From Candidatus Electrothrix scaldis (GTDB taxonomy: Bacteria > Desulfobacterota > Desulfobulbia > Desulfobulbales > Desulfobulbaceae), in the NCBI GenBank assembly GCA_033584155.1, contig CP138355.1:558001-622000 (forward strand): DNA of 64,000 bases, written 5' to 3'. Below the pieces are notes generated by a model. It was not told the DNA's origin, did not search any database, and saw only the letters and a list, made by a program, of their open reading frames with translations. Position 1 is the first letter of the stretch; the number at the start of each line of letters is the position of its first letter. Below, piece after piece: positions 1-64,000 of the stretch. A program made the position numbers and the translations under genes.

Positions 1-2
1 CC

Positions 3-1637
3 GCAACCCTGAGCGACCCGCATGGGATCTGGGGCTTTGAAGAACCGGCAGCCCGTTATCTGGATGGCACCGGCCTGATGGACGGCACCTTTGCTGATCC
101 TTTTAATGATGGCATAGGCTTTCCCTCCTTTATGACCATGACCTTTCAGAACAACGATGCCTCGGCAGACCAACGCCCATCCACCTTTTGCGGGTTAAGC
201 AGAGGAGGCGGGGACTGGTACACGGCTGATACCCCCACCAGCGCCTTTAACCTGAAATGGTTTGAATATATCTCGTCCATCCAGAGTTATCTGAACACGA
301 TGGATTACCTGGACAAGGCCTATTATTACTTTGCCAATGAACCCCAGGATCAGGCGGATTATGATGCTGTGGCCTGGTATTCCAGGTACCTGAAACAGGC
401 TGCCCCGAACCTTAAACTCATGGTCTCGGAAAACCCGCGTAGCGAGATCTATGAACATGCGGATTATGTGGAGGACGGTCAAATCGACATCTGGCTGCCC
501 GTGCTCAATGAGTATGACCCGGCAATCTCCTGGAACCGGGAAAAAGAGCACGGCGAGGAGAGCTGGGTCTATTTCCTTCACGGTACCAGACCACCCTATT
601 TCAATCCCATCACCCTGGATCATCCGGGCATTGAAAGCAAATTTACGGGCTGGTTCCTCTGGAAATACCGGGTCCGGGGCATTGCCTATTATTCGCTCAA
701 CAACTGGAGCAAGAATCCCTGGACCGACCCACTCAATGACGGTCATAACGGCGACCTGTTCATGCTCTATCCGCCCTCGGAGGACAATACCCCCATCAGC
801 TTTGGCAGCAATAACCACCGTTTTGTCCCCTCTATCCGCTTTGAGCTGATGCGCGACAGCCTGGAGGACTATGCCTATCTCTATATCCTCAATAACAGCA
901 ACCGCCCGGAGGTGGGGCTGGTGAATCCGGCAGATAGCCAGGTGAACAAGATCATCACCGGCCTGACCTCTTACACCCGCAGTGATGAATTCCTCTACAA
1001 CCTGCGTCGCCTGATCGGCCTGAAGAATGGAGGGGAGATTGCGGAAATCCCGGATATTGAACCGCCGCCGGTCCATCCCAGAGCAGAAGGGGAGCCCGGA
1101 GATTACTTTATAAATTTCCAGGAGGTGACCGGTTACCCGCTTGCCGACCCGCTCATTGTGGGCGGCAAGGAATACATGAAGATCGGCTGGAATACCTATG
1201 ACGCAGGTCTGGGCTACGGCTGGTACGGAGACATGGATCATGTCATGTACCGGTATATCTCCAACGGCCCTGATGAACTGCGCAAAAGTATCATCTATGA
1301 TGACTGGGGCAGGCAGAAGACCTTTGAGTTCGATCTGCCCAACGGCACCTACACCGTCACCGCTTCAGTGGGTTGGCAGGACAAAACCTACAGCCGTCAG
1401 TATATCAGCATTGAAGGTGTTAATTTTATCAATGATGAGGCCACCACACCCGCTGTGCCCTATCTGGTGCGTAGCCATGAGGTCACGGTCAGTGATAATA
1501 AACTAACCATGTCTATGGGCATATTTGATGAGTACACCATGCTCAATTATCTCGATATTGAGGCAATTGCTCCATCGAGCACACCACCCAAGGTCATGCC
1601 TTGGCTCTATCTGCTGTTACTGGGCGGAGATAATTAA
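3..1637 (+). CDS. DUF4091-type glycoside-hydrolase-like protein with C-terminal beta-sandwich, 5' truncated
   Basis: The reading frame is open from base 3, upstream of the first ATG at 78, so the N-terminus lies outside the window. The C-terminal part of the catalytic region has the signature of DUF4091 proteins, IRFELMRDSLEDYAYLYIL, which follow TIM-barrel-like glycosidase domains; Trp- and Tyr-rich stretches before it (WFLWKYRVRGIAYYSLNNW) fit a sugar-binding cleft. Residues about 370-500 of the visible part look like a malectin or CBM-like beta-sandwich (FDLPNGTYTVTASVGWQDKT). It is probably exported and acts on polysaccharide, though no substrate can be named. The extreme C-terminus is a short hydrophobic tail, MPWLYLLLLGGDN, resembling tails of two other exported proteins in this window. 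The family call is good; the substrate is unknown. Confidence 0.7.
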   Translation, partial: ATLSDPHGIWGFEEPAARYLDGTGLMDGTFADPFNDGIGFPSFMTMTFQNNDASADQRPSTFCGLSRGGGDWYTADTPTSAFNLKWFEYISSIQSYLNTMDYLDKAYYYFANEPQDQADYDAVAWYSRYLKQAAPNLKLMVSENPRSEIYEHADYVEDGQIDIWLPVLNEYDPAISWNREKEHGEESWVYFLHGTRPPYFNPITLDHPGIESKFTGWFLWKYRVRGIAYYSLNNWSKNPWTDPLNDGHNGDLFMLYPPSEDNTPISFGSNNHRFVPSIRFELMRDSLEDYAYLYILNNSNRPEVGLVNPADSQVNKIITGLTSYTRSDEFLYNLRRLIGLKNGGEIAEIPDIEPPPVHPRAEGEPGDYFINFQEVTGYPLADPLIVGGKEYMKIGWNTYDAGLGYGWYGDMDHVMYRYISNGPDELRKSIIYDDWGRQKTFEFDLPNGTYTVTASVGWQDKTYSRQYISIEGVNFINDEATTPAVPYLVRSHEVTVSDNKLTMSMGIFDEYTMLNYLDIEAIAPSSTPPKVMPWLYLLLLGGDN

Positions 1638-1810
1638 CAGAGGACCCGGAAAGTTCGGCCATCAACGCCGGGACAGGAACGGGAGCCCAGGCAACAGACC
1701 AACGTGGTTTTTCCCGGGATGCGCAGATTGATATAGGTGCCTACGAATACCTTGCAGAGAGCAAGAAGTCACCATATATTGTTATGATTCTCAAGATGCT
1801 GCTCTTGTAG
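1634..1810 (+). pseudogene. C-terminal scrap of a choice-of-anchor-Q exported protein
   Basis: This frame starts just after a stop codon and reads SSAINAGTGTGAQATDQRGF then SRDAQIDIGAYEY, which is the conserved end of the choice-of-anchor Q / polymorphic beta-helix family, followed by a tail ending in MILKMLLL and a stop. No start codon or upstream domain is present. It is a remnant left after deletion or recombination, possibly fused behind the DUF4091 gene whose stop lies immediately upstream. The intact relative in this window is the protein at 44870-48055, which has the same motif before its repeats. Confidence 0.6.
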
Positions 1811-1934
1811 AAAATTTTCTCTTTTGGAGAGCACACCTAAAAGGAGCGACCACGTATACCAGAGGCAACAGAGCTTGGCGGGGATATTCCCCAAAAAAAT
1901 CTAGGGAAAAAACAATCATAAGGGGACTAGAAAT

Positions 1935-2759
1935 ATGAGCTTATTCGAAGTGAATACTGCAACATGCAATAAAGACGGAATATGTGCGGCTGTTTGTCCA
2001 GCAGGTATCATTGATATTGGTGAGAGCGGGCATCCTGTCCCCACAGCTGAAGCAGAGGAACTCTGCATTCAATGCGGTCATTGCGTGGCAATCTGTCCAA
2101 CAGCCAGCTTTTCCCATTCTGCAATGGCCGTAGAAGCCTGCCAGCCCATCACGAAGGACCAACAGCTTTCCCTGGAACAATGCGAACAATTCCTCCAAGC
2201 CCGGCGGTCCATAAGGACTTATAAAAAACAGGCTGTCTCCCAAGATGAGTTACAAAAGATCATCGAACTCGCCCGATATGCCCCAAGCGGGCATAATTCC
2301 CAAAGCGTGCAATGGCTTGTTTTGGGCAATAGAGAGGAGTTGCACCATCTTGCAGGAATCACTGTTGATTGGATGCGCTGGATGCTGGACAATATGACGG
2401 AAATGGCTCTGGCGCAGCACATGGACAGGACCGTCCGTCGTTGGGAAGAGGGAAAAGATGTCATCCTTCGAGATGCACCCACGCTTATTATTGCCCATGC
2501 ACCCCAAGATGACCCTATTGCCCCGAGTTCCAGCACCATCGCCCTATCATATCTTGAACTGGCTGCAACTGCGATGGGATTAGGCTGTTGCTGGGCAGGT
2601 TATTTTTATGTCGCGTCGCTCAATTTTCCCCCTATGATGAAGGCATTGCCTCTTCCTGAAAATCATAAATGCTTGGGGAGTATGATGGTGGGATATCCCA
2701 AGTTCAGGTATCATCGACTTCCGTTGCGTAAGTCTCCTGAGATTACCTGGCGGTTGTAG
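1935..2759 (+). CDS. Nitroreductase-family flavoprotein with N-terminal 2[4Fe-4S] ferredoxin domain
   Basis: Residues 1-60 hold two cysteine clusters of the bacterial ferredoxin type (CNKDGICAAVCPAG and CIQCGHCVAICPT). Residues about 85-274 are a nitroreductase fold, beginning with the FMN-binding RRSIRTYKKQAV segment and containing the APSGHNSQS motif. Such fusions, common in anaerobes, pass electrons from the clusters to FMN to reduce an unknown organic substrate in the cytoplasm. The length of 274 residues is usual for the family. The ATG is preceded by AGGGGACTAG at good spacing. It stands alone, 124 bases after the upstream scrap, so it probably has its own promoter. The substrate cannot be told from sequence. 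Confidence 0.88.
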   Translation: MSLFEVNTATCNKDGICAAVCPAGIIDIGESGHPVPTAEAEELCIQCGHCVAICPTASFSHSAMAVEACQPITKDQQLSLEQCEQFLQARRSIRTYKKQAVSQDELQKIIELARYAPSGHNSQSVQWLVLGNREELHHLAGITVDWMRWMLDNMTEMALAQHMDRTVRRWEEGKDVILRDAPTLIIAHAPQDDPIAPSSSTIALSYLELAATAMGLGCCWAGYFYVASLNFPPMMKALPLPENHKCLGSMMVGYPKFRYHRLPLRKSPEITWRL

Positions 2760-2855
2760 TTTTTGGGACCTGATCCTCTGCCCGGCTCTAATCGATACCA
2801 CGCCATTACTTATTCCCGATGAATTGGGGTATTGACCAAAGATAAATAAAAAAGA

Positions 2856-3602
2856 ATGACCTTTGCCACAGACCAGACCAGCATCACCTACCAAGAAGAC
2901 AAATACGGCGGCATAATCCTGGATGATGCCGCCTTTAAGCTCAGTCCGGCAGTCTTTGAGAAAGAATTGGCACAAGTCATTGCTGACCATCCAGAAAAAA
3001 AGCTAATCTGGATCACCTTGCCCATAGCCAAATCGGAATACATCCCGCTCTTAACTCAGCAAAATTTTACATTCTACGATTGCAGAGAAACTACGCTTAT
3101 CCTGGTGAAAAAGGTCATCCCTAACCCCATCATCCCCAACCCCACAAACCACACCATAGGCGTGGGCGTCTTTGTCCGTGAAGGCGATAATATGCTGGTG
3201 GTCAAGGATCGAATCTACAGATCGTACAAGCTTCCAGGCGGATATATGGACAACGAGGAAAATATTTCCCAGGCTGTTGCCCGGGAAGTTGCCGAGGAGA
3301 CCGGAATAAGGGTGCAGATGGATGCCGTCGTTTCCATTGGCCATTTCACCCCCTGTCAGTTTAATGAGTCCAATATTTATCTGGTCTGTAAGGCCACGCC
3401 CTTATCAACAACGATCGAAATCGGTGACACCGAGGAAATCATCGAAGCACGCTGGATGAATATTGACCAATACATCAAGCATGAGCATGTCCATCCCTAT
3501 AATAAAAAAATCGTGATGGTGGCTCTGCATAATAGAGGTATTAAGCACGAGGCATGTGACCTTTTTATACCGGGAGAAAAGCGATATGAATTTTTCTTTT
3601 AA
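2856..3602 (+). CDS. NUDIX hydrolase with NUDT6-like pre-nudix domain
   Basis: The C-terminal half carries a complete Nudix box (GGYMDNEE through REVAEETGI; the pattern GX5EX7REUXEEXGU is fully met), so it should hydrolyse a nucleoside diphosphate linked to another group, using Mg2+. The N-terminal about 95 residues match the pre-nudix domain seen in NUDT6-like proteins (a conserved WI-LPIAKSEYIPLL-type stretch). Its last codons overlap the start of the following lipoprotein gene by 17 bases, suggesting translational coupling. The ribosome-binding site is weak (AAAAAAGA). The substrate is not predictable from the sequence. Confidence 0.85.
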   Translation: MTFATDQTSITYQEDKYGGIILDDAAFKLSPAVFEKELAQVIADHPEKKLIWITLPIAKSEYIPLLTQQNFTFYDCRETTLILVKKVIPNPIIPNPTNHTIGVGVFVREGDNMLVVKDRIYRSYKLPGGYMDNEENISQAVAREVAEETGIRVQMDAVVSIGHFTPCQFNESNIYLVCKATPLSTTIEIGDTEEIIEARWMNIDQYIKHEHVHPYNKKIVMVALHNRGIKHEACDLFIPGEKRYEFFF

Positions 3603-5256
3603 ACTGATTCAGGCTGTATCCTTCCTTCTTCTCTGTTTTTTGATAACCAGCTGCACCCTGATCCAACTCAACAAGGACGTGAGCAAGAGTCTGGAGTCAA
3701 CCGTTATTACAGGTCGTGTCCGTGCTGATTCTCTCGAAACGGGGCCGATCATTGTTGCAGCCTGTTCAGTAGACAAGGAAAAAAAGATCGCCCATTATAC
3801 GGTACTCCACGAGCCCGGCGAATATGAGCTCATGGTCGGACAGGGAGAGTACTATGTGTTTGCCTTTCAGGACAAGAACAGCAACCTGATCTACGAGCAA
3901 GGTGAACTGGCAGGCCAGCATGGAAGCCCGCAAAAGGTGCAGGTCCCGGCTGTTGGTGTTGTCTTTGATATCGATATCGTCATCCCAGAACAGGGAGAGT
4001 CCATCGTCTTTCCCCAGGGCAAAGCAATCGCTTCGCCTCCCCCGCACAAGCTCTATAGTCGGCAGGCAGGGGCCATAGCGCAGTTGGATGACGAACGTTT
4101 TGCTCCAGAAAATGGTTCAAAGGGCTTTTGGGAGCCTTATGCATTTTTCAAAGAGTTTGGCGGTAATATATATTTTCTGGAGAAATACGATCCCACAAAA
4201 ATACCGGTTCTTTTTATCCACGGAGCAGCAGGAACCCCGGAGGGCTGGCAATATTTTGTCAATCATATGGATAGAACCCGCTTCCAGCCCTGGTTCTTCT
4301 ACTACCCCACCGGGGCCCGCATTGACAGCATCTCCTACCTCCTGCTCTGGAAACTTTCCAACCTCCAGGCCAAATATCAATTTAAAGAGATGTATATTAC
4401 GGCCCATAGTATGGGAGGGCTGGTTGCCAGATCCTTTCTGGTGAATTATGGGCTAAAATTTCCTTTGGTAAAGCTTTTTATTTCCTTAGCAACCCCTTGG
4501 GGAGGAGACAAGATGGCTGAATACGGGGTAGAACAATCTCCGGCAGTCATCCCAAGCTGGCGGGATATGCAGCCGGAGGGCAATTTTATCACCTCGCTGT
4601 ACAGAAAAAAAATGCCGGAACAGGTCCGCTTTTATATGTTTTATGGGCATCAAGGGACCAGAAACCCTTTCAGCTCCAATAATGACGGCACAATAGCCCT
4701 CTCCAGTCTTTTGGACTCAAGACCACAAGCTGAAGCCCAAATGAACTATGCCTTTAATGAGGACCATACCAGTATCATCTCCAGCAAGGAAGTGGTGGAG
4801 CAGTATAATACCATTCTTAACGAATTTGCAGAGCAGCAGAACAACTCCCCCCAACAATCCGCTGGATACCTGAAGGTCCAGGTATCCTATACTTATAAGA
4901 CAGAGGGTGCAATGCCCCATTCCCGACTCATACTCCGCCCTGCGGGAAGAGAAGGAGGGGAAATCGTCACCTTTCTCCAGGATGAGGAAAACAGTAAACT
5001 TCTCGGACCATTTCCGGCTGGGGACTATGTGGCAAACATGATTGTCGAGGCCGGAGCACCTCAGGAAAAGAACATCCCAATTTCCATCAAGAGTAAGACA
5101 ACAGAGGAACTGGATGTTACCTTCCACGCGGACGGGGAAATTCGCGGTTGCGTTACCTCTTCATTGAAAAAAGAAGAAAAAGTTATTGGAATGCCTGATT
5201 ATCTCTACCGTGCAGTTGACAAAAAAGTCAAAATACAGTCACTGAAAGGGTGTTGA
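3586..5256 (+). CDS. Alpha/beta-hydrolase (lipase-like) lipoprotein, C-terminus replaced by an insertion sequence
   Basis: An ATG at 3586 after GGGAGAAAAG gives a lipoprotein signal peptide with lipobox LITSC, so the protein is lipid-anchored; the longer frame from 3556 would bury it. Residues about 200-420 form an alpha/beta hydrolase: IPVLFIHGAAGT (oxyanion loop) and AHSMGGL with the nucleophile Ser, as in triacylglycerol lipases and palmitoyl thioesterase-like enzymes. An N-terminal domain and a C-terminal beta-rich region flank it. The sequence runs into an insertion element at 5246, so the last residues (KGC) are element-derived. Removing the element and one copy of ACTGA rejoins the frame to 7098-7342, restoring about 80 residues. 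The catalytic core is intact; whether the truncated protein works is unknown. Confidence 0.8.
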   Translation: MNFSFKLIQAVSFLLLCFLITSCTLIQLNKDVSKSLESTVITGRVRADSLETGPIIVAACSVDKEKKIAHYTVLHEPGEYELMVGQGEYYVFAFQDKNSNLIYEQGELAGQHGSPQKVQVPAVGVVFDIDIVIPEQGESIVFPQGKAIASPPPHKLYSRQAGAIAQLDDERFAPENGSKGFWEPYAFFKEFGGNIYFLEKYDPTKIPVLFIHGAAGTPEGWQYFVNHMDRTRFQPWFFYYPTGARIDSISYLLLWKLSNLQAKYQFKEMYITAHSMGGLVARSFLVNYGLKFPLVKLFISLATPWGGDKMAEYGVEQSPAVIPSWRDMQPEGNFITSLYRKKMPEQVRFYMFYGHQGTRNPFSSNNDGTIALSSLLDSRPQAEAQMNYAFNEDHTSIISSKEVVEQYNTILNEFAEQQNNSPQQSAGYLKVQVSYTYKTEGAMPHSRLILRPAGREGGEIVTFLQDEENSKLLGPFPAGDYVANMIVEAGAPQEKNIPISIKSKTTEELDVTFHADGEIRGCVTSSLKKEEKVIGMPDYLYRAVDKKVKIQSLKGC

Positions 5257-7092
5257 AAAGTAGTATTTTTATGAGTTAGTAAGGTTGTCCAGTAGCCGTA
5301 ATGATGGCTTTTTTTCGCTTTGAAACCTCCGAAGGAACTGTTCCGACCTGTTTTCCGGATTTAATCTATTGAGTTGAAACAATCAATAAAGATTCTTGGT
5401 ATTTTCAGGGCGTTATATCCTTGGAGCTTTGCAGCGTTTTGTGTGTAACTATTTGTTATTTCTATTACATCATGCTGCCTTACTGAACAGTTCAAGTTGT
5501 TGACTTTCATTCTTTGGTTTCTTTTTACGAAATCCGGCCATTTCAATAAGCAAGGTTGTTATCATGGTAAATGTCATCCTGCCGCACAGAGCATGTTGAC
5601 TGCGAACAACCGCATCTTCCAGGCATTCTCGTTTTTTCATGAGATTAAAAGGTCTTTCGCAATTTTTTTCGCATCTCGATTGCCTGTCGTGCCGCTTCGC
5701 TATCAACCGGCATCCTCTGAAAATGGGCGTCATCAAAAGCAATTAGACGAAACCGGGGACAAATTGCCGCGCGTGAACATTCACCGGCACCGGCTGCGCA
5801 TTTATATTCATGTCCTTCGTCCGTCAGGCCCATACGATTCATTGGAATTTCACAGAATTGATCACATTTCACATGGAGGCTCCCCGGCTCGACATGTTCC
5901 GGCAGGGGTGTATCGGCTGACACCGGCGTGATGAGATGGACTCCGGTGTCGGACAACAAATCCCCCTCTTTGTCATGATACGCCTGATCCGCGCTGATGA
6001 GTTTCATTTCAATACCAATTGCTTGCGCAAGTTCAACCAACGGCTTTAAGTACAGGCTGTCATGATGATTGGCCGGACCGAGCAGAGAAACAAGGGGATA
6101 ACTCAATCCTGTCGACGGGTTGATTGCCGTCAACGTATGCATACGATAACCTACTACATACGGGGACTTATCGCGCTTGTTGCGTCGAGCGCCGCAGTCG
6201 CAATCTATATCACTGTAGACCCGTACCTTTTTATCGCCGACTTTGATGCTGTACAGTGGGTACTGGTTATCATTGGCTATTTCAGTGGAATCAACTCCAT
6301 GCAGCACACTGTTCTCCAACAGACCGCTGCCATAGAAATGATGTAATATGTACACCAGAATATTCACAAGTTGAGAGAATTTCAAATCTCTGCGGAAATG
6401 ACAAAGCTCAGTATGATCAATAATTTCCTTGGTGTTGAGCGGTAACCCTAAAAATCTGCGATTCTCTTTACGTTCCTGCCCCATGTATTCCGAGCTGCAA
6501 AATTTACGGTAGCTTATCTCAGGGTATTTTATGGCTTTTAATAGTTCGGCACGAAAAAAGTTGGCATGGAAAGATGTCCCGCATTTGCGGTGAATAACCT
6601 TCGTTGGCTAATAACGCATTGATGATGCGATTATCAAGCAACTCGTCAATGAATCGAAGTTCCTCATTGTGAATCTCAGTCCATGATTTATGAGAGCGGG
6701 AAAATTTCAACAATCCGGCTTTTGTATAAAAATTATCTACAAAATCAGCCATATCCTGTAATGGTATAATCCGACTGTCAGGCTGTTGTTGCTCAATGCC
6801 GATCAGCTCCTCAATCGGTATGTCCAGTTCCTCATCAAACTCCTGATAATCTGCTGCCGCTGCATCCGTTATCTCTTTGGTGATTTTCTTTTTTTGCTTT
6901 CTGGAGAGACGCTGCCAATTCGGATGGTTCGATTTCAGCTGCTTCCTGATGATTCGTTTGATATCTTTCTCTTTCATAACGCCTCTCTTTGGTATCAATT
7001 TGTTTTTGTTGACTTTTATACCATTATAGAGGCTTTATATGTTTTAAGCAACTGTATTGATTTGTTTATTTTGCATTTTCTTCAACACCCTT
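5246..7092. mobile_element. Insertion sequence with 12-bp terminal inverted repeats and ACTGA target duplication
   Basis: The ends are AAGGGTGTTGAA (5246-5257) and its exact complement TTCAACACCCTT (7081-7092). ACTGA flanks both sides (5241-5245 and 7093-7097), a 5-bp target duplication. The 1847-bp element carries one DDE transposase gene on the minus strand, broken by frameshifts, plus about 220 bases without a gene at its left end. It interrupts the lipase-like lipoprotein gene. The family is IS4/IS5-like on the basis of a DDE fold only. Confidence 0.88.
5470..6998 (-). pseudogene. DDE transposase of the 5246-7092 element, frameshifted twice
   Basis: Three minus-strand frames make one transposase. 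The N-terminal piece (6998 to about 6556) ends at a T-run where skipping one T continues into RAELLKAIKYPEISYRKF and the second frame. The second frame (to about 5660) holds the catalytic Asp segments HGVDSTEIAN and LISADQAYH. The third piece, ending at 5470, has ERPFNLMKKRE, the expected site of the catalytic Glu. Because two breaks occur, both at homopolymer-like runs, the copy is probably inactive; sequencing error at the runs is the alternative. A start at MKEKDIKRI (6977) is also possible. Confidence 0.75.
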
Positions 7093-7097
7093 ACTGA

Positions 7098-7342
7098 CTC
7101 TCCAGGGTCAAGGAATCCGAAGAGAACTTCAACAAAGTATTGGTGAAGATATCAACAACTATGACTATCTTATTGAGCGTGCTGATGTCTGCCATAATAC
7201 CTGCTTCGCTTTTTTCGGCTTACCTGCTGGTGACTATACCCTCCGTCTTCAGGCAGAAGGATATAAAAATCTTACGAAAAAATACTCTGTTCTTCCTGGA
7301 AAAATAAAGTATTTTCGAATTACAGAACTCCTTCCCGAGTGA
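7098..7342 (+). pseudogene. Displaced C-terminal part of the lipase-like lipoprotein gene
   Basis: Immediately after the right ACTGA copy the frame reads TLQGQGIRRELQQSIGED and continues for about 80 residues to a TGA at 7340-7342. It is in frame with the 3586 gene once the element is removed. It contains an AGDYTLRLQAEGYKNLTKKY segment that resembles the upstream AGDYVANMIVE segment, suggesting two related beta-sandwich repeats at the end of the original protein. It has no start of its own and is presumably not translated. Confidence 0.8.
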
Positions 7343-7530
7343 CTTGACAAATCCGGCACAAGAGTTTATCTGGACAAGGAGATCATAAGTAAATTCTTCA
7401 AATGATCGTGCAGATAAGATTAAATTTTTTGAACCTCTGCGAGACATTTCCTTTTGTTATTTCGCAGACCCGGAAAGAATAATACCGTATTCAAAGGGCT
7501 TATAGCTAGCACCCCCCTCAAAAAAATAGA

Positions 7531-7559
7531 TTCGACTTTTGAGTTCACGCGATTATAAT
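7531..7559 (+). promoter_or_regulatory. Sigma-70-like promoter of the PP0621/transaldolase operon
   Basis: TTCGAC and a perfect TATAAT are separated by 17 bases, ending 56 bases upstream of the next start codon. The rest of the 7343-7615 gap shows no gene. Confidence 0.5.
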
Positions 7560-7615
7560 AGTCTTATGCATTCTACTGAATTAATCAGGCAGACCAAAGT
7601 ATCAAGGAGAACGGC

Positions 7616-7906
7616 ATGAGTCCGCAGCGTTTATTGCTTCTTGCCTTCCTCCTTTGGATTGCCTGGCGATTGGTGCGCAACCTGATTCGTGACAAAATCA
7701 CGAAAGAAGCGAAAAACCAACTCCGAAAAGAAGCTGAGCAGGCAGACGAAACAACTGTCCAGGACATCCTGGTCGAAGACCCGGTATGTCACACCCTGAT
7801 TCCTCAACATCAGGCCATTCGTTTGCGCCAGGACGGAAAAACCTATTATTTTTGCAGCGATTCCTGCTGCGACCAATTTACCGGCGAGCCGGGAGGAAAA
7901 GAATGA
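7616..7906 (+). CDS. PP0621-family membrane-anchored TRASH/YHS-like protein
   Basis: This is a 96-residue protein: one N-terminal transmembrane helix ([12 protein letters not shown]), a charged linker, then a small metal-binding-like module DPVCHTLIP through [12 protein letters not shown], the arrangement of the PP0621 family. The Cys residues could bind a metal. No activity is known for the family. The stop overlaps the ATG of the transaldolase gene by 4 bases (ATGA), so the two are translated together. The start is preceded by AAGGAGAACGGC. Confidence 0.75.
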
Positions 7907-8547
7907 AATTTTTTATAGATACGGCAAATATTGATGAGATCAAAAAAGGGCTTGAGCTCGGTATGGTGGACGGAGTCACCACCAACCCCTCGCTTATCTC
8001 GAAAGAGCAACGTCCCTTTACAGAGATCCTTGCCGATATCTGCGCCTTGGTTGATGGCCCGATCAGCGCTGAAGTTATCAGTCTTGATGCCGAAGGCATG
8101 GTGACTGAGGCCCGTGAGCTGGCTGCCATCAATGAAAATATAGTAATTAAGGTCCCGATGACAGAGGACGGCCTGAAGGCTGTCAAACGCCTGTCAGCAG
8201 AAAATATCAAGACCAACGTGACCCTGATCTTCTCCACCACTCAGGCCCTGCTCGCTGCCAAGGCAGGAGCAACCTATGTCAGCCCCTTTGTCGGGCGACT
8301 TGATGATATCGCTTTAGATGGTATGGAGCTGATCAGCGAAATCATGACCATATTTGCCAACTACTCTCTTCCCACTGAGGTCATCGTTGCCTCGGTTCGT
8401 AGCCCACAACACGTATCCCAATCTGCATTGATCGGGGCAGATATTGCCACGATTCCATATAAAGTCATTGCCCAACTCGCCAAGCATCCACTGACTGACA
8501 TCGGCATGGAAAAATTTCTGGCTGACTGGGAAAAACGACAAAAATAA
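7903..8547 (+). CDS. tal: Transaldolase, short FSA/TalC type
   Basis: At 214 residues with the N-terminus [16 protein letters not shown], this belongs to the small transaldolase / fructose-6-phosphate aldolase family. The Schiff-base Lys lies in NIVIKVPMT (about residue 83), and the conserved GVTTNPSLI and [10 protein letters not shown] segments are present. It would transfer dihydroxyacetone units in the non-oxidative pentose phosphate pathway; zwf in this window feeds the oxidative branch. The ATG at 7903 overlaps the upstream stop and is preferred to the longer frame from 7786, whose first 39 residues are unlike the family. Confidence 0.93.
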
Positions 8548-8561
8548 CCATAGAGTTTGCC

Positions 8562-9302
8562 ATGCGTGTTCGTGTAACCCCTTATTTATTTGCCGCAACC
8601 TTTTTGCTTTTTTTCGCCAATCAAGGAGAGGTGTCTGGAGAAGAGATTTACAGATATATAGATAAATATGGGGTTGCCCATTATACCAATGTTCCGACTG
8701 ATGGTTACAAACCGGTTTCTCTTTCTCGTCTAGCCACACCACAGGAGGAAGGGATATCGTTTCGCACCCCAACTGTGCGGAGCGCAGATCGTAAGGACCT
8801 GAAACTCCATAGCGGGAGACATTGGAAATACACAAACAACACCAAATTTGACAAGCATATTCGGCATGCTGCCCGCGCCCATAAGGTAGACCCTCTGCTG
8901 ATTAAGGCAATTATTAAGACAGAGTCTGCCTTTAATCGTTATGCCGTTTCTCCAAAAGGAGCAAAAGGGCTCATGCAACTCATGCCAGCCACAGCAAAGG
9001 ATCTTAAAGTCAAAGACCCCTTTGATCCCCGGCAAAACATCTATGGCGGAACCAAGTACATAAAATGGCTACTGAAACGTTTTAACGGTGATCTACGCCT
9101 CAGCCTGGCGGCCTATAATGCGGGACCGGCACGAGTGAAAAAGAAAATTCCACGCATCCCGGAAACAATAGCCTATGTGAGCAAAGTTCTTCGCTATTAC
9201 AAGGCCTATAAGAAAGGGGGCAAAAAACGGCGAGCAGCATACCAACCAGCTATCGCCATGACCACCAGTATTCGTGTTCGAGAAATGGTAACGGTGAACT
9301 AA
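8562..9302 (+). CDS. Lytic transglycosylase with DUF4124 and SLT domains
   Basis: A signal peptide (residues 1-26) is followed by a DUF4124 segment (EIYRYIDKYGVAHYTNVP), a basic linker, and an SLT lysozyme-like domain from about residue 100. The catalytic Glu is in IIKTESAFNRYAVSPKGAKG, followed by LMQLMPATA, the classic family 1 motif, and the SLAAYNAGPARV segment. It cleaves peptidoglycan glycan strands in the periplasm to give 1,6-anhydro ends. It lies 14 bases after the transaldolase stop and may be cotranscribed. The length of 246 residues is typical. Confidence 0.9.
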   Translation: MRVRVTPYLFAATFLLFFANQGEVSGEEIYRYIDKYGVAHYTNVPTDGYKPVSLSRLATPQEEGISFRTPTVRSADRKDLKLHSGRHWKYTNNTKFDKHIRHAARAHKVDPLLIKAIIKTESAFNRYAVSPKGAKGLMQLMPATAKDLKVKDPFDPRQNIYGGTKYIKWLLKRFNGDLRLSLAAYNAGPARVKKKIPRIPETIAYVSKVLRYYKAYKKGGKKRRAAYQPAIAMTTSIRVREMVTVN

Positions 9303-9438
9303 CAACACAGCGACCTGTTTACTGAACCTCGAACTGACACCCACTTTCTGTGGGATTGAGAATAACCTCCCCACGTGATTTTCAAGTACGCTGTAAGCAA
9401 CGTAGGGTCTCACCCTCAAGCTGAGCTATTATACTTTC

Positions 9439-10002
9439 ATGCGACATCTGCCAAATCTGATAACCGCTTTCCGTCTTCTTCTCACCGCCCTTCTGGCAAT
9501 TCTGCTTATGTTCGAACAGAAAACCGGTCTGGCCTTCCTTTGCTGCCTGCTCTTTGCCATTGCCGCAGCCACAGACTGGGTTGACGGCTATCTTGCTCGC
9601 CGCTTTAAGGCGGTGACGACCCTGGGGAAACTCATGGATCCCTTGGCTGATAAGCTGCTCGTGACCACGGCACTTATCATGCTCATTCCGCTGGGCCGCC
9701 TCCCGGCCTGGGTTGCTCTGGTGATTGTCTCCCGAGAGATGATGGTCACCGGGCTCAGAGGCCTTGCCTCATCTTCCGGGATTGTGGTTGCTGCCAGCGG
9801 CCTGGGAAAAATCAAATCCACCTTGCAGTATATAGGCCTCGGTACCTTGATCTTCCCCCTTGGCCTTCTGCCCATCCCTTATCTGCACCAAATCGGTCTT
9901 GGAGTGGTCTACCTGGCGCTGGTGCTGACCGTTTGGTCGGGATTTGATTATTTTTATAAATTACGACAGGTCTTTCTTGTGGAAGAAAGGGGCCAGATGT
10001 AG
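9439..10002 (+). CDS. pgsA: CDP-diacylglycerol-glycerol-3-phosphate 3-phosphatidyltransferase
   Basis: This integral membrane enzyme of 187 residues has the CDP-alcohol phosphotransferase motif in full: TDWVDGYLARR, then TLGKLMDPLADK, matching D-x2-DG-x2-AR-x8-G-x3-D-x3-D. It commits CDP-diacylglycerol to phosphatidylglycerol. Several hydrophobic helices follow. The N-terminus MRHLPNLITAFRLLLTALLA is typical of PgsA. The 136-base gap before it holds no recognisable gene. Confidence 0.93.
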   Translation: MRHLPNLITAFRLLLTALLAILLMFEQKTGLAFLCCLLFAIAAATDWVDGYLARRFKAVTTLGKLMDPLADKLLVTTALIMLIPLGRLPAWVALVIVSREMMVTGLRGLASSSGIVVAASGLGKIKSTLQYIGLGTLIFPLGLLPIPYLHQIGLGVVYLALVLTVWSGFDYFYKLRQVFLVEERGQM

Positions 10003-10093
10003 CGCCCCTTCTTCTTGTTCGTTGGTGAGATCAGCTTAGCTTTAAAAATTTATTCTCTCGGTACGAAAGGCCGAGGTGGAAGGGGTTTGCCTC

Positions 10094-10684
10094 TTATGCT
10101 AAGCGTTCCTTAATGGCGTTCTTATACTGCTCCAGTGCTTGATTATACTGTTCAGTGAGTTCCGCCTCCATCTTTGCCAACTCCTCATCAACCTTGGCCT
10201 CCAGGGCATGCTCCATATTCATACCATTGGCCTGTTGCATACCTGCCTGTTGGGCCAGAATCTGCTCGTACTGCATGCGGATCTGGTCCTCCAGCTGCTG
10301 ACGAAGCTGCTCCCGATGCTGATTATACTGGCCAAGAATGGTCTGCATCTCAACGCAGATACTCCCCACCTCACCTGCATTACCACTGACTTCCCGGATA
10401 CCCTGGGTGGCCTTTTCGGTCCGTTCTTTGCCTATTTCATCGCGATGGAGAAAAATATTACGGAGCAGGGTCTCTGCCATACCCCTGCGAATGCACACCT
10501 GCTGCTCCTGAGGCTGTTCATCTAAAGCAGACATCAAGCTTTCTACCTTTCCATCAAGAAAATCAGCGGCCAGCTTCATTCCAGATTTCTGTACTTCTTC
10601 CTGCTGGAGATCTTCGTTGCTTTCCTGGCTCATGCGGGCAGCACGTTCCATGACCAGATCCATAGTGGATTTTATTTCTGCCAT
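10094..10684 (-). CDS. Conserved coiled-coil protein, DUF6657-like
   Basis: This 196-residue, highly charged, helical protein begins MAEIKSTMDLVMERAARMS, a start I associate with DUF6657 proteins of Deltaproteobacteria. The family name is recalled, not tested. The C-terminal half (QQLEDQIRMQYEQILAQQ and LEAKVDEELAKMEAELTEQY) is a predicted coiled coil. It has no enzyme motif or signal peptide, so it is cytoplasmic. It lies convergent to pgsA and is transcribed alone. No function is claimed. Confidence 0.6.
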   Translation of the reverse strand: MAEIKSTMDLVMERAARMSQESNEDLQQEEVQKSGMKLAADFLDGKVESLMSALDEQPQEQQVCIRRGMAETLLRNIFLHRDEIGKERTEKATQGIREVSGNAGEVGSICVEMQTILGQYNQHREQLRQQLEDQIRMQYEQILAQQAGMQQANGMNMEHALEAKVDEELAKMEAELTEQYNQALEQYKNAIKERLA

Positions 10685-10699
10685 TTTTATAACCTCTTG

Positions 10700-10736
10700 A
10701 AAAATAAAGATCAGGTCTGCGCCAAAGCGCCCCTGA
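10700..10736 (-). terminator. Rho-independent terminator after the YdjM-like gene
   Basis: On the minus strand a GC-rich hairpin (TCAGG...GCGC loop GCGC...CCTGA, 10711-10736) is followed by a T-rich run (10700-10709). It ends the gene at 10755-11228. Confidence 0.5.
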
Positions 10737-10754
10737 CCAGAATAAGCTTGTGGC

Positions 10755-11228
10755 CTAATTATAGTCTTCTGCTTTTTTGACAGAATTCCTTATATCATGT
10801 TTATACGTAATGAAAAGTAGGGAGAAGAAAAATATCTCAAAAAATCCCCAGAAAGAAAATTTAATCATGCTGTTTCCTATAATTTCTCCACCAGGAAATA
10901 ACCTGATTCCTCCTGATATTGCATCCAAAAGAAGGTGTGTTGTTACTCCAAATGGAATCCAGAAGAGAAATCGCTTTGGCATCCCCACAAAAAACACAGC
11001 GAGCATAGTGACGAAGAGGGCAATCATCGGTGCGAAGACTGTATGAGAGAATGCGTTATATCTGGATTGTAGGGTTAAATGGGCACGAAAAATATCCGGT
11101 GTGAGCCCTGCCAGACCAACAACGCAGGAATATAGGAAAAGCTCTTTCTTTTCTTTGTACTTTTTCAGGAAGAGATCTGTGAGATAGTACGAGTAAAATG
11201 GTACTGCAAAATGAGTGACGATGAGCAT
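10755..11228 (-). CDS. YdjM-like membrane-bound metal-dependent hydrolase (DUF457)
   Basis: This 157-residue protein has four hydrophobic segments and the conserved polar residues of the LexA-regulated YdjM/DUF457 family: an early His (VTHFAVPF), GLTPDI, FSHTVF, and HLLLDAISGGI. The family is annotated as membrane-bound metal-dependent hydrolase, but no substrate is established. It is transcribed alone from the minus strand. The ORF is slightly AT-richer than its neighbours. Confidence 0.7.
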   Translation of the reverse strand: MLIVTHFAVPFYSYYLTDLFLKKYKEKKELFLYSCVVGLAGLTPDIFRAHLTLQSRYNAFSHTVFAPMIALFVTMLAVFFVGMPKRFLFWIPFGVTTHLLLDAISGGIRLFPGGEIIGNSMIKFSFWGFFEIFFFSLLFITYKHDIRNSVKKAEDYN

Positions 11229-11288
11229 GATTACTCCATCACGTTAACTTTTATATATCACTATACGTGCTTATATTGGTAAATATTC

Positions 11289-12323
11289 TCAATGTACGAT
11301 TACCGGGATACCATCCTCAAATTCCACTTCAATGTGTGGTTCATGCAGAATTTCACTGAACTCCTTCCTAAATCGTGGTTTCATTGCTCCCACGACCTGA
11401 GCTACTATTCCATCAATAATCGACTGCACCTCTTTGATTTGCTCAATCCCGTAATTACTCAATGAAACGGATAGAAGGTCTTTTGAATCTGTATAGTTGA
11501 GATATATCGCCCTTTCATGCTCAACAACCTGAGTGCGCATTGACTTTGTGAGATTTGCGTGAATGAAATCATTTCTCAAATTGGCTAATGAATGGAATTT
11601 TCTGAACGCTTCGGTTGAATGATCTATTGCTTCAACTCCAAAGCATTCACAGTACACAGGTGCAAGGCGGATCTTTATGTCTATCTGTTCACGAGCCAAG
11701 CGATTAACAATACGATCCTCTCGCAGTTCTTGACGGAGATAGATATCATATATGAGGTTCAATAATCCTTCTACAGAAGCTACAAATTGAAAATACGCAG
11801 CTCGACATAATGTTTCTTCGGTATCCCAGTTGGTTATTTTTCCGATAGTGGGTTCTTTTTGTACGTTGGAGATACTGAGTTTTTTAGCAAGTCCTAGCAG
11901 TTCAGTTGCAGTATTGTAATATAGAAAAAATGGATTCTCAATTACCTGTCCAATAAAACCTTGCTTCAGGATTGCACTCAAGTCTGATTTAATTTTTTTC
12001 CGACCGTTTTTGACTTTTTGAAGAAGAGCGTTTGCGATTTTTTTTGCTTCATCCTCGTCATCGCCCCGCTCATATACCGCGATACTCCAACTATCCTGTT
12101 TCCAGTCGTATACCTCAATCAAGGCATTTTCCGTCTTCAAAAGGAAAACCCATTGCTGTTTTATTTCGTTGAGGTAGTCTCTTTCTGGTTCCCCATATTC
12201 ATTCTTCAAAACCAAATAAGCTTCCAGCGGAGAAGGGTCTTTGGACTTCGCTAAAAAAGTTCGCAGTCCAGCTTCGGCAGACTCAAACTCCTCTATAGTT
12301 GCAACTGAGAATGTGATTGTCAT
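11289..12323 (-). CDS. Uncharacterised protein with HEPN-like C-terminal half
   Basis: I do not recognise a named family. The 344-residue protein has an N-terminal alpha/beta part (residues 1-110) and a helical C-terminal part. LRNDFIHANL near residue 253 fits the R-x4-H signature of HEPN RNase-like domains, and a long helix with RQELREDRIVNRLAREQ precedes it, as in other HEPN proteins of Apea-type. A HEPN domain may cleave RNA or act as a structural partner. Its start overlaps the rsmB stop by 4 bases (ATGA on the minus strand), so it is the last gene of a rmuC-rsmB operon. Its AT-rich composition differs from rsmB, a hint of acquisition. Confidence 0.5.
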   Translation of the reverse strand: MTITFSVATIEEFESAEAGLRTFLAKSKDPSPLEAYLVLKNEYGEPERDYLNEIKQQWVFLLKTENALIEVYDWKQDSWSIAVYERGDDEDEAKKIANALLQKVKNGRKKIKSDLSAILKQGFIGQVIENPFFLYYNTATELLGLAKKLSISNVQKEPTIGKITNWDTEETLCRAAYFQFVASVEGLLNLIYDIYLRQELREDRIVNRLAREQIDIKIRLAPVYCECFGVEAIDHSTEAFRKFHSLANLRNDFIHANLTKSMRTQVVEHERAIYLNYTDSKDLLSVSLSNYGIEQIKEVQSIIDGIVAQVVGAMKPRFRKEFSEILHEPHIEVEFEDGIPVIVH

Positions 12324-13717
12324 GGCTCTCTCGTCTCTTTCAATTTTATCGAACCACGCACCAACCGAGCCGCAAAAAATCCCTCAATCTCCTCTGTGGG
12401 CAATGGCGCAAAGCAGCCCTGCGCATCCACCAGGGAAGCAGCTGAGGCAGGCAGAAAATCCCGACAATCAGTCAGCATAAAAGCATCGTTGGTAGCAAGA
12501 AACTGCTCCACCACCTGCTGATTTTCCTCCGGCTCCAAAGAACAGGTCGCATAGACGAGCACCCCACCGGGCTTGAGCAGGGCCGCCGCTGTGTGCAATA
12601 ACTCAAGCTGGGTTTTCTGGGAGCTGATAAGAACTTCCGGTTGCCGATTCCAGCGGATATCAGGATGCTTGCGGATGACCCCGGTGCCGGAACAGGGGGC
12701 ATCAATAAAGATGCCGTCAAAGAGGCGATTATCGTCAGCAGCAAAGGTCTGTAAATCCTGTTGCACGGTCTGCACCTGCTTGATCCGGTCAGTAAGACCC
12801 TGCCGCTGAAGATTCTCCTGTAAGAGACGGGAGCGCCGTTGATCCGGCTCAACAGCAACCAGCGAGGCATCTTGAGGAAGGAGCGCGGCAAGGATGCAGG
12901 TCTTGCCGCCTAAGCCTGCACAGCCGTCCAGGTACCTCCCCTGTTCCTTGAAGGGTCTCAGAAGCTCACAGGCCAGACGCGCTGCCTGATCCTGGACCTG
13001 AAACAGCCCCTCGGCAAAACCGGGTAAGTCGGTCACTGCCCCTCGTTGCTCTGAGAGGATGAGGCTATCCGGGCAAAAACTGCCCGCCTTGACGTTGCTC
13101 ATCCCTTGTTCGGTAAACCGGGCAAGTAGTGAATCCCAATCTGTACGCGCAGGATTGATCTGAAGGCACAAGTCGGGTTCCAGGTTATTGATCCGACAAA
13201 TTTCCCGCATTTGCTCCAGACCGAACTGTTCCTGCCAACGAGCAGTCATCCATGCCGGATGATTGAGCACCGGCGTCCCTTCCGGGCCTACCTCTTCCGG
13301 TCTGGGCAGGCTCTCCTTATTTCTGGCGATAGTGCGCAGGGTGCCGTTGACAAAACTACAGAGCCAGCCAGGCTGCCGCATCTTTTTCAGGGCCTTGACC
13401 GTCTCATTGACCGCAGCTGAATCCGGGATACGCTCCAGGCGGCAGATCTGCACCACCCCGATCCGCAGGGCAGCCAGGGTCAGAGGCTTCATCTTGGTCA
13501 GCTTGGTCTTGGAAAAACGGCTAATCAGCAGATCAAGATACTCCTGCTCCCGCAACACGCCCATGACCAGCATCACGGCCAGTTGCCGCTCCTCATTCTT
13601 CAGACCTGAGTCATGGATAATCCTGTTGATAAAGCCCTGCACCGGCTTGCCGCTACCCGTCCATTGCACCAGGGTCTCCAGGGCCAGGCCACGGGATGTC
13701 ATTCCTTTCTTGTTCAT
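12320..13717 (-). CDS. rsmB: 16S rRNA m5C967 methyltransferase
   Basis: At 465 residues this has a NusB-like RNA-binding domain (residues 1-140) and a Rossmann SAM-methyltransferase domain. The SAM loop is LDGCAGLGGKT; the catalytic Cys is in YATCSLEPEEN and the second conserved Cys in IDAPCSGTGVIRKHPDI. It methylates C967 of 16S rRNA. It overlaps rmuC upstream by 4 bases and the HEPN-like gene downstream by 4 bases, so the three form one translational unit. Confidence 0.93.
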   Translation of the reverse strand: MNKKGMTSRGLALETLVQWTGSGKPVQGFINRIIHDSGLKNEERQLAVMLVMGVLREQEYLDLLISRFSKTKLTKMKPLTLAALRIGVVQICRLERIPDSAAVNETVKALKKMRQPGWLCSFVNGTLRTIARNKESLPRPEEVGPEGTPVLNHPAWMTARWQEQFGLEQMREICRINNLEPDLCLQINPARTDWDSLLARFTEQGMSNVKAGSFCPDSLILSEQRGAVTDLPGFAEGLFQVQDQAARLACELLRPFKEQGRYLDGCAGLGGKTCILAALLPQDASLVAVEPDQRRSRLLQENLQRQGLTDRIKQVQTVQQDLQTFAADDNRLFDGIFIDAPCSGTGVIRKHPDIRWNRQPEVLISSQKTQLELLHTAAALLKPGGVLVYATCSLEPEENQQVVEQFLATNDAFMLTDCRDFLPASAASLVDAQGCFAPLPTEEIEGFFAARLVRGSIKLKETREP

Positions 13718-15072
13718 CGTTCTTTTGCCAAATCCTTGCTCGGTTGCACTCCGAGCTGTCGCAGGGCCTCAGCCCGGTCTATGAGATTTCCTTTGCCCGT
13801 GCTCAAGCGTTTTTCCGCTAATTGCCAACTCTGGCGGGCCTGATCCAGCCGGTTACCTACCTCGCTGAATGCCTCGGTAAAGCCGACAAATTTATCATAA
13901 AGCTTACCCGCCTCCTGGGCAATGATCTGGCTGTTGCGGTTTTGCTCATCCATCCGCCAGATATGATGGATGGTACGGAGGATGGCCAGCAGGGTTGAGG
14001 GCGAGGCTATCATCACCCGTTGCCGGAGGGCCAGGGTGAGCAATTCCGGTTTTCTGCTCACCGCCGCCTGAAAGGCCCCTTCCACCGGGATAAAGAGGAG
14101 GACAAAATCCAGGGTGGTGAGTTCCGGGAGTTGCTGATACTGCTTTTTGCTCAGGCCGTTGACATGCTGTTGAATCGAGTTGATATGATTGCTCAGGTGC
14201 TGCTCCCGCTCCTGTTCATCATCGGCCCGGCCCGCTGCCACATAGCTGTTCAAAGACATCTTGGCATCAATGATCACGGCCCGTTGCTCAGGAAGATAGA
14301 CAACCACGTCCGGTTGCTTGAGACGGCCCTGCTCATCGCGCAGCGAGACCTGGGTGGCAAACTCCGTACCCGGTCGGAGACCGGATTCCTCCAGGAGCCG
14401 CTCCAGGACCATTTCTCCCCATTGCCCCTGCAGTTTATTGGTACCCTGTAAGGCACGGGTCAGCTCCACCGCTTCCTGACTGAGCCGCTCGTTCAAGAGC
14501 CTGAGATGCTCCACCTCCTTGCTCAGAGAGAGACGATCACGAGATTCCCGCTCATAGACATCCTCCACCTTCTGGCGAAAGGCGTCCAGCTGATTGCGCA
14601 CCGGCGAGAGAAGATGTTCCAGCCCCCCGGCATGTTGCTCCTGCAGCACCCTCCCCTGTTCAGCCATGACCTTGCGGGAAAGGTTGTAAAAATCCTCTTC
14701 CAACTGCTGCTTGCTTTGGGCAAGGAACTGCTGGCGCTCACCGGCAATGGCTCGGGTCTCATGGAGAAAGGCCTCCAGACCTATATTATCCCGCTCCGCC
14801 TCTTCCTTCTGCTGCCGCAGGGTCTCCCGATCTTTGCGTAGCTCTTCTGCCTCCAGGGCAAAACGACGGGCTTCTTCCCCGGTCTGCTCCAGTTGCAGGG
14901 AGAGGAGAAGGTTCTGGCGCTGGAGTCGGTTCCAGATCACCAACAGCAGAGACAACATAGTCAAGGCTGTCAGGCCGATACCGATGATCAGGGAAGGAAA
15001 ATGGAGTTGACCGATCAGGCTCAAAAAATTATCCGCAGCCAAGGAGCTTCTCCATAACGGCCTTGTTTGCAA
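13714..15072 (-). CDS. rmuC: DNA recombination protein RmuC
   Basis: An N-terminal transmembrane helix (SLIIGIGLTALTMLSLLLVI) precedes a long coiled coil rich in Gln, Glu and Arg (residues 60-180) and a C-terminal RmuC domain with GQWGEMVLERLLEESGL, QPDVVVYLP and VIIDAKMSLNSY. The PD-(D/E)xK-like core limits inversions at repeats by cutting DNA structures. The length of 452 residues is typical. It is the first gene of the rmuC-rsmB unit, divergent from aroK. Confidence 0.92.
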   Translation of the reverse strand: MQTRPLWRSSLAADNFLSLIGQLHFPSLIIGIGLTALTMLSLLLVIWNRLQRQNLLLSLQLEQTGEEARRFALEAEELRKDRETLRQQKEEAERDNIGLEAFLHETRAIAGERQQFLAQSKQQLEEDFYNLSRKVMAEQGRVLQEQHAGGLEHLLSPVRNQLDAFRQKVEDVYERESRDRLSLSKEVEHLRLLNERLSQEAVELTRALQGTNKLQGQWGEMVLERLLEESGLRPGTEFATQVSLRDEQGRLKQPDVVVYLPEQRAVIIDAKMSLNSYVAAGRADDEQEREQHLSNHINSIQQHVNGLSKKQYQQLPELTTLDFVLLFIPVEGAFQAAVSRKPELLTLALRQRVMIASPSTLLAILRTIHHIWRMDEQNRNSQIIAQEAGKLYDKFVGFTEAFSEVGNRLDQARQSWQLAEKRLSTGKGNLIDRAEALRQLGVQPSKDLAKER

Positions 15073-15293
15073 CCGATTTTCGATCAGGGAGCATAGTTTT
15101 TTCTATATGATATCATTGAGGGATGAAAATTTATGCAGTATGTCATACAGTACCTGCGGCAGGAGGAAAAGGGAAAAATCAAGGCCCCGTTCTTTCCCCC
15201 TGGCCGCCAAAATTATCCTCAAAGCATAAGGAGTTTGTGTGTAACGTGCAAGGCAGGACAACAGATATTGATGGTTCAGGCGATGGGCAGGCG

Positions 15294-15851
15294 ATGAAAA
15301 ACAGGGTGGGAGCGCAGCAGGCGCCGCCCGAGCGCATCGTTCTGACGGGATTTCGGGCCACAGGCAAGACCGCTGTGGGTCAGGCCCTGGCCCGCTTAAC
15401 CGGTTTTCGCTTTCTTGATACGGATCAAGAGCTCTGCCAGCGCATGGGCTGCTCCATTGCCGAAGCGGTCAGTGAACACGGTTGGCCATATTTTCGGGAA
15501 CAGGAGCGCACCCTGCTCAACGAACTGTCTTCCTGGCAGGAAACCATCATCGCCACCGGTGGCGGGGCTATTCTGCACCAAGATGCGTGGGAAGAGCTGC
15601 GCCGAGACGCCTTTGTGGTCTGGCTGCGCACGGATCTCGCTACGACCCTGGCTCGGCTGGATTTGGATCAGAGGACGGCTGCGCAACGCCCTGCCCTCAA
15701 CAAGCAGGAGGGAGCGCAAAACCCGGCGCAGGAGATCTCTGCCATCCTGGAGGAACGGGAGCCGCTCTATCGGGTTGGCTCCGATCTGGTCTTGGATACG
15801 GAGGGGAAAACGCCGGAGGAGTTGGCTCGGGAGATTTACGGGCGGCTTTGA
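15294..15851 (+). CDS. aroK: Shikimate kinase
   Basis: The P-loop GFRATGKT, the shikimate-binding FLDTDQ, and the ATGGGA motif identify a shikimate kinase, which phosphorylates shikimate in aromatic amino acid synthesis; the class II DAHP synthase at 57.3 kb begins the same pathway. A start at 15294 (MKNRVGAQQ) gives 185 residues, close to the usual 170-190. The frame is open to an ATG at 15123, but those extra 57 residues are unlike the family. The last 40 codons reappear, diverged, at 17582-17696, as discussed under findings, so this 3' end may be the newer copy. Confidence 0.9.
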   Translation: MKNRVGAQQAPPERIVLTGFRATGKTAVGQALARLTGFRFLDTDQELCQRMGCSIAEAVSEHGWPYFREQERTLLNELSSWQETIIATGGGAILHQDAWEELRRDAFVVWLRTDLATTLARLDLDQRTAAQRPALNKQEGAQNPAQEISAILEEREPLYRVGSDLVLDTEGKTPEELAREIYGRL

Positions 15852-15926
15852 AAAAGATGCTGTTATACAGAGGTTCGGCACGAACTAATCAACCTGACAT
15901 CAGAAAATAACAGAGTAAAGAGAACT

Positions 15927-17036
15927 ATGATAACAGAAATCTATATTGATAACTTTCGTTCTTTGACAAATTTTCGAATCAAACCAGGGGGATTTCAACT
16001 CTGGCTCGGAGAGAATGGGTCGGGCAAAACTTCTGTGCTGGATGCATTACGTAGCGTTCAACGATTGATGCGAGGCGAGCATGTGAACGATATCTTCAAC
16101 AGAAACAGCCTGACAACCTGGAATACAAGGCGTGAGCAGAGCATAGCATTTTCTCTGAAAGTAAACAATGAGGTATATAAGTACAGCTTGACGATTGAAT
16201 ATGCCGATCATGAAGAGAAGCAGCGTATTAAACGAGAACAACTCATCTGGAACGGTTCTCCCTTTTTCTTGTTCGAGGGGCAGGAGGCACATCTCTATCG
16301 TATCAACTGGAAGACAGAAAAACCGGAAGAGGGTGCTGTTTTTCCGGCGAATTGGGAACGATCAGTCATCCCTACAGTTGCTCAACATGATGATAATAAA
16401 CCATTAATCATGTTTAGAGAGGAATTGGAGAAGATTCTGCTGATTCATCCTGTTCCCTTACTTGTACAGGACGCAGCTGTTGCTGAGTCGCGTAACCTTT
16501 CTAAACATACTGAAAATTTTTCCCAGTGGTATCGTCATCTCCTGCAGGAAGAACCCGCTGTCAGTTATAAGGCAAAAGAACTTTTAGAGGACGTTCTCCC
16601 TGGGTTTGAACAGTTGAGCCTTAGAGAGGCGGGTGAATCACGAAAATTAACAGCAACATTCCGCATTGAAGATAAGGACTATGAGTTCTCCTTCTCAAAT
16701 ATTTCTGACGGGCAGCGGCAGTTGATTGTTCTCTACACGATTTTGGAGGCTCTGCGGGCCGGAATTTTTTCGACCGTGCTGATTGATGAGCCGGACAACT
16801 TTATTTCTATACGAGAAATTCAGCCTTGGCTTGAAAATCTTAACGATATCTGTGATGAACACGATAAACAGGCTATCATCACCTCTCATCATCCTGAAAT
16901 TATCAACAAGATGGCACGGGGAACAGAGCTTTGGTTCTCTCGTCAGGAAGGGGCGCATGTTGTTGTTGATCAGTTTCCTCAAGTAGCCGATCTGCCTCCG
17001 GCTGAGGTAATGGCTCGGGGATGGGAAAATGAGTAA
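15927..17036 (+). CDS. AAA family ATPase, RecF/OLD-like (AAA_15/AAA_21 type)
   Basis: This 369-residue ABC-like ATPase has the start MITEIYIDNFRSLTNFRI, Walker A GENGSGKTS, signature SFSNISDGQRQLI, and Walker B VLIDEPDNFI, then a switch His in AIITSHHPEI. It resembles the ATPase subunits of two-gene phage defence modules and OLD-family proteins. Its stop overlaps the start of the next gene by 8 bases, so the two are coupled. The pair sits directly after aroK and before a second copy of the aroK 3' end. The defence role is inferred from architecture only. Confidence 0.8.
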   Translation: MITEIYIDNFRSLTNFRIKPGGFQLWLGENGSGKTSVLDALRSVQRLMRGEHVNDIFNRNSLTTWNTRREQSIAFSLKVNNEVYKYSLTIEYADHEEKQRIKREQLIWNGSPFFLFEGQEAHLYRINWKTEKPEEGAVFPANWERSVIPTVAQHDDNKPLIMFREELEKILLIHPVPLLVQDAAVAESRNLSKHTENFSQWYRHLLQEEPAVSYKAKELLEDVLPGFEQLSLREAGESRKLTATFRIEDKDYEFSFSNISDGQRQLIVLYTILEALRAGIFSTVLIDEPDNFISIREIQPWLENLNDICDEHDKQAIITSHHPEIINKMARGTELWFSRQEGAHVVVDQFPQVADLPPAEVMARGWENE

Positions 17037-17580
17037 GGCATCGCAAATTATTATTCTCTGTGAAGACAGGGCCCATGAAATATTTGTAACCCGTTTCCTG
17101 AAAAAGGGGTGGGGTGTAAAACCTCGTACAATCAGAGTGGTTCCTTATCCAGGTGGTAAGGGATCAGGTAAAAGATTTGTGTTAGAAAAATTTCCTGAAG
17201 AAGCCAAAGCGTGTCGATCTCGACATGCCGCGACGATTCTATTGGTGATTCAGGATGCTGACGAGTTCTCTGTTGATCAGGTCAGGGCCGGGTTGGCAGC
17301 AAAACTTTTGCCACCGAGAGACGAAACAGAGCCGATAGCCTACATTATACCCAAGTGGCATATTGAGACCTGGATAGCGTACCTTGCAGGGGAGCTTATT
17401 AATGAGGAGGAAAAAAATATCTATAAAAATAATTATGGTGCTCTCTCGGAACGAAAGGATGCTCACCCCTTTATCGACAGCCTTGCGGATACGTGCAGAA
17501 AAAATATTGAGCTTGAATCACCACCTGACTCGCTGGTTGCGGCTTGTGAAGAATTCACTCGAATACGTCATCTGCTGTAA
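17029..17580 (+). CDS. TOPRIM-like / DUF4276-like partner of the ATPase
   Basis: This 183-residue protein begins ASQIIILCEDRAHEIFVTRFL, with an early acidic Glu, and continues with VIQDADEFSVDQV, giving the D-x-D pattern of TOPRIM folds. HIETWIAYL is a further conserved-looking motif of DUF4276/RloB-type proteins. These are metal-dependent nuclease-like folds that pair with AAA ATPases in defence islands. I did not see a complete family signature, so the family name is tentative. Its coding sequence overlaps the ATPase by 8 bases. Confidence 0.55.
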   Translation: MSKASQIIILCEDRAHEIFVTRFLKKGWGVKPRTIRVVPYPGGKGSGKRFVLEKFPEEAKACRSRHAATILLVIQDADEFSVDQVRAGLAAKLLPPRDETEPIAYIIPKWHIETWIAYLAGELINEEEKNIYKNNYGALSERKDAHPFIDSLADTCRKNIELESPPDSLVAACEEFTRIRHLL

Positions 17581-17581
17581 G

Positions 17582-17696
17582 CTCCCTGCTGGCGGAGCGG
17601 GAGCCGCTCTATCGGGCGGTTTCGGATCCGGCCTTGGATACGGAGGGGAAAACGCCGGAGGAGTTGGCCGAGGAGATTTACGGGAAGCTGCTTTGA
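17582..17696 (+). pseudogene. Second copy of the aroK 3' end
   Basis: This stretch translates as SLLAEREPLYRAVSDPALD then TEGKTPEELAEEIYGKLL and a stop. It matches the last 38 codons of aroK (EEREPLYRVGSDLVLD then TEGKTPEELAREIYGRL). The nucleotide match is strong around the TEGKTPEEL codons. It starts 2 bases after the stop of the TOPRIM-like gene and has no start codon. Confidence 0.85.
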
Positions 17697-17793
17697 TACT
17701 TTCCTGAACTATATTGTGTAGTTCTTTTACCTTTCTTCTTCTTTCCTTTGCTCTCTTTTCGACATGAAATGCCTTATTGCAGGCTTAAAACGT

Positions 17794-18035
17794 CACGTTT
17801 TACACTTCAAATGCCTCATATGAAGCTTCGAATGCCACGTTTTAAACTTCAAACGCCTCATGTGAAGCTTCGAATGCCTCGTTTCACGCTTCAAACGCCT
17901 CACTTGAAGCTTCGAATGCCTCGTTTTAAACTTCAAACGTCTCACATGAAGCTTCGAATGCCACGTTTTAAACTTCAAACGCCTCATTTGAAACATCGAA
18001 TGGGGCATTTTAAGCGTGAAATAGCTCGTTGAAAG
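17794..18035. repeat. 21-bp tandem repeat array, 11 units plus a partial
   Basis: Units alternate between two forms, for example CACGTTTTAAACTTCAAACG and CTCATGTGAAGCTTCGAATG (plus one base), each 21 bp, from 17794 to 18024, with a partial at 18025. The units contain TTTAAA or GAAGCTTC palindromes. Because 21 is a multiple of 3, both strands stay open (94 and 71 codons) with a heptad-like repeat (MPRFKLQ/TPHMKLR), but I see no start signal or family, so I treat it as non-coding. Confidence 0.85.
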
Positions 18036-18171
18036 TGTTGGATGTGGTATTGTAACCTGCCAACGGGGTGTTTCTTGCTGCTGCCGTTGAGATAATCAAA
18101 CCGGCCCAGGACAACCCTGCTTTGTAATCCGCATCACTGCGTACTTTTAAAACGGCGTGTGATACTGATGG

Positions 18172-18280
18172 AAGTACATTTTTTCATTGTAACAGTTACT
18201 TTATCATTGTTTTGTAAACTTCCATGTTATCAATGAATAACTGTTGATATCCTGGAAAAATAAAAAAGAAATCAATAAAC
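18172..18280. repeat. Intergenic repeat copy 1, upstream of the 18404 gene
   Basis: The stretch running from GTACATTTTTTCATTGTAAC to AAGAAATCAATAAACTGG matches, with gaps, the segment 20104-20253 in the same orientation. Both lie directly before a gene. A perfect hairpin (AACTGGAAA loop TTTCCAGTT) follows at 18278-18299 and a perfect TTATCCACA DnaA-box-like word at 18370. Confidence 0.5.
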
Positions 18281-18403
18281 TGGAAATATTTTTCCAGTTT
18301 TCTCGCTTAATACGTAATAACCTGAAAAATTGGTCAATATACTGGGTAATACCCTGTCCTGATTCCAGGTTATCCACACTGTTATGTCTCATAAGGAGAT
18401 CCC

Positions 18404-19072
18404 ATGGTAGGAAGACAATTTAAACGGGGCTTCGACATGCTCTTCCGGAAGATGAAATGTACCGTCTATGTACATAAGAAATACGGGACCAATGAACAGA
18501 CAACCGCTGAATATCAAGCGCTCAAAAACAACGAGAAAAACAGGCCTTCAAAGGTAATGTTTCAGTTTCCAGAGCGTATTGACATCGACGTTGGTGACAT
18601 GATTCAACAAAAGAGCGCGAACGACCTTTGGGAAGTCTACGAAACTGAAGACACAGTGATTGGGGATGTATTCATTCATTTTGAGGCAAAGGTCAACAAA
18701 GCCGGGGCTGCCAAACCATTCCAACACGGTGGCAACGTTATTATTCAAGGGTCGAATTACGGAGCGATTCAATCCCACTCGCCGCAATCAACTCAAAATG
18801 TAGTCGTCAATAATACAAACATTTCTTATCCAATCGGGGAGTTGCGCAAGCTGCTCGACACGGATGCAATTGATGAACTAGACAGGGAGGAATGCCATGC
18901 TGCACTTTCCCGTATCGAAGAACTGGCAACACGCCCGACAGACCCAAGGATCACTGAAAGAATTAAACAAAAACTTGATATTGTTAACGGAACTTTCGCT
19001 GTAGCTAAGAACGTCGCTGATTTTGCAGCCCCTTATGTTGGCGTGATAGCCGCTGCGTTTGGGTTAAAATGA
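18404..19072 (+). CDS. Uncharacterised protein with hydrophobic C-terminus, cassette-like
   Basis: I do not recognise this 222-residue protein. The N-terminal 100 residues are alpha/beta with a VMFQFPERIDIDVGDMIQQ segment, then a Gly/Asn/Ser-rich linker (HGGNVIIQGSNYGAIQSHS), a helical region with DELDREECHAALSRIEELA, and a mildly hydrophobic C-terminal helix (FAAPYVGVIAAAFGLK). The layout resembles small effector-type proteins, but no function is claimed. An ATG after AAGGAGATCCC at 18404 supports the start. An attC-like sequence begins 8 bases after the stop, as expected for an integron gene cassette. Confidence 0.6.
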   Translation: MVGRQFKRGFDMLFRKMKCTVYVHKKYGTNEQTTAEYQALKNNEKNRPSKVMFQFPERIDIDVGDMIQQKSANDLWEVYETEDTVIGDVFIHFEAKVNKAGAAKPFQHGGNVIIQGSNYGAIQSHSPQSTQNVVVNNTNISYPIGELRKLLDTDAIDELDREECHAALSRIEELATRPTDPRITERIKQKLDIVNGTFAVAKNVADFAAPYVGVIAAAFGLK

Positions 19073-19079
19073 ATTTGCG

Positions 19080-19127
19080 ACATAACAAGGCGATTCAGGC
19101 GGACGCCGCTGATCTTTAACGTTAGTC
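19080..19127 (+). other. attC-like site
   Basis: ACATAACAAGGCGATTCAGG, a central GCGG/CCGC pairing, and a 3' AACGTTAGTC recall integron attC sites of the aadA type (start CTAACAA, end GTTAG), but shortened to about 48 bp. The 3' core GTTAGTC departs from GTTRRRY at one base, so it may be decayed or a chance resemblance. No integron integrase is in the window. Confidence 0.35.
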
Positions 19128-19173
19128 GCATAATGCGATGTTATGTTAAAGACAGAAAAAGGCAACTACCAGC

Positions 19174-19254
19174 ATTCATTCAAACAATCAAGTTGAGCAA
19201 ACGCCTTGCTAAACCACGCTGGTACTCTGGCTCCTCTCGCTGCTTGAGCTGTTA
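19174..19254 (+). pseudogene. 5' fragment of a second copy of the 21404 small membrane gene
   Basis: About 80 bases match the first 80 bases of the 21404 gene at roughly 80% by eye, including CACGCTGGTACT and CTTGAGCTGTT. The match stops just before the DUF3047 gene; its continuation is at 20003-20085. Confidence 0.7.
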
Positions 19255-19290
19255 TATCCAACAAAATAAAAGCGTAGGAATTGTGGACTC

Positions 19291-19953
19291 ATGAAAATAT
19301 ATCCATTATTGGCTCTCATTTTGTGCTGTTTGTACTCCAATGCAAATGCTAACTTGACTTCATTTGGCGCAGATGGGATTAAGACGTGGAAGAAACAGAT
19401 ATTTTCAGGAGAAACTTCTTATGAGTTGGTGTCGCTCGAAGGCAAGCCAGTATTGAAAGCGTTGAGTAACGGTAGTGCATCAGGTTTGGTTCTTAAAAAA
19501 CGAATTGATTTACTTAAAACGCCTTATATGAGTTGGAGTTGGCGAGTTGCCAAAAACCTCCCTGGGTTAGATGAGCGCAATAAAGATGGTGATGATTATG
19601 CCGCTCGAATTTATATTGTTATTGAAAAGGGCTTCATGGGTTTAAAAACCAAAGCTCTCAATTATGTTTGGTCTGGCTCACAAGCTCAGGGTAAAGTTTG
19701 GAATAATGCGTATGCTGGCTCAAGCGTTAAAATGGTATCAGTTCGAGGTAAGGACTCAAGTACAGAGAAATGGTACTACGAAAAACGCAATGTATACAAA
19801 GATATGATTAAATATTTTGGAGATAAAGGAAATAAGGCAGACAACATAGAAGCCTATCGTTATATAGATGCTATTGCCGTCATGACCGATACCGATAATA
19901 GCGGGTTGGTAGCGGAGTCCTACTACGGTGATATTTCTTTTAGCTCTGAGTAG
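19291..19953 (+). CDS. DUF3047 exported protein
   Basis: A signal peptide (MKIYPLLALILCCLYSNANA) is followed by a DUF3047 domain: YMSWSWRVAKNLPG, KDGDDYAARIYIV, NYVWSGSQ, and a final DAIAVMTDTDNSGLVAESYY-type strand. The family is secreted and of unknown role. The coding sequence is clearly richer in A and T than the surrounding housekeeping genes, and it sits between the two halves of a split small gene, so it is likely acquired. Confidence 0.85.
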   Translation: MKIYPLLALILCCLYSNANANLTSFGADGIKTWKKQIFSGETSYELVSLEGKPVLKALSNGSASGLVLKKRIDLLKTPYMSWSWRVAKNLPGLDERNKDGDDYAARIYIVIEKGFMGLKTKALNYVWSGSQAQGKVWNNAYAGSSVKMVSVRGKDSSTEKWYYEKRNVYKDMIKYFGDKGNKADNIEAYRYIDAIAVMTDTDNSGLVAESYYGDISFSSE

Positions 19954-20002
19954 ATTTGTCGTTACAATACTATCAACATCATGGAAAATTTCATTTTTTC
20001 AC

Positions 20003-20085
20003 CGCTTGATCTGTTGTGATTAAAACAGCTCAAGCTCCCCTCTCCCTGGTTCCTTACCGGAATTTGCCTCGCCCTGCTGATACAG
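20003..20085 (+). pseudogene. 3' fragment of the split second copy of the 21404 gene
   Basis: This reads CTTGATCTGTTGTGATTAAA onward and matches bases 21470-21590 of the intact gene, with a deletion of about 25-35 bases in the middle. It includes the exact AATTTGCCTCGCCCTGCTGA. The CTTGAGCTGTT word is shared with the end of the 5' fragment at 19174-19254, as if duplicated on insertion. Confidence 0.7.
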
Positions 20086-20103
20086 CAATTACATACCTGA
20101 GTT

Positions 20104-20253
20104 GGTACATCCTTTCACTGTAACGGTGAGTTTATCCTTGTCTTGTGAGTATTTTTTGTTTATCAATTGTATTATTGATAACTGATTAACTTTCCAATAT
20201 ATTAACGTATACTTGTTGATATACTGAAAAAGCAAAAGAGAAATTAATAAGTT
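20104..20253. repeat. Intergenic repeat copy 2, upstream of the CNNM gene
   Basis: It matches 18172-18280 in the same direction (TTTCACTGTAACGG against TTTCATTGTAACAG; AGAAATTAATAAG against AGAAATCAATAAA), with insertions. Minus-strand reading gives similar peptides in both (LLISLLLFQYIN against LLISFLFFQDIN), so the copies may descend from a coding or regulatory segment. Confidence 0.5.
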
Positions 20254-20276
20254 CTCACAAAAGAGGCATTGAAGAT

Positions 20277-21407
20277 ATGAGCACTGATGCTCTGCTGTTA
20301 ATACTTTACGTCCTGCTGGCACTCCTGTTTTCATTTCTTTGTTCAGTAGCAGAGTCAGTACTCCTCAGCATTACCCCTTCCTATATCGAAGGGCAGAAAG
20401 AAAAACGGCCTCAGTATGCAGCACTCTTGAAACAACTGAGACTGGATAATGTGGACCGATCACTTGCGGCCATTTTAACGCTCAACACTATTGCCCATAC
20501 GGTTGGTGCCATCGGTTCTGGTTCCAAGGCGACAGTCGTCTTTGGAAGCGCATGGTTTGGCGTATTTTCAGCTGTCATGACGCTTTTAATCCTTTTTCTT
20601 TCCGAAATCGTGCCGAAAACTTTAGGCACCGTCTACTGGGCACAACTTGCAGGTCCAACTTCGTATCTTGTCAACACGCTGATTGTGGTCCTTTATCCAC
20701 TGGTATGGATTTCGGAAAAGCTGACAAAGTCTATTTCACATGGAAAGGATATCCACATTTTCAGTAGAGACGAATTCATCGCTATGGCTCGGATAGGTGT
20801 AAAGACGGGCCAAATTCGTGATAAGGAATCAAGGATTATCCGCAATATATTCCGGTTCGAGTCGCTCAAAGTGAATGATATTATGACGCCACGTGCTGTC
20901 ATCACTGCATTACCCGAGGACATGAAAATTATCGACTCAATGGAACAAGTCACCCAGACCCCTTTTTCACGTCTCCCGCTCTATGTTACGCATATTGACA
21001 ACATAACGGGTTTTCTTCTGAAAGAGGATGTTCTGATTAACGCGGCCCAGAAACAAAACGACAAAGAACTCAATGCACTGAAGCGTGAAATACTTTTTGT
21101 CCCTGAATCGATTTCCCTGGTCGTTTTGTTAGAACGCTTTCTTAAGGAGCGCCAGCACATTGCTATAGTCGTCGATGAGCATGGAGGAACGGATGGCCTG
21201 GTAACCCTGGAGGATCTCATCGAGACACTTATGGGCATGGAAATTATGGATGAAACAGACGATGTTGAAGACATGCGTTCTCTGGCGAGAAAGCAATGGA
21301 AGGATCGCGCAAAGGCCCTAGGGATTGATGCTGATATCGTTGATAAAAGAAAGAGCGAACAGGCTCATTCAGCTGACACAAAAGGCCGTGCGGCTGATGG
21401 GCAATGA
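20277..21407 (+). CDS. CNNM/HlyC-type transporter (DUF21 plus CBS pair)
   Basis: At 376 residues it has an N-terminal DUF21 domain with four hydrophobic helices (residues 1-170), and a CBS-pair region with VNDIMTPRAVITALPED and IAIVVDEHGGTDGLVTLEDLIETLMG, ending shortly after. The usual C-terminal CorC_HlyC domain is missing. Such proteins export or regulate Mg2+ or Co2+ or act in membrane ion balance. The stop overlaps the start of the next small gene by 4 bases. Confidence 0.88.
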   Translation: MSTDALLLILYVLLALLFSFLCSVAESVLLSITPSYIEGQKEKRPQYAALLKQLRLDNVDRSLAAILTLNTIAHTVGAIGSGSKATVVFGSAWFGVFSAVMTLLILFLSEIVPKTLGTVYWAQLAGPTSYLVNTLIVVLYPLVWISEKLTKSISHGKDIHIFSRDEFIAMARIGVKTGQIRDKESRIIRNIFRFESLKVNDIMTPRAVITALPEDMKIIDSMEQVTQTPFSRLPLYVTHIDNITGFLLKEDVLINAAQKQNDKELNALKREILFVPESISLVVLLERFLKERQHIAIVVDEHGGTDGLVTLEDLIETLMGMEIMDETDDVEDMRSLARKQWKDRAKALGIDADIVDKRKSEQAHSADTKGRAADGQ

Positions 21408-21697
21408 TTGAAACAATCAAAGCAAACAAAGGCCTTGCGATAAGCACGCTGGTACTTTCTCTCCTCTCACAGCTTGAGCTGTTGTGGTTAAAAATAGCTC
21501 AAGCCTCCCTCTCCGGCAAAGGGCAAATCGTCCTCTTCACCCTCCCTTGTTTCTTCACCGCAATTTGCCTCGCCCTGCTGATACACAAAGATTGGGTCCA
21601 ACAAAAGAAGAGCAGGATATTAACCATCATGTATTGGATCGGGGTAACGTTCTCCTCACTCATCCCTATTGGAATCCTCATAATAATAATCAGTTAA
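21404..21697 (+). CDS. Small membrane protein coupled to the CNNM gene
   Basis: This 97-residue protein has three hydrophobic segments (GLAISTLVLSLLSQLELLWL, IVLFTLPCFFTAICLALLI, ILTIMYWIGVTFSSLIPIGI). It overlaps the CNNM stop with ATGA, so it is probably translated with it and may be a partner subunit. I know no family name. A decayed, split copy lies at 19174-19254 and 20003-20085. Confidence 0.65.
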   Translation: MIETIKANKGLAISTLVLSLLSQLELLWLKIAQASLSGKGQIVLFTLPCFFTAICLALLIHKDWVQQKKSRILTIMYWIGVTFSSLIPIGILIIIIS

Positions 21698-22250
21698 CTC
21701 TCGATTTTCTTTTGCAACTCACCGTGATTTCTCCGCATGAGACCTCCCAAAGAAGCCCTTCATAAAAAAATAAATGACTTCATCATAACTTCATGATACA
21801 TCAAGGTATATCAGATGCATTGCTCGGCTACCTCAGCAGCAGGAATAATGACATTAATGGCTATTGGGGCATCGGGATCTTATGCAGGTACTGCATAGAC
21901 AGTCAACGAAAGCGCTGTGGTGTTCACCTAACGGAGAACAAATTAAACACTATGCAATCCCTCAAAATATCGAGCTATCCTGTTACCAAGGGACTGCAAA
22001 TACTTCAGCGAATAAAAGGAAAACAGAAGATCGACCATATCAGAATTTCATTACGTTTTTCCCGCTCAACATGCCGAGATTTTGGCTATACTGATTGGTA
22101 TACTTGCGATCTCTCCGTGTTAGTCGTTGAACAGGACAAATTTGGTTTTTCCCATAAAAGCATACTCTGTTGGCCTCACGCCCCATCAAGAGAACAAAGA
22201 AGAATGCTTGTCACGACGAAGTGACAACCCAAAGAAAAGAGAAAAGAACT
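21698..22250 (+). other. Gap of about 550 bases with no confident gene
   Basis: The only long frame, 21793-22224, has an odd composition, no ribosome-binding site and no recognisable domain. The segment DALLGYLSSRNNDINGYWGI could be a scrap of an old gene, but I do not call it. Confidence 0.3.
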
Positions 22251-22703
22251 ATGAGACGTGCAGACAGAGCAATAGACCTCAACGAGGCAAGAGAGATCCT
22301 GAATATCGCTCCGTACGGCGTGCTTTCTCTCGTTTCTTCGGACAACACCCCCTATGGCATCCCCCTGAACTTCGCCCTGGAAGGAGATGGCATCTACTTT
22401 CATTCCGCCAAGGAAGGACGAAAGATTAATCTCCTCGCAGAGAATCAGGAGGCCTCATTCTGCGCAGTTGGTAACGCAGAGGTTCTGCCGGAGCAATTCG
22501 CCACCAATTACGAAAGCGCGATCGCCACCGGAACCGTGGAAGAACTGGTTGCCGGGGAAAAAAGGCTGGGCTTACTCATCTTACTGAAAAAATACTCACC
22601 GGAATACATCAACGCGGGGCTGGAATACACGGAGAAGTTCCTCGATAAGACCAGGGTCTTCAGGATGAACGTAGCCTCCATCACCGGCAAGGCCCGTCAA
22701 TAA
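22251..22703 (+). CDS. Pyridoxamine 5'-phosphate oxidase-family (NimA-like) flavoprotein
   Basis: A start at 22251 follows an A/G-rich AGAGAAAAGAAC. The 150-residue protein has the split beta-barrel signature: NIAPYGVLSLVSSDNTPYGI, PLNFALEGDGIYFHSA, and the GRKINLLAENQEASFCAVG run. It binds FMN or heme, and the NimA-like subgroup reduces nitro drugs or acts on unknown substrates. The longer frame from 22170 adds 27 residues not seen in the family. A C-terminal helix region (LEYTEKFLDKTRVFRMNV) is typical. Confidence 0.85.
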   Translation: MRRADRAIDLNEAREILNIAPYGVLSLVSSDNTPYGIPLNFALEGDGIYFHSAKEGRKINLLAENQEASFCAVGNAEVLPEQFATNYESAIATGTVEELVAGEKRLGLLILLKKYSPEYINAGLEYTEKFLDKTRVFRMNVASITGKARQ

Positions 22704-22724
22704 TCACTATTACGTAGAATAGAT

Positions 22725-23243
22725 ATGGACTACTCAAGCATCCTTGAAGAACTGAGCAAGGCTTCAACATTTGATCTGTACCGCCTGAGCATTGCGATCA
22801 ACCAACAACTGGAAACCCCTCAACGTCTGGATGAGATAAAACGGCATTTGCAGCCCGGTCAGAAAATCAGCTATTTTGATGCACAGCAAAACCGAGAAAT
22901 TGAGGCAACGGTCTTAAAAATAAGGAGAAAACGAGTCCTGGTTCAAAATCTTTGCGATCAAGCAAAATGGACAATACCCTTATATTTCATCAACCTGGAA
23001 GGAGTAAACACCGACATTATCAATACACCGGAAAAAGGACTGGACAAAAGCCAGCTCAAGGTCGGTGATATGGTCGGCTTCCAGGACAGAGACAATAATG
23101 ATCTGCATGGAGAAATCATTCGTTTGAACCAAAAGACCGCCACCATCATGACCAGCACAAGAGGCAGATGGCGAGTTGGTTACGAGTACCTCTATTTCAT
23201 CTTTGATATTGAACAAGGAGGAAACCAGTTAATCATCACATGA
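22725..23243 (+). CDS. Uncharacterised protein with two SH3-like repeats
   Basis: The 172-residue protein has an N-terminal helix (ILEELSKASTFDLYRLSIAI) and then two related beta segments, one at about residues 42-90 (LQPGQKISYFDAQQNREIEA ending in WTIPLYFINL) and one at about 112-160 (LKVGDMVGFQDRDNNDLHGE ending in WRVGYEYLYFI). Each has the G-x-V...N/R-x-K-T/R-V...W layout of KOW or SH3-like folds. No name is known. The stop overlaps the rsgA start by 4 bases, so the gene may be linked to ribosome work, which is inference. Confidence 0.55.
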   Translation: MDYSSILEELSKASTFDLYRLSIAINQQLETPQRLDEIKRHLQPGQKISYFDAQQNREIEATVLKIRRKRVLVQNLCDQAKWTIPLYFINLEGVNTDIINTPEKGLDKSQLKVGDMVGFQDRDNNDLHGEIIRLNQKTATIMTSTRGRWRVGYEYLYFIFDIEQGGNQLIIT

Positions 23244-24319
23244 AGAACATACCCAACAAATTAGCAGCCCTCGGCTTTGATCCGTCCCTGCTGGAAAGCG
23301 TCCCTCCGGACACCCTGGAGCATTTCTCCATCGCCAAGATCGCGGCTGTGCATAAGGACAGCTATACCGTTACTGACGGTGAAAACACCCTTGCTGCGGA
23401 GCTGATCGGCAAGATCCTCTTCAACGCCTCCTCCCCCTTGGATTACCCTGCCGTGGGGGACTGGGTTCTGGCCAGCTTCTACGATGACGATACCCTGGCC
23501 ATCATCCACGAGATCCTCCCCCGTAAGTCCCTGCTCAAGAGAAAGACGCCGGGCAAGAAGGTGGACTTTCAGCTCATTGCCGCCAATATTGATGTTGCCT
23601 TTATCGTTCAATCCCTGAATGAAAACTTCAATCTCCGCCGCCTGGAACGCTACCTGGTCATGGTGAATGAAGCCGGGATTCAGCCGGTTGTCCTGCTCAG
23701 TAAGAGCGATCTGCTGGATGAAGCTGAGATAGCCATCAGGATTACCGAGATTCACAACATCGCGCCCCAGTTGGTGGTTATCCCTTTCAGCAGCGAGAAC
23801 GGCGTTGGTCTGGATGCAATACGGGAAATGATGCTGCCGGGCCAGGCCTCCTGCCTGCTGGGCTCATCAGGCGTGGGCAAGACCACCTTGCTCAATGCCC
23901 TTCTTGGCGAAGAAAAATATACGACCAAGACCGTCAGCAGCAAAGAGAGCAAAGGACGACATGCCACAACCCATCGCCAGTTGATCAGGCTCAATTCCGG
24001 GGCAATGATAGTGGATACGCCGGGGATGCGGGAGCTGGGCAACTTTTCCACAGAAAGAGGGGTGGAGGAAACCTTTGCAGAGATGGCCTCCTTAGCCGAG
24101 CAATGCCGGTTCAGTGATTGCTCCCATGTCAGTGAGAAGGGCTGCGCCGTGCTGGCCGCTGTGGAAGAGGGAGTCCTACCTGCGGATCGCTATGAAAACT
24201 ATCTGAAGATGACCAGGGAGTCGGCCTTTCACGAGATGTCGTACCATGAGAAACGGAGAAAGGACAAGCAGTTTGCCAGGCATTGCAAATCCGTGATGAA
24301 GCAGAAGCATCGCAGGTAG
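23240..24319 (+). CDS. rsgA: Ribosome small subunit-dependent GTPase A
   Basis: This is a circularly permuted GTPase: N-terminal OB fold, G4-like VVLLSKSDLL, then G1 GSSGVGKTTLLNALLG, G2-G3 region with VDTPGMRE, and a C-terminal zinc knuckle (CRFSDCSHVSEKGCAV). The length of 359 residues is typical. It checks 30S subunit maturation. It overlaps the upstream gene by 4 bases and is followed at 12 bases by a GTG start of pbpC. Confidence 0.95.
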   Translation: MKNIPNKLAALGFDPSLLESVPPDTLEHFSIAKIAAVHKDSYTVTDGENTLAAELIGKILFNASSPLDYPAVGDWVLASFYDDDTLAIIHEILPRKSLLKRKTPGKKVDFQLIAANIDVAFIVQSLNENFNLRRLERYLVMVNEAGIQPVVLLSKSDLLDEAEIAIRITEIHNIAPQLVVIPFSSENGVGLDAIREMMLPGQASCLLGSSGVGKTTLLNALLGEEKYTTKTVSSKESKGRHATTHRQLIRLNSGAMIVDTPGMRELGNFSTERGVEETFAEMASLAEQCRFSDCSHVSEKGCAVLAAVEEGVLPADRYENYLKMTRESAFHEMSYHEKRRKDKQFARHCKSVMKQKHRR

Positions 24320-24330
24320 AGGTAGATCTC

Positions 24331-26451
24331 GTGCAGCATCGGAAGAAAAAGCTTCTCATCGCCCTTGCTGCGCTGGCCATCATAACAGGCTGTTCCGTCC
24401 TGCTCCTCTTCCTTTTCCTGCCTTCACCCCTGCCGGAGGCCTTCCCGCCGCCCTGCTCCACCAAGGTGGTGGACCGCGACGGCAGGCTGCTCCGCCTCTT
24501 TACCACTAAGGACGGCTATTGGCGTCTGCCTGCCCATTTGGACAACACGGACGGGCACACGGCAGTTGACCCGCAGTTTATCCGCCTCCTCCTGGCCTGC
24601 GAGGACAAACGCTTCTGGTCCCACCACGGGGTGGACCCACTGGCCATGAGCCGGGCCTTGCTCCAGTTCATCAGCCAGGGCCGGGTGGTGTCCGGGGCTT
24701 CCACCATCACCATGCAGACCGTGCGTCTGCTCCGCCCTCATCCCCGCAGCCTCTGGTGGAAGCTCCTGGAGATGTTCCAGGCCCTGCGTCTGGAGCAGCA
24801 GTTGAGCAAAGAAGAGATCCTGGCAACCTATCTCACCCTGACGCCATACGGTGGGAATATCGAAGGTATTGAGGCGGCCTGTCGCTTCTACTTCCAGAAG
24901 AACGCGACCCGCATCACCCCCTCCGAAGCAGCCCTGCTGATCAGTCTGCCCCAGTCCCCGGAACGCAGGCGACCGGACCGCCAGCATGAGCAGGCCGTGG
25001 TCGCGAGGAATCGTTTCCTCCACCGCCTCTATGACGAAGGGCTGCTGACCGCAGAGCAGGTGAAGCTTGGCCTGGAGCAACCGATCCCGCATAAGCGCAG
25101 CCCGACCCCCTTCCTGGCCCCGCATCTGAGCCAACGCCTTGCGCGCTCCACAGATCGGGAGGAAATCAGAACCTCCTTAGTCCGACCGCTGCAGGAACAG
25201 CTGGAAAGCATTGCCGGGCAGGTACAGGACCGCCTCGGTGCAGATGGAAAAAAAACCCTGGCCATCCTGGTGGTGGCGAATCAAGGCCGCAGGGTGCTGG
25301 CCTATGTCGGTTCAGGGGACTTCTGGTCCAATGGTATTGACCTGACCAGGGCGCGGCGCTCTCCCGGCTCTGCCCTGAAACCCTTTATCTACGGCCTGGC
25401 CTTTGAGCAGGGCTTCCTCCACCCGGAGACCCGCATCCTGGATCGTCCGACCCGCTTTGGGGGCTACGGACCCGGCAACTTTGACGGTCGTTTTCGAGGC
25501 TGGATCTCTGTGCGCGAGGCCCTGCAACGCTCCCTGAACCTGCCTGCCGTGCAGGTGCTGGAACGGGTCGGCCCCCAACGCCTCCTCTCCCGCTTTGCCG
25601 GGCTCGGTCTGGCTGTTGATCAGGATAAGCCGCCCGGTCTGTCCCTGGCCCTGGGCGGTACCGCAGCAAGCCTGGAGGAGCTGACCGGCCTTTATGCGGC
25701 CCTGGCCGACAGGGGGGAGTTCAAGCCCCTCTCCTATAATCCCAACACGCCTGTCCCTTCCGGGCAGAAGATGCTTTCCAGGGCAGCAACCTGGTATGTG
25801 GATGATATCCTCCGCACCCGACCACCCCGCTCCGGCCTGGCACCCAAAGGGGTGCAGGGCAGCAGGATTCGCTATAAGACCGGGACCTCCTACGGCTACC
25901 GGGATGCCTGGGCCTTGGGCTATACCCCTGGGGGGCATACCGTCGGGGTCTGGATCGGTCGCCCGGATTGGGGCTATGGCAAGGAAACCACAGGGGCGAA
26001 CTCGGCAGTGCCGGTGCTGTTTCGGGTCTTTGCCGCCTTGAACACCATGCAGGAGCCGCAAGGGAAGCAGGCAGAGGTCGCGCAGGTGAGTAATCGTATC
26101 CCTGCTGAAGTCCTGCTGGTGCGTCATAATCAACTGCCGGTGCATCTGCAATGGTTTTCCCGGACAGCAGGGACGGGGCAGGGAACAAACAAACCACGGA
26201 TTTACTTCCCGGTGGACGGCAGCACTATGCAGCTGGAGCAAGAGCCGCTGCTCGCCCTCAAGGCCCAGGGCGGCATCCCGCCCTTTCACTGGCTGGTCAA
26301 CGGGCGGCCTCTGGGGCGGGAGCACCGGGAGGCCATCACCTCCTATACTCCGGAGGGGCCGGGCCTGACCCGGATCACCCTGGTGGACAGCCGGGGCAAA
26401 CGGGATTCGGTCTCGGTATGGCTGGCGGAAGGGGAAGCGGCAGGCCGGTGA
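24331..26451 (+). CDS. pbpC: Penicillin-binding protein 1C
   Basis: This bifunctional enzyme has one N-terminal membrane helix, a GT51 glycosyltransferase domain (catalytic Glu in LLACEDKRFWSHHGVDP), a transpeptidase domain with SPGSALKPF (Ser nucleophile), SLN and KTGTS, and a C-terminal BiPBP domain (YFPVDGSTMQLEQEPLLAL). It builds and crosslinks peptidoglycan. I prefer GTG at 24331, behind AGGTAGAGGTAG, to ATG at 24283, which would overlap rsgA by 37 bases. Confidence 0.92.
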   Translation: MQHRKKKLLIALAALAIITGCSVLLLFLFLPSPLPEAFPPPCSTKVVDRDGRLLRLFTTKDGYWRLPAHLDNTDGHTAVDPQFIRLLLACEDKRFWSHHGVDPLAMSRALLQFISQGRVVSGASTITMQTVRLLRPHPRSLWWKLLEMFQALRLEQQLSKEEILATYLTLTPYGGNIEGIEAACRFYFQKNATRITPSEAALLISLPQSPERRRPDRQHEQAVVARNRFLHRLYDEGLLTAEQVKLGLEQPIPHKRSPTPFLAPHLSQRLARSTDREEIRTSLVRPLQEQLESIAGQVQDRLGADGKKTLAILVVANQGRRVLAYVGSGDFWSNGIDLTRARRSPGSALKPFIYGLAFEQGFLHPETRILDRPTRFGGYGPGNFDGRFRGWISVREALQRSLNLPAVQVLERVGPQRLLSRFAGLGLAVDQDKPPGLSLALGGTAASLEELTGLYAALADRGEFKPLSYNPNTPVPSGQKMLSRAATWYVDDILRTRPPRSGLAPKGVQGSRIRYKTGTSYGYRDAWALGYTPGGHTVGVWIGRPDWGYGKETTGANSAVPVLFRVFAALNTMQEPQGKQAEVAQVSNRIPAEVLLVRHNQLPVHLQWFSRTAGTGQGTNKPRIYFPVDGSTMQLEQEPLLALKAQGGIPPFHWLVNGRPLGREHREAITSYTPEGPGLTRITLVDSRGKRDSVSVWLAEGEAAGR

Positions 26452-26588
26452 GTGAGAAGGCACCCGGGGTTAAAACCCTGGGCTATTATCGGCTGTCCCG
26501 TGATTCATCGCGGGACAGCATACAGCAATGACCTGAAAGCCCAATGCAACGCGCCGGGTGGTACTTTCTTTCCCCCTGCTCATGCCCT

Positions 26589-26704
26589 CCGTATGACTAG
26601 GCTCATACGCTCCGTATGACTAGGCTCATACGCTCCGTATGACGAGGGTCATACACCCCCATATGACGAGGGTCATACGACCGGTATGACGGGAGTCATG
26701 TTTC
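26589..26704. repeat. 23-bp hairpin tandem repeat array, 5 units
   Basis: Units start at 26589, 26612, 26635, 26659 and 26682 (one extra base before the fourth). Each has an inverted repeat, clearest as GTATGAC-GAGG-GTCATAC. The array lies between the convergent ends of pbpC and a lipoprotein gene. The rest of 26452-26809 shows no gene. Confidence 0.85.
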
Positions 26705-26809
26705 CGGGTACACTTTCCGCAGAAAGAATGCTTCAATAGAACCGGCCCCACAGTCTCCGCTTTGTGCCCAATGTAACGGCGCAATTATCTGTTCGACCTG
26801 CTGAGCAGG

Positions 26810-27019
26810 CTACTGCTCATCATCCCGCAGGGCTTCCTCCCGCTCTCTCCGGTAGGTCTCGTAGCTTGGTTGCTCCGGGGGAAAGGGCTCATCGGAGGGA
26901 TGGACCATCTCCTCCCGCTGCTGGAGGCCATGATACATCCCCTCATAAAAACCCTCCTTGGAACACCCAATCAAGAGCAGGAAAGATACAGCCAGAAGCA
27001 ACAGGCTAACGGTCTTCAT
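26810..27019 (-). CDS. Small lipoprotein
   Basis: A start at 27019 gives a 69-residue protein with a clear lipobox LLLIGCSKE after a hydrophobic stretch, then a short acidic, Glu- and Pro-rich mature part (PFPPEQPSYETYRREREEAL). I know no family. The start overlaps the stop of the upstream Cys-rich gene by 14 bases, so the two are coupled. The longer frame from 27067 would put 16 residues before the signal peptide. Confidence 0.55.
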   Translation of the reverse strand: MKTVSLLLLAVSFLLLIGCSKEGFYEGMYHGLQQREEMVHPSDEPFPPEQPSYETYRREREEALRDDEQ

Positions 27020-27254
27020 TCTCTTCACAGGAACTACACCCTCCTTTCTTTGAAAAGCACGTAACATGATAGCGATAGATCTCCTTTTTTTCCTGAGTGG
27101 ACAGTCCTGTTACCCAATGCACCCTGTCGCCAAAGGGCAGCGTTCTTACTGTATTTAAGGGGCACTCTCTGTTCTTGCGACCAATTGGACATTCATCAGC
27201 CAAGCAGATAAGCTTTGCTGTGTATTCTTCCTCTGATAACTCATCATCACTCAT
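27006..27254 (-). CDS. Small Cys-rich protein
   Basis: At 82 residues from MSDDELSEEEYTAKLICLAD, this protein has seven cysteines, in CLADECPIG, ECPLN, HVTCF and CSSC, suggesting a metal-binding or disulfide role. No family is recognised. It precedes the lipoprotein gene and overlaps it by 14 bases. An alternative start is 27263. Confidence 0.5.
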   Translation of the reverse strand: MSDDELSEEEYTAKLICLADECPIGRKNRECPLNTVRTLPFGDRVHWVTGLSTQEKKEIYRYHVTCFSKKGGCSSCEENEDR

Positions 27255-27341
27255 GCAGCACACTCTACCTTAAACAAAGCTCAGCTCTCTCTCCTTTGGG
27301 CAGGGCCGCCCCGCTCAGTGCAGGGCAACCCAGGATTGTCC

Positions 27342-27797
27342 TTAATGCAGATTACTCACCTGATGCTCCATTTCTTCATCAGCCATCCGCTCGTCAACAT
27401 CAATGTAAATACGCTCTGGATACCCCAACTGCGCATTATAGGTCACATCAAGCTGGGCAACGTCATCGTTGATGGCCTTCTGGATCACCTCAAACAGCTC
27501 CTCCACAGTCATGAGACTGTCAAGCCGCTCCGGCATCACTGGATTATCACTGGGATAATAATGGGCAGAGACAACATTGCCGTATTGTACGTCCACCACG
27601 ATATCCTCTTCCTGCGGACAAAAGCACACCCTTTTATAGGTATAGGTGTAGGTTGAACGATTGCTGTTCTTCCACAGGGCGTGATTCTTGTTCAGCGCTT
27701 CCTGCTGCGGGTTGTCGTCTATGGGGGGCAGTGTGGGATGTGTGCAGCCGAAAAGTGAGACAATAAGGGCAAGGACAACGAGTTGAATAATCTTCAT
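27342..27797 (-). CDS. DUF6174-type lipoprotein
   Basis: A signal peptide with lipobox VSLFGCTHP is followed by a DUF6174-like domain: LWKNSNRSTYTYTYKRVCFC, a strand VVDVQYGNVVSAHYYP, and MTVEELFEVIQKAIND, ending with YPERIYIDVDERMADEE. These are small secreted proteins of unknown role. The 151-residue length fits. The family name is from memory of its W-x-Y-x-Y...C-x-C pattern. Confidence 0.7.
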   Translation of the reverse strand: MKIIQLVVLALIVSLFGCTHPTLPPIDDNPQQEALNKNHALWKNSNRSTYTYTYKRVCFCPQEEDIVVDVQYGNVVSAHYYPSDNPVMPERLDSLMTVEELFEVIQKAINDDVAQLDVTYNAQLGYPERIYIDVDERMADEEMEHQVSNLH

Positions 27798-27990
27798 ATC
27801 TTCCTCCTTTGGTCAATGTAAATAGAGATACCTTCACTGAAGAAGCACTCTACTTCCTTCGGTGCCTTGTGGCAAGAAGATCAAAGGTTGCGCCCGGTTA
27901 AAACTCCAGGCTCTACCACTTCATCCCTCCACCCCTTCGAGACGGGCAAACTGGACTTCGCATCCCGCAAAACAATGAAGATTAAACAAG

Positions 27991-28034
27991 TTGACACACA
28001 CCTCCCTAATAAGTAGTATGACTTATAGAGTCAT
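27991..28034 (+). promoter_or_regulatory. Promoter and operator of the toxin-antitoxin operon
   Basis: TTGACA (27991-27996) and TAGTAT (28014-28019) are 17 bases apart. Overlapping the -10 box is a perfect inverted repeat ATGACT-TATAG-AGTCAT (28018-28034), the expected place for antitoxin binding. A ribosome-binding site AAAGGAG follows before the ATG at 28057. Confidence 0.65.
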
Positions 28035-28056
28035 TATACTTATAAAGGAGAAAAGT

Positions 28057-28350
28057 ATGGATAGAATCATTGACGTAACGACTGCCCGGAGACAGTTCGG
28101 CACCTTACTGGATGAAGTCTTTCATAAAGGTGATACGGTTATCATTGAGAGAAAAGGAAAACCCCTAGCCAGAATTGTACCGATAGAAGAAGTGGATAAG
28201 CAGGGCGAGCAAATTTCTTCACGACAACGTGCCTTGCTGGAGAAACTGCACAGCCTGCCTGCCTTGGAAACATCTCAGGACCCTGTTGCTGTCTTGAGAA
28301 ATATGCGCGAGCAAAAACGGATCAAAGCGGGTGAAAAGTATGGGGAGTGA
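28057..28350 (+). CDS. Phd/YefM-type antitoxin
   Basis: This 97-residue protein has an N-terminal Phd/YefM DNA-binding fold (MDRIIDVTTARRQFGTLLDE, then VIIERKGKPLARIVPIEE) and a basic, flexible C-terminus (REQKRIKAGEKYGE) suited to toxin binding. The start at 28057 follows AAAGGAGAAAAGT. The longer frame from 27991 runs through the promoter. It overlaps the PIN toxin by 11 bases and likely represses its own operator. Confidence 0.88.
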   Translation: MDRIIDVTTARRQFGTLLDEVFHKGDTVIIERKGKPLARIVPIEEVDKQGEQISSRQRALLEKLHSLPALETSQDPVAVLRNMREQKRIKAGEKYGE

Positions 28351-28789
28351 TCTTTATGTGCCGGATGCCAATGTCTTTCTGGAATATATCTATGACAGAC
28401 CTCTGAAGCATCATGCGCAGCAGATTATTCATGATGCTGTTTTGGACAAAATCCGACTTATCGTTCCCAGTCTTCTCCTTGACGAGATCACAGAGGTGCT
28501 GTGCGGGAATTTGAATAACCTTGAAGAGGTTAAGCTGCATATACAATACCTTGACACCTTGATAAAGGAAGGAGCCCTGAATATTATTATCCCTGACAGC
28601 GCCGTACGGATAGAAGCAATTACAATCGCAAGAACGGGAAATCCGAAGAGCGGTTATCCGGAGTTGACTGACAGTTTGTATCATGCCTTGGCGATTCTCA
28701 ATGGTGCTTCCTTTATAACCAATGATCAAAGGCATATCGCCAAGGTGAAAGCCTTCGGGTATATTATTCCCTTATCCGAGTATGTTTGA
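28340..28789 (+). CDS. PIN-domain toxin
   Basis: A 149-residue PIN ribonuclease: acidic residues in VPDANVFLEY, LLLDEITEVL, TDSLYHALAI and ITNDQRHI give the four-acid metal site. It should cut RNA when free of its antitoxin. The start is ATG at 28340 (MGSDLYVPD); a GTG at 28331 is also possible. It overlaps the antitoxin and ends the two-gene operon. Confidence 0.88.
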   Translation: MGSDLYVPDANVFLEYIYDRPLKHHAQQIIHDAVLDKIRLIVPSLLLDEITEVLCGNLNNLEEVKLHIQYLDTLIKEGALNIIIPDSAVRIEAITIARTGNPKSGYPELTDSLYHALAILNGASFITNDQRHIAKVKAFGYIIPLSEYV

Positions 28790-28961
28790 CAGCAAACATA
28801 CCTCCTTCCTGCCCAAAAGGGGCTGTACATATCAGCTCAGCGTACCCCCGCCTAGAAACTCTTACCTTCGTCACTCTCCAGTACAATACAGATATTGACA
28901 GATTCAAAGGCTTACGTTTACTCTGCGAGACATACATCCATCATAAAAAACAAGGAAAGAT

Positions 28962-29450
28962 ATGAGCCTATCACCAACACTCCTCCAAGCAAGCGAGCTG
29001 GGTATCCGCCTGGAGATCGTCAATGGTCTGCCGATCTGGGAAGCCCAACCGGTGTACCGCCATCAAAAGCATGTGGAGCGCATCGTCCAGGGGATAGAAA
29101 AACGCGAGGACAGCGAATGCGCCTGCGTCCATGCCCTGGATTGCTATGTCCAGTTTCCTAATGGCCTGAAACGGCCTGACATCTCTATCTTCTGCCAGGA
29201 ACCCAGTGAGGAAGAACAGGACTCCGCCCTGACCATGATCCCCGAGGCCGTTATCGAGGTGGTGAGCAAAGGCTATGAGGCCAAGGATCTGGAGATCGGC
29301 CCGCCTTTCTATCTCTCCCAGGGGGTGAAGGATGTGATTGTCTTTGACCCGCTCACCCTGCTGGTCCTGCATGTTCGCCGGGATAACACAGTACGGCAGG
29401 TCTCTCCGGTGACCGTTGAGCTGGAATGCGGCTGCCGGGTGCTGGTGTGA
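28962..29450 (+). CDS. Uma2-family restriction-endonuclease-like protein (DUF820)
   Basis: This 162-residue protein belongs to the Uma2/DUF820 group, with the PD-(D/E)xK-like core in RPDISIFCQE, the strand IPEAVIEVVSKGYEAKDLE, and YLSQGVKDVIVFDPLT. Uma2 proteins are common in cyanobacteria and sulfur bacteria and have no proven substrate. The start has AAGGAAAG at good spacing. It lies 27 bases before the TPR gene and may share its transcript. Confidence 0.85.
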   Translation: MSLSPTLLQASELGIRLEIVNGLPIWEAQPVYRHQKHVERIVQGIEKREDSECACVHALDCYVQFPNGLKRPDISIFCQEPSEEEQDSALTMIPEAVIEVVSKGYEAKDLEIGPPFYLSQGVKDVIVFDPLTLLVLHVRRDNTVRQVSPVTVELECGCRVLV

Positions 29451-29477
29451 TGCCATCCTGAACAGAGGAACAGAATC

Positions 29478-31031
29478 ATGAACATCTCAGGCTTTGACAA
29501 GATTGCACCCTATCTCACCCATCCGCTGGTGCTGGTGGGCTTTGTCATGCTGCTGGCCTACGGGATACACTGGCAACTGATGCGCTCCGGGCTGTTGCGG
29601 CAGGTTTCACAGAAGGACAGCGGTCTGATCATCAGGCTCTTTCTCCGCTACGGCTTTTGGCTGGCACTGGCGTTGCTGCTGGCAGGCTTCGGGTTGCAGT
29701 TCTCCGGGATTGGCCTGTCTGCCTGGAACAAGTGGATGGACAAGGAGAAGGCTGTTGCGGTAAAGGAGACAGTTGTTGCAGTGAATGCGGGTAAGGTGGC
29801 TGAGAAGTTGTATGCCCAGCTGGACACCAAAGACCAGCAGCTTGCTAATCAGGCCGAGCAGATCAAGTCTCTGACCGAAGCCATCACCGCTCTGTCTCAG
29901 GCTGATGCTCCGGTCAAGGACATCAACGAGGCCCTGCGTGCCTTGGAGCAGGGTGATACCAAGGAGGCTGAGGCCATCTTTGCCCAGGTTGCTGCTACTA
30001 ATGAGGCTGTTGGGCAACAACATAATAAAAAGGCCGCAGAAGCGTACCGCCACTTGGGGGTATTGGCCTACATGAACAACCCTCAAGAAGCCTCGATTGC
30101 CTACCAGAAAGCAGTGCAGCTTAATCCAGATAATGCGGATGGATGGAATCAGCTTGCCAACTTGTTTCTTCGTACAGGAGAACTTGAACGGGCAGAAAAA
30201 GCATACAGCAAGGTGTTATTCTTGGGCAAAGCGCATCAAGATAAAGAGGAACAGACTACTGCTTATGGCAATCTTGGCCTTGTATATAAGAAACGGGGCG
30301 AGCTGGACAAAGCGGAGAAAGTATACCGGAAAAGTCTTGAGATCAGCGAAGCATTAGGATTAAAGGAAGCCTCCTCGAATCAGTATGGCAATCTGGGCAA
30401 TATATATCGTACTCGTGGGGAGCTTGATAAGGCTGAGGAGATGTATAGGAAAGCACTTGCACTTCACGATGCCCTGGGCAATATGGAAGGGATGACAGCG
30501 GATTACGCCAATATGGGCCTTCTATATGAAAAACATGGTGAGCTTAATAAAGCTGAGGAGCTACACAGGAAAGCACTTGCGCTTGATGAATCCTTGGGCA
30601 GCAAGGAAGGCATGGCAGGAGATTACACCAATTTGGGTAATATATATTTGATATACGGCGAGCTGAATAAGGCGGAAGAGATGCATAGGAAAGCACTTAT
30701 ACTTCACGAGTCATTAGGTTGCAGGGAAGGCATGGCAGCTAATTACAGTAATATTGGTAATGTATTTAATACACGTGGTGAGATAGGTAAGGCCGAAGAA
30801 ATGTACAGAAAGAGCCTTGAGATTGGTGAAGCCTTGGGCAGCAAAGAAGGCATAGCAAATGTTTACGGAAATCTGGGTGGTGTCTACAAGACACGGGGCG
30901 AACTGGACAAGGCGGAAGATATGTGGAAGCAAAGTTTGAGTCTGTATCAAGCAATGGCGCACCCAAATGCGGAGATGATTCAACAATTGCTGGATGAGCT
31001 ATCCGAAGCCCGCAATACCTCCACCCAATAA
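29478..31031 (+). CDS. Membrane-anchored TPR protein
   Basis: Two N-terminal hydrophobic helices (LVLVGFVMLLAYGI and FWLALALLLAGFGLQF) precede a coiled-coil (residues about 100-170) and at least seven TPR-like units with a 40-residue period of the form YGNLGNIYRTRGELDKAEEM and RKALALHESLG. TPR units of this type hold protein partners. The very similar repeat units at DNA level suggest expansion by recombination. The length of 517 residues is within the family range; the partner is not known. Confidence 0.85.
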   Translation: MNISGFDKIAPYLTHPLVLVGFVMLLAYGIHWQLMRSGLLRQVSQKDSGLIIRLFLRYGFWLALALLLAGFGLQFSGIGLSAWNKWMDKEKAVAVKETVVAVNAGKVAEKLYAQLDTKDQQLANQAEQIKSLTEAITALSQADAPVKDINEALRALEQGDTKEAEAIFAQVAATNEAVGQQHNKKAAEAYRHLGVLAYMNNPQEASIAYQKAVQLNPDNADGWNQLANLFLRTGELERAEKAYSKVLFLGKAHQDKEEQTTAYGNLGLVYKKRGELDKAEKVYRKSLEISEALGLKEASSNQYGNLGNIYRTRGELDKAEEMYRKALALHDALGNMEGMTADYANMGLLYEKHGELNKAEELHRKALALDESLGSKEGMAGDYTNLGNIYLIYGELNKAEEMHRKALILHESLGCREGMAANYSNIGNVFNTRGEIGKAEEMYRKSLEIGEALGSKEGIANVYGNLGGVYKTRGELDKAEDMWKQSLSLYQAMAHPNAEMIQQLLDELSEARNTSTQ

Positions 31032-31113
31032 CCGCAGGCCACCCGGCCTTTCCTCCCTTCTTCTTCCCCTCCCTCTCCCAAGCAGCCCTACCCGATAGCA
31101 CAATCAAGCCAAA

Positions 31114-31251
31114 CCCGATAGTTGTATCGAGACAAGCCCGTTACTCGAATTGAGACAAGTACATTACTCGAATCGAGACACACTCGTTACTCGAATCGAG
31201 ACAAGTACATTACTCAAATCGAGACAAGCTCGTTACTCGAATCGGGATAGG
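31114..31251. repeat. 23-bp tandem repeat array, 6 units
   Basis: Units begin at 31114, 31137, 31160, 31183, 31206 and 31229, of the form CTCGTTACTCGAATCGAGAC plus three bases. Each has a CTCGA-A-TCGAG palindrome or a near form. The array fills the gap between the TPR gene and recB, which holds no other feature. Confidence 0.85.
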
Positions 31252-31387
31252 TCGAAGCGCCGCTTCCCTCCTCTTCCCATTGCCTTGTTGCCGCCGCTAT
31301 GGTACCCTGTTTTCTCCAGCTCCATAGCCCCTCTATTATCAGGAACAACGCAAGGTTCCACAACCTCAGGCACCCATCATCCCACGC

Positions 31388-34300
31388 ATGCACCCACTCC
31401 ACCCCCTGACCCTCAACCTCCACGGCCAGATCCTCATTGAGGCCAGCGCCGGTACCGGCAAGACCTACACCATCGCCCTCCTCTTTCTCCGCCTGCTCCT
31501 GGAACGGGGCCTGAGCGTGGACGAGGTCCTGGTGGTCACCTTTACCAAGGCCGCCACCGAGGAGCTGCGCGGCCGGATTCGCCAGCGTATCCGTGACGCC
31601 CTGGATGTGCTGGAAGGCCAGGGACCGGATGATCCCCTGCTCCGGGAGCTGCTGGACAAGGCCACAGCAGCAATTGCCGTGGATCGGGCCAGGATCCTGC
31701 TCGGCGATGCCCTGACCCGCATGGACGAGGCCGCCATCTACACCATCCACGGCTTCTGTCAGCGCATGCTCCAGGACCATGCCTTTGAGTCGGGAGCCCC
31801 CTTTGCAATGGAGTTCCTGGAGAGCGAACAGCTCCTGCGCAAACGAATCATGGAGGATTTCTGGCGCAAGCGCTTCTACCCTGCCTCTGAGGCAGAGGCG
31901 GCCTGGGTGGCCTCGCTCTGGCAGACCCCGGATGAGCTACTCGCCGGGCTGGGAGGTCATCTGGGACGGCAGGACCTGGAGTGTATCCCGGCGGTTACTG
32001 AGGAGGCGGTGGCAGAGCAGGCAGAATCTCTGGCCGCGCTCTTCAGCAGGGTGCAGGAGCAATGGCAGGCAGATGGGGAGGCTATTGCTGAGCTCTTACG
32101 AGAGAATAAGCGCCTTTCTCGCGATAAGAGCAAGGGATACGGTCAGCCCCGCCTGGATGATGCCTTGGAGGCGTTGAGTATATTCCTTGCTGCCGAGCAG
32201 ATGCCTTGGCTGATGCAGGCCGAGCTGGAGCTGTTCACGCACAGTAAGATCCAATCCTCTGTAAAGAAGACGGGTAAGGCGGAACCGCCCGAGCATCCCT
32301 TCTTTGCCCTGTTTGAGGAGTTCTATCAGGCCCATCAACAGCTCAGTAAGGCTCGACGCATCCTTGTCCTGCGCCAAGCCAGAACCTGGTTGGAGAATGA
32401 GCTGGCCCGGCGTAAGCAGGCCCAGGACCAACTCTCTTTTGATGACCTCCTCACCCGGCTGGAGGCAGCCCTGCAAGGCAAAGGGGGACAGCGGCTAGCC
32501 GGTCGCATCAGCAAGCGTTTCCCAATCATTATGGTGGATGAATTTCAGGATACCGATCCCCTCCAGTACCGGATTTTTGCGGCAGTCCATCGGGCTACGG
32601 AAGGCATTGCAGGGCCAGATATAGAGACAGGCGCACTGACAGAGCAAAAACGCCCCGGCCTCTTCCTCATCGGTGATCCCAAGCAGGCCATCTACAGCTT
32701 TCGCGGGGCAGATATCTTTACCTATATCCAGGCCCGGCAGGACACTTTGCCGGAGAACCGCCTGACCATGACCACCAATTACCGCTCTGCTACCCCAATG
32801 GTTGCAGCGGTTAATCGCCTGTTCCAGCATGAGACACCCTTTCTCTTTACCAAGGACGAGATTGATTTCCCGGAGGTAGAGGCAGCAGGGTTGGCAGATA
32901 AGAAGCCTCTTCTTCTGGAGGCGATCAGTAGGGGCGAATCCCCGTGTTCGCCCTCCCAGGGCGGGCAGACACACAGGTCTGCCCCTACAACATCTCCTGC
33001 CCCTCTGACCTGCCTCCTCCTACCGCAAGATGATAAGGGCAAGGCCTTATCCAAGGGTGCTGCCGAGGAGCTGGCTGCCCGTTTCTGCGCCCACGAGATC
33101 GCGGATCTGCTGGTAGCGGGCCAGGGCGGTACAGCCCGATTCGGGGAACAGTCCCTGAGTGCCGGTGATATTGCCGTCCTGGTGCGGACCCATGCTGAGG
33201 CGGATCTTGTCCGTAAGGAGCTGAGCGCCCTGTCCATCACCTCGGTCTCCTTTAGCCAGCAATCGGTCTTTGCCGGTAAGGAGGCCAGGCAGCTGCTCAC
33301 CGTCATGACGGCCCTGAATGATCTCTCCGATGCAGCCCTGGTACGCACCGCCCTGGTCACCGAGCTGTTTGGTTATACTGCAGAACGCCTGGATCGATTC
33401 CACAATGATGAGCAGGAGTGGGAAGAGGTCATGCAGGGCATGATTGAGTATCGCCGGGTCTGGCAGCAACAGGGCGTAATTCCCATGCTGCAAAAGCTCC
33501 TCAAGAAGCAACAGACGGTCAGCCGCCTCCATGCCGCCCCCACTGGGGAGAGGATGCTGACCAACTTCCTCCATCTTGCCGAGCTCCTTCAGGCCGAGTC
33601 CCGCCATCGTAGCGGAGCACATGGGGCCAATGCCCTGCTGCGTTGGTTCAGCGACCAGATCCATGCCCCGGAACAGCACGCAGAAAACCAGCAGCTTCGC
33701 CTGGAAAGTGATGAAAACCTGGTCAAGATTGTGACCATCCATAAGTCTAAAGGCATGGAGTACCCGGTGGTCTTTCTTCCCTTCCTCTGGGCAGCCCGTC
33801 CCTGTTCGCGCGAGCGGCCCTTGGCCTTTCATCGGCCTGACCAACCTGATCAACTCTGCCTGGACCTGGGCAGCGGTGAAGATGAGCATTTTGCTCTGGC
33901 AGAAAAGGAGCGACTGGCCGAGGATTTGCGTCTACTCTATGTGGCAGTGACTCGGGCTCGGGCCTGTTGTTTCTTCTGTTGGGGCCGGGTCAGTAAGATG
34001 GAGGACTCTGCCCTCTGCTATCTGCTCCACGGGGGCCTGCCAGATGCTGAGCAGCTCCTCCCTGAACTGGAACGCCTGAATGAGGACAACGATCTGCTGG
34101 CTTTGAAGCCCTTTCCTGAGCGTTTTCTGCCTGCAAAGCTGAATGCAATAGACAATGAGACCCAGCTGGTTAGTGCATCCTTTACCGGTCAGATTGATAC
34201 CCGTTGGCAGCTCACCAGTTACTCCGGCCTCATTGCCTCTGTTCATGACGCACCTGAAGTTGTCCGGCCCGAGCCGGAACGCCCTGATTATGATGAGGCC

Positions 34301-35122
34301 ACGGTCAATGACGCGGTCAAGGAGAGCGGATTGTTAGACTCCCCGGTTCAGGATGCCTTTACCTTTCCCAAGGGCGCTGCGGCGGGCACCTGTCTCCATG
34401 CCATTCTGGAACAGATCAGCTTTACCGATCCTCGTACGCATGAAGCGGTGGTGACAGTGGAACTGGCCCGGGCCGGTTTTGACCGAAGCTGGGTTCTTGT
34501 GGTGGCTGAGTGGATGGGAGATGTGCTTCAGACCCCCTTCGCGGTGGGCGAGGAAGGAGAATTCTCCTCGCTCTCTACTCTTGAGGAGCAGGACAGAGTC
34601 AATGAGATGGCCTTTTACTTTCCTCTTTCCGGGATGCGCTTAGGCCGCTTCAATCAGGTCCTGGAGGCGTTTTCCTACCCGCCTCTGCCTAACCAGCACG
34701 AGGTCCTGGAAGGCCTGATGGTGGGTTTTATCGATCTGGTCTTCTCGGTTGCTGGCCGCTATTATCTGGCAGATTATAAGTCCAATTATCTTGGTGACCA
34801 GCCTGCTGATTACCAGCAGGCACAGCTCCAGCAAGCCATGCTTGAGCACCGCTATGATCTGCAATATCTCCTCTACACCCTGGCCCTGCATCGCTTTCTC
34901 CGAGGGCGGATCAAAGGATATACCTATGACCAGCATTTCGGTGGGGCCGTGTACTTCTTTCTCCGTGGGATGCACCCAGAGTATGCACCGGGCACCGGTA
35001 TCTTTGCTGCCCGTCCTCCCTTGGCGCTCATTGAGGCCCTGGATCAGGTTATGGGGCAGATGGAAAAGGGGACTGGAAAAGTGGAAAAGGGGACTGGAAA
35101 AGGGGACAGATTTATTTCTTGA
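31388..35122 (+). CDS. recB: Exodeoxyribonuclease V beta subunit
   Basis: At 1244 residues it has a UvrD-like helicase: Walker A ASAGTGKTYTIALL, VTFTKAATEELRGRIR, DEFQDTDPLQYRIF, GDPKQAIYSFRGADIF and the VTIHKSKGMEYPVV and RLLYVAVTRAR motifs. The C-terminal nuclease has VGFIDLVF and LADYKSNYL. RecB drives double-strand end processing with RecC and RecD, which are not in the window. At 32928-32988 a palindromic element adds about 20 residues (SRGESPCSPSQGG to THRSAPTT) in frame. Its last 20 codons also run through a repeat-rich segment (EKGTGKVEKGTGKG). Confidence 0.95.
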   Translation: MHPLHPLTLNLHGQILIEASAGTGKTYTIALLFLRLLLERGLSVDEVLVVTFTKAATEELRGRIRQRIRDALDVLEGQGPDDPLLRELLDKATAAIAVDRARILLGDALTRMDEAAIYTIHGFCQRMLQDHAFESGAPFAMEFLESEQLLRKRIMEDFWRKRFYPASEAEAAWVASLWQTPDELLAGLGGHLGRQDLECIPAVTEEAVAEQAESLAALFSRVQEQWQADGEAIAELLRENKRLSRDKSKGYGQPRLDDALEALSIFLAAEQMPWLMQAELELFTHSKIQSSVKKTGKAEPPEHPFFALFEEFYQAHQQLSKARRILVLRQARTWLENELARRKQAQDQLSFDDLLTRLEAALQGKGGQRLAGRISKRFPIIMVDEFQDTDPLQYRIFAAVHRATEGIAGPDIETGALTEQKRPGLFLIGDPKQAIYSFRGADIFTYIQARQDTLPENRLTMTTNYRSATPMVAAVNRLFQHETPFLFTKDEIDFPEVEAAGLADKKPLLLEAISRGESPCSPSQGGQTHRSAPTTSPAPLTCLLLPQDDKGKALSKGAAEELAARFCAHEIADLLVAGQGGTARFGEQSLSAGDIAVLVRTHAEADLVRKELSALSITSVSFSQQSVFAGKEARQLLTVMTALNDLSDAALVRTALVTELFGYTAERLDRFHNDEQEWEEVMQGMIEYRRVWQQQGVIPMLQKLLKKQQTVSRLHAAPTGERMLTNFLHLAELLQAESRHRSGAHGANALLRWFSDQIHAPEQHAENQQLRLESDENLVKIVTIHKSKGMEYPVVFLPFLWAARPCSRERPLAFHRPDQPDQLCLDLGSGEDEHFALAEKERLAEDLRLLYVAVTRARACCFFCWGRVSKMEDSALCYLLHGGLPDAEQLLPELERLNEDNDLLALKPFPERFLPAKLNAIDNETQLVSASFTGQIDTRWQLTSYSGLIASVHDAPEVVRPEPERPDYDEATVNDAVKESGLLDSPVQDAFTFPKGAAAGTCLHAILEQISFTDPRTHEAVVTVELARAGFDRSWVLVVAEWMGDVLQTPFAVGEEGEFSSLSTLEEQDRVNEMAFYFPLSGMRLGRFNQVLEAFSYPPLPNQHEVLEGLMVGFIDLVFSVAGRYYLADYKSNYLGDQPADYQQAQLQQAMLEHRYDLQYLLYTLALHRFLRGRIKGYTYDQHFGGAVYFFLRGMHPEYAPGTGIFAARPPLALIEALDQVMGQMEKGTGKVEKGTGKGDRFIS
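32928..32988. repeat. 61-bp palindromic REP/MITE-like element inside recB
   Basis: The ends are GTAGGGGC (32928-32935) and GCCCCTAC (32981-32988). Inside are two hairpins, GGGCGAA...TTCGCCC and GGGCAGAC...GTCTGCCC. A partial copy is at 38297-38323. Confidence 0.75.
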
Positions 35123-35177
35123 GGCGGTCACATAGCTTGCCTTTTAAATTGACAAAAATAAATCCGTCCCCTTTTCC
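35096..35177. repeat. REP-like inverted pair at the recB and Fe-S gene ends
   Basis: Arms of about 22 bp with one mismatch (GGGGACAGATTTATTT against AAATAAATCCGTCCCC) face each other across the convergent stop codons of recB and the Fe-S gene, so each gene's end codes through one arm. Confidence 0.8.
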
Positions 35178-36326
35178 GAGACGCCACTTAAGGAGCAGAC
35201 GGTTGAGATAGGTGAATGGAGCCCGAGCAACCTTTACTCTTCCTTTAAGCGTAGCTTCCGGGGCAAAGAGCAGGTCGAGCAGATGCACGATCTGCATCCG
35301 GGATTTGAGGAAATCCACACAGCCTGCACAATAGGTGACCGCAAGAGGCACAACGACCTGTTCTTCCACCTCCTTTCTACGCAGATCACCCCAGTGTCGG
35401 GCAAGATCTTTGCGGAGAAAGGGCACGGCCCCGCCCTCCCCACAGCACAGCGTCTTCCCCCCATGATGGGGCATGTCCTCCACCTTTAAGCCCGCCAACC
35501 CGAGAAGCTTCCGTACCGCAGCATGGACCTGGGAATCCTGCCGTGTTGTGCAGGGATCATGCACCGTGATGTTTTCGAGCCCGGCCTTCCCTATACACTG
35601 GTGCGTATACTCCTCAGGTAAGGGCTGTTCAGCAAGAACACTGTACACATACTCTGTGTGCAACGGGGAGCCGTATTGTTTAAAAACCGCATGGCAGCTG
35701 GGGCAGAGCACCAGGACCCGACGTACTCCCTGGGCCATGAGAGCCTGCCGCAGTTCTCCGAATCTGCTATGAAAAAAATCCCTTCGCCCAAGATCATGGG
35801 AGGGCTTGGTGCAACAGCCTAAGACCATCCCCAGGGTGGGAATGCTTTGGCGCAGGTGTGCAAAGAGCTCCAAAAGATGGGTCGGGCGCGTTCCAGCAAA
35901 GGCACAGCCGGGAAAGAGCACGGTATCGCACCGTTCATCACAATTTTTCGGCAGAGCAAAGCAGGAAAACAGGGACGAGGAGCCACGCTGTTCGTAAGCA
36001 AGGATGCGCTTATGTTCTGAAAAGGGAGCCACCCCGCTTGCCACCACCTGCTGACGCATTTCGAGAAACATGGCTTGTGGGTCAAGGCCAATCTTGGGTG
36101 GACAGACCGCTGTGCAGAGGCCGCAGAGGTTACAGGCAAAGGGGAGCTGCTGGCCAGCTTTGCTGTCTGGTCGCCAGGAAGAGGCTATGGCCTTGGGCGT
36201 ACCATACTCCTGTAAGAAACTGCATTCCCGAACACAGAGACCGCATTCGATGCAGTTCTCTGCATCGGGAAAGGGGACGGATTTATTTTTCATCAAACTG
36301 TAAGCTGATCTGGGCTTCTGTATCAA
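35112..36326 (-). CDS. CCG-domain Fe-S protein (GlpC/HdrD-like)
   Basis: This 404-residue protein has two ferredoxin-like clusters, CIECGLCVREC and CNLCGLCTAVCPP, and two CCG cysteine-rich domains: LFPGCAFAGTRP with GCCTKPSHD, and HDPCTTRQD with LCCGEGGAVP. The pattern is that of glycolate oxidase / heterodisulfide reductase / lactate-oxidation Fe-S subunits, which pass electrons to a membrane or flavin partner. No partner gene is beside it. A start at MKNKSVPFPDAEN (36293) is also plausible; that segment lies in a REP arm. Confidence 0.85.
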   Translation of the reverse strand: MIQKPRSAYSLMKNKSVPFPDAENCIECGLCVRECSFLQEYGTPKAIASSWRPDSKAGQQLPFACNLCGLCTAVCPPKIGLDPQAMFLEMRQQVVASGVAPFSEHKRILAYEQRGSSSLFSCFALPKNCDERCDTVLFPGCAFAGTRPTHLLELFAHLRQSIPTLGMVLGCCTKPSHDLGRRDFFHSRFGELRQALMAQGVRRVLVLCPSCHAVFKQYGSPLHTEYVYSVLAEQPLPEEYTHQCIGKAGLENITVHDPCTTRQDSQVHAAVRKLLGLAGLKVEDMPHHGGKTLCCGEGGAVPFLRKDLARHWGDLRRKEVEEQVVVPLAVTYCAGCVDFLKSRMQIVHLLDLLFAPEATLKGRVKVARAPFTYLNRLLLKWRLGKGDGFIFVNLKGKLCDRLKK

Positions 36327-36348
36327 AAATAAATCCGTCCCCTTTCCC
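36267..36348. repeat. REP-like perfect inverted pair at the Fe-S gene start
   Basis: The arms 36267-36290 and 36325-36348 are perfect 24-bp complements (core GGGGACGGATTTATTTTT). The Fe-S gene's first codons, KNKSVPFP, lie in one arm. Confidence 0.85.
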
Positions 36349-36365
36349 CTTAGTCCCCTTTCCCC

Positions 36366-36761
36366 TTAAGAAGGTATATTCTTGATGTCAACAATGGGGG
36401 TTTCGTGGAGAATATCCAGGCCGGAAACCTCGATTCGGCAGCCGTCTACGGCCAGGACCTTGAGCTCGGAAATGGCAATGGGGTTAGGGCGCATGGGGCT
36501 ACGGGTGGCGAATACACCACGCAGTCCTTTGGATTTATCTCCCCGTGGATAAACCTGGAGGGCATTGCGGTCCGCCTGATGGAACCAGCAGAGAACAACG
36601 ATGGTCTGCCCTGCGGCGATTCCCTTCAGGCCGTCCTGGTACTGGGGATAGATCTCCAGGGTCCCGGTGCGACCTGACTCAGCGTGGAATTTCGGCGCGT
36701 CCTTGAGGTTGTGGATATCGCTGTGGACCTTGCCGATGAAATGGAGTTCTGGGAGGTGCAT
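36366..36761 (-). CDS. trmO: tRNA (N6-threonylcarbamoyladenosine(37)-N6)-methyltransferase
   Basis: This small beta-barrel SAM methyltransferase has FIGKVHSDIHNL, the LEIYPQYQDGLKGI strand, and the diagnostic VFATRSPMRPNPI. It methylates t6A37 in some tRNAs. The family is known as UPF0066/TsaA. A start at 36761 (MHLPELHF) is chosen; the frame to 36821 adds 20 residues that are unlikely to be protein. It is transcribed on the minus strand. Confidence 0.88.
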   Translation of the reverse strand: MHLPELHFIGKVHSDIHNLKDAPKFHAESGRTGTLEIYPQYQDGLKGIAAGQTIVVLCWFHQADRNALQVYPRGDKSKGLRGVFATRSPMRPNPIAISELKVLAVDGCRIEVSGLDILHETPIVDIKNIPS

Positions 36762-36882
36762 GGGATTGAGTGGTCTATGTTTTGCGGGAGAGTTAACAGT
36801 GCTGAAAAAGAATATTAACAATACAAATCAAAATGTTGTATTTCAAGTCAGTAGAAAAAATCATGTCGTTCCGTTGACCCTC

Positions 36883-38049
36883 CTATTCATTCGTTTCAGT
36901 TCCCTGATTCATCAGCTCAATATACGTTGTATAGCTGTACAATCGATTACGTTGCAATCCACTGATCTCCGACACCACATTGAGTTGCTCCAGGCGTAGC
37001 AGGACAGTGTTGACCGTTGCCGGTGAAAGACCGGATTTCTCCGCTATTAGTCCCGGTGAAACGACAGGTTGCTCCAGGAGAACCTGATGTACCCGTAAAG
37101 CAGATCCTGCCGATCTGCCGAGCGAATGTATCCGCTGCCGATCTGTTTCTGCAAGCCGGGCCAGGTTGCGGGCAGTCTCCACAGCCTGGCCAGCTGTTTC
37201 GATGACTGCCTCAGCAAAAAAATCCAGCCAGCTTTCCCAATCTCCGGTCAGGCGAACATGATTCAATAAGGTATAGTACTGCTGACGATGGGTTTTGAAA
37301 TACAGACTCAGGTAAAGTAGGGGCTCACGCAACACCCCTTCCGAGCAAAGCAGGAGAGTGATTAACAGACGGCCTAACCTACCGTTGCCGTCTAAGAAGG
37401 GATGAATGGTCTCAAACTGAACATGAGCCAGAGCCGCTTTGACTAAAACTGGTGTTCTTTCAGGCTGATCATGAAGAAAATGCTCTAAAGCACCCATGCA
37501 TTCCATAAGTCGATCAGCTGGAGGCGGAACAAAATGAGCATTACCGGGCCTGCTCCCGCCGATCCAGTTCTGACTCTTTCTGAACTCTCCCGGTGTCTGT
37601 CGACTTCCCCGACCTTTAGCCAGCAGAACAGCATGCATCTCCTTGAGCAAGCGCAATGAGAGCGGGAATCCGTCTTTCAGCCTGAGCAAACCGTGCTGCT
37701 GGGCCGCGACATAGTTGCTTACCTCCTGCACATCATCCAGAGGAACACCGGGACGATGACTGACTTCATAAAGGAGAAGATCGGAAAGAGAAGATTGCGT
37801 CCCCTCAATCTGAGAGGAAAGCACAGCTTCCTTTCGTACATACATATAGAGGAACAGGCCGGTATCTGGCAGAAGAACGGAAACAGCATCCAGGCGTCCT
37901 AATGAAACAAGAGCGCGATCAAATTTCTCCCGTAATGCCGAATCCCAAGCCAGAGGAGGCTCCGGCGGCAAAGGAGCCGGAATAAAGGCACGGACTGATT
38001 CTCCTACCGTACTTACGGTACTGTAACTTCCTTGTAGGTCGCGTTGCAT
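36883..38049 (-). CDS. Fic family protein
   Basis: At 388 residues it has the Fic core HPFLDGNGRLGRLL (transfers AMP or a related group to a hydroxyl of a target protein) and an upstream inhibitory helix SSQIEGTQ of the S-x3-E-G type. A C-terminal winged-helix-like part (SGLSPATVNTVLLRLEQLNV) could bind DNA. Palindromic TTATTTTA/TAAAATAA sites lie just upstream, consistent with autoregulation. Target and donor are unknown. The start codon is the ATG at 38049. Confidence 0.9.
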   Translation of the reverse strand: MQRDLQGSYSTVSTVGESVRAFIPAPLPPEPPLAWDSALREKFDRALVSLGRLDAVSVLLPDTGLFLYMYVRKEAVLSSQIEGTQSSLSDLLLYEVSHRPGVPLDDVQEVSNYVAAQQHGLLRLKDGFPLSLRLLKEMHAVLLAKGRGSRQTPGEFRKSQNWIGGSRPGNAHFVPPPADRLMECMGALEHFLHDQPERTPVLVKAALAHVQFETIHPFLDGNGRLGRLLITLLLCSEGVLREPLLYLSLYFKTHRQQYYTLLNHVRLTGDWESWLDFFAEAVIETAGQAVETARNLARLAETDRQRIHSLGRSAGSALRVHQVLLEQPVVSPGLIAEKSGLSPATVNTVLLRLEQLNVVSEISGLQRNRLYSYTTYIELMNQGTETNE

Positions 38050-38125
38050 AGCGTTTAAAAAACTTGGCGACTCCTTGGAGTCGTCTCTCTTCCCTTGTTG
38101 TCTTTCCCCGAAGGGAAGGGCGGCG

Positions 38126-38186
38126 TTATTTTACTTTTTAAAATAAAGAAGGCTGTTATTTTAAGTTTAGCCTTATTTTAAAATAA
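38126..38186 (-). promoter_or_regulatory. Palindromic candidate operators upstream of fic
   Basis: One site pairs TTATTTTA with TAAAATAA across five bases (38126-38146); another is the perfect palindrome TTATTTTAAAATAA (38173-38186). They lie about 75-140 bases before the fic start. AAGGCT and AGCCTT bracket the middle. Confidence 0.5.
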
Positions 38187-38296
38187 CGAACTTTGAACGG
38201 CGAAGCTACAGTTTTTTGAGTTGAGGCAATTCAGCTTGGGAATTGAAGTCTTGGGAGAGATGGTCGGTCGATAATGTTGCCCATTACGCCTGCATC

Positions 38297-38372
38297 GTAG
38301 GGGCGAATCCCTGTATCCGCCCTTGTTCGACACATTCCTTTTTATAGGTACCAGCTACTGGATGCATGGAGG
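38297..38372. repeat. Copy of the recB palindromic repeat joined to a scrap of the GGGtGRT gene
   Basis: GTAGGGGCGAATCCCTGTAT (38297-38316, extending to 38323) matches the element at 32928. From about 38334 the sequence CATTCCTTTTTATAGGTACC and on to about 38372 matches 39162-39200 inside the GGGtGRT gene. So two relics lie in the 345-base gap upstream of fic, next to the 38395 gene. Confidence 0.6.
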
Positions 38373-38394
38373 CGTTCGCAGTTAACGAGCCGAA

Positions 38395-38823
38395 TCATTT
38401 GCCTTTTGCAATCACTTGGTCGAAATTGACAAGGCCTCTATCGTTTATCTTGCCAATAATGATCTCCCAGGCATTAGAAGGCAGATGGGCAACGTTTTTC
38501 ATTGCCGTGCTGAAGAAGGGAGCAGATTTAGGAAGATCCATATATTTAGCCGGATCCGTATTTACCAGCTTAACTAATTCTGGCATATAGCATTGCAAGT
38601 CACTTTGATCGCTGTTTGTTAGCCCGTCCCAGTCATCAATGCTTATGTAGAGAATCACGGATGGAGTTTTGGTTCCATATCCTGTGATAATTGGCCCAAT
38701 ATCTCGAAGAGAAGAAAGCTGCATATACACCATCTTTCCACTCACGGAGCAATCAGCAGCAAACAGGTTCTCACAGTTCAAGCTGAGTATCACTAACAGC
38801 AGGACAACAAAACGCTTAAGCAT
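38395..38823 (-). CDS. Exported protein of unknown function
   Basis: A signal peptide (MLKRFVVLLLVILSLNCENLFA) is followed by a 120-residue mature part with VILYISIDDWDGLTNSDQSD and a helical middle. No family is recognised. It lies between the fic regulatory region and the GGGtGRT gene on the same strand, with its own ribosome-binding site. Confidence 0.6.
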   Translation of the reverse strand: MLKRFVVLLLVILSLNCENLFAADCSVSGKMVYMQLSSLRDIGPIITGYGTKTPSVILYISIDDWDGLTNSDQSDLQCYMPELVKLVNTDPAKYMDLPKSAPFFSTAMKNVAHLPSNAWEIIIGKINDRGLVNFDQVIAKGK

Positions 38824-38898
38824 TTACGCTTCTCCTCGGAATCATTTATTTGGATGCCGCCGTATTTTAACGGCAGCATCCTGAAAAATAACTAGGAC

Positions 38899-39897
38899 TT
38901 AACTACAAGCCTGCTCCATGGCAACGGCCACCGCAACCGAGGCCCCGACCATCGGGTTATTCCCCATGCCGATGAAACCCATCATTTCCACATGGGCCGG
39001 AACCGATGAGGACCCAGCAAACTGGGCATCGCAATGCATTCTGCCCATTGTGTCGGTCATACCGTAAGAAGCCGGTCCCGCAGCCATGTTATCCGGGTGC
39101 AGAGTACGCCCGGTACCACCGCCTGAGGCAACAGAGAAATACTTTCTGCCCTGCTCTAAGCATTCCTTTTTATAGGTACCGGCGACCGGATGCTGGAAGC
39201 GGGTCGGGTTGGTGGAGTTCCCGGTGATGGAGACATCAACCCCCTCATGGTGGTTAATCGCCACACCTTCACGTACATCATCCGCACCGAAACAGCGCAC
39301 CTTGGAACGAGGTCCATCAGAGAAAGGCTTTTCGGAAACAATATTCAGAGTACCGCTGGCATAATCAAACTGGGTCCGCACATAGGTAAAGCCGTTGATT
39401 CGGGAGATGATGTAGGCTGCATCCTTGCCCAAACCGTTGAGGATAACCCGCAGGGGTTCAGTGCGAACCCGGTTGGCAGATTTTGCAAGACCGATAGCAC
39501 CTTCTGCGGCAGCAAAGGACTCGTGGCCAGCCAGAAAGGCAAAGCAGCGGGTGTTTTCGTTGAGCAGCATGGCGGCCAGGTTACCGTGCCCGATACCTAC
39601 CTTGCGGTTTTCCGCAACCGAGCCAGGAATACAGAAGGCCTGGAGGCCGATACCCAGGGTTGCGGCGATATCTACCGCTTTGGTCTGGCCCTTCTTCAGG
39701 GCCACAGCCGCGCCAGCAATATAGGCCCAGCAGGCATTTTCAAAACAGATGGGCTGGACCTCTTTGACGATGGAGTACACATCCAGGCCAGCGTCTTTGC
39801 TCATCTGTTGGGCTTCTTCAAGACTCGCAATACCGTGCTCGGCCAGAGCCGCATTGATCTTGTCAATTCTTCGTTCGTATCCTTCAAATAAGGCCAT
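38899..39897 (-). CDS. GGGtGRT protein
   Basis: This 332-residue protein carries the eponymous SVASGGGTGRTLHPDNMA motif, with conserved CFENACWAYIAGAAVALKKG and AFLAGHESFAAAEGAIG. The family occurs in anaerobes beside a NifU-like scaffold, as here (5 bases apart). Its biochemical function is not known. A fragment of its sequence is duplicated at 38334-38372. Confidence 0.88.
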   Translation of the reverse strand: MALFEGYERRIDKINAALAEHGIASLEEAQQMSKDAGLDVYSIVKEVQPICFENACWAYIAGAAVALKKGQTKAVDIAATLGIGLQAFCIPGSVAENRKVGIGHGNLAAMLLNENTRCFAFLAGHESFAAAEGAIGLAKSANRVRTEPLRVILNGLGKDAAYIISRINGFTYVRTQFDYASGTLNIVSEKPFSDGPRSKVRCFGADDVREGVAINHHEGVDVSITGNSTNPTRFQHPVAGTYKKECLEQGRKYFSVASGGGTGRTLHPDNMAAGPASYGMTDTMGRMHCDAQFAGSSSVPAHVEMMGFIGMGNNPMVGASVAVAVAMEQACS

Positions 39898-39902
39898 GAT
39901 CT

Positions 39903-40595
39903 CTACTCCTGCCGAGGGTCAATAGTTTTCACGGCATCGGCAAACCTGCCGTAGGTGCCGGTTGCCTCTTCCATCGCCGTTGCCGGATCAACCCCTTTTT
40001 TGATGGCGTCCAGCATCGGTCCCATCTTGACGAACTTATAACCGATGATCTCGTCATCCTTGTCCAGGCCCAGCTCCACCACGTAGCCCTCTGCCACCTC
40101 CAGGTAACGGGGGCCCTTGAGCTTGGTGCCGTAGGTGGTTCCAGTGACGGAACGCAGGCCCTTGCCCAGGTCCTCCAGACCAGCGCCGATGGGCAATCCG
40201 CCCTCAGAGAATGCTGACTGACTGCGACCATAGCTGATCTGCTTAAACAGCTCACGCATGGCCACGTTGATCGCGTCACAGACCAGATCGGTGTTCAGGG
40301 CCTCCAGGATGGTCTTACCGGGCAGGATCTCTGAGGCCATAGCCGCAGAATGGGTCATACCGGTGCAACCGATGGTCTCAATCAGGGCTTCTTCGATGAT
40401 TCCTTCTTTGATGTTGAGGGTCAGCTTGCAGGCTCCCTGATGGGGGGCACACCAGCCAACACCGTGGGTAAGTCCGCTAATATCTCCAATCTGACGCACT
40501 TGATTCCACTGTCCCTCCTGGGGGATGGGCGCAGGCCCGTGGTTTGTCCCCTGGACAACGCAGTGCATCTCCTTTACTTCAGAAGAGTAGTTCAT
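39903..40595 (-). CDS. Iron-sulfur cluster assembly scaffold (NifU-like) partner of GGGtGRT
   Basis: From ATG at 40595 (MNYSSEVKEMHCVVQG), preceded by AATGGAGACCCC, the 230-residue protein has the NifU_N pattern: GVGWCAPHQGACKLTLNI, IETIGCTGMTHSAAMASEIL. The Cys pairs could hold a nascent cluster. It is the upstream gene of a two-gene operon with GGGtGRT, 5 bases apart. The long frame to 40760 is not used. Confidence 0.85.
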   Translation of the reverse strand: MNYSSEVKEMHCVVQGTNHGPAPIPQEGQWNQVRQIGDISGLTHGVGWCAPHQGACKLTLNIKEGIIEEALIETIGCTGMTHSAAMASEILPGKTILEALNTDLVCDAINVAMRELFKQISYGRSQSAFSEGGLPIGAGLEDLGKGLRSVTGTTYGTKLKGPRYLEVAEGYVVELGLDKDDEIIGYKFVKMGPMLDAIKKGVDPATAMEEATGTYGRFADAVKTIDPRQE

Positions 40596-40904
40596 AGTGG
40601 GGTCTCCATTGTAATAAACATCCCCGCCCCTTGGGCCGGGGGATTGATAAAAAATTGTTCCGCTGTACTCCGCAGGTTGCGGGGTATTTGACCCTGAGTT
40701 GAGCAATGAATAATAATCGGGAATGCATGATACTATACCCAGGCAAAAATACCATGACAAAAATGCAGGAAGATGTACAGCAAAAGGCGTGGAAGATCCT
40801 TTTCGTTCTTCCTTGTCAGCAGGAGATGAAAGAGCTCTTGCATTTATTTTTCCCTATGGTACTTGTGTATCCCATACCTCAAATCTCGCCAAGAATAAGA
40901 CCTT
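40596..40904. other. Gap with a GC-rich hairpin, no gene
   Basis: TCCCCGCCCCTTGGGCCGGG at 40621-40640 can fold as a hairpin and resembles the palindrome before queC (41649-41666). No convincing gene is present; frames here lack family matches. Confidence 0.45.
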
Positions 40905-41618
40905 ATGCTCCTCCCTCCCATACGCCAGCAGGGCATCCTTATCCGACGCTATAAACGCTTTCTTGCTGATATTGCCCTTGCCGACGGCACTGAATTGACT
41001 GTACATTGTCCCAACTCCGGTGCCATGCGTGGCTGCTCTGCCCCTGAAAGTCCGGTGGTGATCTCCAAGTCGGATAATCCCAAGCGGAAATACGCCTGGA
41101 CCCTGGAGATGGTGCAGGAAGACGGGGTCTGGATCGGGGTGAATACCGGCATGACCAATAAGCTGGTCCATGAGGCCCTGGACAACGGGGTGATTGCTGC
41201 CTTTGGCCCCATCCAATCGGTGCAACCCGAGGTCAAGGTCTCGGACAAGAGCCGCCTGGATTTTCTCCTCCAAACAGAGGGCGGTCCGGTGTATGTTGAG
41301 GTGAAGAACTGTTCCTTGGTGGAGGATGACAAGGCCATGTTTCCGGATGCGGTCACAGCAAGAGGCACCAAGCATCTCCATGAGCTGAGCCAGCTACTTG
41401 ATCCAGAGAACCAGAAAACACGGGCAGCGGTGCTGTTCTGTGTCCAGCGGGCAGATGGTCATTGCTTTGCCCCGGCCCGCCATATTGACCCAGTCTACGC
41501 AGAAACCTTGGCTGAGGTGCATAAGCAGGGCGTGCAAGTCCTGGCCTACCGGGCAGAGGTCACACCGGAGGAGGTCCGCATCGTCTCGGCAATGGAACTC
41601 TGCCTGGAAGCGCAGTAA
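40905..41618 (+). CDS. sfsA: DNA/RNA nuclease SfsA
   Basis: The 237-residue protein has the OB fold and PD-(D/E)xK-like core of SfsA: RRYKRFLADIALADG, CPNSGAMRGCSAP, the VYVEVKNCSL strand with catalytic Glu and Lys, and MFPDAVTARGTKHLHEL. It binds DNA and cuts nucleic acids. It precedes queC by 50 bases. Confidence 0.93.
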   Translation: MLLPPIRQQGILIRRYKRFLADIALADGTELTVHCPNSGAMRGCSAPESPVVISKSDNPKRKYAWTLEMVQEDGVWIGVNTGMTNKLVHEALDNGVIAAFGPIQSVQPEVKVSDKSRLDFLLQTEGGPVYVEVKNCSLVEDDKAMFPDAVTARGTKHLHELSQLLDPENQKTRAAVLFCVQRADGHCFAPARHIDPVYAETLAEVHKQGVQVLAYRAEVTPEEVRIVSAMELCLEAQ

Positions 41619-41648
41619 GAAGAAAAGAAAGGAACACAAATAACTCCC

Positions 41649-41666
41649 CCCGCCCCGTGGGGCGGG
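41649..41666. promoter_or_regulatory. GC-rich palindrome before queC
   Basis: The perfect palindrome CCCGCCCC-GT-GGGGCGGG lies directly before the first ATG of queC and could fold in the RNA or serve as a repeat of the 40621 type. Confidence 0.4.
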
Positions 41667-41667
41667 T

Positions 41668-42372
41668 ATGAATAACAAAATGAACACACAACGAAAAAAG
41701 GCAGTTATTCTCCTCAGCGGCGGCCTGGACTCCACAACGGTCCTGGCCATTGCTCGCTCCAGGGGCTTTCAATGCCATTGCCTCAGCTTTCGCTACGGGC
41801 AAAAGCAGGATATTGAGTTACAGCGGGCAGCAGCCATTGCCCAGCACATGGAGGCGGCAGAGCATCTGGTCCTGCGCCTGGACTTAGGAATGATTGGTGG
41901 CTCTGCCCTGACCTCGGATATTGCCGTGCCTAAGGACCGCCAGCTCCAGGAGATCGAAAAGGATATCCCGGTGACCTATGTCCCGGCCCGCAATATCATC
42001 TTCCTCTCCCATGCCCTGGCCTGGGCCGAGGTCATCGGAGCCACGGATATCTTTCTTGGCATCAATGCGGTGGACTATAGCGGCTACCCTGATTGCCGAC
42101 CTGAGTTCCTCAAGTCCTTTGAGCGGACCGCCAACCTGGGCACCAAGGAAGGCAGCACCGGCCACCCCTTCAAGCTCCATGCCCCTCTGATTGAGCTGAG
42201 CAAGAAGGAGATCATCGAGGTGGGCACTCAGCTGGGGGTGGATTACTCCAAGACCCATAGCTGCTATGATCCGGTGGACGGCCTTGCCTGCGGGCATTGC
42301 GATGCCTGTATCCTGCGGCTGCGCGGCTTTGCCGAGGCCGGGCTGGAAGATCCGGCGCCGTATGCTGAATAG
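41668..42372 (+). CDS. queC: 7-cyano-7-deazaguanine synthase
   Basis: This has the PP-loop SGGLDSTTVL and the C-terminal zinc site with CYDPVDGLACGHCDACILRL. It makes preQ0 from 7-carboxy-7-deazaguanine in queuosine synthesis. The frame allows ATG at 41668 or 41680 (MNTQRKKAV). The length of 234 or 230 residues is normal. Confidence 0.94.
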   Translation: MNNKMNTQRKKAVILLSGGLDSTTVLAIARSRGFQCHCLSFRYGQKQDIELQRAAAIAQHMEAAEHLVLRLDLGMIGGSALTSDIAVPKDRQLQEIEKDIPVTYVPARNIIFLSHALAWAEVIGATDIFLGINAVDYSGYPDCRPEFLKSFERTANLGTKEGSTGHPFKLHAPLIELSKKEIIEVGTQLGVDYSKTHSCYDPVDGLACGHCDACILRLRGFAEAGLEDPAPYAE

Positions 42373-42482
42373 ATTCGTCCAGATCTTAAAGAAGGGGACT
42401 ATCTTCTGCCGTTCCTCCGAGGTGCGGCAGGGAAAAACTTACTATCACAACAGCCACTCTTATCATTTTCATTTCTTGACAG

Positions 42483-42596
42483 CTAGTTGATCGACTCGGC
42501 ACGTTGCATTTTGATAATCATAATGACTCCCAAAAGTCCAAAACCGATTAAGATAACTCCAGAAAACAAACCATCCCACTTAATACCTATGCTCAC
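42483..42596 (-). CDS. 37-residue membrane peptide
   Basis: A GTG directly following the stop codon of the upstream split gene starts SIGIKWDGLFSGVILIGFGL then LGVIMIIKMQRAESIN and a stop. It has one hydrophobic helix and is coupled by adjacency. It is short, so it is a candidate only. Confidence 0.35.
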   Translation of the reverse strand: MSIGIKWDGLFSGVILIGFGLLGVIMIIKMQRAESIN

Positions 42597-42877
42597 CTAA
42601 AACGTATCCCCTTCTCCATCTTCTGCATATGTATTGATCTGTGCTGCCACTTTCTCTTTCGGCCCAGCATTTGACGTGTAAACAGCGCTCAGCGGTATAC
42701 TCCCTCCTTGCCGACGAATCAACTGCACGCAGTATCCGCATTTTTCATTATTACAACTTTCGTCTTCTTCACACAGTCAAGCTGGAAAGGTTCAATCTGT
42801 GTACATTGCAATATCGTTATCTGCCCACTGAAAAATAGCATAGCCAAACCACTAAGTGTGCAGGCCAAAAAGAAACA

Positions 42878-44504
42878 CCTGAATCCGTGACGCTATAAGT
42901 CACACTTTCCCTTCTGAGGGGCCAAAGCTTTTTTTGCCGGGACGGAGGAGCAAAATAACCACGCAGTAGCTAACTTCGGTGGATTTCCGCCGTTAGTTCT
43001 TTGAAAAAACGATAAATGTTCAGAAAAGAGACGCACCTCTCTTGTTGTGTGCAAGTGAACTGTCTCCCGGCTTGCCGTCAGAACACGCCTGACAGCCTGT
43101 TATACAGTCCGACATAGGACGGATATACGGGACAATGGCAGCTGAAGCGCAATTTGATCCGGTTTCCGGTTTTAATCATACGGGCAGCAACATAAATCAG
43201 CTCCTGCAGAACCGTTTTTATACGCCGTCTTTTTGCAGGGTGCCGAATCGGTGCATTTTTACCAAGCAGGCCAAACTGTCCGATTACCTTAAGGATATTA
43301 TATGAAAAGACTCCGAGTGTCATAACCAGCGCATTAGTCGCGAATTTACCGCTCGGAAGTCGCTCAAGGTCAAGATCTGTTTTGAATTCACTGTGAAATT
43401 GCTCGCTTAACCCGTGATTTTCGTACAGCGCAATGATTTTCTCCGGAGAAAAATTCAGGTCTGTCCACCACCCTTCAATTTTGATATCCGGCTCAAGCAG
43501 GAACTGACCGTGTTTGTCAATTGTACGTTCGGTAACACGGATAACCCGGGTAAAATAACGATGTCTTCCCTTATAGTCCCGACGTTTTCGGGTCTTCAAC
43601 AAAGCGACTCTTTTACCCTTGCGGAGCTCAGTCACTACGCCTTCTTTGAAAGCCCGCTGACAGAGAGGCTTGGTATCCTCCCTTCGAGGGTTCCACTTGA
43701 TAATGGAAGACACATTGGCCCGGTAACGCAGATCAGCAAGATTATCAACAGCATCATGAGCTGAATCAAGACGAACCAGCAGCTTTTTCCCGGTCAGGAT
43801 ACGTGCCTGCTCAATCACACGCTTCAAAAACGGGAGAAAATTTTCCTGACTATGTTGCGTGCCGGGTCGAAGCTCTGTTTCAAGGCACCAGCCTTCCATG
43901 CCGAGATAAGCGGCAATAGGTGCGTAGCCGTCACACCCTTTATATGTGCGCCCAACATGCTCTTTTTTTGTCCCGGAATTATCCATGGGAAACACATCTA
44001 TATCAAGGGGAATGTGACCTGTTCCAAGAGGAGTGACTGGTACTTCGACATTTTTGAGCCACACCGCGTAACATATCGGCATTCTGATCAAAGCGCTGCC
44101 GAAGAGTTTCAGCAGATGGAACCTGCTTGATGCCGAGTGCTTCCTGAAAATAGCTGTCTTCCCGCATGGGTGTCACGGCCTCGTAATCACTTTTGCCGGT
44201 GCAGAGCAGGCCGAGGTAACTGCGAAGAAGCTCAGTATCGGGAATCAGCTTATTGTCATTTTCCGATATACGCCTGACTATTCCTGAAAGGTTACTGTAA
44301 CGGTTGATGCACAATCCGACCAATGCAAGGCCGGAGCAATCAGTGTATATTTCGTCAGAGGACTGTTCAAGAATAAAACGTTTCATTTTTTACCTGCTGG
44401 GTTAGATTTTCAGACAGGTGTTTATTATACATTTTATTCTGAAAAATTAATATATTAATTATAAATAGAATGCTTTTTTATTGCATTAGCGTCACGGATT
44501 CAGG
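42878..44504. mobile_element. IS1380-type element with 18-bp inverted repeats and AAACA target duplication
   Basis: The ends are CCTGAATCCGTGACGCTA (42878-42895) and its complement (44487-44504), flanked by AAACA at 42873-42877 and 44505-44509. The ends and the transposase type agree with IS1380. The 1627-bp element has one transposase on the minus strand, frameshifted once. Confidence 0.92.
43078..44386 (-). pseudogene. IS1380-family transposase, frameshifted at an A-run
   Basis: The N-terminal piece (44386 to about 44060) ends FDQNADMLRGVAQK, and the second piece begins NVEVPVTPLGTGHIPLDIDV. The two join by a -1 shift at a CAAAAAT stretch near 44055. Catalytic acids appear in IDVFPMDNSGTKKEHV and LVRLDSAHDA. 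A C-terminal segment with SEQFHSEFKTDLDLERLPSG gives the Glu. It is probably inactive unless the shift is programmed; IS1380 elements do not usually use one. Confidence 0.8.
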
Positions 44505-44551
44505 AAACAAATAATGCAAATAGGATGCTGGCGTTTTTCTTGGTCTGCCAT

Positions 44552-44869
44552 CACGAAAGTCCTTTATGCCATCTTCCAGCACATCCATCAGCCTGCCGCC
44601 GTAATCGCTGCGTATCACGTCCCATATTTCCTCCATTCACTCGAATTGTATTGGTAAATCTCCTCACCATACCCCTAATTCCAAACAACCTGCACAAAAA
44701 ATATACCACACGATAAAACAAGGAGATATCATCACCATAAATTAGTACCTATTGATGAAATACTTGCATTTTCAAATAGAAGATGGCAACGTGGGATCCG
44801 AATAACTCAAGCTGCGACAGCTGACCATCTTAAACCTGCCGCAGAAACATCTCACACAAGGAGGGTAGT
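44552..44869. other. Gap before the repeat-protein gene
   Basis: The minus strand may hold the 5' part of the split membrane gene. Apart from a ribosome-binding site (ACAAGGAGGG) just before 44870, I see nothing clear. Confidence 0.3.
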
Positions 44870-47800
44870 ATGAAAACACAGGAGAGGATTTATCCCCTCT
44901 TAATTGGGCTGCTTATTGTACTCACCGTTGTGCAGGTGCAGGCGGCAGAGATTGCCGTGGATGGTAGCACCTGCACCTTGGCCGATGCCATTACGGCGGC
45001 CAATACTAATGGCAATGCAGGCGGATGCACCGGTAGCGGGTCGTATGGAGATGATACCATCACTCTGACGAACGATATTAATCTTACGGCTGCACTGCCT
45101 GAGGTTACCACCACTATTATCATTGAGGGGCAGGAACATACTATTGACGGTAATGATACCTACCGAGTGTTGTACGTCGAGAGCAGCGGTAACCTGACCC
45201 TGAATGCCACCACAATTACCGGCGGGAAAACGACAGAAAACGGTGGCGGTATTTACAATAAAGGCCGTCTCACCCTAACCGATTCCACGGTCGACGGCAA
45301 CACAGCAAACTGGGGAGGAGGTATTTATAACAACCTAGGAACAGTGACATTGACCAACTCTACAGTCAGCGAGAACACAGCAACAGCTCACGGTGGCGGC
45401 ATTTACAGCTCACAAGGCGGCCTCATCTTGACGAACTCTATAGTCAGTGGCAACACAGCAACGTTTAGCAGTGGTGGCATAGGTAGTAACTTGACAACTG
45501 TCACCGTAACCTATTCCACGATTAGGGGTAACATGGCACAACAAGCTGGTGGTATTGCTAACGAGGATGGAAGCTTTACTCTTACAGGTTCCACGGTCAG
45601 TAACAATACAGCTGAAAACATTGGCGGAATTTCAAACGTGGATGGCAGCCTCACCCTGATGAACTCGACAGTCAGTGGCAATACAGCAACGGCTCACGTT
45701 GTTGGTGGCATTTATAACTTCCAAATTAACAGCGACTCAACAGTCACTCTTATCAACTCTACAGTCAGTGACAATAAAGCTGAAGAAAACGTTGGCGGCA
45801 TTTATAATTACGATGGCACAGTCACACTGACCAGCTCATTAATCAGCGGTAATATAGCCCTCGGTTTAGTGAATGAACTTGCTAATGACAACATGGGCAG
45901 CATCGATGCCGATAGTCATAATGTCTTCGGCCATAATGCCGAGACTAATACCGATGCATTCCTCAATTTTACTCCCGGCGACAGCGATGTTAATGCCACC
46001 AGCGATGGCACTAATACTCCTCTTGCCTCCATCCTTGACACGACCCTAGCCGATAACGACGGCCCGACCCAGACCCACGCCCTGGTTGCAGGTAGCCCTG
46101 CCATTGATCTGGATATATCATGTAACGGAGGCTTGATCATTGATGACCAACGAGGCTATAGCCGCCCTGCTGGCTCAGGCTGCGATGCAGGGGCTTTTGA
46201 ATACGGTGCCATTCTTATTGTTGATACAGACAACGATGGTGTAGCAGACGATATTGACAACTGCCCACTCACAGCTAATCCTGACCAGATAGACACAGAC
46301 GAGGACGGTATAGGTGATGCCTGCGATGTATGCCCTGATGGCGATGATAAGGTCGACACTGACGCGGATGGCGTACCCGATGCTTGCGATAACTGTCTAG
46401 AAGTTAGTAATCCCACACAGGCTGATAATGACGGTGATAATATTGGTGACGCTTGTGATATCTGTCAAAATGGCCCTGACAACATAGATACTGATCATGA
46501 TGGCATACCCGATGCCTGCGATATCTGTCCTGATGGCGACGATAAGGTCGATACTGACGCAGATGGCGTACCCGATACGTGCGATAACTGTCTAGCTGTT
46601 AGCAATCCTACACAAGAGGATAATGACGGCGATAATATTGGTAACGCTTGTGATATCTGTCAAAGCGGACCTGATAACATAGATATCGATAATGATGGCG
46701 TACCCGATGCCTGCGATGTATGCCCTGATGGCGATGATAAGGTCGACACTGACGCGGATGGCGTACCCGATGCTTGCGATAACTGTCTAGCTGTTAGCAA
46801 TCCTACACAAGAGGATAATGACGGCGATAATATTGGTAACGCTTGTGATATCTGTCAAAGCGGACCTGATAACATAGATATCGATAATGATGGCGTACCC
46901 GATGCCTGCGATGTATGCCCTGATGGCGATGATAAGGTCGATACTGACGCGGATGGCGTACCCGATACGTGCGATAACTGTCTAGAAGTTAGTAATCCCA
47001 CACAGGCTGATAATGACGGTGATAATATTGGTGACGCTTGTGATATATGTCAAAATGGCCCTGACAACATAGATACTGATCATGATGGCATACCCGATGC
47101 CTGCGATATCTGTCCTGATGGCGATGATAAGGTCGATACTGACGCGGATGGCGTACCCGATACGTGCGATAACTGTCTAGCTGTTAGCAATCCTACACAA
47201 GAGGATAATGACGGCGATAATATTGGTAACGCTTGTGATATCTGTCAAAGCGGACCTGATAACATAGATATCGATAATGATGGCATACCCGATGCCTGCG
47301 ATATCTGTCCTGATGGCGACGATAAGGTCGATACTGACGCGGATGGCGTACCCGATACGTGCGATAACTGTCTAGCTGTTAGCAATCCTACACAAAAGGA
47401 TAATGACGGTGATAATATTGGTGACGCCTGTGATATATGTCAAAGCGGACCTGATAACGTAGACACTGATTATGATGGTGTTCCAGATGCCTGCGATATC
47501 TGCCCAGATGGCGATGATAAGGTCGATACCGACGGTGATGGCGTACCCGATACGTGCGATAACTGTCTAGCTGTTAGCAATCCTACACAAGAGGATAATG
47601 ACAGCGATAATATTGGCGACGCTTGTGATATCTGTCAGAACGGGCCTGATAACCTAGATTTCGATAACGATGGCGTCCCAGATGCCTGCGATGTTTGTCT
47701 GGATGGCGATGATAAAGTCGATACCGACGCGGATGGGATTCCCGATGCTTGTGATAATTGTCTAGAAGTTAGCAACCCCACTCAAGCTGATAATGACGGT

Positions 47801-48055
47801 GACAATATCGGTGACGCTTGTGATATATGTCAGAACGGGCCTGATAACCTAGATTTCGATAATGATGGCGTCCCAAATGCCTGCGATATTTGTCTGGATG
47901 GCGATGATAATATAGATACTGACGCTGATGGGGTTCCTGATTCTTGCGATATCTGCCCGAACGGGCCTGATAACGTGGACACCGATAATAATGGCGTACC
48001 TGATGCCTGTGAACGAAATATAATCCTTACTCCGATTTATCAGTTACTTTTGTAA
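44870..48055 (+). CDS. Exported beta-helix and thrombospondin type 3 repeat protein
   Basis: A signal peptide (PLLIGLLIVLTVVQVQA) leads to a parallel beta-helix region (residues about 30-370) with many N-S-T-V-S-x-N-T-A turns, a choice-of-anchor Q segment (ALVAGSPAIDLD through DDQRGYSRPAGSGCDAGAFEY), and from about residue 485 a calcium-binding thrombospondin type 3 array of D-x-D-x-D-G-x-x-D-x-C units. The array is eight 65-residue units plus a partial. The C-terminus is RNIILTPIYQLLL. It is probably a surface adhesin, with the repeats as a Ca2+-stiffened stalk. A terminator follows. Confidence 0.9.
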   Translation: MKTQERIYPLLIGLLIVLTVVQVQAAEIAVDGSTCTLADAITAANTNGNAGGCTGSGSYGDDTITLTNDINLTAALPEVTTTIIIEGQEHTIDGNDTYRVLYVESSGNLTLNATTITGGKTTENGGGIYNKGRLTLTDSTVDGNTANWGGGIYNNLGTVTLTNSTVSENTATAHGGGIYSSQGGLILTNSIVSGNTATFSSGGIGSNLTTVTVTYSTIRGNMAQQAGGIANEDGSFTLTGSTVSNNTAENIGGISNVDGSLTLMNSTVSGNTATAHVVGGIYNFQINSDSTVTLINSTVSDNKAEENVGGIYNYDGTVTLTSSLISGNIALGLVNELANDNMGSIDADSHNVFGHNAETNTDAFLNFTPGDSDVNATSDGTNTPLASILDTTLADNDGPTQTHALVAGSPAIDLDISCNGGLIIDDQRGYSRPAGSGCDAGAFEYGAILIVDTDNDGVADDIDNCPLTANPDQIDTDEDGIGDACDVCPDGDDKVDTDADGVPDACDNCLEVSNPTQADNDGDNIGDACDICQNGPDNIDTDHDGIPDACDICPDGDDKVDTDADGVPDTCDNCLAVSNPTQEDNDGDNIGNACDICQSGPDNIDIDNDGVPDACDVCPDGDDKVDTDADGVPDACDNCLAVSNPTQEDNDGDNIGNACDICQSGPDNIDIDNDGVPDACDVCPDGDDKVDTDADGVPDTCDNCLEVSNPTQADNDGDNIGDACDICQNGPDNIDTDHDGIPDACDICPDGDDKVDTDADGVPDTCDNCLAVSNPTQEDNDGDNIGNACDICQSGPDNIDIDNDGIPDACDICPDGDDKVDTDADGVPDTCDNCLAVSNPTQKDNDGDNIGDACDICQSGPDNVDTDYDGVPDACDICPDGDDKVDTDGDGVPDTCDNCLAVSNPTQEDNDSDNIGDACDICQNGPDNLDFDNDGVPDACDVCLDGDDKVDTDADGIPDACDNCLEVSNPTQADNDGDNIGDACDICQNGPDNLDFDNDGVPNACDICLDGDDNIDTDADGVPDSCDICPNGPDNVDTDNNGVPDACERNIILTPIYQLLL
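46325..47884 (+). repeat. Eight tandem 195-bp coding repeats
   Basis: Each 195-bp unit encodes 65 residues of thrombospondin type 3 motifs (CPDGDDKVDTDADGVPD and on). Several units are almost identical in DNA, including silent sites, and only a few codons vary. This implies recent unequal exchange. Confidence 0.9.
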
Positions 48056-48082
48056 TATCTTCATCTATCTGTTCAATAAGAC

Positions 48083-48112
48083 AGGGCAGGCCCGAGTGGC
48101 TCTGCCCTTTTT
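48083..48112 (+). terminator. Rho-independent terminator of the repeat-protein gene
   Basis: AGGGCAG (48083-48089) and CTGCCCT (48102-48108) pair across a short loop, and a T-run follows. Confidence 0.75.
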
Positions 48113-48317
48113 ATTCACTATTTCCCGCTCCCCTGCACGAAAAATATACGGATCACCGCAATGATAAGGTGAATCAGCACAAGCAAGACAGTTTATCACC
48201 AACAAGCCACATTCCCTTTGCAACCTGCCGACCAAATAAGTATCCTGGAATAATACAAAGAAGATACGTCATCCGGCAAGACAACCCGCAATGGACAAGG
48301 ACGCAGAGAGGAACTCC

Positions 48318-48565
48318 ATGCACGATACACTCCAAGAACTGAAGACCCGCCTGCAAGAGATCAACGACCTGGGCATGGCAGCCAGCCTGCTCAACTGGGA
48401 CCAATCCACCTACACTACATGCCCCCTGAAGGAACTGCTGCCCGTGCTCGCCAGCTGGCAACCCTGGCCCGTCTCTCGCAGGAGAAGTTTGTTGATCCTG
48501 CCATCGGCAGATTGCTTGATCAGCTGGAGCCCTGGGCCGAGGAGCAGCCCGATGATGCCAGCCTG
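48318..48565 (+). pseudogene. N-terminal scrap of an M32-type carboxypeptidase
   Basis: The frame from 48318 starts MHDTLQELKTRLQEINDLGM then AASLLNWDQSTY, like the start of M32 metallocarboxypeptidases. A few extra bases near 48417 shift it, and another frame continues RQLATLARLSQEKFVDPAIG to WAEEQPDDASL at about 48563. There the match to beta-helix sequence begins, so the active-site HExxH region is lost. Confidence 0.7.
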
Positions 48566-48873
48566 AATCCTCAATAATCTTGTGATCAGAGAACGCGCTG
48601 TCGGGAATGGCTTAATGAACGGGGGCGTGAGTATTGTGGAGGATAATCGTGTTGACCAGACCGGCTCTGTGGGAATAGCCGTTAATAGCAGCACGGTCCT
48701 GAGGTTGAACCGTAATCAGATAAGCAAAACAGGCTCTCCAGGTATTGTTCTTGTCTTCGGCTCAAAGGTGCATGAGATGAAAGACAATACCATGACTAAT
48801 ACTCGTGGACCCAAGCTGGTCGTTGAGGAGAGCGAGATTTATTCACGCTAACAGCGGCGTATCTCTAATGTAA
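48563..48873 (+). pseudogene. Duplicated 3' end of the beta-helix lipoprotein gene
   Basis: This matches, in inverted orientation and with few changes, 58754-59062 of the gene at 58777-60147. It encodes LMNGGVSIVEDNRVDQTGSV and the same C-terminal SEIYSR stop, and the match runs about 20 bases past the stop. It joins the M32 scrap at a TGCCAG...GAATCC microhomology. Confidence 0.85.
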
Positions 48874-48884
48874 GTAGAGCATCC

Positions 48885-49408
48885 TCAAAAAGCCAACCTC
48901 TCATACAGGCAATACTGCAGGACTTGCCTTGGCATTTGCTCAAAGAACGCAAAAAATCGAGCGATAATATGATTCAGCTGGCTGCGTAAAAGTAAAAACC
49001 GTGAAAGATATAAATTTTCAAGCTGTTCCTGCAACTTCCTGAGCAGAACCATCAGATTCATGACCAGGAAGATACAGTTGATCCATGCTTCAGAGGTTCT
49101 CTGAAGTTTTGCCCGGATGTAGTTGAGTCGGTAGCCGTTTTTTCCTTGGCCAAATTTCCCCTCAATGGGGATCCGTTCTCGACTATCCCGAATTCGTTGT
49201 GCTTTCAGTTCCCGAAGACGTTCTTTGTTTTCTTCTGTCTCTTTCGGGGACCTGCCCATTCGTTTACCACCAAATCGAATACCTTTCTCTTTGAGATATT
49301 TACGATTTTCTCTTGTTCCGTAAATTTGATCAGCAAGCACTGCTGCAGGATAGTAGCCATTTCGGCGTTTGTAGTTTTCCACCTGCGCCTGCAAATCCGT
49401 GCCTTCGT
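48885..49408 (-). pseudogene. IS5-like transposase, C-terminal half
   Basis: It encodes LQAQVENYKRRNGYYPAAVL and onwards, with ADQIYGTRENRKYLKEKGIR and a Glu in IPIEGKFGQGKNGYRLNYIR, the third catalytic acid of IS5-type enzymes. It is severed from its N-terminal half at 50980-52014 by the ISKra4-like element. Confidence 0.75.
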
Positions 49409-50979
49409 GGGAGCATTCCCAAAAAGTAGGTCAAATGACACTCGCGGCCTTTAGGGAAAAAACATGCTCTCTCAACATGTTCCATCGGCCAGCTTTATAG
49501 TGCGCTCGTAAATACAACATAGCCTCCGCTGTTTCCTGCAACCAGAACAGCGAAGCGCCCTTAAGGCGCAGATTAACCACTCTGCGTATCGCGCTCTCGA
49601 CGGACCCGCTCCCTATCGGTAAACTTTTTTCCGCGACATCGGAATAAAGCATGCGATGCATGTTGCGGACAAAATAATCCCGCTCTGTTTTGAGCTTTTT
49701 GTTTCGACTCCTGCGATAAAGCTCTTTTATCGCCTCAACTACTTCCTGACTTCTGCCGTTTTTCAACATGGCTCTATGTTTCGCAAACCATCGCTTCCTT
49801 TGTGCCGGTTTTAATTTTTTCTGCAATCCTGATACCTTGTTTAGATGCTCAGCTGCATGATAAAAATCGAGAAGTTCATGGCACTGATTGGAGGCAAGGC
49901 CGAGTGACGTGAACAGCTTACTGACACGATTCCATATCCATCGGGCACCGTCGGCGACAAACAACACTTTCGCTGCCGAGCTCACATTGATCTTTTCAAG
50001 ATAAAAACGTAGGAGCGAAAAAACAGCATCCGGCCCTTTCATACTCGCATCTATAAACGGCGCAAAGGTCCTGTCAACTTTTCCTTGATCGTTAACCGTA
50101 TGAATAATCAAAAGCTTAGGTTCTCGCCATGCACCGTGATATCCCGAGCGTCCCTTTTGGGTTTTAGGACCGCGTTTCTTTTCTCGTATCCGAACACGTC
50201 CCCCGTCCACAGAAACTACAACCCGGCAACCGGACAATGTCTCGGAAAAGTTGTATCCTTCAGTCCGGGCCGACAGCTTCGCACGTTGAGCGTAGCGTCG
50301 GCAGGTGTTACATATCTTCTTGATAGCAAGGAATATTCCATTCCCCTCCAAAACCTGTCGGGCTTCAGCATAAGAGCCGACAATGACGGCTGTTGAGCTG
50401 ACTTCAGAGGCAAGTTTTGGAGTCAGGCGATCATGTATACCCAGGAGAAACAAGCCCGGATAAATGCCGTTTCTTTTTTTGCGTCTCTTATCTTTTTTGA
50501 CCGCCCGACTGAAGTAGCTCGCCACTACTGTGATCGTTACACCAAGTGAAGTCGATATGTTAACTCCCCGTACACCCTGATTCTTCATTTTTTTAGGAAT
50601 AGAGCGTACTACTTTCCTTTCCTCGTCCTGTATCTTATCTCTCTTCAGACTTTCCTGTATTTTCAATGCCAAGATACGAGCAGCAAGCCTGTTTGTTGCT
50701 TTAACTATCTGTTGTTCGGCTTTATGCAGGGAAGCAGGGCAGTTGATATGAAATATCTCATTAATCAGCCATTTAATTTCAAGCTGACTGTCATAGATCT
50801 CATTTTCCAATACACCAAGATTTCCTTCGACGGAACACGTTCCCTTTTTCATGATTTGCTGTCCTGAATTTGAAAGAGTGATTCAGGGCTGTGTTAATTC
50901 CATGAATTGATCCTGATGTCTTGCAAAAAACAAATCAGCAGTTAAAAAAAGTACATTCCTACTTTTTGGGAATGCTCCC
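49409..50979. mobile_element. ISKra4-like element, 22-bp perfect inverted repeats, 8-bp target duplication
   Basis: The ends at 49409-49430 and 50958-50979 are exact complements over 22 bp (starting GGGAGCATTCCC). GCCTTCGT flanks both sides (49401-49408, 50980-50987), an 8-bp target duplication. The element holds one full-length transposase and may still be active. Confidence 0.93.
49431..50852 (-). CDS. ISKra4-type transposase
   Basis: This 473-residue transposase has the pattern VVVSVDGGRVRIREK, WREPKLLIIHTV, LFVADGARWIWNRV, LLDFYHAAEHLNKV and a C-terminal LPIGSGSVESAIRRVVNLRL with GRWNMLREHV. The Asp residues in VSVDGG and VADGAR and the Glu in SVESAI make the DDE set. Length and end sequences agree with ISKra4, and no frameshift is seen. 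Confidence 0.88.
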   Translation of the reverse strand: MKKGTCSVEGNLGVLENEIYDSQLEIKWLINEIFHINCPASLHKAEQQIVKATNRLAARILALKIQESLKRDKIQDEERKVVRSIPKKMKNQGVRGVNISTSLGVTITVVASYFSRAVKKDKRRKKRNGIYPGLFLLGIHDRLTPKLASEVSSTAVIVGSYAEARQVLEGNGIFLAIKKICNTCRRYAQRAKLSARTEGYNFSETLSGCRVVVSVDGGRVRIREKKRGPKTQKGRSGYHGAWREPKLLIIHTVNDQGKVDRTFAPFIDASMKGPDAVFSLLRFYLEKINVSSAAKVLFVADGARWIWNRVSKLFTSLGLASNQCHELLDFYHAAEHLNKVSGLQKKLKPAQRKRWFAKHRAMLKNGRSQEVVEAIKELYRRSRNKKLKTERDYFVRNMHRMLYSDVAEKSLPIGSGSVESAIRRVVNLRLKGASLFWLQETAEAMLYLRAHYKAGRWNMLREHVFSLKAASVI

Positions 50980-52014
50980 GCCTTCGTTGAAGGCATCCCA
51001 ACCAATATAATCGACAAAAGCCAAACCATCGACCATGCTCACGCTGAGTTTGGCACCGAACTCCACATTTTTACCTGCTTTTCCACGAACTATTGGTCGT
51101 ACATGAGGTTGGGCAATGGAAACAATTCGGTCATCGCAACGTCGTTTTCGTTTTTTGTACATCTCATCCTGCTGGCGATACACATGCTGAATGATCCAAT
51201 ACTGTCGTTGTTGCTGATGGGGAAGTGGAAAAGATGCCGATCCAATATTATCAAGTAATTCATCAACATATCGCAAATTTCTTCGGACGTACTGGAGTTG
51301 CTGCCTAAGTCCGCGCCGCAGATTTTTTTTGCCTGGTTTCTTTTTTTTAGCCAGGTTCAGGTAGTTTTTGCGAGCAACTCTCCGATATGTCCTGGGCTTT
51401 TTGGGGTAGTCACTCTGTTTGTACAGATCATCAATCAGCTGCTCGGAAATCTCACGGGCTTCGTTGAGTAAACTCAGATCAGTCGGGTAACGAATCGCTT
51501 GCTCAGCAACCGTTGCATCGACAAGCATTTTCCCCTTATTTTCAACGCGCTCTTCCTCACCCTTATCCTCTTTTTCATCTTCATTTGCCGTACTTTTCTT
51601 TGAGAAAGCAAGTTTTTCCAAAATCACTTCTTCAAACGCAGAAAAGACATCCTTTCCCATCCGTTTTCGAATCTCAACAAACAGACTGGGAGCTAGAGGT
51701 TGCTTGTCTTGAAAAGAAGAAAATCCAACAAAATACTGAAGATAGGGGTTCTCCTGAATCTGGAGTACGGTTTCTTCGTCACTGAGCGTCAGCTTATGTT
51801 TAATGATTAACGCGCCGATCACCAATCTGGCATTTTTGGCAGGTCGCCCCTGACGCGGGTCCAATGTTCGGTAATATCTGATGGCGAACTCATCCCACGG
51901 AATAACTTTATGCCATTTGATCCATCTGTTTTCAGGGTTCAGTTTGCCTCCAAACGGAAGGCTGAATCCTTCAAGTGTAAGCTGTCTGTCACTGGTGTAC
52001 CTGATCATGTGCAT
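50980..52014 (-). pseudogene. IS5-like transposase, N-terminal half
   Basis: It starts at 52014 (MHMIRYTSDRQLTLEGF), has the DUF772-like region FAIRYYRTLDPRQGRPAKNA, a charged Glu/Lys insert, catalytic-type GKMLVDATVAEQAIRYPTDL, a basic linker, and SVSMVDGLAFVDYIGWDAFN before the break. Removing the inner element and one GCCTTCGT gives ...DAFNEGTDLQAQVENY... in frame with 48885-49408. Confidence 0.75.
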
Positions 52015-52122
52015 GCCTTATGAGGGGGTGAACGTCAAAAACATGCATATGTTACAATATTTTTACATCTTTTTCATTTAAAATCAGCGCACTGAGAGTT
52101 TTTAAGGACAATCTAAGTAGAG

Positions 52123-52565
52123 TTTCTCTTTCGGAATGCGAAGCAATATACCGGCCTCACACATTGTCAGGCGCGAAGTGGAAATAAGGAAGGCAAAAAA
52201 AAAATTGGACGGAGTTGCTGTTTGATCTGATTGAGGAAAAAGATCCTCAATTTTTTCCGGCTGCATCCTGATGAATAAAGTTGCGGTTCCGCTATGTAGT
52301 CAGGGACCGTTCACAGCGACTGCCGCGTAGATGCGCTTCGGGGGATATGTACCAGTGCGCCTTTCCCGTGCTGTATTCAAAAAAAATGTTAACTACTTTT
52401 GCAGGCATATGAAGCATGCCGAATTAATAAGTAAAGAAATGTACATGAGGCCGTGATATTTTTTGAACATCAATATCTTCCTTGATTATAGAGGCAACGA
52501 TTATCAGACCCACTCGGCAAACCAAGATGGAAAATATAAAATATTTTTTCGGTTTGCATAATCAG
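52123..52565. other. Gap with an orphan terminator and possible gene tail
   Basis: One frame ends NWTELLFDLIEEKDPQFFPA and AS then a stop at 52268, and overlaps a strong hairpin (ATTGAGGA with TCCTCAAT, 52230-52251) with a T-run. This may be the end of a gene cut by the IS5-like insertion, after a homopolymer shift at 52197-52205. I do not call it a gene. Confidence 0.3.
52230..52256 (+). terminator. Rho-independent terminator, orphan
   Basis: An 8-bp perfect stem (52230-52237 with 52244-52251) is followed by six T residues. No intact gene lies upstream. Confidence 0.5.
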
Positions 52566-52699
52566 GCTACCAACTTAAGGCGGAACGGCCTGCAAAGTCA
52601 AGCAATTACGCAAACAGATGCAGACTGGTCATAGCGGGGCTTTTGCTGCGTTCGGAGACTTCAAAAACCGAACTTTTGTCCCGGCTTAAGCTGGTAGCC
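52566..52699. mobile_element. 134-bp MITE with 9-bp target duplication
   Basis: CATAATCAG flanks it (52557-52565 and 52700-52708). The ends GGCTACCAACTTAAGGCGG and the complement of CCGGCTTAAGCTGGTAGCC match over 19 bp with two differences. It has no coding frame. The rest of 52709-53002 shows no gene. Confidence 0.75.
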
Positions 52700-53002
52700 C
52701 ATAATCAGACTGACGAAAGAATTTCCTCATTCATATGTAAAAACAAAGAAATATATCTTTCATTGAGGCAGAAGATAAAATAATCACGGGCTCATCATAT
52801 TTTCTTCTCCAACGCCTCGCTAACATCATTTCCTGTTATTCCATATCAGAGTAAAACTCTAAAAATCACCCTACCGTACAAAAATCTGTATTGGAAAAAA
52901 TGCTTTCTTCCGTTATGCTGCTTAATTGAAAGAGGCATAAAACCTCTCTCGTTTTTATGGGCATCAAGCAAGAATAAACAGCTAATGTCCGATCATAACT
53001 AC

Positions 53003-53047
53003 ACGCATAACTCGCTTTGCTCTTTTATAGAAAGCGAAACTCTGCGT
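53003..53047 (+). promoter_or_regulatory. Structured leader hairpin before a PilZ operon
   Basis: ACGCA (53003-53007) pairs with TGCGT (53043-53047) and TCGCTTT (53012-53018) with AAAGCGA (53031-53037), a stem with an internal loop, ending 4 bases before a GGAGG ribosome-binding site. It does not match the GEMM c-di-GMP riboswitch that I know. Confidence 0.4.
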
Positions 53048-53062
53048 TACCGGAGGTAAGCC

Positions 53063-53209
53063 ATGAATATCCTGCAAAACGGAGACCGTATTATCTATGG
53101 TGTAGTTCCAACAAAAAGATCACTGAAGAGATCATTGAACATGATGCTGCCTGTCAGTCCTTTCTTACCAGGCACACTCTCCTTCTTCCACGGTGGTCAT
53201 TATGAATAG
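53063..53209 (+). CDS. Small ORF coupled to the PilZ gene
   Basis: An ATG behind a strong GGAGGTAAGCC opens 48 codons (MNILQNGDRIIYGVVPTK, then a basic and hydrophobic stretch) that end 8 bases inside the PilZ gene. The PilZ start itself has little of a ribosome-binding site, so translation of this peptide may set PilZ expression. The peptide has no known family. Confidence 0.45.
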   Translation: MNILQNGDRIIYGVVPTKRSLKRSLNMMLPVSPFLPGTLSFFHGGHYE

Positions 53210-53582
53210 ACGTCAATTCACCCGTATCAAGTCCCCTTTTCCAGTTATTCTCAATTTCGGCAGAAACAAATATGAGTCTTTTGCAAACAATTTCAGCCTT
53301 GGTGGGATGTATGTTCAAGGCTGGTTTGACCAAGATATTGGTGATAGTTGCGAGATAAAATTATCTTTCTCAGACAAGCCAGAACTAACTATTGAAGCTA
53401 TTTGCTCCGTTGTCCGCCAGGACAAAGACGGTCTTGCATTGCGCTTCACTTCTATGGAGCCAGACAGCTTTTTATTCCTCCAGGAAGCCCTGTTATATAA
53501 AAATAACGCGCATTGGTGCAGTCAACCGGATTGGTGTACCCCACCTCCAACACCTCCGGCCTATAGCTGGAAAATGCTGTAG
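53202..53582 (+). CDS. PilZ domain protein
   Basis: The 126-residue protein has the c-di-GMP binding pair RRQFTRIK (R-x3-R type) and NFSLGGMYV (N-x-S-x-x-G), with a beta-barrel core. It would sense c-di-GMP and act on surface attachment or motility. Start at 53202 is chosen because MNRRQFTRIK is the family start. The C-terminus ends with a Pro- and Trp-rich tail (CTPPPTPPAYSW). It is a single-domain protein, and its partner is unknown. Confidence 0.85.
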   Translation: MNRRQFTRIKSPFPVILNFGRNKYESFANNFSLGGMYVQGWFDQDIGDSCEIKLSFSDKPELTIEAICSVVRQDKDGLALRFTSMEPDSFLFLQEALLYKNNAHWCSQPDWCTPPPTPPAYSWKML

Positions 53583-53624
53583 CAGCAAGAAGAAGGATAC
53601 TCTTTTCAACAACAAGCTGCTGTT

Positions 53625-54149
53625 TTAAAATTCCACACCCTTCTGCGCCGTTATTCCTTTCTGATACGGATGTTTTACCGGTTTCATTTCCGTAACCAGA
53701 TCGGCAAGTTCAATGAGTTCTTCCACCGCATCACGCCCGGTAATGCAGATATGCAGGTCTGCGGGCTTGCTCCCTAGTACCTTCAAGGCCTCCTCTTTTT
53801 CAATCATTCCGTAACGCAACAAATAGGTAAATTCATCCAGCACCACGGTGTGATATTCTCCTGATACTATAGCTTCCTTAGCCATTTTCCACGCCTCTCT
53901 GGCAGCCTCTTTGTCTTTTTCCAGATCATCGGAATTCCAGGTAAACCCCCGTCCCATAACGTGAAAATCTATCTCCTCCTGAAAGCGGGTCATCGCCTCC
54001 ATTTCACCGTATTTCCAGCTCCCCTTAATAAATTGAATAAAACAGGTTTTCATTCCGTGTCCAGCCGCTCGTAACGTCATGCCCAATGCAGCCGTGGTTT
54101 TTCCCTTCCCATGTCCGGTGAAAAGAAGGATCAGTCCTTTTTTGTTCAT
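53625..54149 (-). CDS. cobO: Cob(I)yrinic acid a,c-diamide adenosyltransferase
   Basis: The 174-residue protein starts with the P-loop LLFTGHGKGKTTAALGM and has MKTCFIQFIKGSWKYGE, a VVLDEFTYLLRYG segment, and VTEMKPVKHPYQKGITAQ. It adenosylates cobalamin precursors. Cobalamin supply fits the corrinoid methyltransferase gene 2 kb away. It is convergent with the PilZ gene. Confidence 0.93.
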   Translation of the reverse strand: MNKKGLILLFTGHGKGKTTAALGMTLRAAGHGMKTCFIQFIKGSWKYGEMEAMTRFQEEIDFHVMGRGFTWNSDDLEKDKEAAREAWKMAKEAIVSGEYHTVVLDEFTYLLRYGMIEKEEALKVLGSKPADLHICITGRDAVEELIELADLVTEMKPVKHPYQKGITAQKGVEF

Positions 54150-54397
54150 AATATTCTCTTTGAAAGGTCCCTTAAAAAAAATGTTGAAAAAGTTGTTAGC
54201 AACTTGTTGACAATCATCTTAAAACATTGTTGATAACAATAAAAACCTCATATATACACAATCCCTTTGCAGACAGTAAACGTTTTTTGTTAACATATTT
54301 TTTTCAAAAAAAACAATTTGATAATTATATTTTCAACAAACTGACAGCACTAATACTAATAATAAGATTTTATATATAAAGAAAAGGAGTAATTATT
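54150..54397 (+). promoter_or_regulatory. AT-rich region between cobO and dnaN
   Basis: The gap holds palindromes ATTGTT-GAT-AACAAT and GTTG-TTA-GCAAC, several TTGTT/AACAA words and long A/T runs. A TTGACA at 54207-54212 may begin a promoter. No perfect TTATCCACA box is present, so an origin is not supported, only possible. Confidence 0.35.
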
Positions 54398-55528
54398 ATG
54401 CCGTTTCACTTCAATATAGCCCGAGAGGATCTTCTCCGAGCCATCAGTGCGCAGCAGCAGATAACGAATAAAAAAGGAACACTTGCTATCCTGGCAAATG
54501 TTCTGATGGAAGTACGCAATAATGAGATTGTCTTTATGGCAACAGATCTGGAGATAAGTCTTCGTCAGGCAGTACCTGCAGAGGTCTTTGAGGAAGGCAG
54601 CTTGACTATTCCCTCGAAGAAGCTTTTTGAGTTAGCCCGGGAGTCAGGATCTCCTACATTGAATTTTAAAGAAGGAGAAAAAAACTGGATCAATATCACC
54701 GCTGGCAGCAGTACCTATAAACTTGCCGGAATGGTGGCTGACGAGTTTCCGCAGTTTGAGCAGTATAATGAAGATGACTTAGTGGTGATTGAAGGCGAAG
54801 TTATTAGTGATCTCATTGATAAGACAATATTTTCTATAGCCACAGAAAAAGAAAATATGTATAATCTCAATGCGGCGCTTTTTCAGCAATTTGTTGAGAA
54901 TGAAAAAACAGTCTTCAGGATGGTGACCTCAGATGGTCATCGTTTGAGCATTATGCGTCGGGAGAGCAATGGCAGTCCTCTTCCTCATTTTGAAAAATTC
55001 ATCCTGATTCCCCGACGCGGAATACAGCAGATCCGAAAATTTGGGGAAGAGCAGGATACCTTTCAGCTGGGTATTGAAAAGAAAAAAATCGTCCTGAAAA
55101 GTGACGATTCCATCCTGATTATCAGGTTAATGGAAGGGGAATTTCCTGATTTCGAAAATATCCTCAATTTCGTTTCCAAAGAGAGTAATATCCTTATTAA
55201 CAAAATACTCTTTCTTGAAGCACTGAAACGAATTAACCTCTTTACTGAAGATACCTTTCACGCAATTAAGTTTGAGCTGGAAAATAATCAGCTGGTGCTG
55301 ACTTCTGAACATGCGGATTTTGGTTCTGCTCGGGACGAAATCGCTATTGAGTATAGCGGAGACAGCCTCTCCTTGGGATTCAACTGCCGCTACTTTATGG
55401 ATGCCCTACAGGTTATGGAGGGCGAAAATATTCAGGCCTCTATCAGCTCCAATGAAAGTCCCTGCCTTATTACCTCAGAAGAAGACGAGGGATTTTTGGG
55501 CATCATCATGCCGATGAAGCTTAGCTAA
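54398..55528 (+). CDS. dnaN: DNA polymerase III beta subunit (sliding clamp)
   Basis: The 376-residue protein has the three-domain clamp pattern with TNKKGTLAILANVLMEVRN, VTSDGHRLSIMRRE, and the C-terminal EDEGFLGIIMPMKLS of the partner-binding site. It encircles DNA for the replisome. An AAAGGAG ribosome-binding site precedes the ATG. No dnaA is near. Confidence 0.96.
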   Translation: MPFHFNIAREDLLRAISAQQQITNKKGTLAILANVLMEVRNNEIVFMATDLEISLRQAVPAEVFEEGSLTIPSKKLFELARESGSPTLNFKEGEKNWINITAGSSTYKLAGMVADEFPQFEQYNEDDLVVIEGEVISDLIDKTIFSIATEKENMYNLNAALFQQFVENEKTVFRMVTSDGHRLSIMRRESNGSPLPHFEKFILIPRRGIQQIRKFGEEQDTFQLGIEKKKIVLKSDDSILIIRLMEGEFPDFENILNFVSKESNILINKILFLEALKRINLFTEDTFHAIKFELENNQLVLTSEHADFGSARDEIAIEYSGDSLSLGFNCRYFMDALQVMEGENIQASISSNESPCLITSEEDEGFLGIIMPMKLS

Positions 55529-55996
55529 TCATTGTATTCCTTCAGGGGATGAAGAGAGCTGTTCTTATCTTTCTTCCTTCCCTGGGGTATTTTTCCTTGT
55601 TGGAGATGATAAGGGAAAAAATATTTTTTTGACGTTGCTGGTAAGGAACGTTTGGCACTAATTTTTACAAAAAAGGAATTTTTTCTCGAAAGAGAAAGAA
55701 GTTACTACTGCACATCGTTTTCTATCAAGCATAAAAAGGTTATTTTTTTACCTCTTTCTCTATCCTGTAAAAAAAGCTTCTTTGAAATTTGTTGATTGAC
55801 AAATACCCTAAAATGCGATTAATTATCAAACTTAAAGTGAGGGTTACGATTTTGTAAACTCTATTTCACGTTAAAATATTTTTTTTCTTCTGGTCGAACA
55901 AATTTCCAAAAACATATTTGTCTGATTAAGATTACAAAAATGAAATAAATTTAAGATCATTCTTTTCCGAATTAACTTAATTAAAGGAGAAAGCAA
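55529..55996. other. Intergenic region with a promoter, no gene
   Basis: The 468 bases are AT-rich with no gene. They contain the promoter at 55796-55824. Confidence 0.4.
55796..55824 (+). promoter_or_regulatory. Promoter of the methyltransferase gene
   Basis: TTGACA (55796-55801) and TTAATT (55819-55824) are 17 bases apart. Confidence 0.45.
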
Positions 55997-56893
55997 ATGG
56001 CAATGACGGTAAAAGCTATCGCCGAGAGCATCAATATCATGGGGAATCGAAGCGGTTCAGCCATGAAAGAACGTATTCAGGGACCTATTCAGGAGATGGC
56101 AAAGGAAGAAACTGCTGCTGGAGCCTCCTATCTTGACTTGAATATCGGACCGGCACGTAAGGATGGCACCGAGCTTATGCCTTGGGTTGTGCAGACCGTA
56201 GAAGAGGCGGTTGATACCCCTCTCTGTCTGGATACCACCAATACCAACGCTATGATTGCTGGTTTCGATGTGGTAAAAAATAAAGAAGCTGCGATCATGA
56301 ACTCTATTTCCGCCCAGCCGGAACGAATGGAGGCCCTGATTCCGGTCGCTGCCGAGGCTAAATGTAATGTTATAGCCCTGCTTTGGGGACCTGATGGTAT
56401 GCCCCGCGACTCAAACGAGCGTGCAGCTATGGCCGTTGACCTGATGATGGCAATGAACGAGGCTGGAATTCCCAACGAGAAAATTCTCTTCGATCCTATT
56501 GGTACTCCTATGACCTTGGGTGCAGATCAGATTGCCTCTGGTCTGGAGTTCATGATGATGATGCCGGATATCGCTCCGGGGGCCGGGTCTACCGTTGGTC
56601 TGTCCAATGTTTCTAATGGGGTGGCTGAGCACCTGCGGAAATACCTGGATCGCACCTACCTGATCATGCTGATGAAGTATGGTATCAGCACAGCTATTGT
56701 TAATTCTTACGATCCAGATCTGATGGCCATCTGTAAAGGGGAACGTCAGGACTTGGTTGATCTGGTGCATGGCATGATGGATGGTGATATGCCTGATCCT
56801 GCTGGGCTGGAAGGAGCAGCACTTGAGCATTACAAGACATTCCGCTGCCTTTCCGGTCAGGCTATTTTCTCTGAATCCTGGTTGGATCTGTAA
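55997..56893 (+). CDS. acsE: Methyltetrahydrofolate:corrinoid/iron-sulfur protein methyltransferase
   Basis: The 298-residue TIM-barrel pterin-binding protein has INIMGNRSGSAMKER at its start, GASYLDLNIGPARKDG, LCLDTTNTNAMIAGFDVV, and ILFDPIGTPMTLGADQ. It passes methyl groups from methyl-H4folate to the corrinoid protein in the Wood-Ljungdahl pathway (in either direction in sulfate reducers and related bacteria). It is a single gene here with its own promoter and terminator. A ribosome-binding site AAAGGAG precedes it. MetH-type methyltransferases are related but have extra domains missing here. Confidence 0.88.
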   Translation: MAMTVKAIAESINIMGNRSGSAMKERIQGPIQEMAKEETAAGASYLDLNIGPARKDGTELMPWVVQTVEEAVDTPLCLDTTNTNAMIAGFDVVKNKEAAIMNSISAQPERMEALIPVAAEAKCNVIALLWGPDGMPRDSNERAAMAVDLMMAMNEAGIPNEKILFDPIGTPMTLGADQIASGLEFMMMMPDIAPGAGSTVGLSNVSNGVAEHLRKYLDRTYLIMLMKYGISTAIVNSYDPDLMAICKGERQDLVDLVHGMMDGDMPDPAGLEGAALEHYKTFRCLSGQAIFSESWLDL

Positions 56894-57284
56894 AAAACTG
56901 TTTTTTGCAGGAAACAAGGGCATCTTTTCTTCAAGGTGAGAGATGCCCTTTTAAAAAAATTTTCTCCTTCTGTTACCTCTCTTTTCCTCATCAGGAGGAA
57001 CGCTTCTTTTCCCTCTTTGAGAGAACGGCGCATTATCAATAGCATGATTTTGTGATAAAAAATATTTTTCGCGCCACATAAAAGAAAAAATCTTCTTTGA
57101 GAGGATTGCATTTTTTCGTTAAACAATTACATTAGGCCATTGTTTCTTGATGTATTGTATCGGTTCCTATCCCTCCGCTGTATAAGGCCTTGAAGCCCGT
57201 TACCGAAGTACACTTGAATACGCCTATCATCGTCTTGAGTTCACAAAATAAAATATCATCTTCACGTTAACTTTCCTGAAAAAT
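56894..57284. other. Intergenic region with terminator, no gene
   Basis: A terminator at 56916-56955 ends the upstream gene; the remaining 330 bases hold no gene I can support. Confidence 0.45.
56916..56955 (+). terminator. Rho-independent terminator after acsE
   Basis: AAGGGCATCT (56916-56925) and AGATGCCCTT (56941-56950) pair, with a T-rich tail. Confidence 0.75.
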
Positions 57285-58631
57285 ATGACAACTGCAACGA
57301 ATTGGACCAAATCATCCTGGCGCAATTTTCCGGTTCTGCAACAGCCGAACTGGCCGGATGAAAAAGAATTAAATACTATTCTTCAAACAATCTCCGTTCT
57401 CCCTCCGCTGGTTTTTGCCGGTGAAATACGCGAATTGAAAAATAAACTCGCTAAAGCTGTTCAGGGAGACGCCTTTCTCTTGCAAGGAGGCGATTGCTCG
57501 GAAGAATTCTGCCGCTGTACGGCCCCGAATATCAGAGATACCCTGAAGGTACTCCTGCAGATGGCGGTGACTCTGACCTACGCTGGTGAAAAGCCGGTTA
57601 TCAAAGTTGGACGAATTGCTGGACAGTATGCCAAGCCCCGCTCCAGTGATACCGAGATTGTTGACGGTGTGGAATTGCCAAGCTATCGCGGTGACATGTG
57701 TAACGCCGAAGCAGCTGACCCGGAAGCGCGTATTCCGAACCCTACTCGGCTGCTGCAAGGGTATAATATGTCTGCTGCCAGCTTGAACCTGCTCCGGGCT
57801 TTCACCAGGGGAGGATTTGGTGCTCTGGATAAAGTGCAGGCCTGGAATCAGGAGTTTGTCAAACAATCCCCTATGGGCCGCTCCTATGAGCGAATGGCTA
57901 AGCAGATCAGCCGGACCATGAAGTTCATGCAGAACGTGGGGTTTGATACCAATACGCCGCAGTTAAAAGAGGTTGAATTTTACACCTCCCATGAGGCCCT
58001 CTTTCTTGGTTATGAAGAGGCGCTAACCCGTGAAGACTCTCTGGAAGGCGGCTGGTATGACTGCTCAGGTCATATGCTCTGGATTGGTGATAGGACCCGC
58101 CAGATTGATGGTGCTCATATTGAATTTCTCCGTGGTATCCTCAATCCTTTGGGAATGAAGGTCGGGCCTAAGCATAAGATTGATGATATCCTCTCTATTG
58201 TTCAAAAGTTAAACCCGAATAACGAAGCGGGCAGAATAACCCTGATCACCCGCTTTGGAGCAAAGGATATTGAAAACTACCTGCCCACCCTGCTCAGGGC
58301 GTTCAAGAAAGAAGGAATGAAAGTCCTCTGGAGTTGCGATCCTATGCATGCCAATATCCGCAAAACAGAGACAGGACATAAGACCCGAAGTTTTGATGAT
58401 ATTCTCTCAGAGTTGCGTCAGTTTTTTGAGATACACTGGGCTGAGGGAACTGTTCCTGGTGGTGTTCATTTTGAGTTGACCGGAGCTGATGTCACAGAGT
58501 GTACTGGTGGCGCACGGCAGCTGGCTGATGAGGAGCTGGGGAAGAACTACCAGACTACCTGCGATCCTCGTTTAAATGCGGAACAGTCTTTGGAAATGGC
58601 CTTTCAAATTGCTGAAATGATGAAAAGCTAA
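57285..58631 (+). CDS. Class II 3-deoxy-7-phosphoheptulonate synthase
   Basis: The 448-residue protein shows the plant-like class II DAHP synthase pattern: SWRNFPVLQQPNWPD, FLLQGGDCSEEF, VGRIAGQYAKPRS, RLLQGYNMSAASLNLLRAF, WIGDRTRQIDGAHIEF, and VLWSCDPMHANIRKT with GVHFELTGADVTEC. It condenses PEP and erythrose 4-phosphate to begin aromatic synthesis, and aroK is in this window. It is terminated by a shared hairpin and is alone in its unit. Confidence 0.95.
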   Translation: MTTATNWTKSSWRNFPVLQQPNWPDEKELNTILQTISVLPPLVFAGEIRELKNKLAKAVQGDAFLLQGGDCSEEFCRCTAPNIRDTLKVLLQMAVTLTYAGEKPVIKVGRIAGQYAKPRSSDTEIVDGVELPSYRGDMCNAEAADPEARIPNPTRLLQGYNMSAASLNLLRAFTRGGFGALDKVQAWNQEFVKQSPMGRSYERMAKQISRTMKFMQNVGFDTNTPQLKEVEFYTSHEALFLGYEEALTREDSLEGGWYDCSGHMLWIGDRTRQIDGAHIEFLRGILNPLGMKVGPKHKIDDILSIVQKLNPNNEAGRITLITRFGAKDIENYLPTLLRAFKKEGMKVLWSCDPMHANIRKTETGHKTRSFDDILSELRQFFEIHWAEGTVPGGVHFELTGADVTECTGGARQLADEELGKNYQTTCDPRLNAEQSLEMAFQIAEMMKS

Positions 58632-58680
58632 AAAATCAAAGGTTTTCTAGCTTTAAACACGTTATTCTAGCCAACTGATA

Positions 58681-58722
58681 AAAACCTCCCTTCCTCCCTT
58701 ATCTTTGGAGGAGGGGAGTTTT
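58681..58722. terminator. Bidirectional terminator
   Basis: Complementary AAAAC-CTCCC-CCTCC and GGAGG-GGGAG-TTTT halves form a hairpin between convergent genes. Confidence 0.65.
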
Positions 58723-58776
58723 ACCTTCTTCTTTTCTTCTCTTTGCCCGATTTCTTACATTAGAAATACGCCGCTG

Positions 58777-60147
58777 TTAGCGTGAATAAATCTCGCTCTC
58801 CTCAACGACCAGCTTGGGTCCACGAGTATTAGTCATGGTATTGTCTTTCATTTCATGCACCTTTGAGCCGAAGACAAGAACAATACCTGGAGAACCAGTT
58901 TTGCTTATCTGATTACGGTTCAGCCTCAGGACCGTGCTGCTATTAATGGCTATTCCCACAGAGCCGGTCTGGTCAACACGATTATCCTCCACAATACTCA
59001 CGCCCCCATTCATTAAGCCAATTCCGACAGCGTGTTCTCTGATCACAAGATTATTGAGGATTCTGACTGGCAGCTCTGCTGAACCGGCTGCTTCATTTCC
59101 TATGCCCGGTTTATTCTTGCCATTGCTGAAGACGATATTCTGCGCAATCAGAGGAGCGGTCGGCTTATCTATCTGATATTTTCCCTGAGGCTCACCTCTC
59201 CCGGTCAGGATACCTCCACCAGGATTATCATGCACTATATTGCCGAGAATGTTAGGCGCTGCGCCGTGTTTCGTGCCAATGCCTGGTGAGGGGCTTCCGG
59301 TAAGTTCCGAATCATCGTTGCCAAAAATTTCATTGCCCAAGACCCAGGGGGTGGAAAAATGATTACACCCGATGCCTAAACCAAAATTGTCCTTGATAAT
59401 ATTATGATAAAGTACAGCGGAAGATCTGGTGTTGATGTTCTGCCAACGGAAATCCCGGGTAGGCATAGGCTGTTTTTGGTCCTTAAAAAAGACGTGATTG
59501 CCGATTCCTGTGGAACCATTTTTGCGGATAAGACAGTTCATAACCACGGCACTTGCTCCTCTCATGTTGATAGCATGGGCATGACCAGCATTGTGGTGGT
59601 TCTGTTTGGGCATATTTTGGATGGTAAAGCCATCAATGATGCTTGTCGGACCAATTCCCTCGCTGAAATCAAACATCCCGTGATGGGATGGGGAGGATTT
59701 AGAGCCATCAATAACCGTCCGCAGGGTTCTACGGGGCAGCTGCAAGAGCGCTTGATCAACGGGAACGAATGTATTGCCATCGTTGGAGGCATCTGAAATA
59801 AGCTTCACCCCGTCCTTCATGACTAGCTGTTCGTAATAGATCCCTTCCTTAACAATCACGGAATCCCCCGTTGTTGCGGCATTGATAGCCGACTGAATGG
59901 TCTTGTACTGTGTGGGAACGAGTAGTTTTCTCCCCTTATCATGAAAATGTAAATCCATCAGGCTCAGGGCTTTCTCGTGGGCCACCTGGAGATTGTGTTG
60001 TACGACTTGATCAAAATACTCCTGGGTAACAGGTTTGGGAGCTTGAGGAGAGCTTGCTTCTGCGTATTGTGACTGGCAGGACGTGTTGAGAAAGAGTGAG
60101 AAGAGGGTACAGAACAGGATGAGATGCTTTGTTTTTTTTGATGGCAT
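58777..60147 (-). CDS. Beta-helix lipoprotein (DUF1565-like)
   Basis: From ATG at 60147 (MPSKKTKHLILF) a lipoprotein signal with lipobox LNTSCQSQ precedes a short helical part, then a DUF1565-type opening (TQYKTIQSAINAATTGDSVIV, VKEGIYYEQL) and a right-handed beta-helix of about 300 residues with repeated N-x-I/V-x-x-N turns (IIKDNFGLGIGCNHF, LGNIVHDNPGGGI). It is likely a surface carbohydrate-binding or lyase-like protein. Its 3' third is duplicated at 48563-48873. Confidence 0.85.
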   Translation of the reverse strand: MPSKKTKHLILFCTLFSLFLNTSCQSQYAEASSPQAPKPVTQEYFDQVVQHNLQVAHEKALSLMDLHFHDKGRKLLVPTQYKTIQSAINAATTGDSVIVKEGIYYEQLVMKDGVKLISDASNDGNTFVPVDQALLQLPRRTLRTVIDGSKSSPSHHGMFDFSEGIGPTSIIDGFTIQNMPKQNHHNAGHAHAINMRGASAVVMNCLIRKNGSTGIGNHVFFKDQKQPMPTRDFRWQNINTRSSAVLYHNIIKDNFGLGIGCNHFSTPWVLGNEIFGNDDSELTGSPSPGIGTKHGAAPNILGNIVHDNPGGGILTGRGEPQGKYQIDKPTAPLIAQNIVFSNGKNKPGIGNEAAGSAELPVRILNNLVIREHAVGIGLMNGGVSIVEDNRVDQTGSVGIAINSSTVLRLNRNQISKTGSPGIVLVFGSKVHEMKDNTMTNTRGPKLVVEESEIYSR

Positions 60148-60405
60148 AATGAATAGTTTTATTTTTGAAAGGCGTTTAGCTTTTGTCCATTTTATATACA
60201 CTTACAATAAATCAATAAGGTGTGCCAGCTTATGCGACCTCCTTATTCCTTTTCTATACAATCTTACTGGATGTATTTCGCCTCCGACTCATTTTTTTTG
60301 ATTGTCATGAATTTCCTCAATATCCTCCTTGGAAATGGCATGTAAAAAATTGTATAATAAACAAGGAGGGTATATTTTTTTATACTTTCGAAAAAGGAGG
60401 GAGAG

Positions 60406-60684
60406 ATGGAAAGGGAGCTTTTGAACTGTTGGGAGTTTAAAAATTGCGGTAGAGAGCCTGGAGGCAGAAATTCTGCGCTACTCGGTGTGTGTCCTGTTGC
60501 ACTTGAAGAGGAAATTGATGGAATTCATGGCGGCAAAAATGCTGGGCGCTGTTGCTGGCTTATAGCCTCTTCATATGGCTCAAAAGGACCGTTTGGCTGT
60601 TTTGGGGGTGGGTTTACCAAGTGCGAAGAGTGTGACTTCTACCATATGGTAAAGGAAGATTCCGATCTTCTTATTGTAGCATAG
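60406..60684 (+). CDS. Two-CW domain protein
   Basis: The 92-residue protein shows NCWEFKNCGREPGG, GVCPVALEEEIDG, IHGGKNAGRCCWLI and a C-terminal CEECDFYHMVKEDS. This is the two-CW Cys/Trp pattern found in sulfur-cycle bacteria, often linked to sensor kinases. The Cys sets may bind a metal. A strong AAAGGAGGGAGAG precedes the ATG. No function is proven. Confidence 0.75.
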   Translation: MERELLNCWEFKNCGREPGGRNSALLGVCPVALEEEIDGIHGGKNAGRCCWLIASSYGSKGPFGCFGGGFTKCEECDFYHMVKEDSDLLIVA

Positions 60685-60736
60685 TTTTTTCTATTTCAGG
60701 AGTCTTTTTTTCGTGTAGTGGATTGTTCCGGCACTG

Positions 60737-60819
60737 GTTCCGCCCTCTTCTGGAATTCGAATCCGCGCTCCACCCTGTAACCTGCTTTATTGCATGGTCT
60801 ATTTTGGTAGGGGCGGAAC
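60737..60819 (+). promoter_or_regulatory. Leader inverted repeat before the second PilZ gene
   Basis: GTTCCGCCC (60737-60745) and GGGCGGAAC (60811-60819) are perfect complements 65 bases apart, ending 15 bases before the ATG. Confidence 0.35.
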
Positions 60820-60834
60820 AGGAAATTAAACGCT

Positions 60835-61284
60835 ATGAATGGATTAAATAATCGACAATTTACCCGGATGAATATTCGCTGGGCTGTTCAGATTGATTTC
60901 GAGTCCACGCAATATCGGTATTTTGTCGAGAATCTTAGTTTAAGTGGTTTTCTCGTTAAGGAAGAGTGCGGACTGACGATGGGAGATATCTGTAAAATAA
61001 CTATAAAAGAATCAGCTTTGTATACAGACGCTGTTATTCGTGCCGCCGGTTTAATTGTCAGGAAAACAGAACAGATTACTGCTTTTGAATTTATCGGTAT
61101 GAAATTGAATAGCTATTGTTACCTTCAGGCAAGCCTGTTGACCAAAGCTATCAAACCTTCGGACTTGGTAACTGAGATTGTTCAAAGCAATATTTTTAGC
61201 TTCGATAGAGACTTAGTTTTCAATAGTGCTCGTAATTTTGATAGAAATGAGATATCGATTTTGCTTGATGATCTTGGCCTCTAG
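60835..61284 (+). CDS. PilZ domain protein with C-terminal extension
   Basis: The 149-residue protein has RQFTRMNIR and ENLSLSGFLV, the PilZ c-di-GMP site, and a 35-residue helical tail (DLVTEIVQSNIFSFDRDLVF). It resembles the PilZ gene at 53202 in its start (NRQFTR). It is single-domain and its target is unknown. It is followed at 19 bases by the end of zwf on the opposite strand. Confidence 0.82.
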   Translation: MNGLNNRQFTRMNIRWAVQIDFESTQYRYFVENLSLSGFLVKEECGLTMGDICKITIKESALYTDAVIRAAGLIVRKTEQITAFEFIGMKLNSYCYLQASLLTKAIKPSDLVTEIVQSNIFSFDRDLVFNSARNFDRNEISILLDDLGL

Positions 61285-61303
61285 TGCTCTATAAAAGCTA
61301 AAA

Positions 61304-62761
61304 TCACTCCTCCCACTCCCGCCCATCCCGCGCCAGCAGGGCCACCGAGGCCACCGGCCCCCAGGTGCCTGCCGGGTATTGCTTGGGCGGCTCATTGGAT
61401 TTTTCCCAGGCATCCTGAATGGAGTCGATCCAGGTCCAGGAGTGTTCCACCTCATCCCGGTGAATGAACAGGGCCTGACTTCCCTGCATGACATCCAGAA
61501 TCAGACGTTCATAGGCACCGGCAACTCGCTCCTTTTTAAAGGCCTCGGAAAAACTGAGATCCAGCATAGTGCGCTGAAGATGGATGCCATCCCCGATGCC
61601 CGGAGCCTTGTTCAGCATCTCTATCTCCACGCCTTCATCGGGCTGAAGGCGGATTACGAGCTTATTGGCTGGCAAGGAGCGATACGAGTCGGTAAATATA
61701 TTATGGGGCAGCTGCTTATAGTTGATCACCACCTCGGAACGCTTGGTGGCCATCGCCTTGCCGGTACGCAGGTAAAAAGGCACCCCGGCCCAACGCCAGT
61801 TATCGATATCCAGCCGGATGGCGACAAAAGTCTCTGTGCTGGATGTCGGATTGCCCCCTGATTCCTCCAAATAGCCAGGAACAGATTTTCCCCGAATAAA
61901 TCCTGGTCCGTACTGCCCTCGTACCACTCTTCGTTCAATATTTTTCGTTGTGATCGGACGCAGTGCCTTGAGCACCTTCAATTTTTCATTACGCAGGCTG
62001 TCGTCTTGCAAATTGACAGGCGGCTCCATAGCAACCAAGGTTAGAATCTGCATCAGGTGGTTCTGCACCATGTCTCGCAACTGGCCAGATTTATCAAAAT
62101 AGCCCCAGCGGCCCTCGATGCCCACCTGCTCTGCCACAGTAATCTGGACATGATCAATGGTGTTGTGATCCCAGTTGGTTGTGAAAATGGAGTTGGCAAA
62201 ACGCAAGGCCAACAGGTTCATGACCGTTTCCTTACCCAGATAATGATCAATGCGGTAAATCTGGCGTTCATGAAAGAACTTGGCCACAAGATCGTTGATC
62301 TGGCGAGAGGTTGCCAGATTACGGCCAATGGGTTTTTCCAGCACAACCCTGGTCTCCGGGGTGATCAGACCGGCATGGTCCAGGCCGTTACAGATATCAC
62401 CAAACAAAGAAGGAGCAACAGAAAAATAATTCACCATCACCCGGCACTGCTGATTGGTCAGCTGGCAGAGGCGCGTATACTGCTCCGGTTGATCAAGATT
62501 GATCAGCACATAATGCATCCGGGAAAGAAGCTGCTCTTCCGCCTCACGTTCCAAGGGCTCTTCAACAAATTTTTTCAGTTTTTTCCGCATCTCGGCCAGA
62601 AAGGCCTGCTGATCAAGGTCATGGCGAGCCACCCCGACAATCCTGGTATCGTAGTTAAGCATACCTGCCTTTTCCAGCTGATAGAGCGAGGGCAAGAGCT
62701 TACGCTGGGCCAGATCCCCCATAACACCAAAGATGATAAAATCACAGGATCGCTTCTCCAT
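61304..62761 (-). CDS. zwf: Glucose-6-phosphate 1-dehydrogenase
   Basis: This 485-residue protein has an N-terminal NADP site IIFGVMGDLAQRKLLPSL, the active-site RIDHYLGKETVMNLL, and VVLEKPIGRNLATS. It oxidises glucose-6-phosphate in the pentose phosphate pathway, whose non-oxidative side uses the transaldolase at 7903. The length and all conserved motifs are normal. The N-terminal fingerprint GVMGDLAQ in place of GASGDL is a mild variant. Confidence 0.95.
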   Translation of the reverse strand: MEKRSCDFIIFGVMGDLAQRKLLPSLYQLEKAGMLNYDTRIVGVARHDLDQQAFLAEMRKKLKKFVEEPLEREAEEQLLSRMHYVLINLDQPEQYTRLCQLTNQQCRVMVNYFSVAPSLFGDICNGLDHAGLITPETRVVLEKPIGRNLATSRQINDLVAKFFHERQIYRIDHYLGKETVMNLLALRFANSIFTTNWDHNTIDHVQITVAEQVGIEGRWGYFDKSGQLRDMVQNHLMQILTLVAMEPPVNLQDDSLRNEKLKVLKALRPITTKNIERRVVRGQYGPGFIRGKSVPGYLEESGGNPTSSTETFVAIRLDIDNWRWAGVPFYLRTGKAMATKRSEVVINYKQLPHNIFTDSYRSLPANKLVIRLQPDEGVEIEMLNKAPGIGDGIHLQRTMLDLSFSEAFKKERVAGAYERLILDVMQGSQALFIHRDEVEHSWTWIDSIQDAWEKSNEPPKQYPAGTWGPVASVALLARDGREWEE

Positions 62762-62817
62762 TATATAGGCTCCTATAGGCTACATTAGGGTTGAATTGGG
62801 TCAGGGCAATAATTGCA

Positions 62818-62857
62818 TAAAAAAACGGCAGGAGCTGGATCAATCCAACCTCCTGCC
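62818..62857 (-). terminator. Rho-independent terminator of the SH3-domain gene
   Basis: GGCAGGAG (62827-62834) pairs with CTCCTGCC (62850-62857); on the minus strand a T-run (62818-62825) follows. Confidence 0.7.
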
Positions 62858-62955
62858 ATAGTTGCCGTAGTTACCATAATACAGATGATATTACAGCAGA
62901 GAGGAAATGAGCAATGCGCTTTGCTCATTTCCCTCTTTTTTCTTCTTTTCTCTTC

Positions 62956-63840
62956 CTATCCGTCAGCACGTACTCCAACAGGGGCTGTGAACTGACTCAT
63001 AACCCAGCCCCAGGTATTATCGGGCAGCCGCACATAAGTCCAACCCGCTTCTCTTTGCAGGACCTGGAGAACATCTCCAGAATATACCCTCCCTGATATC
63101 GAGTACTGAATACCTGGACCAGAACGAACATTGAGCATATTTGAGGTAACAACGATCTGATTACTGAGAACAGGCTGCACGACCCTTCTTCTCGGATCCT
63201 GCACAATCTGATACCCATTAGAAACCTGAAGATAATAGTTTCCCTCATAGGTATAATAGCGAGTCCCGTTCACAACCAGGTAACTGTAGCCAAAAGGAAG
63301 TGAGGGAACCACGGCTCCAACAGGTGCATCAACAATCATATACCCCCCAGGAGCAGGGCGATAAAAGCTCCCCGAGTAATAGTAATACAAGTCATTAGCC
63401 AACATAATCGCTGCATATCCCAAAGGGAGCGTTGCATACACACTTCCTCTGGAAAAGCGACGTCGTGATCTGTTATAATGGCGGGGAGCAGAATAAGAAC
63501 GCCTTGAGGGATAGAAAGACCCACGACGCGACGGAGCAACATAATTTCCTGATCTATGGTTTCGTGACCGGTTTGATGAGGAGGGACGATTTCGATAGCC
63601 CCGATCAGGAGAACGCGACGGTCTTGTCGGCTGGCTCATACGGGGTACTACCGGAGCCCCTCTGTCTGGTGAGGCATACCCTGGTACTACCGGATTAAAA
63701 CCGCGAGCAAAGACCGGAGTAAGCGGGGTGAAAAGTAATCCTGTGGAGAGAAAGACTGCCCAACATATCCTTACGGTTCGCAACGTTTTTTTTCTCTCCT
63801 GCCCCCTTTTCTGTTCAAAAGACTGTCGACGCTGTAACAT
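62956..63840 (-). CDS. Exported SH3-domain protein (DUF6515-like)
   Basis: A signal peptide (VRICWAVFLSTGLLFTPLTP) is followed by an Arg- and Ser-rich, disordered region (residues 45-130), a DUF6515-like segment (YYYYSGSFYRPAPGGYMIVD), and a C-terminal bacterial SH3 domain with LNVRSGPGIQYSISGRVYSG and WTYVRLPDNTWGWVMS. Such SH3 domains bind peptidoglycan or other surface polymers. The last 160 bases of the window hold its leader; no other gene is seen. Confidence 0.8.
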   Translation of the reverse strand: MLQRRQSFEQKRGQERKKTLRTVRICWAVFLSTGLLFTPLTPVFARGFNPVVPGYASPDRGAPVVPRMSQPTRPSRSPDRGYRNRPSSSNRSRNHRSGNYVAPSRRGSFYPSRRSYSAPRHYNRSRRRFSRGSVYATLPLGYAAIMLANDLYYYYSGSFYRPAPGGYMIVDAPVGAVVPSLPFGYSYLVVNGTRYYTYEGNYYLQVSNGYQIVQDPRRRVVQPVLSNQIVVTSNMLNVRSGPGIQYSISGRVYSGDVLQVLQREAGWTYVRLPDNTWGWVMSQFTAPVGVRADG

Positions 63841-64000
63841 ATATTTTCTCCGCCAAAATTAATACCATGAGCGCTTGCTCGTACCTGATTCATTTTCCCC
63901 TTTCCTTTGAGAGACTAAAAGGGAGATCGTCCTGCCTGGTGAAGCCGATAAAACAGAAGGAAAAATGCCTTTGTTACCGGCCTAACGCTCTACAAACTAT

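Follow-up and report, generated by a model that had tools for sequence, protein, structure and literature searches.

An ATPase/Toprim gene pair lies between two copies of the aroK 3' end in Candidatus Electrothrix scaldis

Two overlapping genes, one for an ATPase and one for a Toprim-like protein, lie in Candidatus Electrothrix scaldis between a complete aroK and a second copy of the aroK 3' end. The pair was inserted at this gene end, and the copy on its far side is the displaced original end of aroK. How it came there is a matter of probability, and I tentatively favour, at just short of an even chance, an insertion without an integrase in which about 105 bp at the breakpoint were duplicated and aroK stayed whole, followed by homologous exchange and loss.

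Within the window, by which I mean the whole 64,000-nucleotide stretch analysed here (its genome, G000, is one contig of 5.09 Mb), the order is rmuC on the minus strand and then, on the plus strand, aroK, the ATPase gene, the Toprim gene, the second aroK 3' end and a 42-bp tandem array. The functional aroK (shikimate kinase; 15123-15851) matches PF01202 (SKI, E 8.2e-39) over residues 78-239, and its own 3' end is the upstream repeat copy. A spacer of 75 bases (15852-15926) runs from its stop to the start of the ATPase gene, and a consensus scan of 15100-18300 listed no promoter-like site on the plus strand. The ATPase (15927-17036) is an ABC/SMC-type protein of the AAA_21/OLD kind (PF13304, E 2.1e-17), and the stand-alone Toprim-like protein (17029-17580) has 183 residues; the two reading frames overlap by 8 bases, in agreement with the preliminary description, which had seen the inserted unit as two overlapping genes. 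The array (17794-18002; five copies, 88% match) lies behind the native aroK end here and in a relative, G003. Similar tandem repeats form a large block at 46280-48012 within a 1061-aa ORF (44870-48055). Elsewhere in the window, a stretch like the 3' part of a beta-helix-like gene occurs at 48558-48839 and 58777-60201, about 10 kb apart and in opposite orientation, and short dispersed direct repeats stand on either side of a CNNM/CBS gene at 20277-21407 (pairs 19172-19253/21401-21483, 19999-20045/21467-21514 and 20042-20084/21542-21585). The names talA, aroF, aroC and 'beta-helix' used here were assigned by eye from translations.

The last 105 bases of aroK (15747-15851) recur at 17589-17696 (blastn, 92/108 identical including one 3-base gap, E 1e-31). 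The downstream copy lacks the rest of the gene and is in frame from 17583, 2 bases past the Toprim stop, giving 37 residues and a stop; the 38 aroK codons that had been reported to recur there are thus borne out. At E 0.001 the repeat query has two matches in the whole genome, both of them these copies, and the flanks score 122 bits against each other versus at most 28.3 bits in 83 cross-locus flank pairings. The two ends differ in type: the upstream one (GRL-stop) is of the ancestral type, whereas the downstream copy (GKLL-stop) and G003 share a derived end that is 3 bases longer. Upstream and downstream copies are 88-91% identical. Between G000 and its close relative G005, the downstream copies differ 2, 5 and 1 times at codon positions 1, 2 and 3, without the third-position bias expected of a constrained gene, although only 8 differences are involved.

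Eight genomes of the genus were compared, seven of which carry an aroK of this type (G002 has only distant kinases). An unrooted tree of rpoB and alaS from six genomes groups G000 with G005, G001 with G002, and G003 with G007; single-gene identities place G004 (rpoB) and G006 (alaS) with G003 and G007. The pair stands behind aroK in G000, G005 and G001, that is, in three of the seven, and a single unbroken aroK end is found in G003, G006 and G007. The G005 locus is the same as the window's. The window's downstream copy and array align with the G003 aroK end and the sequence after it over 467 bp (86.9%), the collinearity starting with the downstream copy and continuing about 360 bp past it. The unbroken G003 gene thus continues into the same sequence that comes after the downstream copy here, which identifies this copy as the original aroK end, now displaced. 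This locus is the pair-free, unbroken relative that the earlier proposal of an insertion at the aroK 3' end had called for, and it upholds that proposal, with the qualification that the G003 site, which has one repeat copy only, may have arisen by loss.

In G001, which belongs to another clade, the left junction of the pair is the same, and so, recognisably, is the spacer between aroK and the ATPase gene. Its Toprim gene ends after about 61 codons, running into the last bases of the downstream end and then the array; the locus spans two contigs, whose join I infer. G003 holds the pair at a second site, beside a beta-helix-like gene; there the Toprim gene breaks off at about codon 99, and a second aroK end is missing. 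A pair of this kind, without the second end, is among the cases that the preliminary description had named as refuting its proposal, and in G001 only the last bases of that end are kept. Since the Toprim gene is truncated in two of the four copies in the genus (G001 and G003), the pair is dispensable. Relatives of the 42-bp array occur in several places in G000, G005, G003 and G001, with no matches in G002, G004, G006 and G007 at E 0.001; the array-bearing genomes are the same four of the eight that hold the Toprim gene.

The pair and its insertion are old in the genus, because its ATPase identities (77.9% for G000-G001, 81.7% for G000-G003) resemble those of rpoB and alaS (79.7-81.5%). Homologous exchange at a later time can be seen as well. 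G000 and G005 are without a single difference over 2,104 bases (15266-17369), from the start part of aroK to about codon 114 of the Toprim gene; the next longest such run is 778 in 45,130 aligned bases of 96.3% overall identity (run lengths from HSPs over 500 bp). Homologous exchange of the aroK-pair segment, or replacement of its flanks, explains this tract, in a direction that cannot be told; on both accounts, the recent history of aroK is also that of the pair. In G003 the nearest relative switches near 14.5 kb of the window, from G004/G007 before to mostly G000/G005 through aroK, the groups being tied around 15.0-15.15 kb. This switch shows that the aroK segment of G003 was imported from a G000-like lineage, and that lineage probably once had the pair, because G001 shares the insertion. 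At 15751 the G003 end resembles the upstream copy, and at 15827, the 3-base insert and 15847 it resembles the downstream one, a mosaic such as a crossover between the repeats would leave, with one derived site on its 5' side. The pair-free G003 allele is thus best read, with weak support, as a loss of the pair by recombination between the repeats.

Displaced aroK ends were also found without the pair. A search with an AroK C-terminal profile gave short orphan ends below E 1e-6 in 4/73 genomes of the family (G000, G005, G016 and G004), which I read as three events. In G004 (L039, 10559-18386) a talA-rmuC-aroK block is inverted between aroF and the beta-helix-like gene, which are neighbours in the window. 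Beyond the block lies a decayed, inverted aroK end (95-column match, 77%), adjoining the beta-helix-like gene that directly follows aroK in G007. I read this arrangement as an inversion with an aroK end on both breakpoints. G016, from another genus, has an orphan end followed by an ORF and aroC, the order found behind the intact aroK of G026; the overlap of the orphan spans 75 bp, with 85% identity. Its functional aroK is still beside rmuC, on another contig, with a novel tail, and this is an independent displacement (the case involves L052, reverse strand, about 9274-9360, and L053, 8708-9280). No integrase was seen by eye among the ORFs of at least 130 and at least 110 aa in parts of L053 and L052. 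A weak orphan candidate in G026 (C7, 7560-7652) has an E value of 0.057 and one stop inside. The duplication seems to be a property of breaks at the aroK end and not of the pair. It is possible, though I think it doubtful as a whole, that the aroK 3' end is a family-wide, recurrent point of docking and breakage, where foreign or moved DNA joins with a tail duplication of 75-110 bp, the function of the gene survives integrase-free entry and clean exit, and immunity modules find a reversible, recombination-only insertion site; the orphan-end count behind the word 'recurrent' covers aroK alone.

Flanking repeats are uncommon where the pair occurs elsewhere. The rule that the pair always makes flanking duplications was rejected, as direct repeats over 40 bits occur in only eight of 83 loci (the window, G005, L125, L068, L061, L088, L123 and L096) and the other 75 of those tested have none. 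From their ORFs, I read L061 and L096 as transposase-type copies and L123 as a degenerate dispersed fragment. Among the controls, 0/83 cross-locus pairings exceeded 28.3 bits, and 2/133 within-locus and 0/83 inverted comparisons exceeded 40 bits. The Fisher test gives p 0.029 for 7/82 versus 2/133, and p 0.069 for 4/79 versus 1/130, counts entered by hand once L061, L096 and L123 and the L061 control placements are dropped. The only clean analogue of the aroK case is L068, a Candidatus Electryonea contig, where a 221-bp direct repeat (90%; 4193-4413 and 6607-6827) flanks the pair; the repeat is the 3' end of a 217-aa ORF, with a copy about 45 bp behind the Toprim stop.

Under the favoured reading, an integrase-free rearrangement would have inserted the pair at the aroK 3' end, with about 105 bp from the breakpoint present afterwards on each side of the insert. 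The upstream half would have kept a complete aroK, the other tail copy staying behind the insert beside the DNA that originally followed the gene, and such a tail duplication would allow the end of an important gene to tolerate an insertion. Later, aroK and the direct repeats would have served as ordinary homology: close relatives would have exchanged the segment of aroK and pair, and recombination between the repeats could remove the pair cleanly, as proposed above for the allele now in G003. Several observations speak against a duplication at the breakpoint. The RL and KLL ends are not expected of a fresh duplicate, and because they differ in type the model requires that the downstream copy changed afterwards or that the upstream end was imported. 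The identity of the two copies is higher than would be expected of a repeat older than the split of G000 and G001, unless gene conversion intervened, and flanking repeats are missing at most other pair loci (75/83). The difference between the ends also makes homology-facilitated illegitimate recombination the strongest rival, one I consider possible if on balance unlikely. Here, a linear donor carrying a linked aroK end and the pair would have paired with the recipient aroK on the left and been joined without homology on the right; the functional aroK end would be donor DNA and the recipient's last codons would be left behind. An ancestral, non-KLL upstream end beside a derived downstream end shared with G003 speaks for this model, and the single recent tract of aroK and pair does so as well. 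The process has been described experimentally (PMC3240628, in the part available), and the accessible text of PMC5361080 gives the same explanation for downstream-shifted orphan ends at Vibrio T6SS and Rhs loci. However, the downstream copy lacks at 15751 the G003-like state that a remnant of the recipient should have, the model presupposes a donor that already had the pair behind aroK, and in G016 the functional aroK gained a novel tail, not a replacement end.

A site-specific integrative element, using an attachment site in the aroK 3' end and carrying a replacement end, its integrase since lost, would account for the architecture of a rebuilt 3' end and a displaced native one. A direct repeat of a gene end flanking the insert is the likeness to known elements at gene 3' ends, and the mosaic at 15751 and 15827-15847 would also suit a reciprocal crossover. 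Unlike such elements, the locus has no integrase at hand: the window has no match to PF00589, as the preliminary description had noted for integrases, and none appears among the Pfam matches of the 15 window ORFs around the pair. The genome-wide recombinase search, made with PF00589 (tyrosine recombinases) alone, gave eight matches, the closest of them 1.15 Mb away, or about 0.7 Mb on a circular contig. Nor does the cargo follow the site: aroK is beside the pair in none of 79 pair loci outside the genus (flanks up to 6 kb; an eightieth, L122, is G001's own second contig, its aroK lying on another, and was excluded), and G003 has the pair elsewhere. Looked for behind other aroK genes, as the preliminary description had advised, the pair stands there, among the loci compared, in three genomes of this genus. 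A search of 72,556 plasmid and 50,697 phage records gave no match to the Toprim protein at E 0.01. At E 1e-10 the ATPase has three plasmid matches, of 24.5-25.7% identity, and none among phages; aroK has no plasmid match at E 1e-20, and among the matches listed by a literature search aroK does not appear as an integration site. With no tyrosine recombinase near and a cargo that does not keep to the site outside the genus, this is the least favoured of the three insertion models, and an improbable one; the ends displaced without the pair in G004 and G016 likewise tell against the dedicated integrative element first proposed. Still less probable, and very unlikely in my estimate, is a degenerate tandem duplication of aroK into which the pair fell later. 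A second aroK could have decayed to such a lone 3' fragment, but the match begins no more than 10 bases from the Toprim stop, nothing else in the genome matches it, and the single aroK of G003 joins the same downstream DNA directly.

The pair itself is a widespread split OLD-type ATPase/Toprim module. Toprim relatives numbered 228 in one scan of genome contigs, and among the best 80, which were kept, an ATPase gene lies directly upstream on the same strand in 79. In the phylum it is sporadic and accessory, as the Toprim gene occurs in 6/395 genomes at E 1e-10, the window's included (eight match at E 0.001). Against PADLOC, the window ATPase matches HEC-01A (E 6.2e-27), PDC-M25A (E 3.8e-25), AbiLi (E 8.2e-24) and AriA (E 1.5e-21). 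A first AlphaFold model of the Toprim protein from 6 sequences (pLDDT 66.3, no PDB match at E 0.001) was replaced by one from an 81-sequence alignment (pLDDT 92.3). It is nearest to OLD nucleases (6p74, Z 8.7, rmsd 3.8 over 136 residues; 6nk8, Z 8.0) and PH0156 (2p62, Z 8.2), scores that are modestly above those of unrelated folds such as lumazine synthases (Z 6-7). The best Foldseek match is also an OLD protein (E 3.5e-3), and the sequence profile found no PDB relative below E 0.1. E12 is invariant and D76 and D78 are present in at least 90% of the 81 sequences, a conserved E and DxD. Some of the 81 members weakly match the Pfam families DUF3226 (14), DUF4276 (9) and RloB (3), which I take to be Toprim-like themselves; a literature search found no paper on DUF3226. 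In PADLOC, members match HEC-01B (24/81, one model), PDC-M38B, mad4 and AbiLii; the Toprim protein of the window itself matches nothing in PADLOC at E 0.1.

By kinship, a role of the pair in defence against phages is likely; the ATPase would sense or gate and the Toprim nuclease would cut, as in split OLD systems. The neighbour scan covered 131 of the 136 nearest ORFs of the pair (five long ones left out; those below 150 aa and above 900 aa dropped). The first 25 of 105 Pfam families were ordinary metabolic, transport and regulatory ones together with AAA ATPases, and at E 1e-15 PADLOC gave mad3 in nine, AriA in up to four, and PglZ and PglX in two each. These counts, taken at pair loci alone, do not decide for or against a defence-island context.

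Among known systems, PARIS (AriA/AriB), a proposed class 4 OLD system, also has its ATPase and Toprim as adjacent, separate genes (PMC10568477 and PMC12796447, available sections). The likeness extends to the OLD-type model of the window Toprim and to the AriA match of the ATPase, although the latter scores better with HEC-01A, PDC-M25A and AbiLi, and the 24 PADLOC families to which the 81 Toprim members show matches at E 0.01 include no Ari model. HEC-01, a PADLOC candidate system, gives the best ATPase match, and up to 24 of the Toprim relatives weakly match one HEC-01B model (best E 4.1e-6; 1.1e-6 over all HEC-01B), but not the window's own Toprim. Overall, the pair is analogous to PARIS and distantly resembles HEC-01. 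As for the mode of insertion, Nobusato et al. reportedly described in 2000 an insertion of restriction-modification genes with a long target duplication. Such immunity-type gene sets, flanked by a long host direct repeat, are also linked to inversions and translocations in the available parts of PMC3031569 and PMC4978471. The aroK locus resembles them in its small immunity-type gene set between long host direct repeats, and in a repeat that is single in pair-free G003, whose allele may be a loss product. It differs in that the genes are not restriction-modification genes, the copies differ in type (RL versus KLL) and what is repeated is the end of a biosynthetic gene. At T6SS effector and Rhs loci, according to the accessible text of PMC5361080, an incoming module likewise leaves old gene ends downstream as orphans; there it replaces the effector end and keeps old immunity genes, whereas here the aroK product is nearly unchanged.

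The locus draws attention to a widespread ATPase/Toprim pair; in the form found in the window, its Toprim subunit has no family match in the four libraries scanned. It offers a natural case, visible in several relatives, of a small integrase-less module of immunity type that sits behind a biosynthetic gene and shares the recombination history of that gene. From this position behind aroK, the pair can probably be lost again without a scar.
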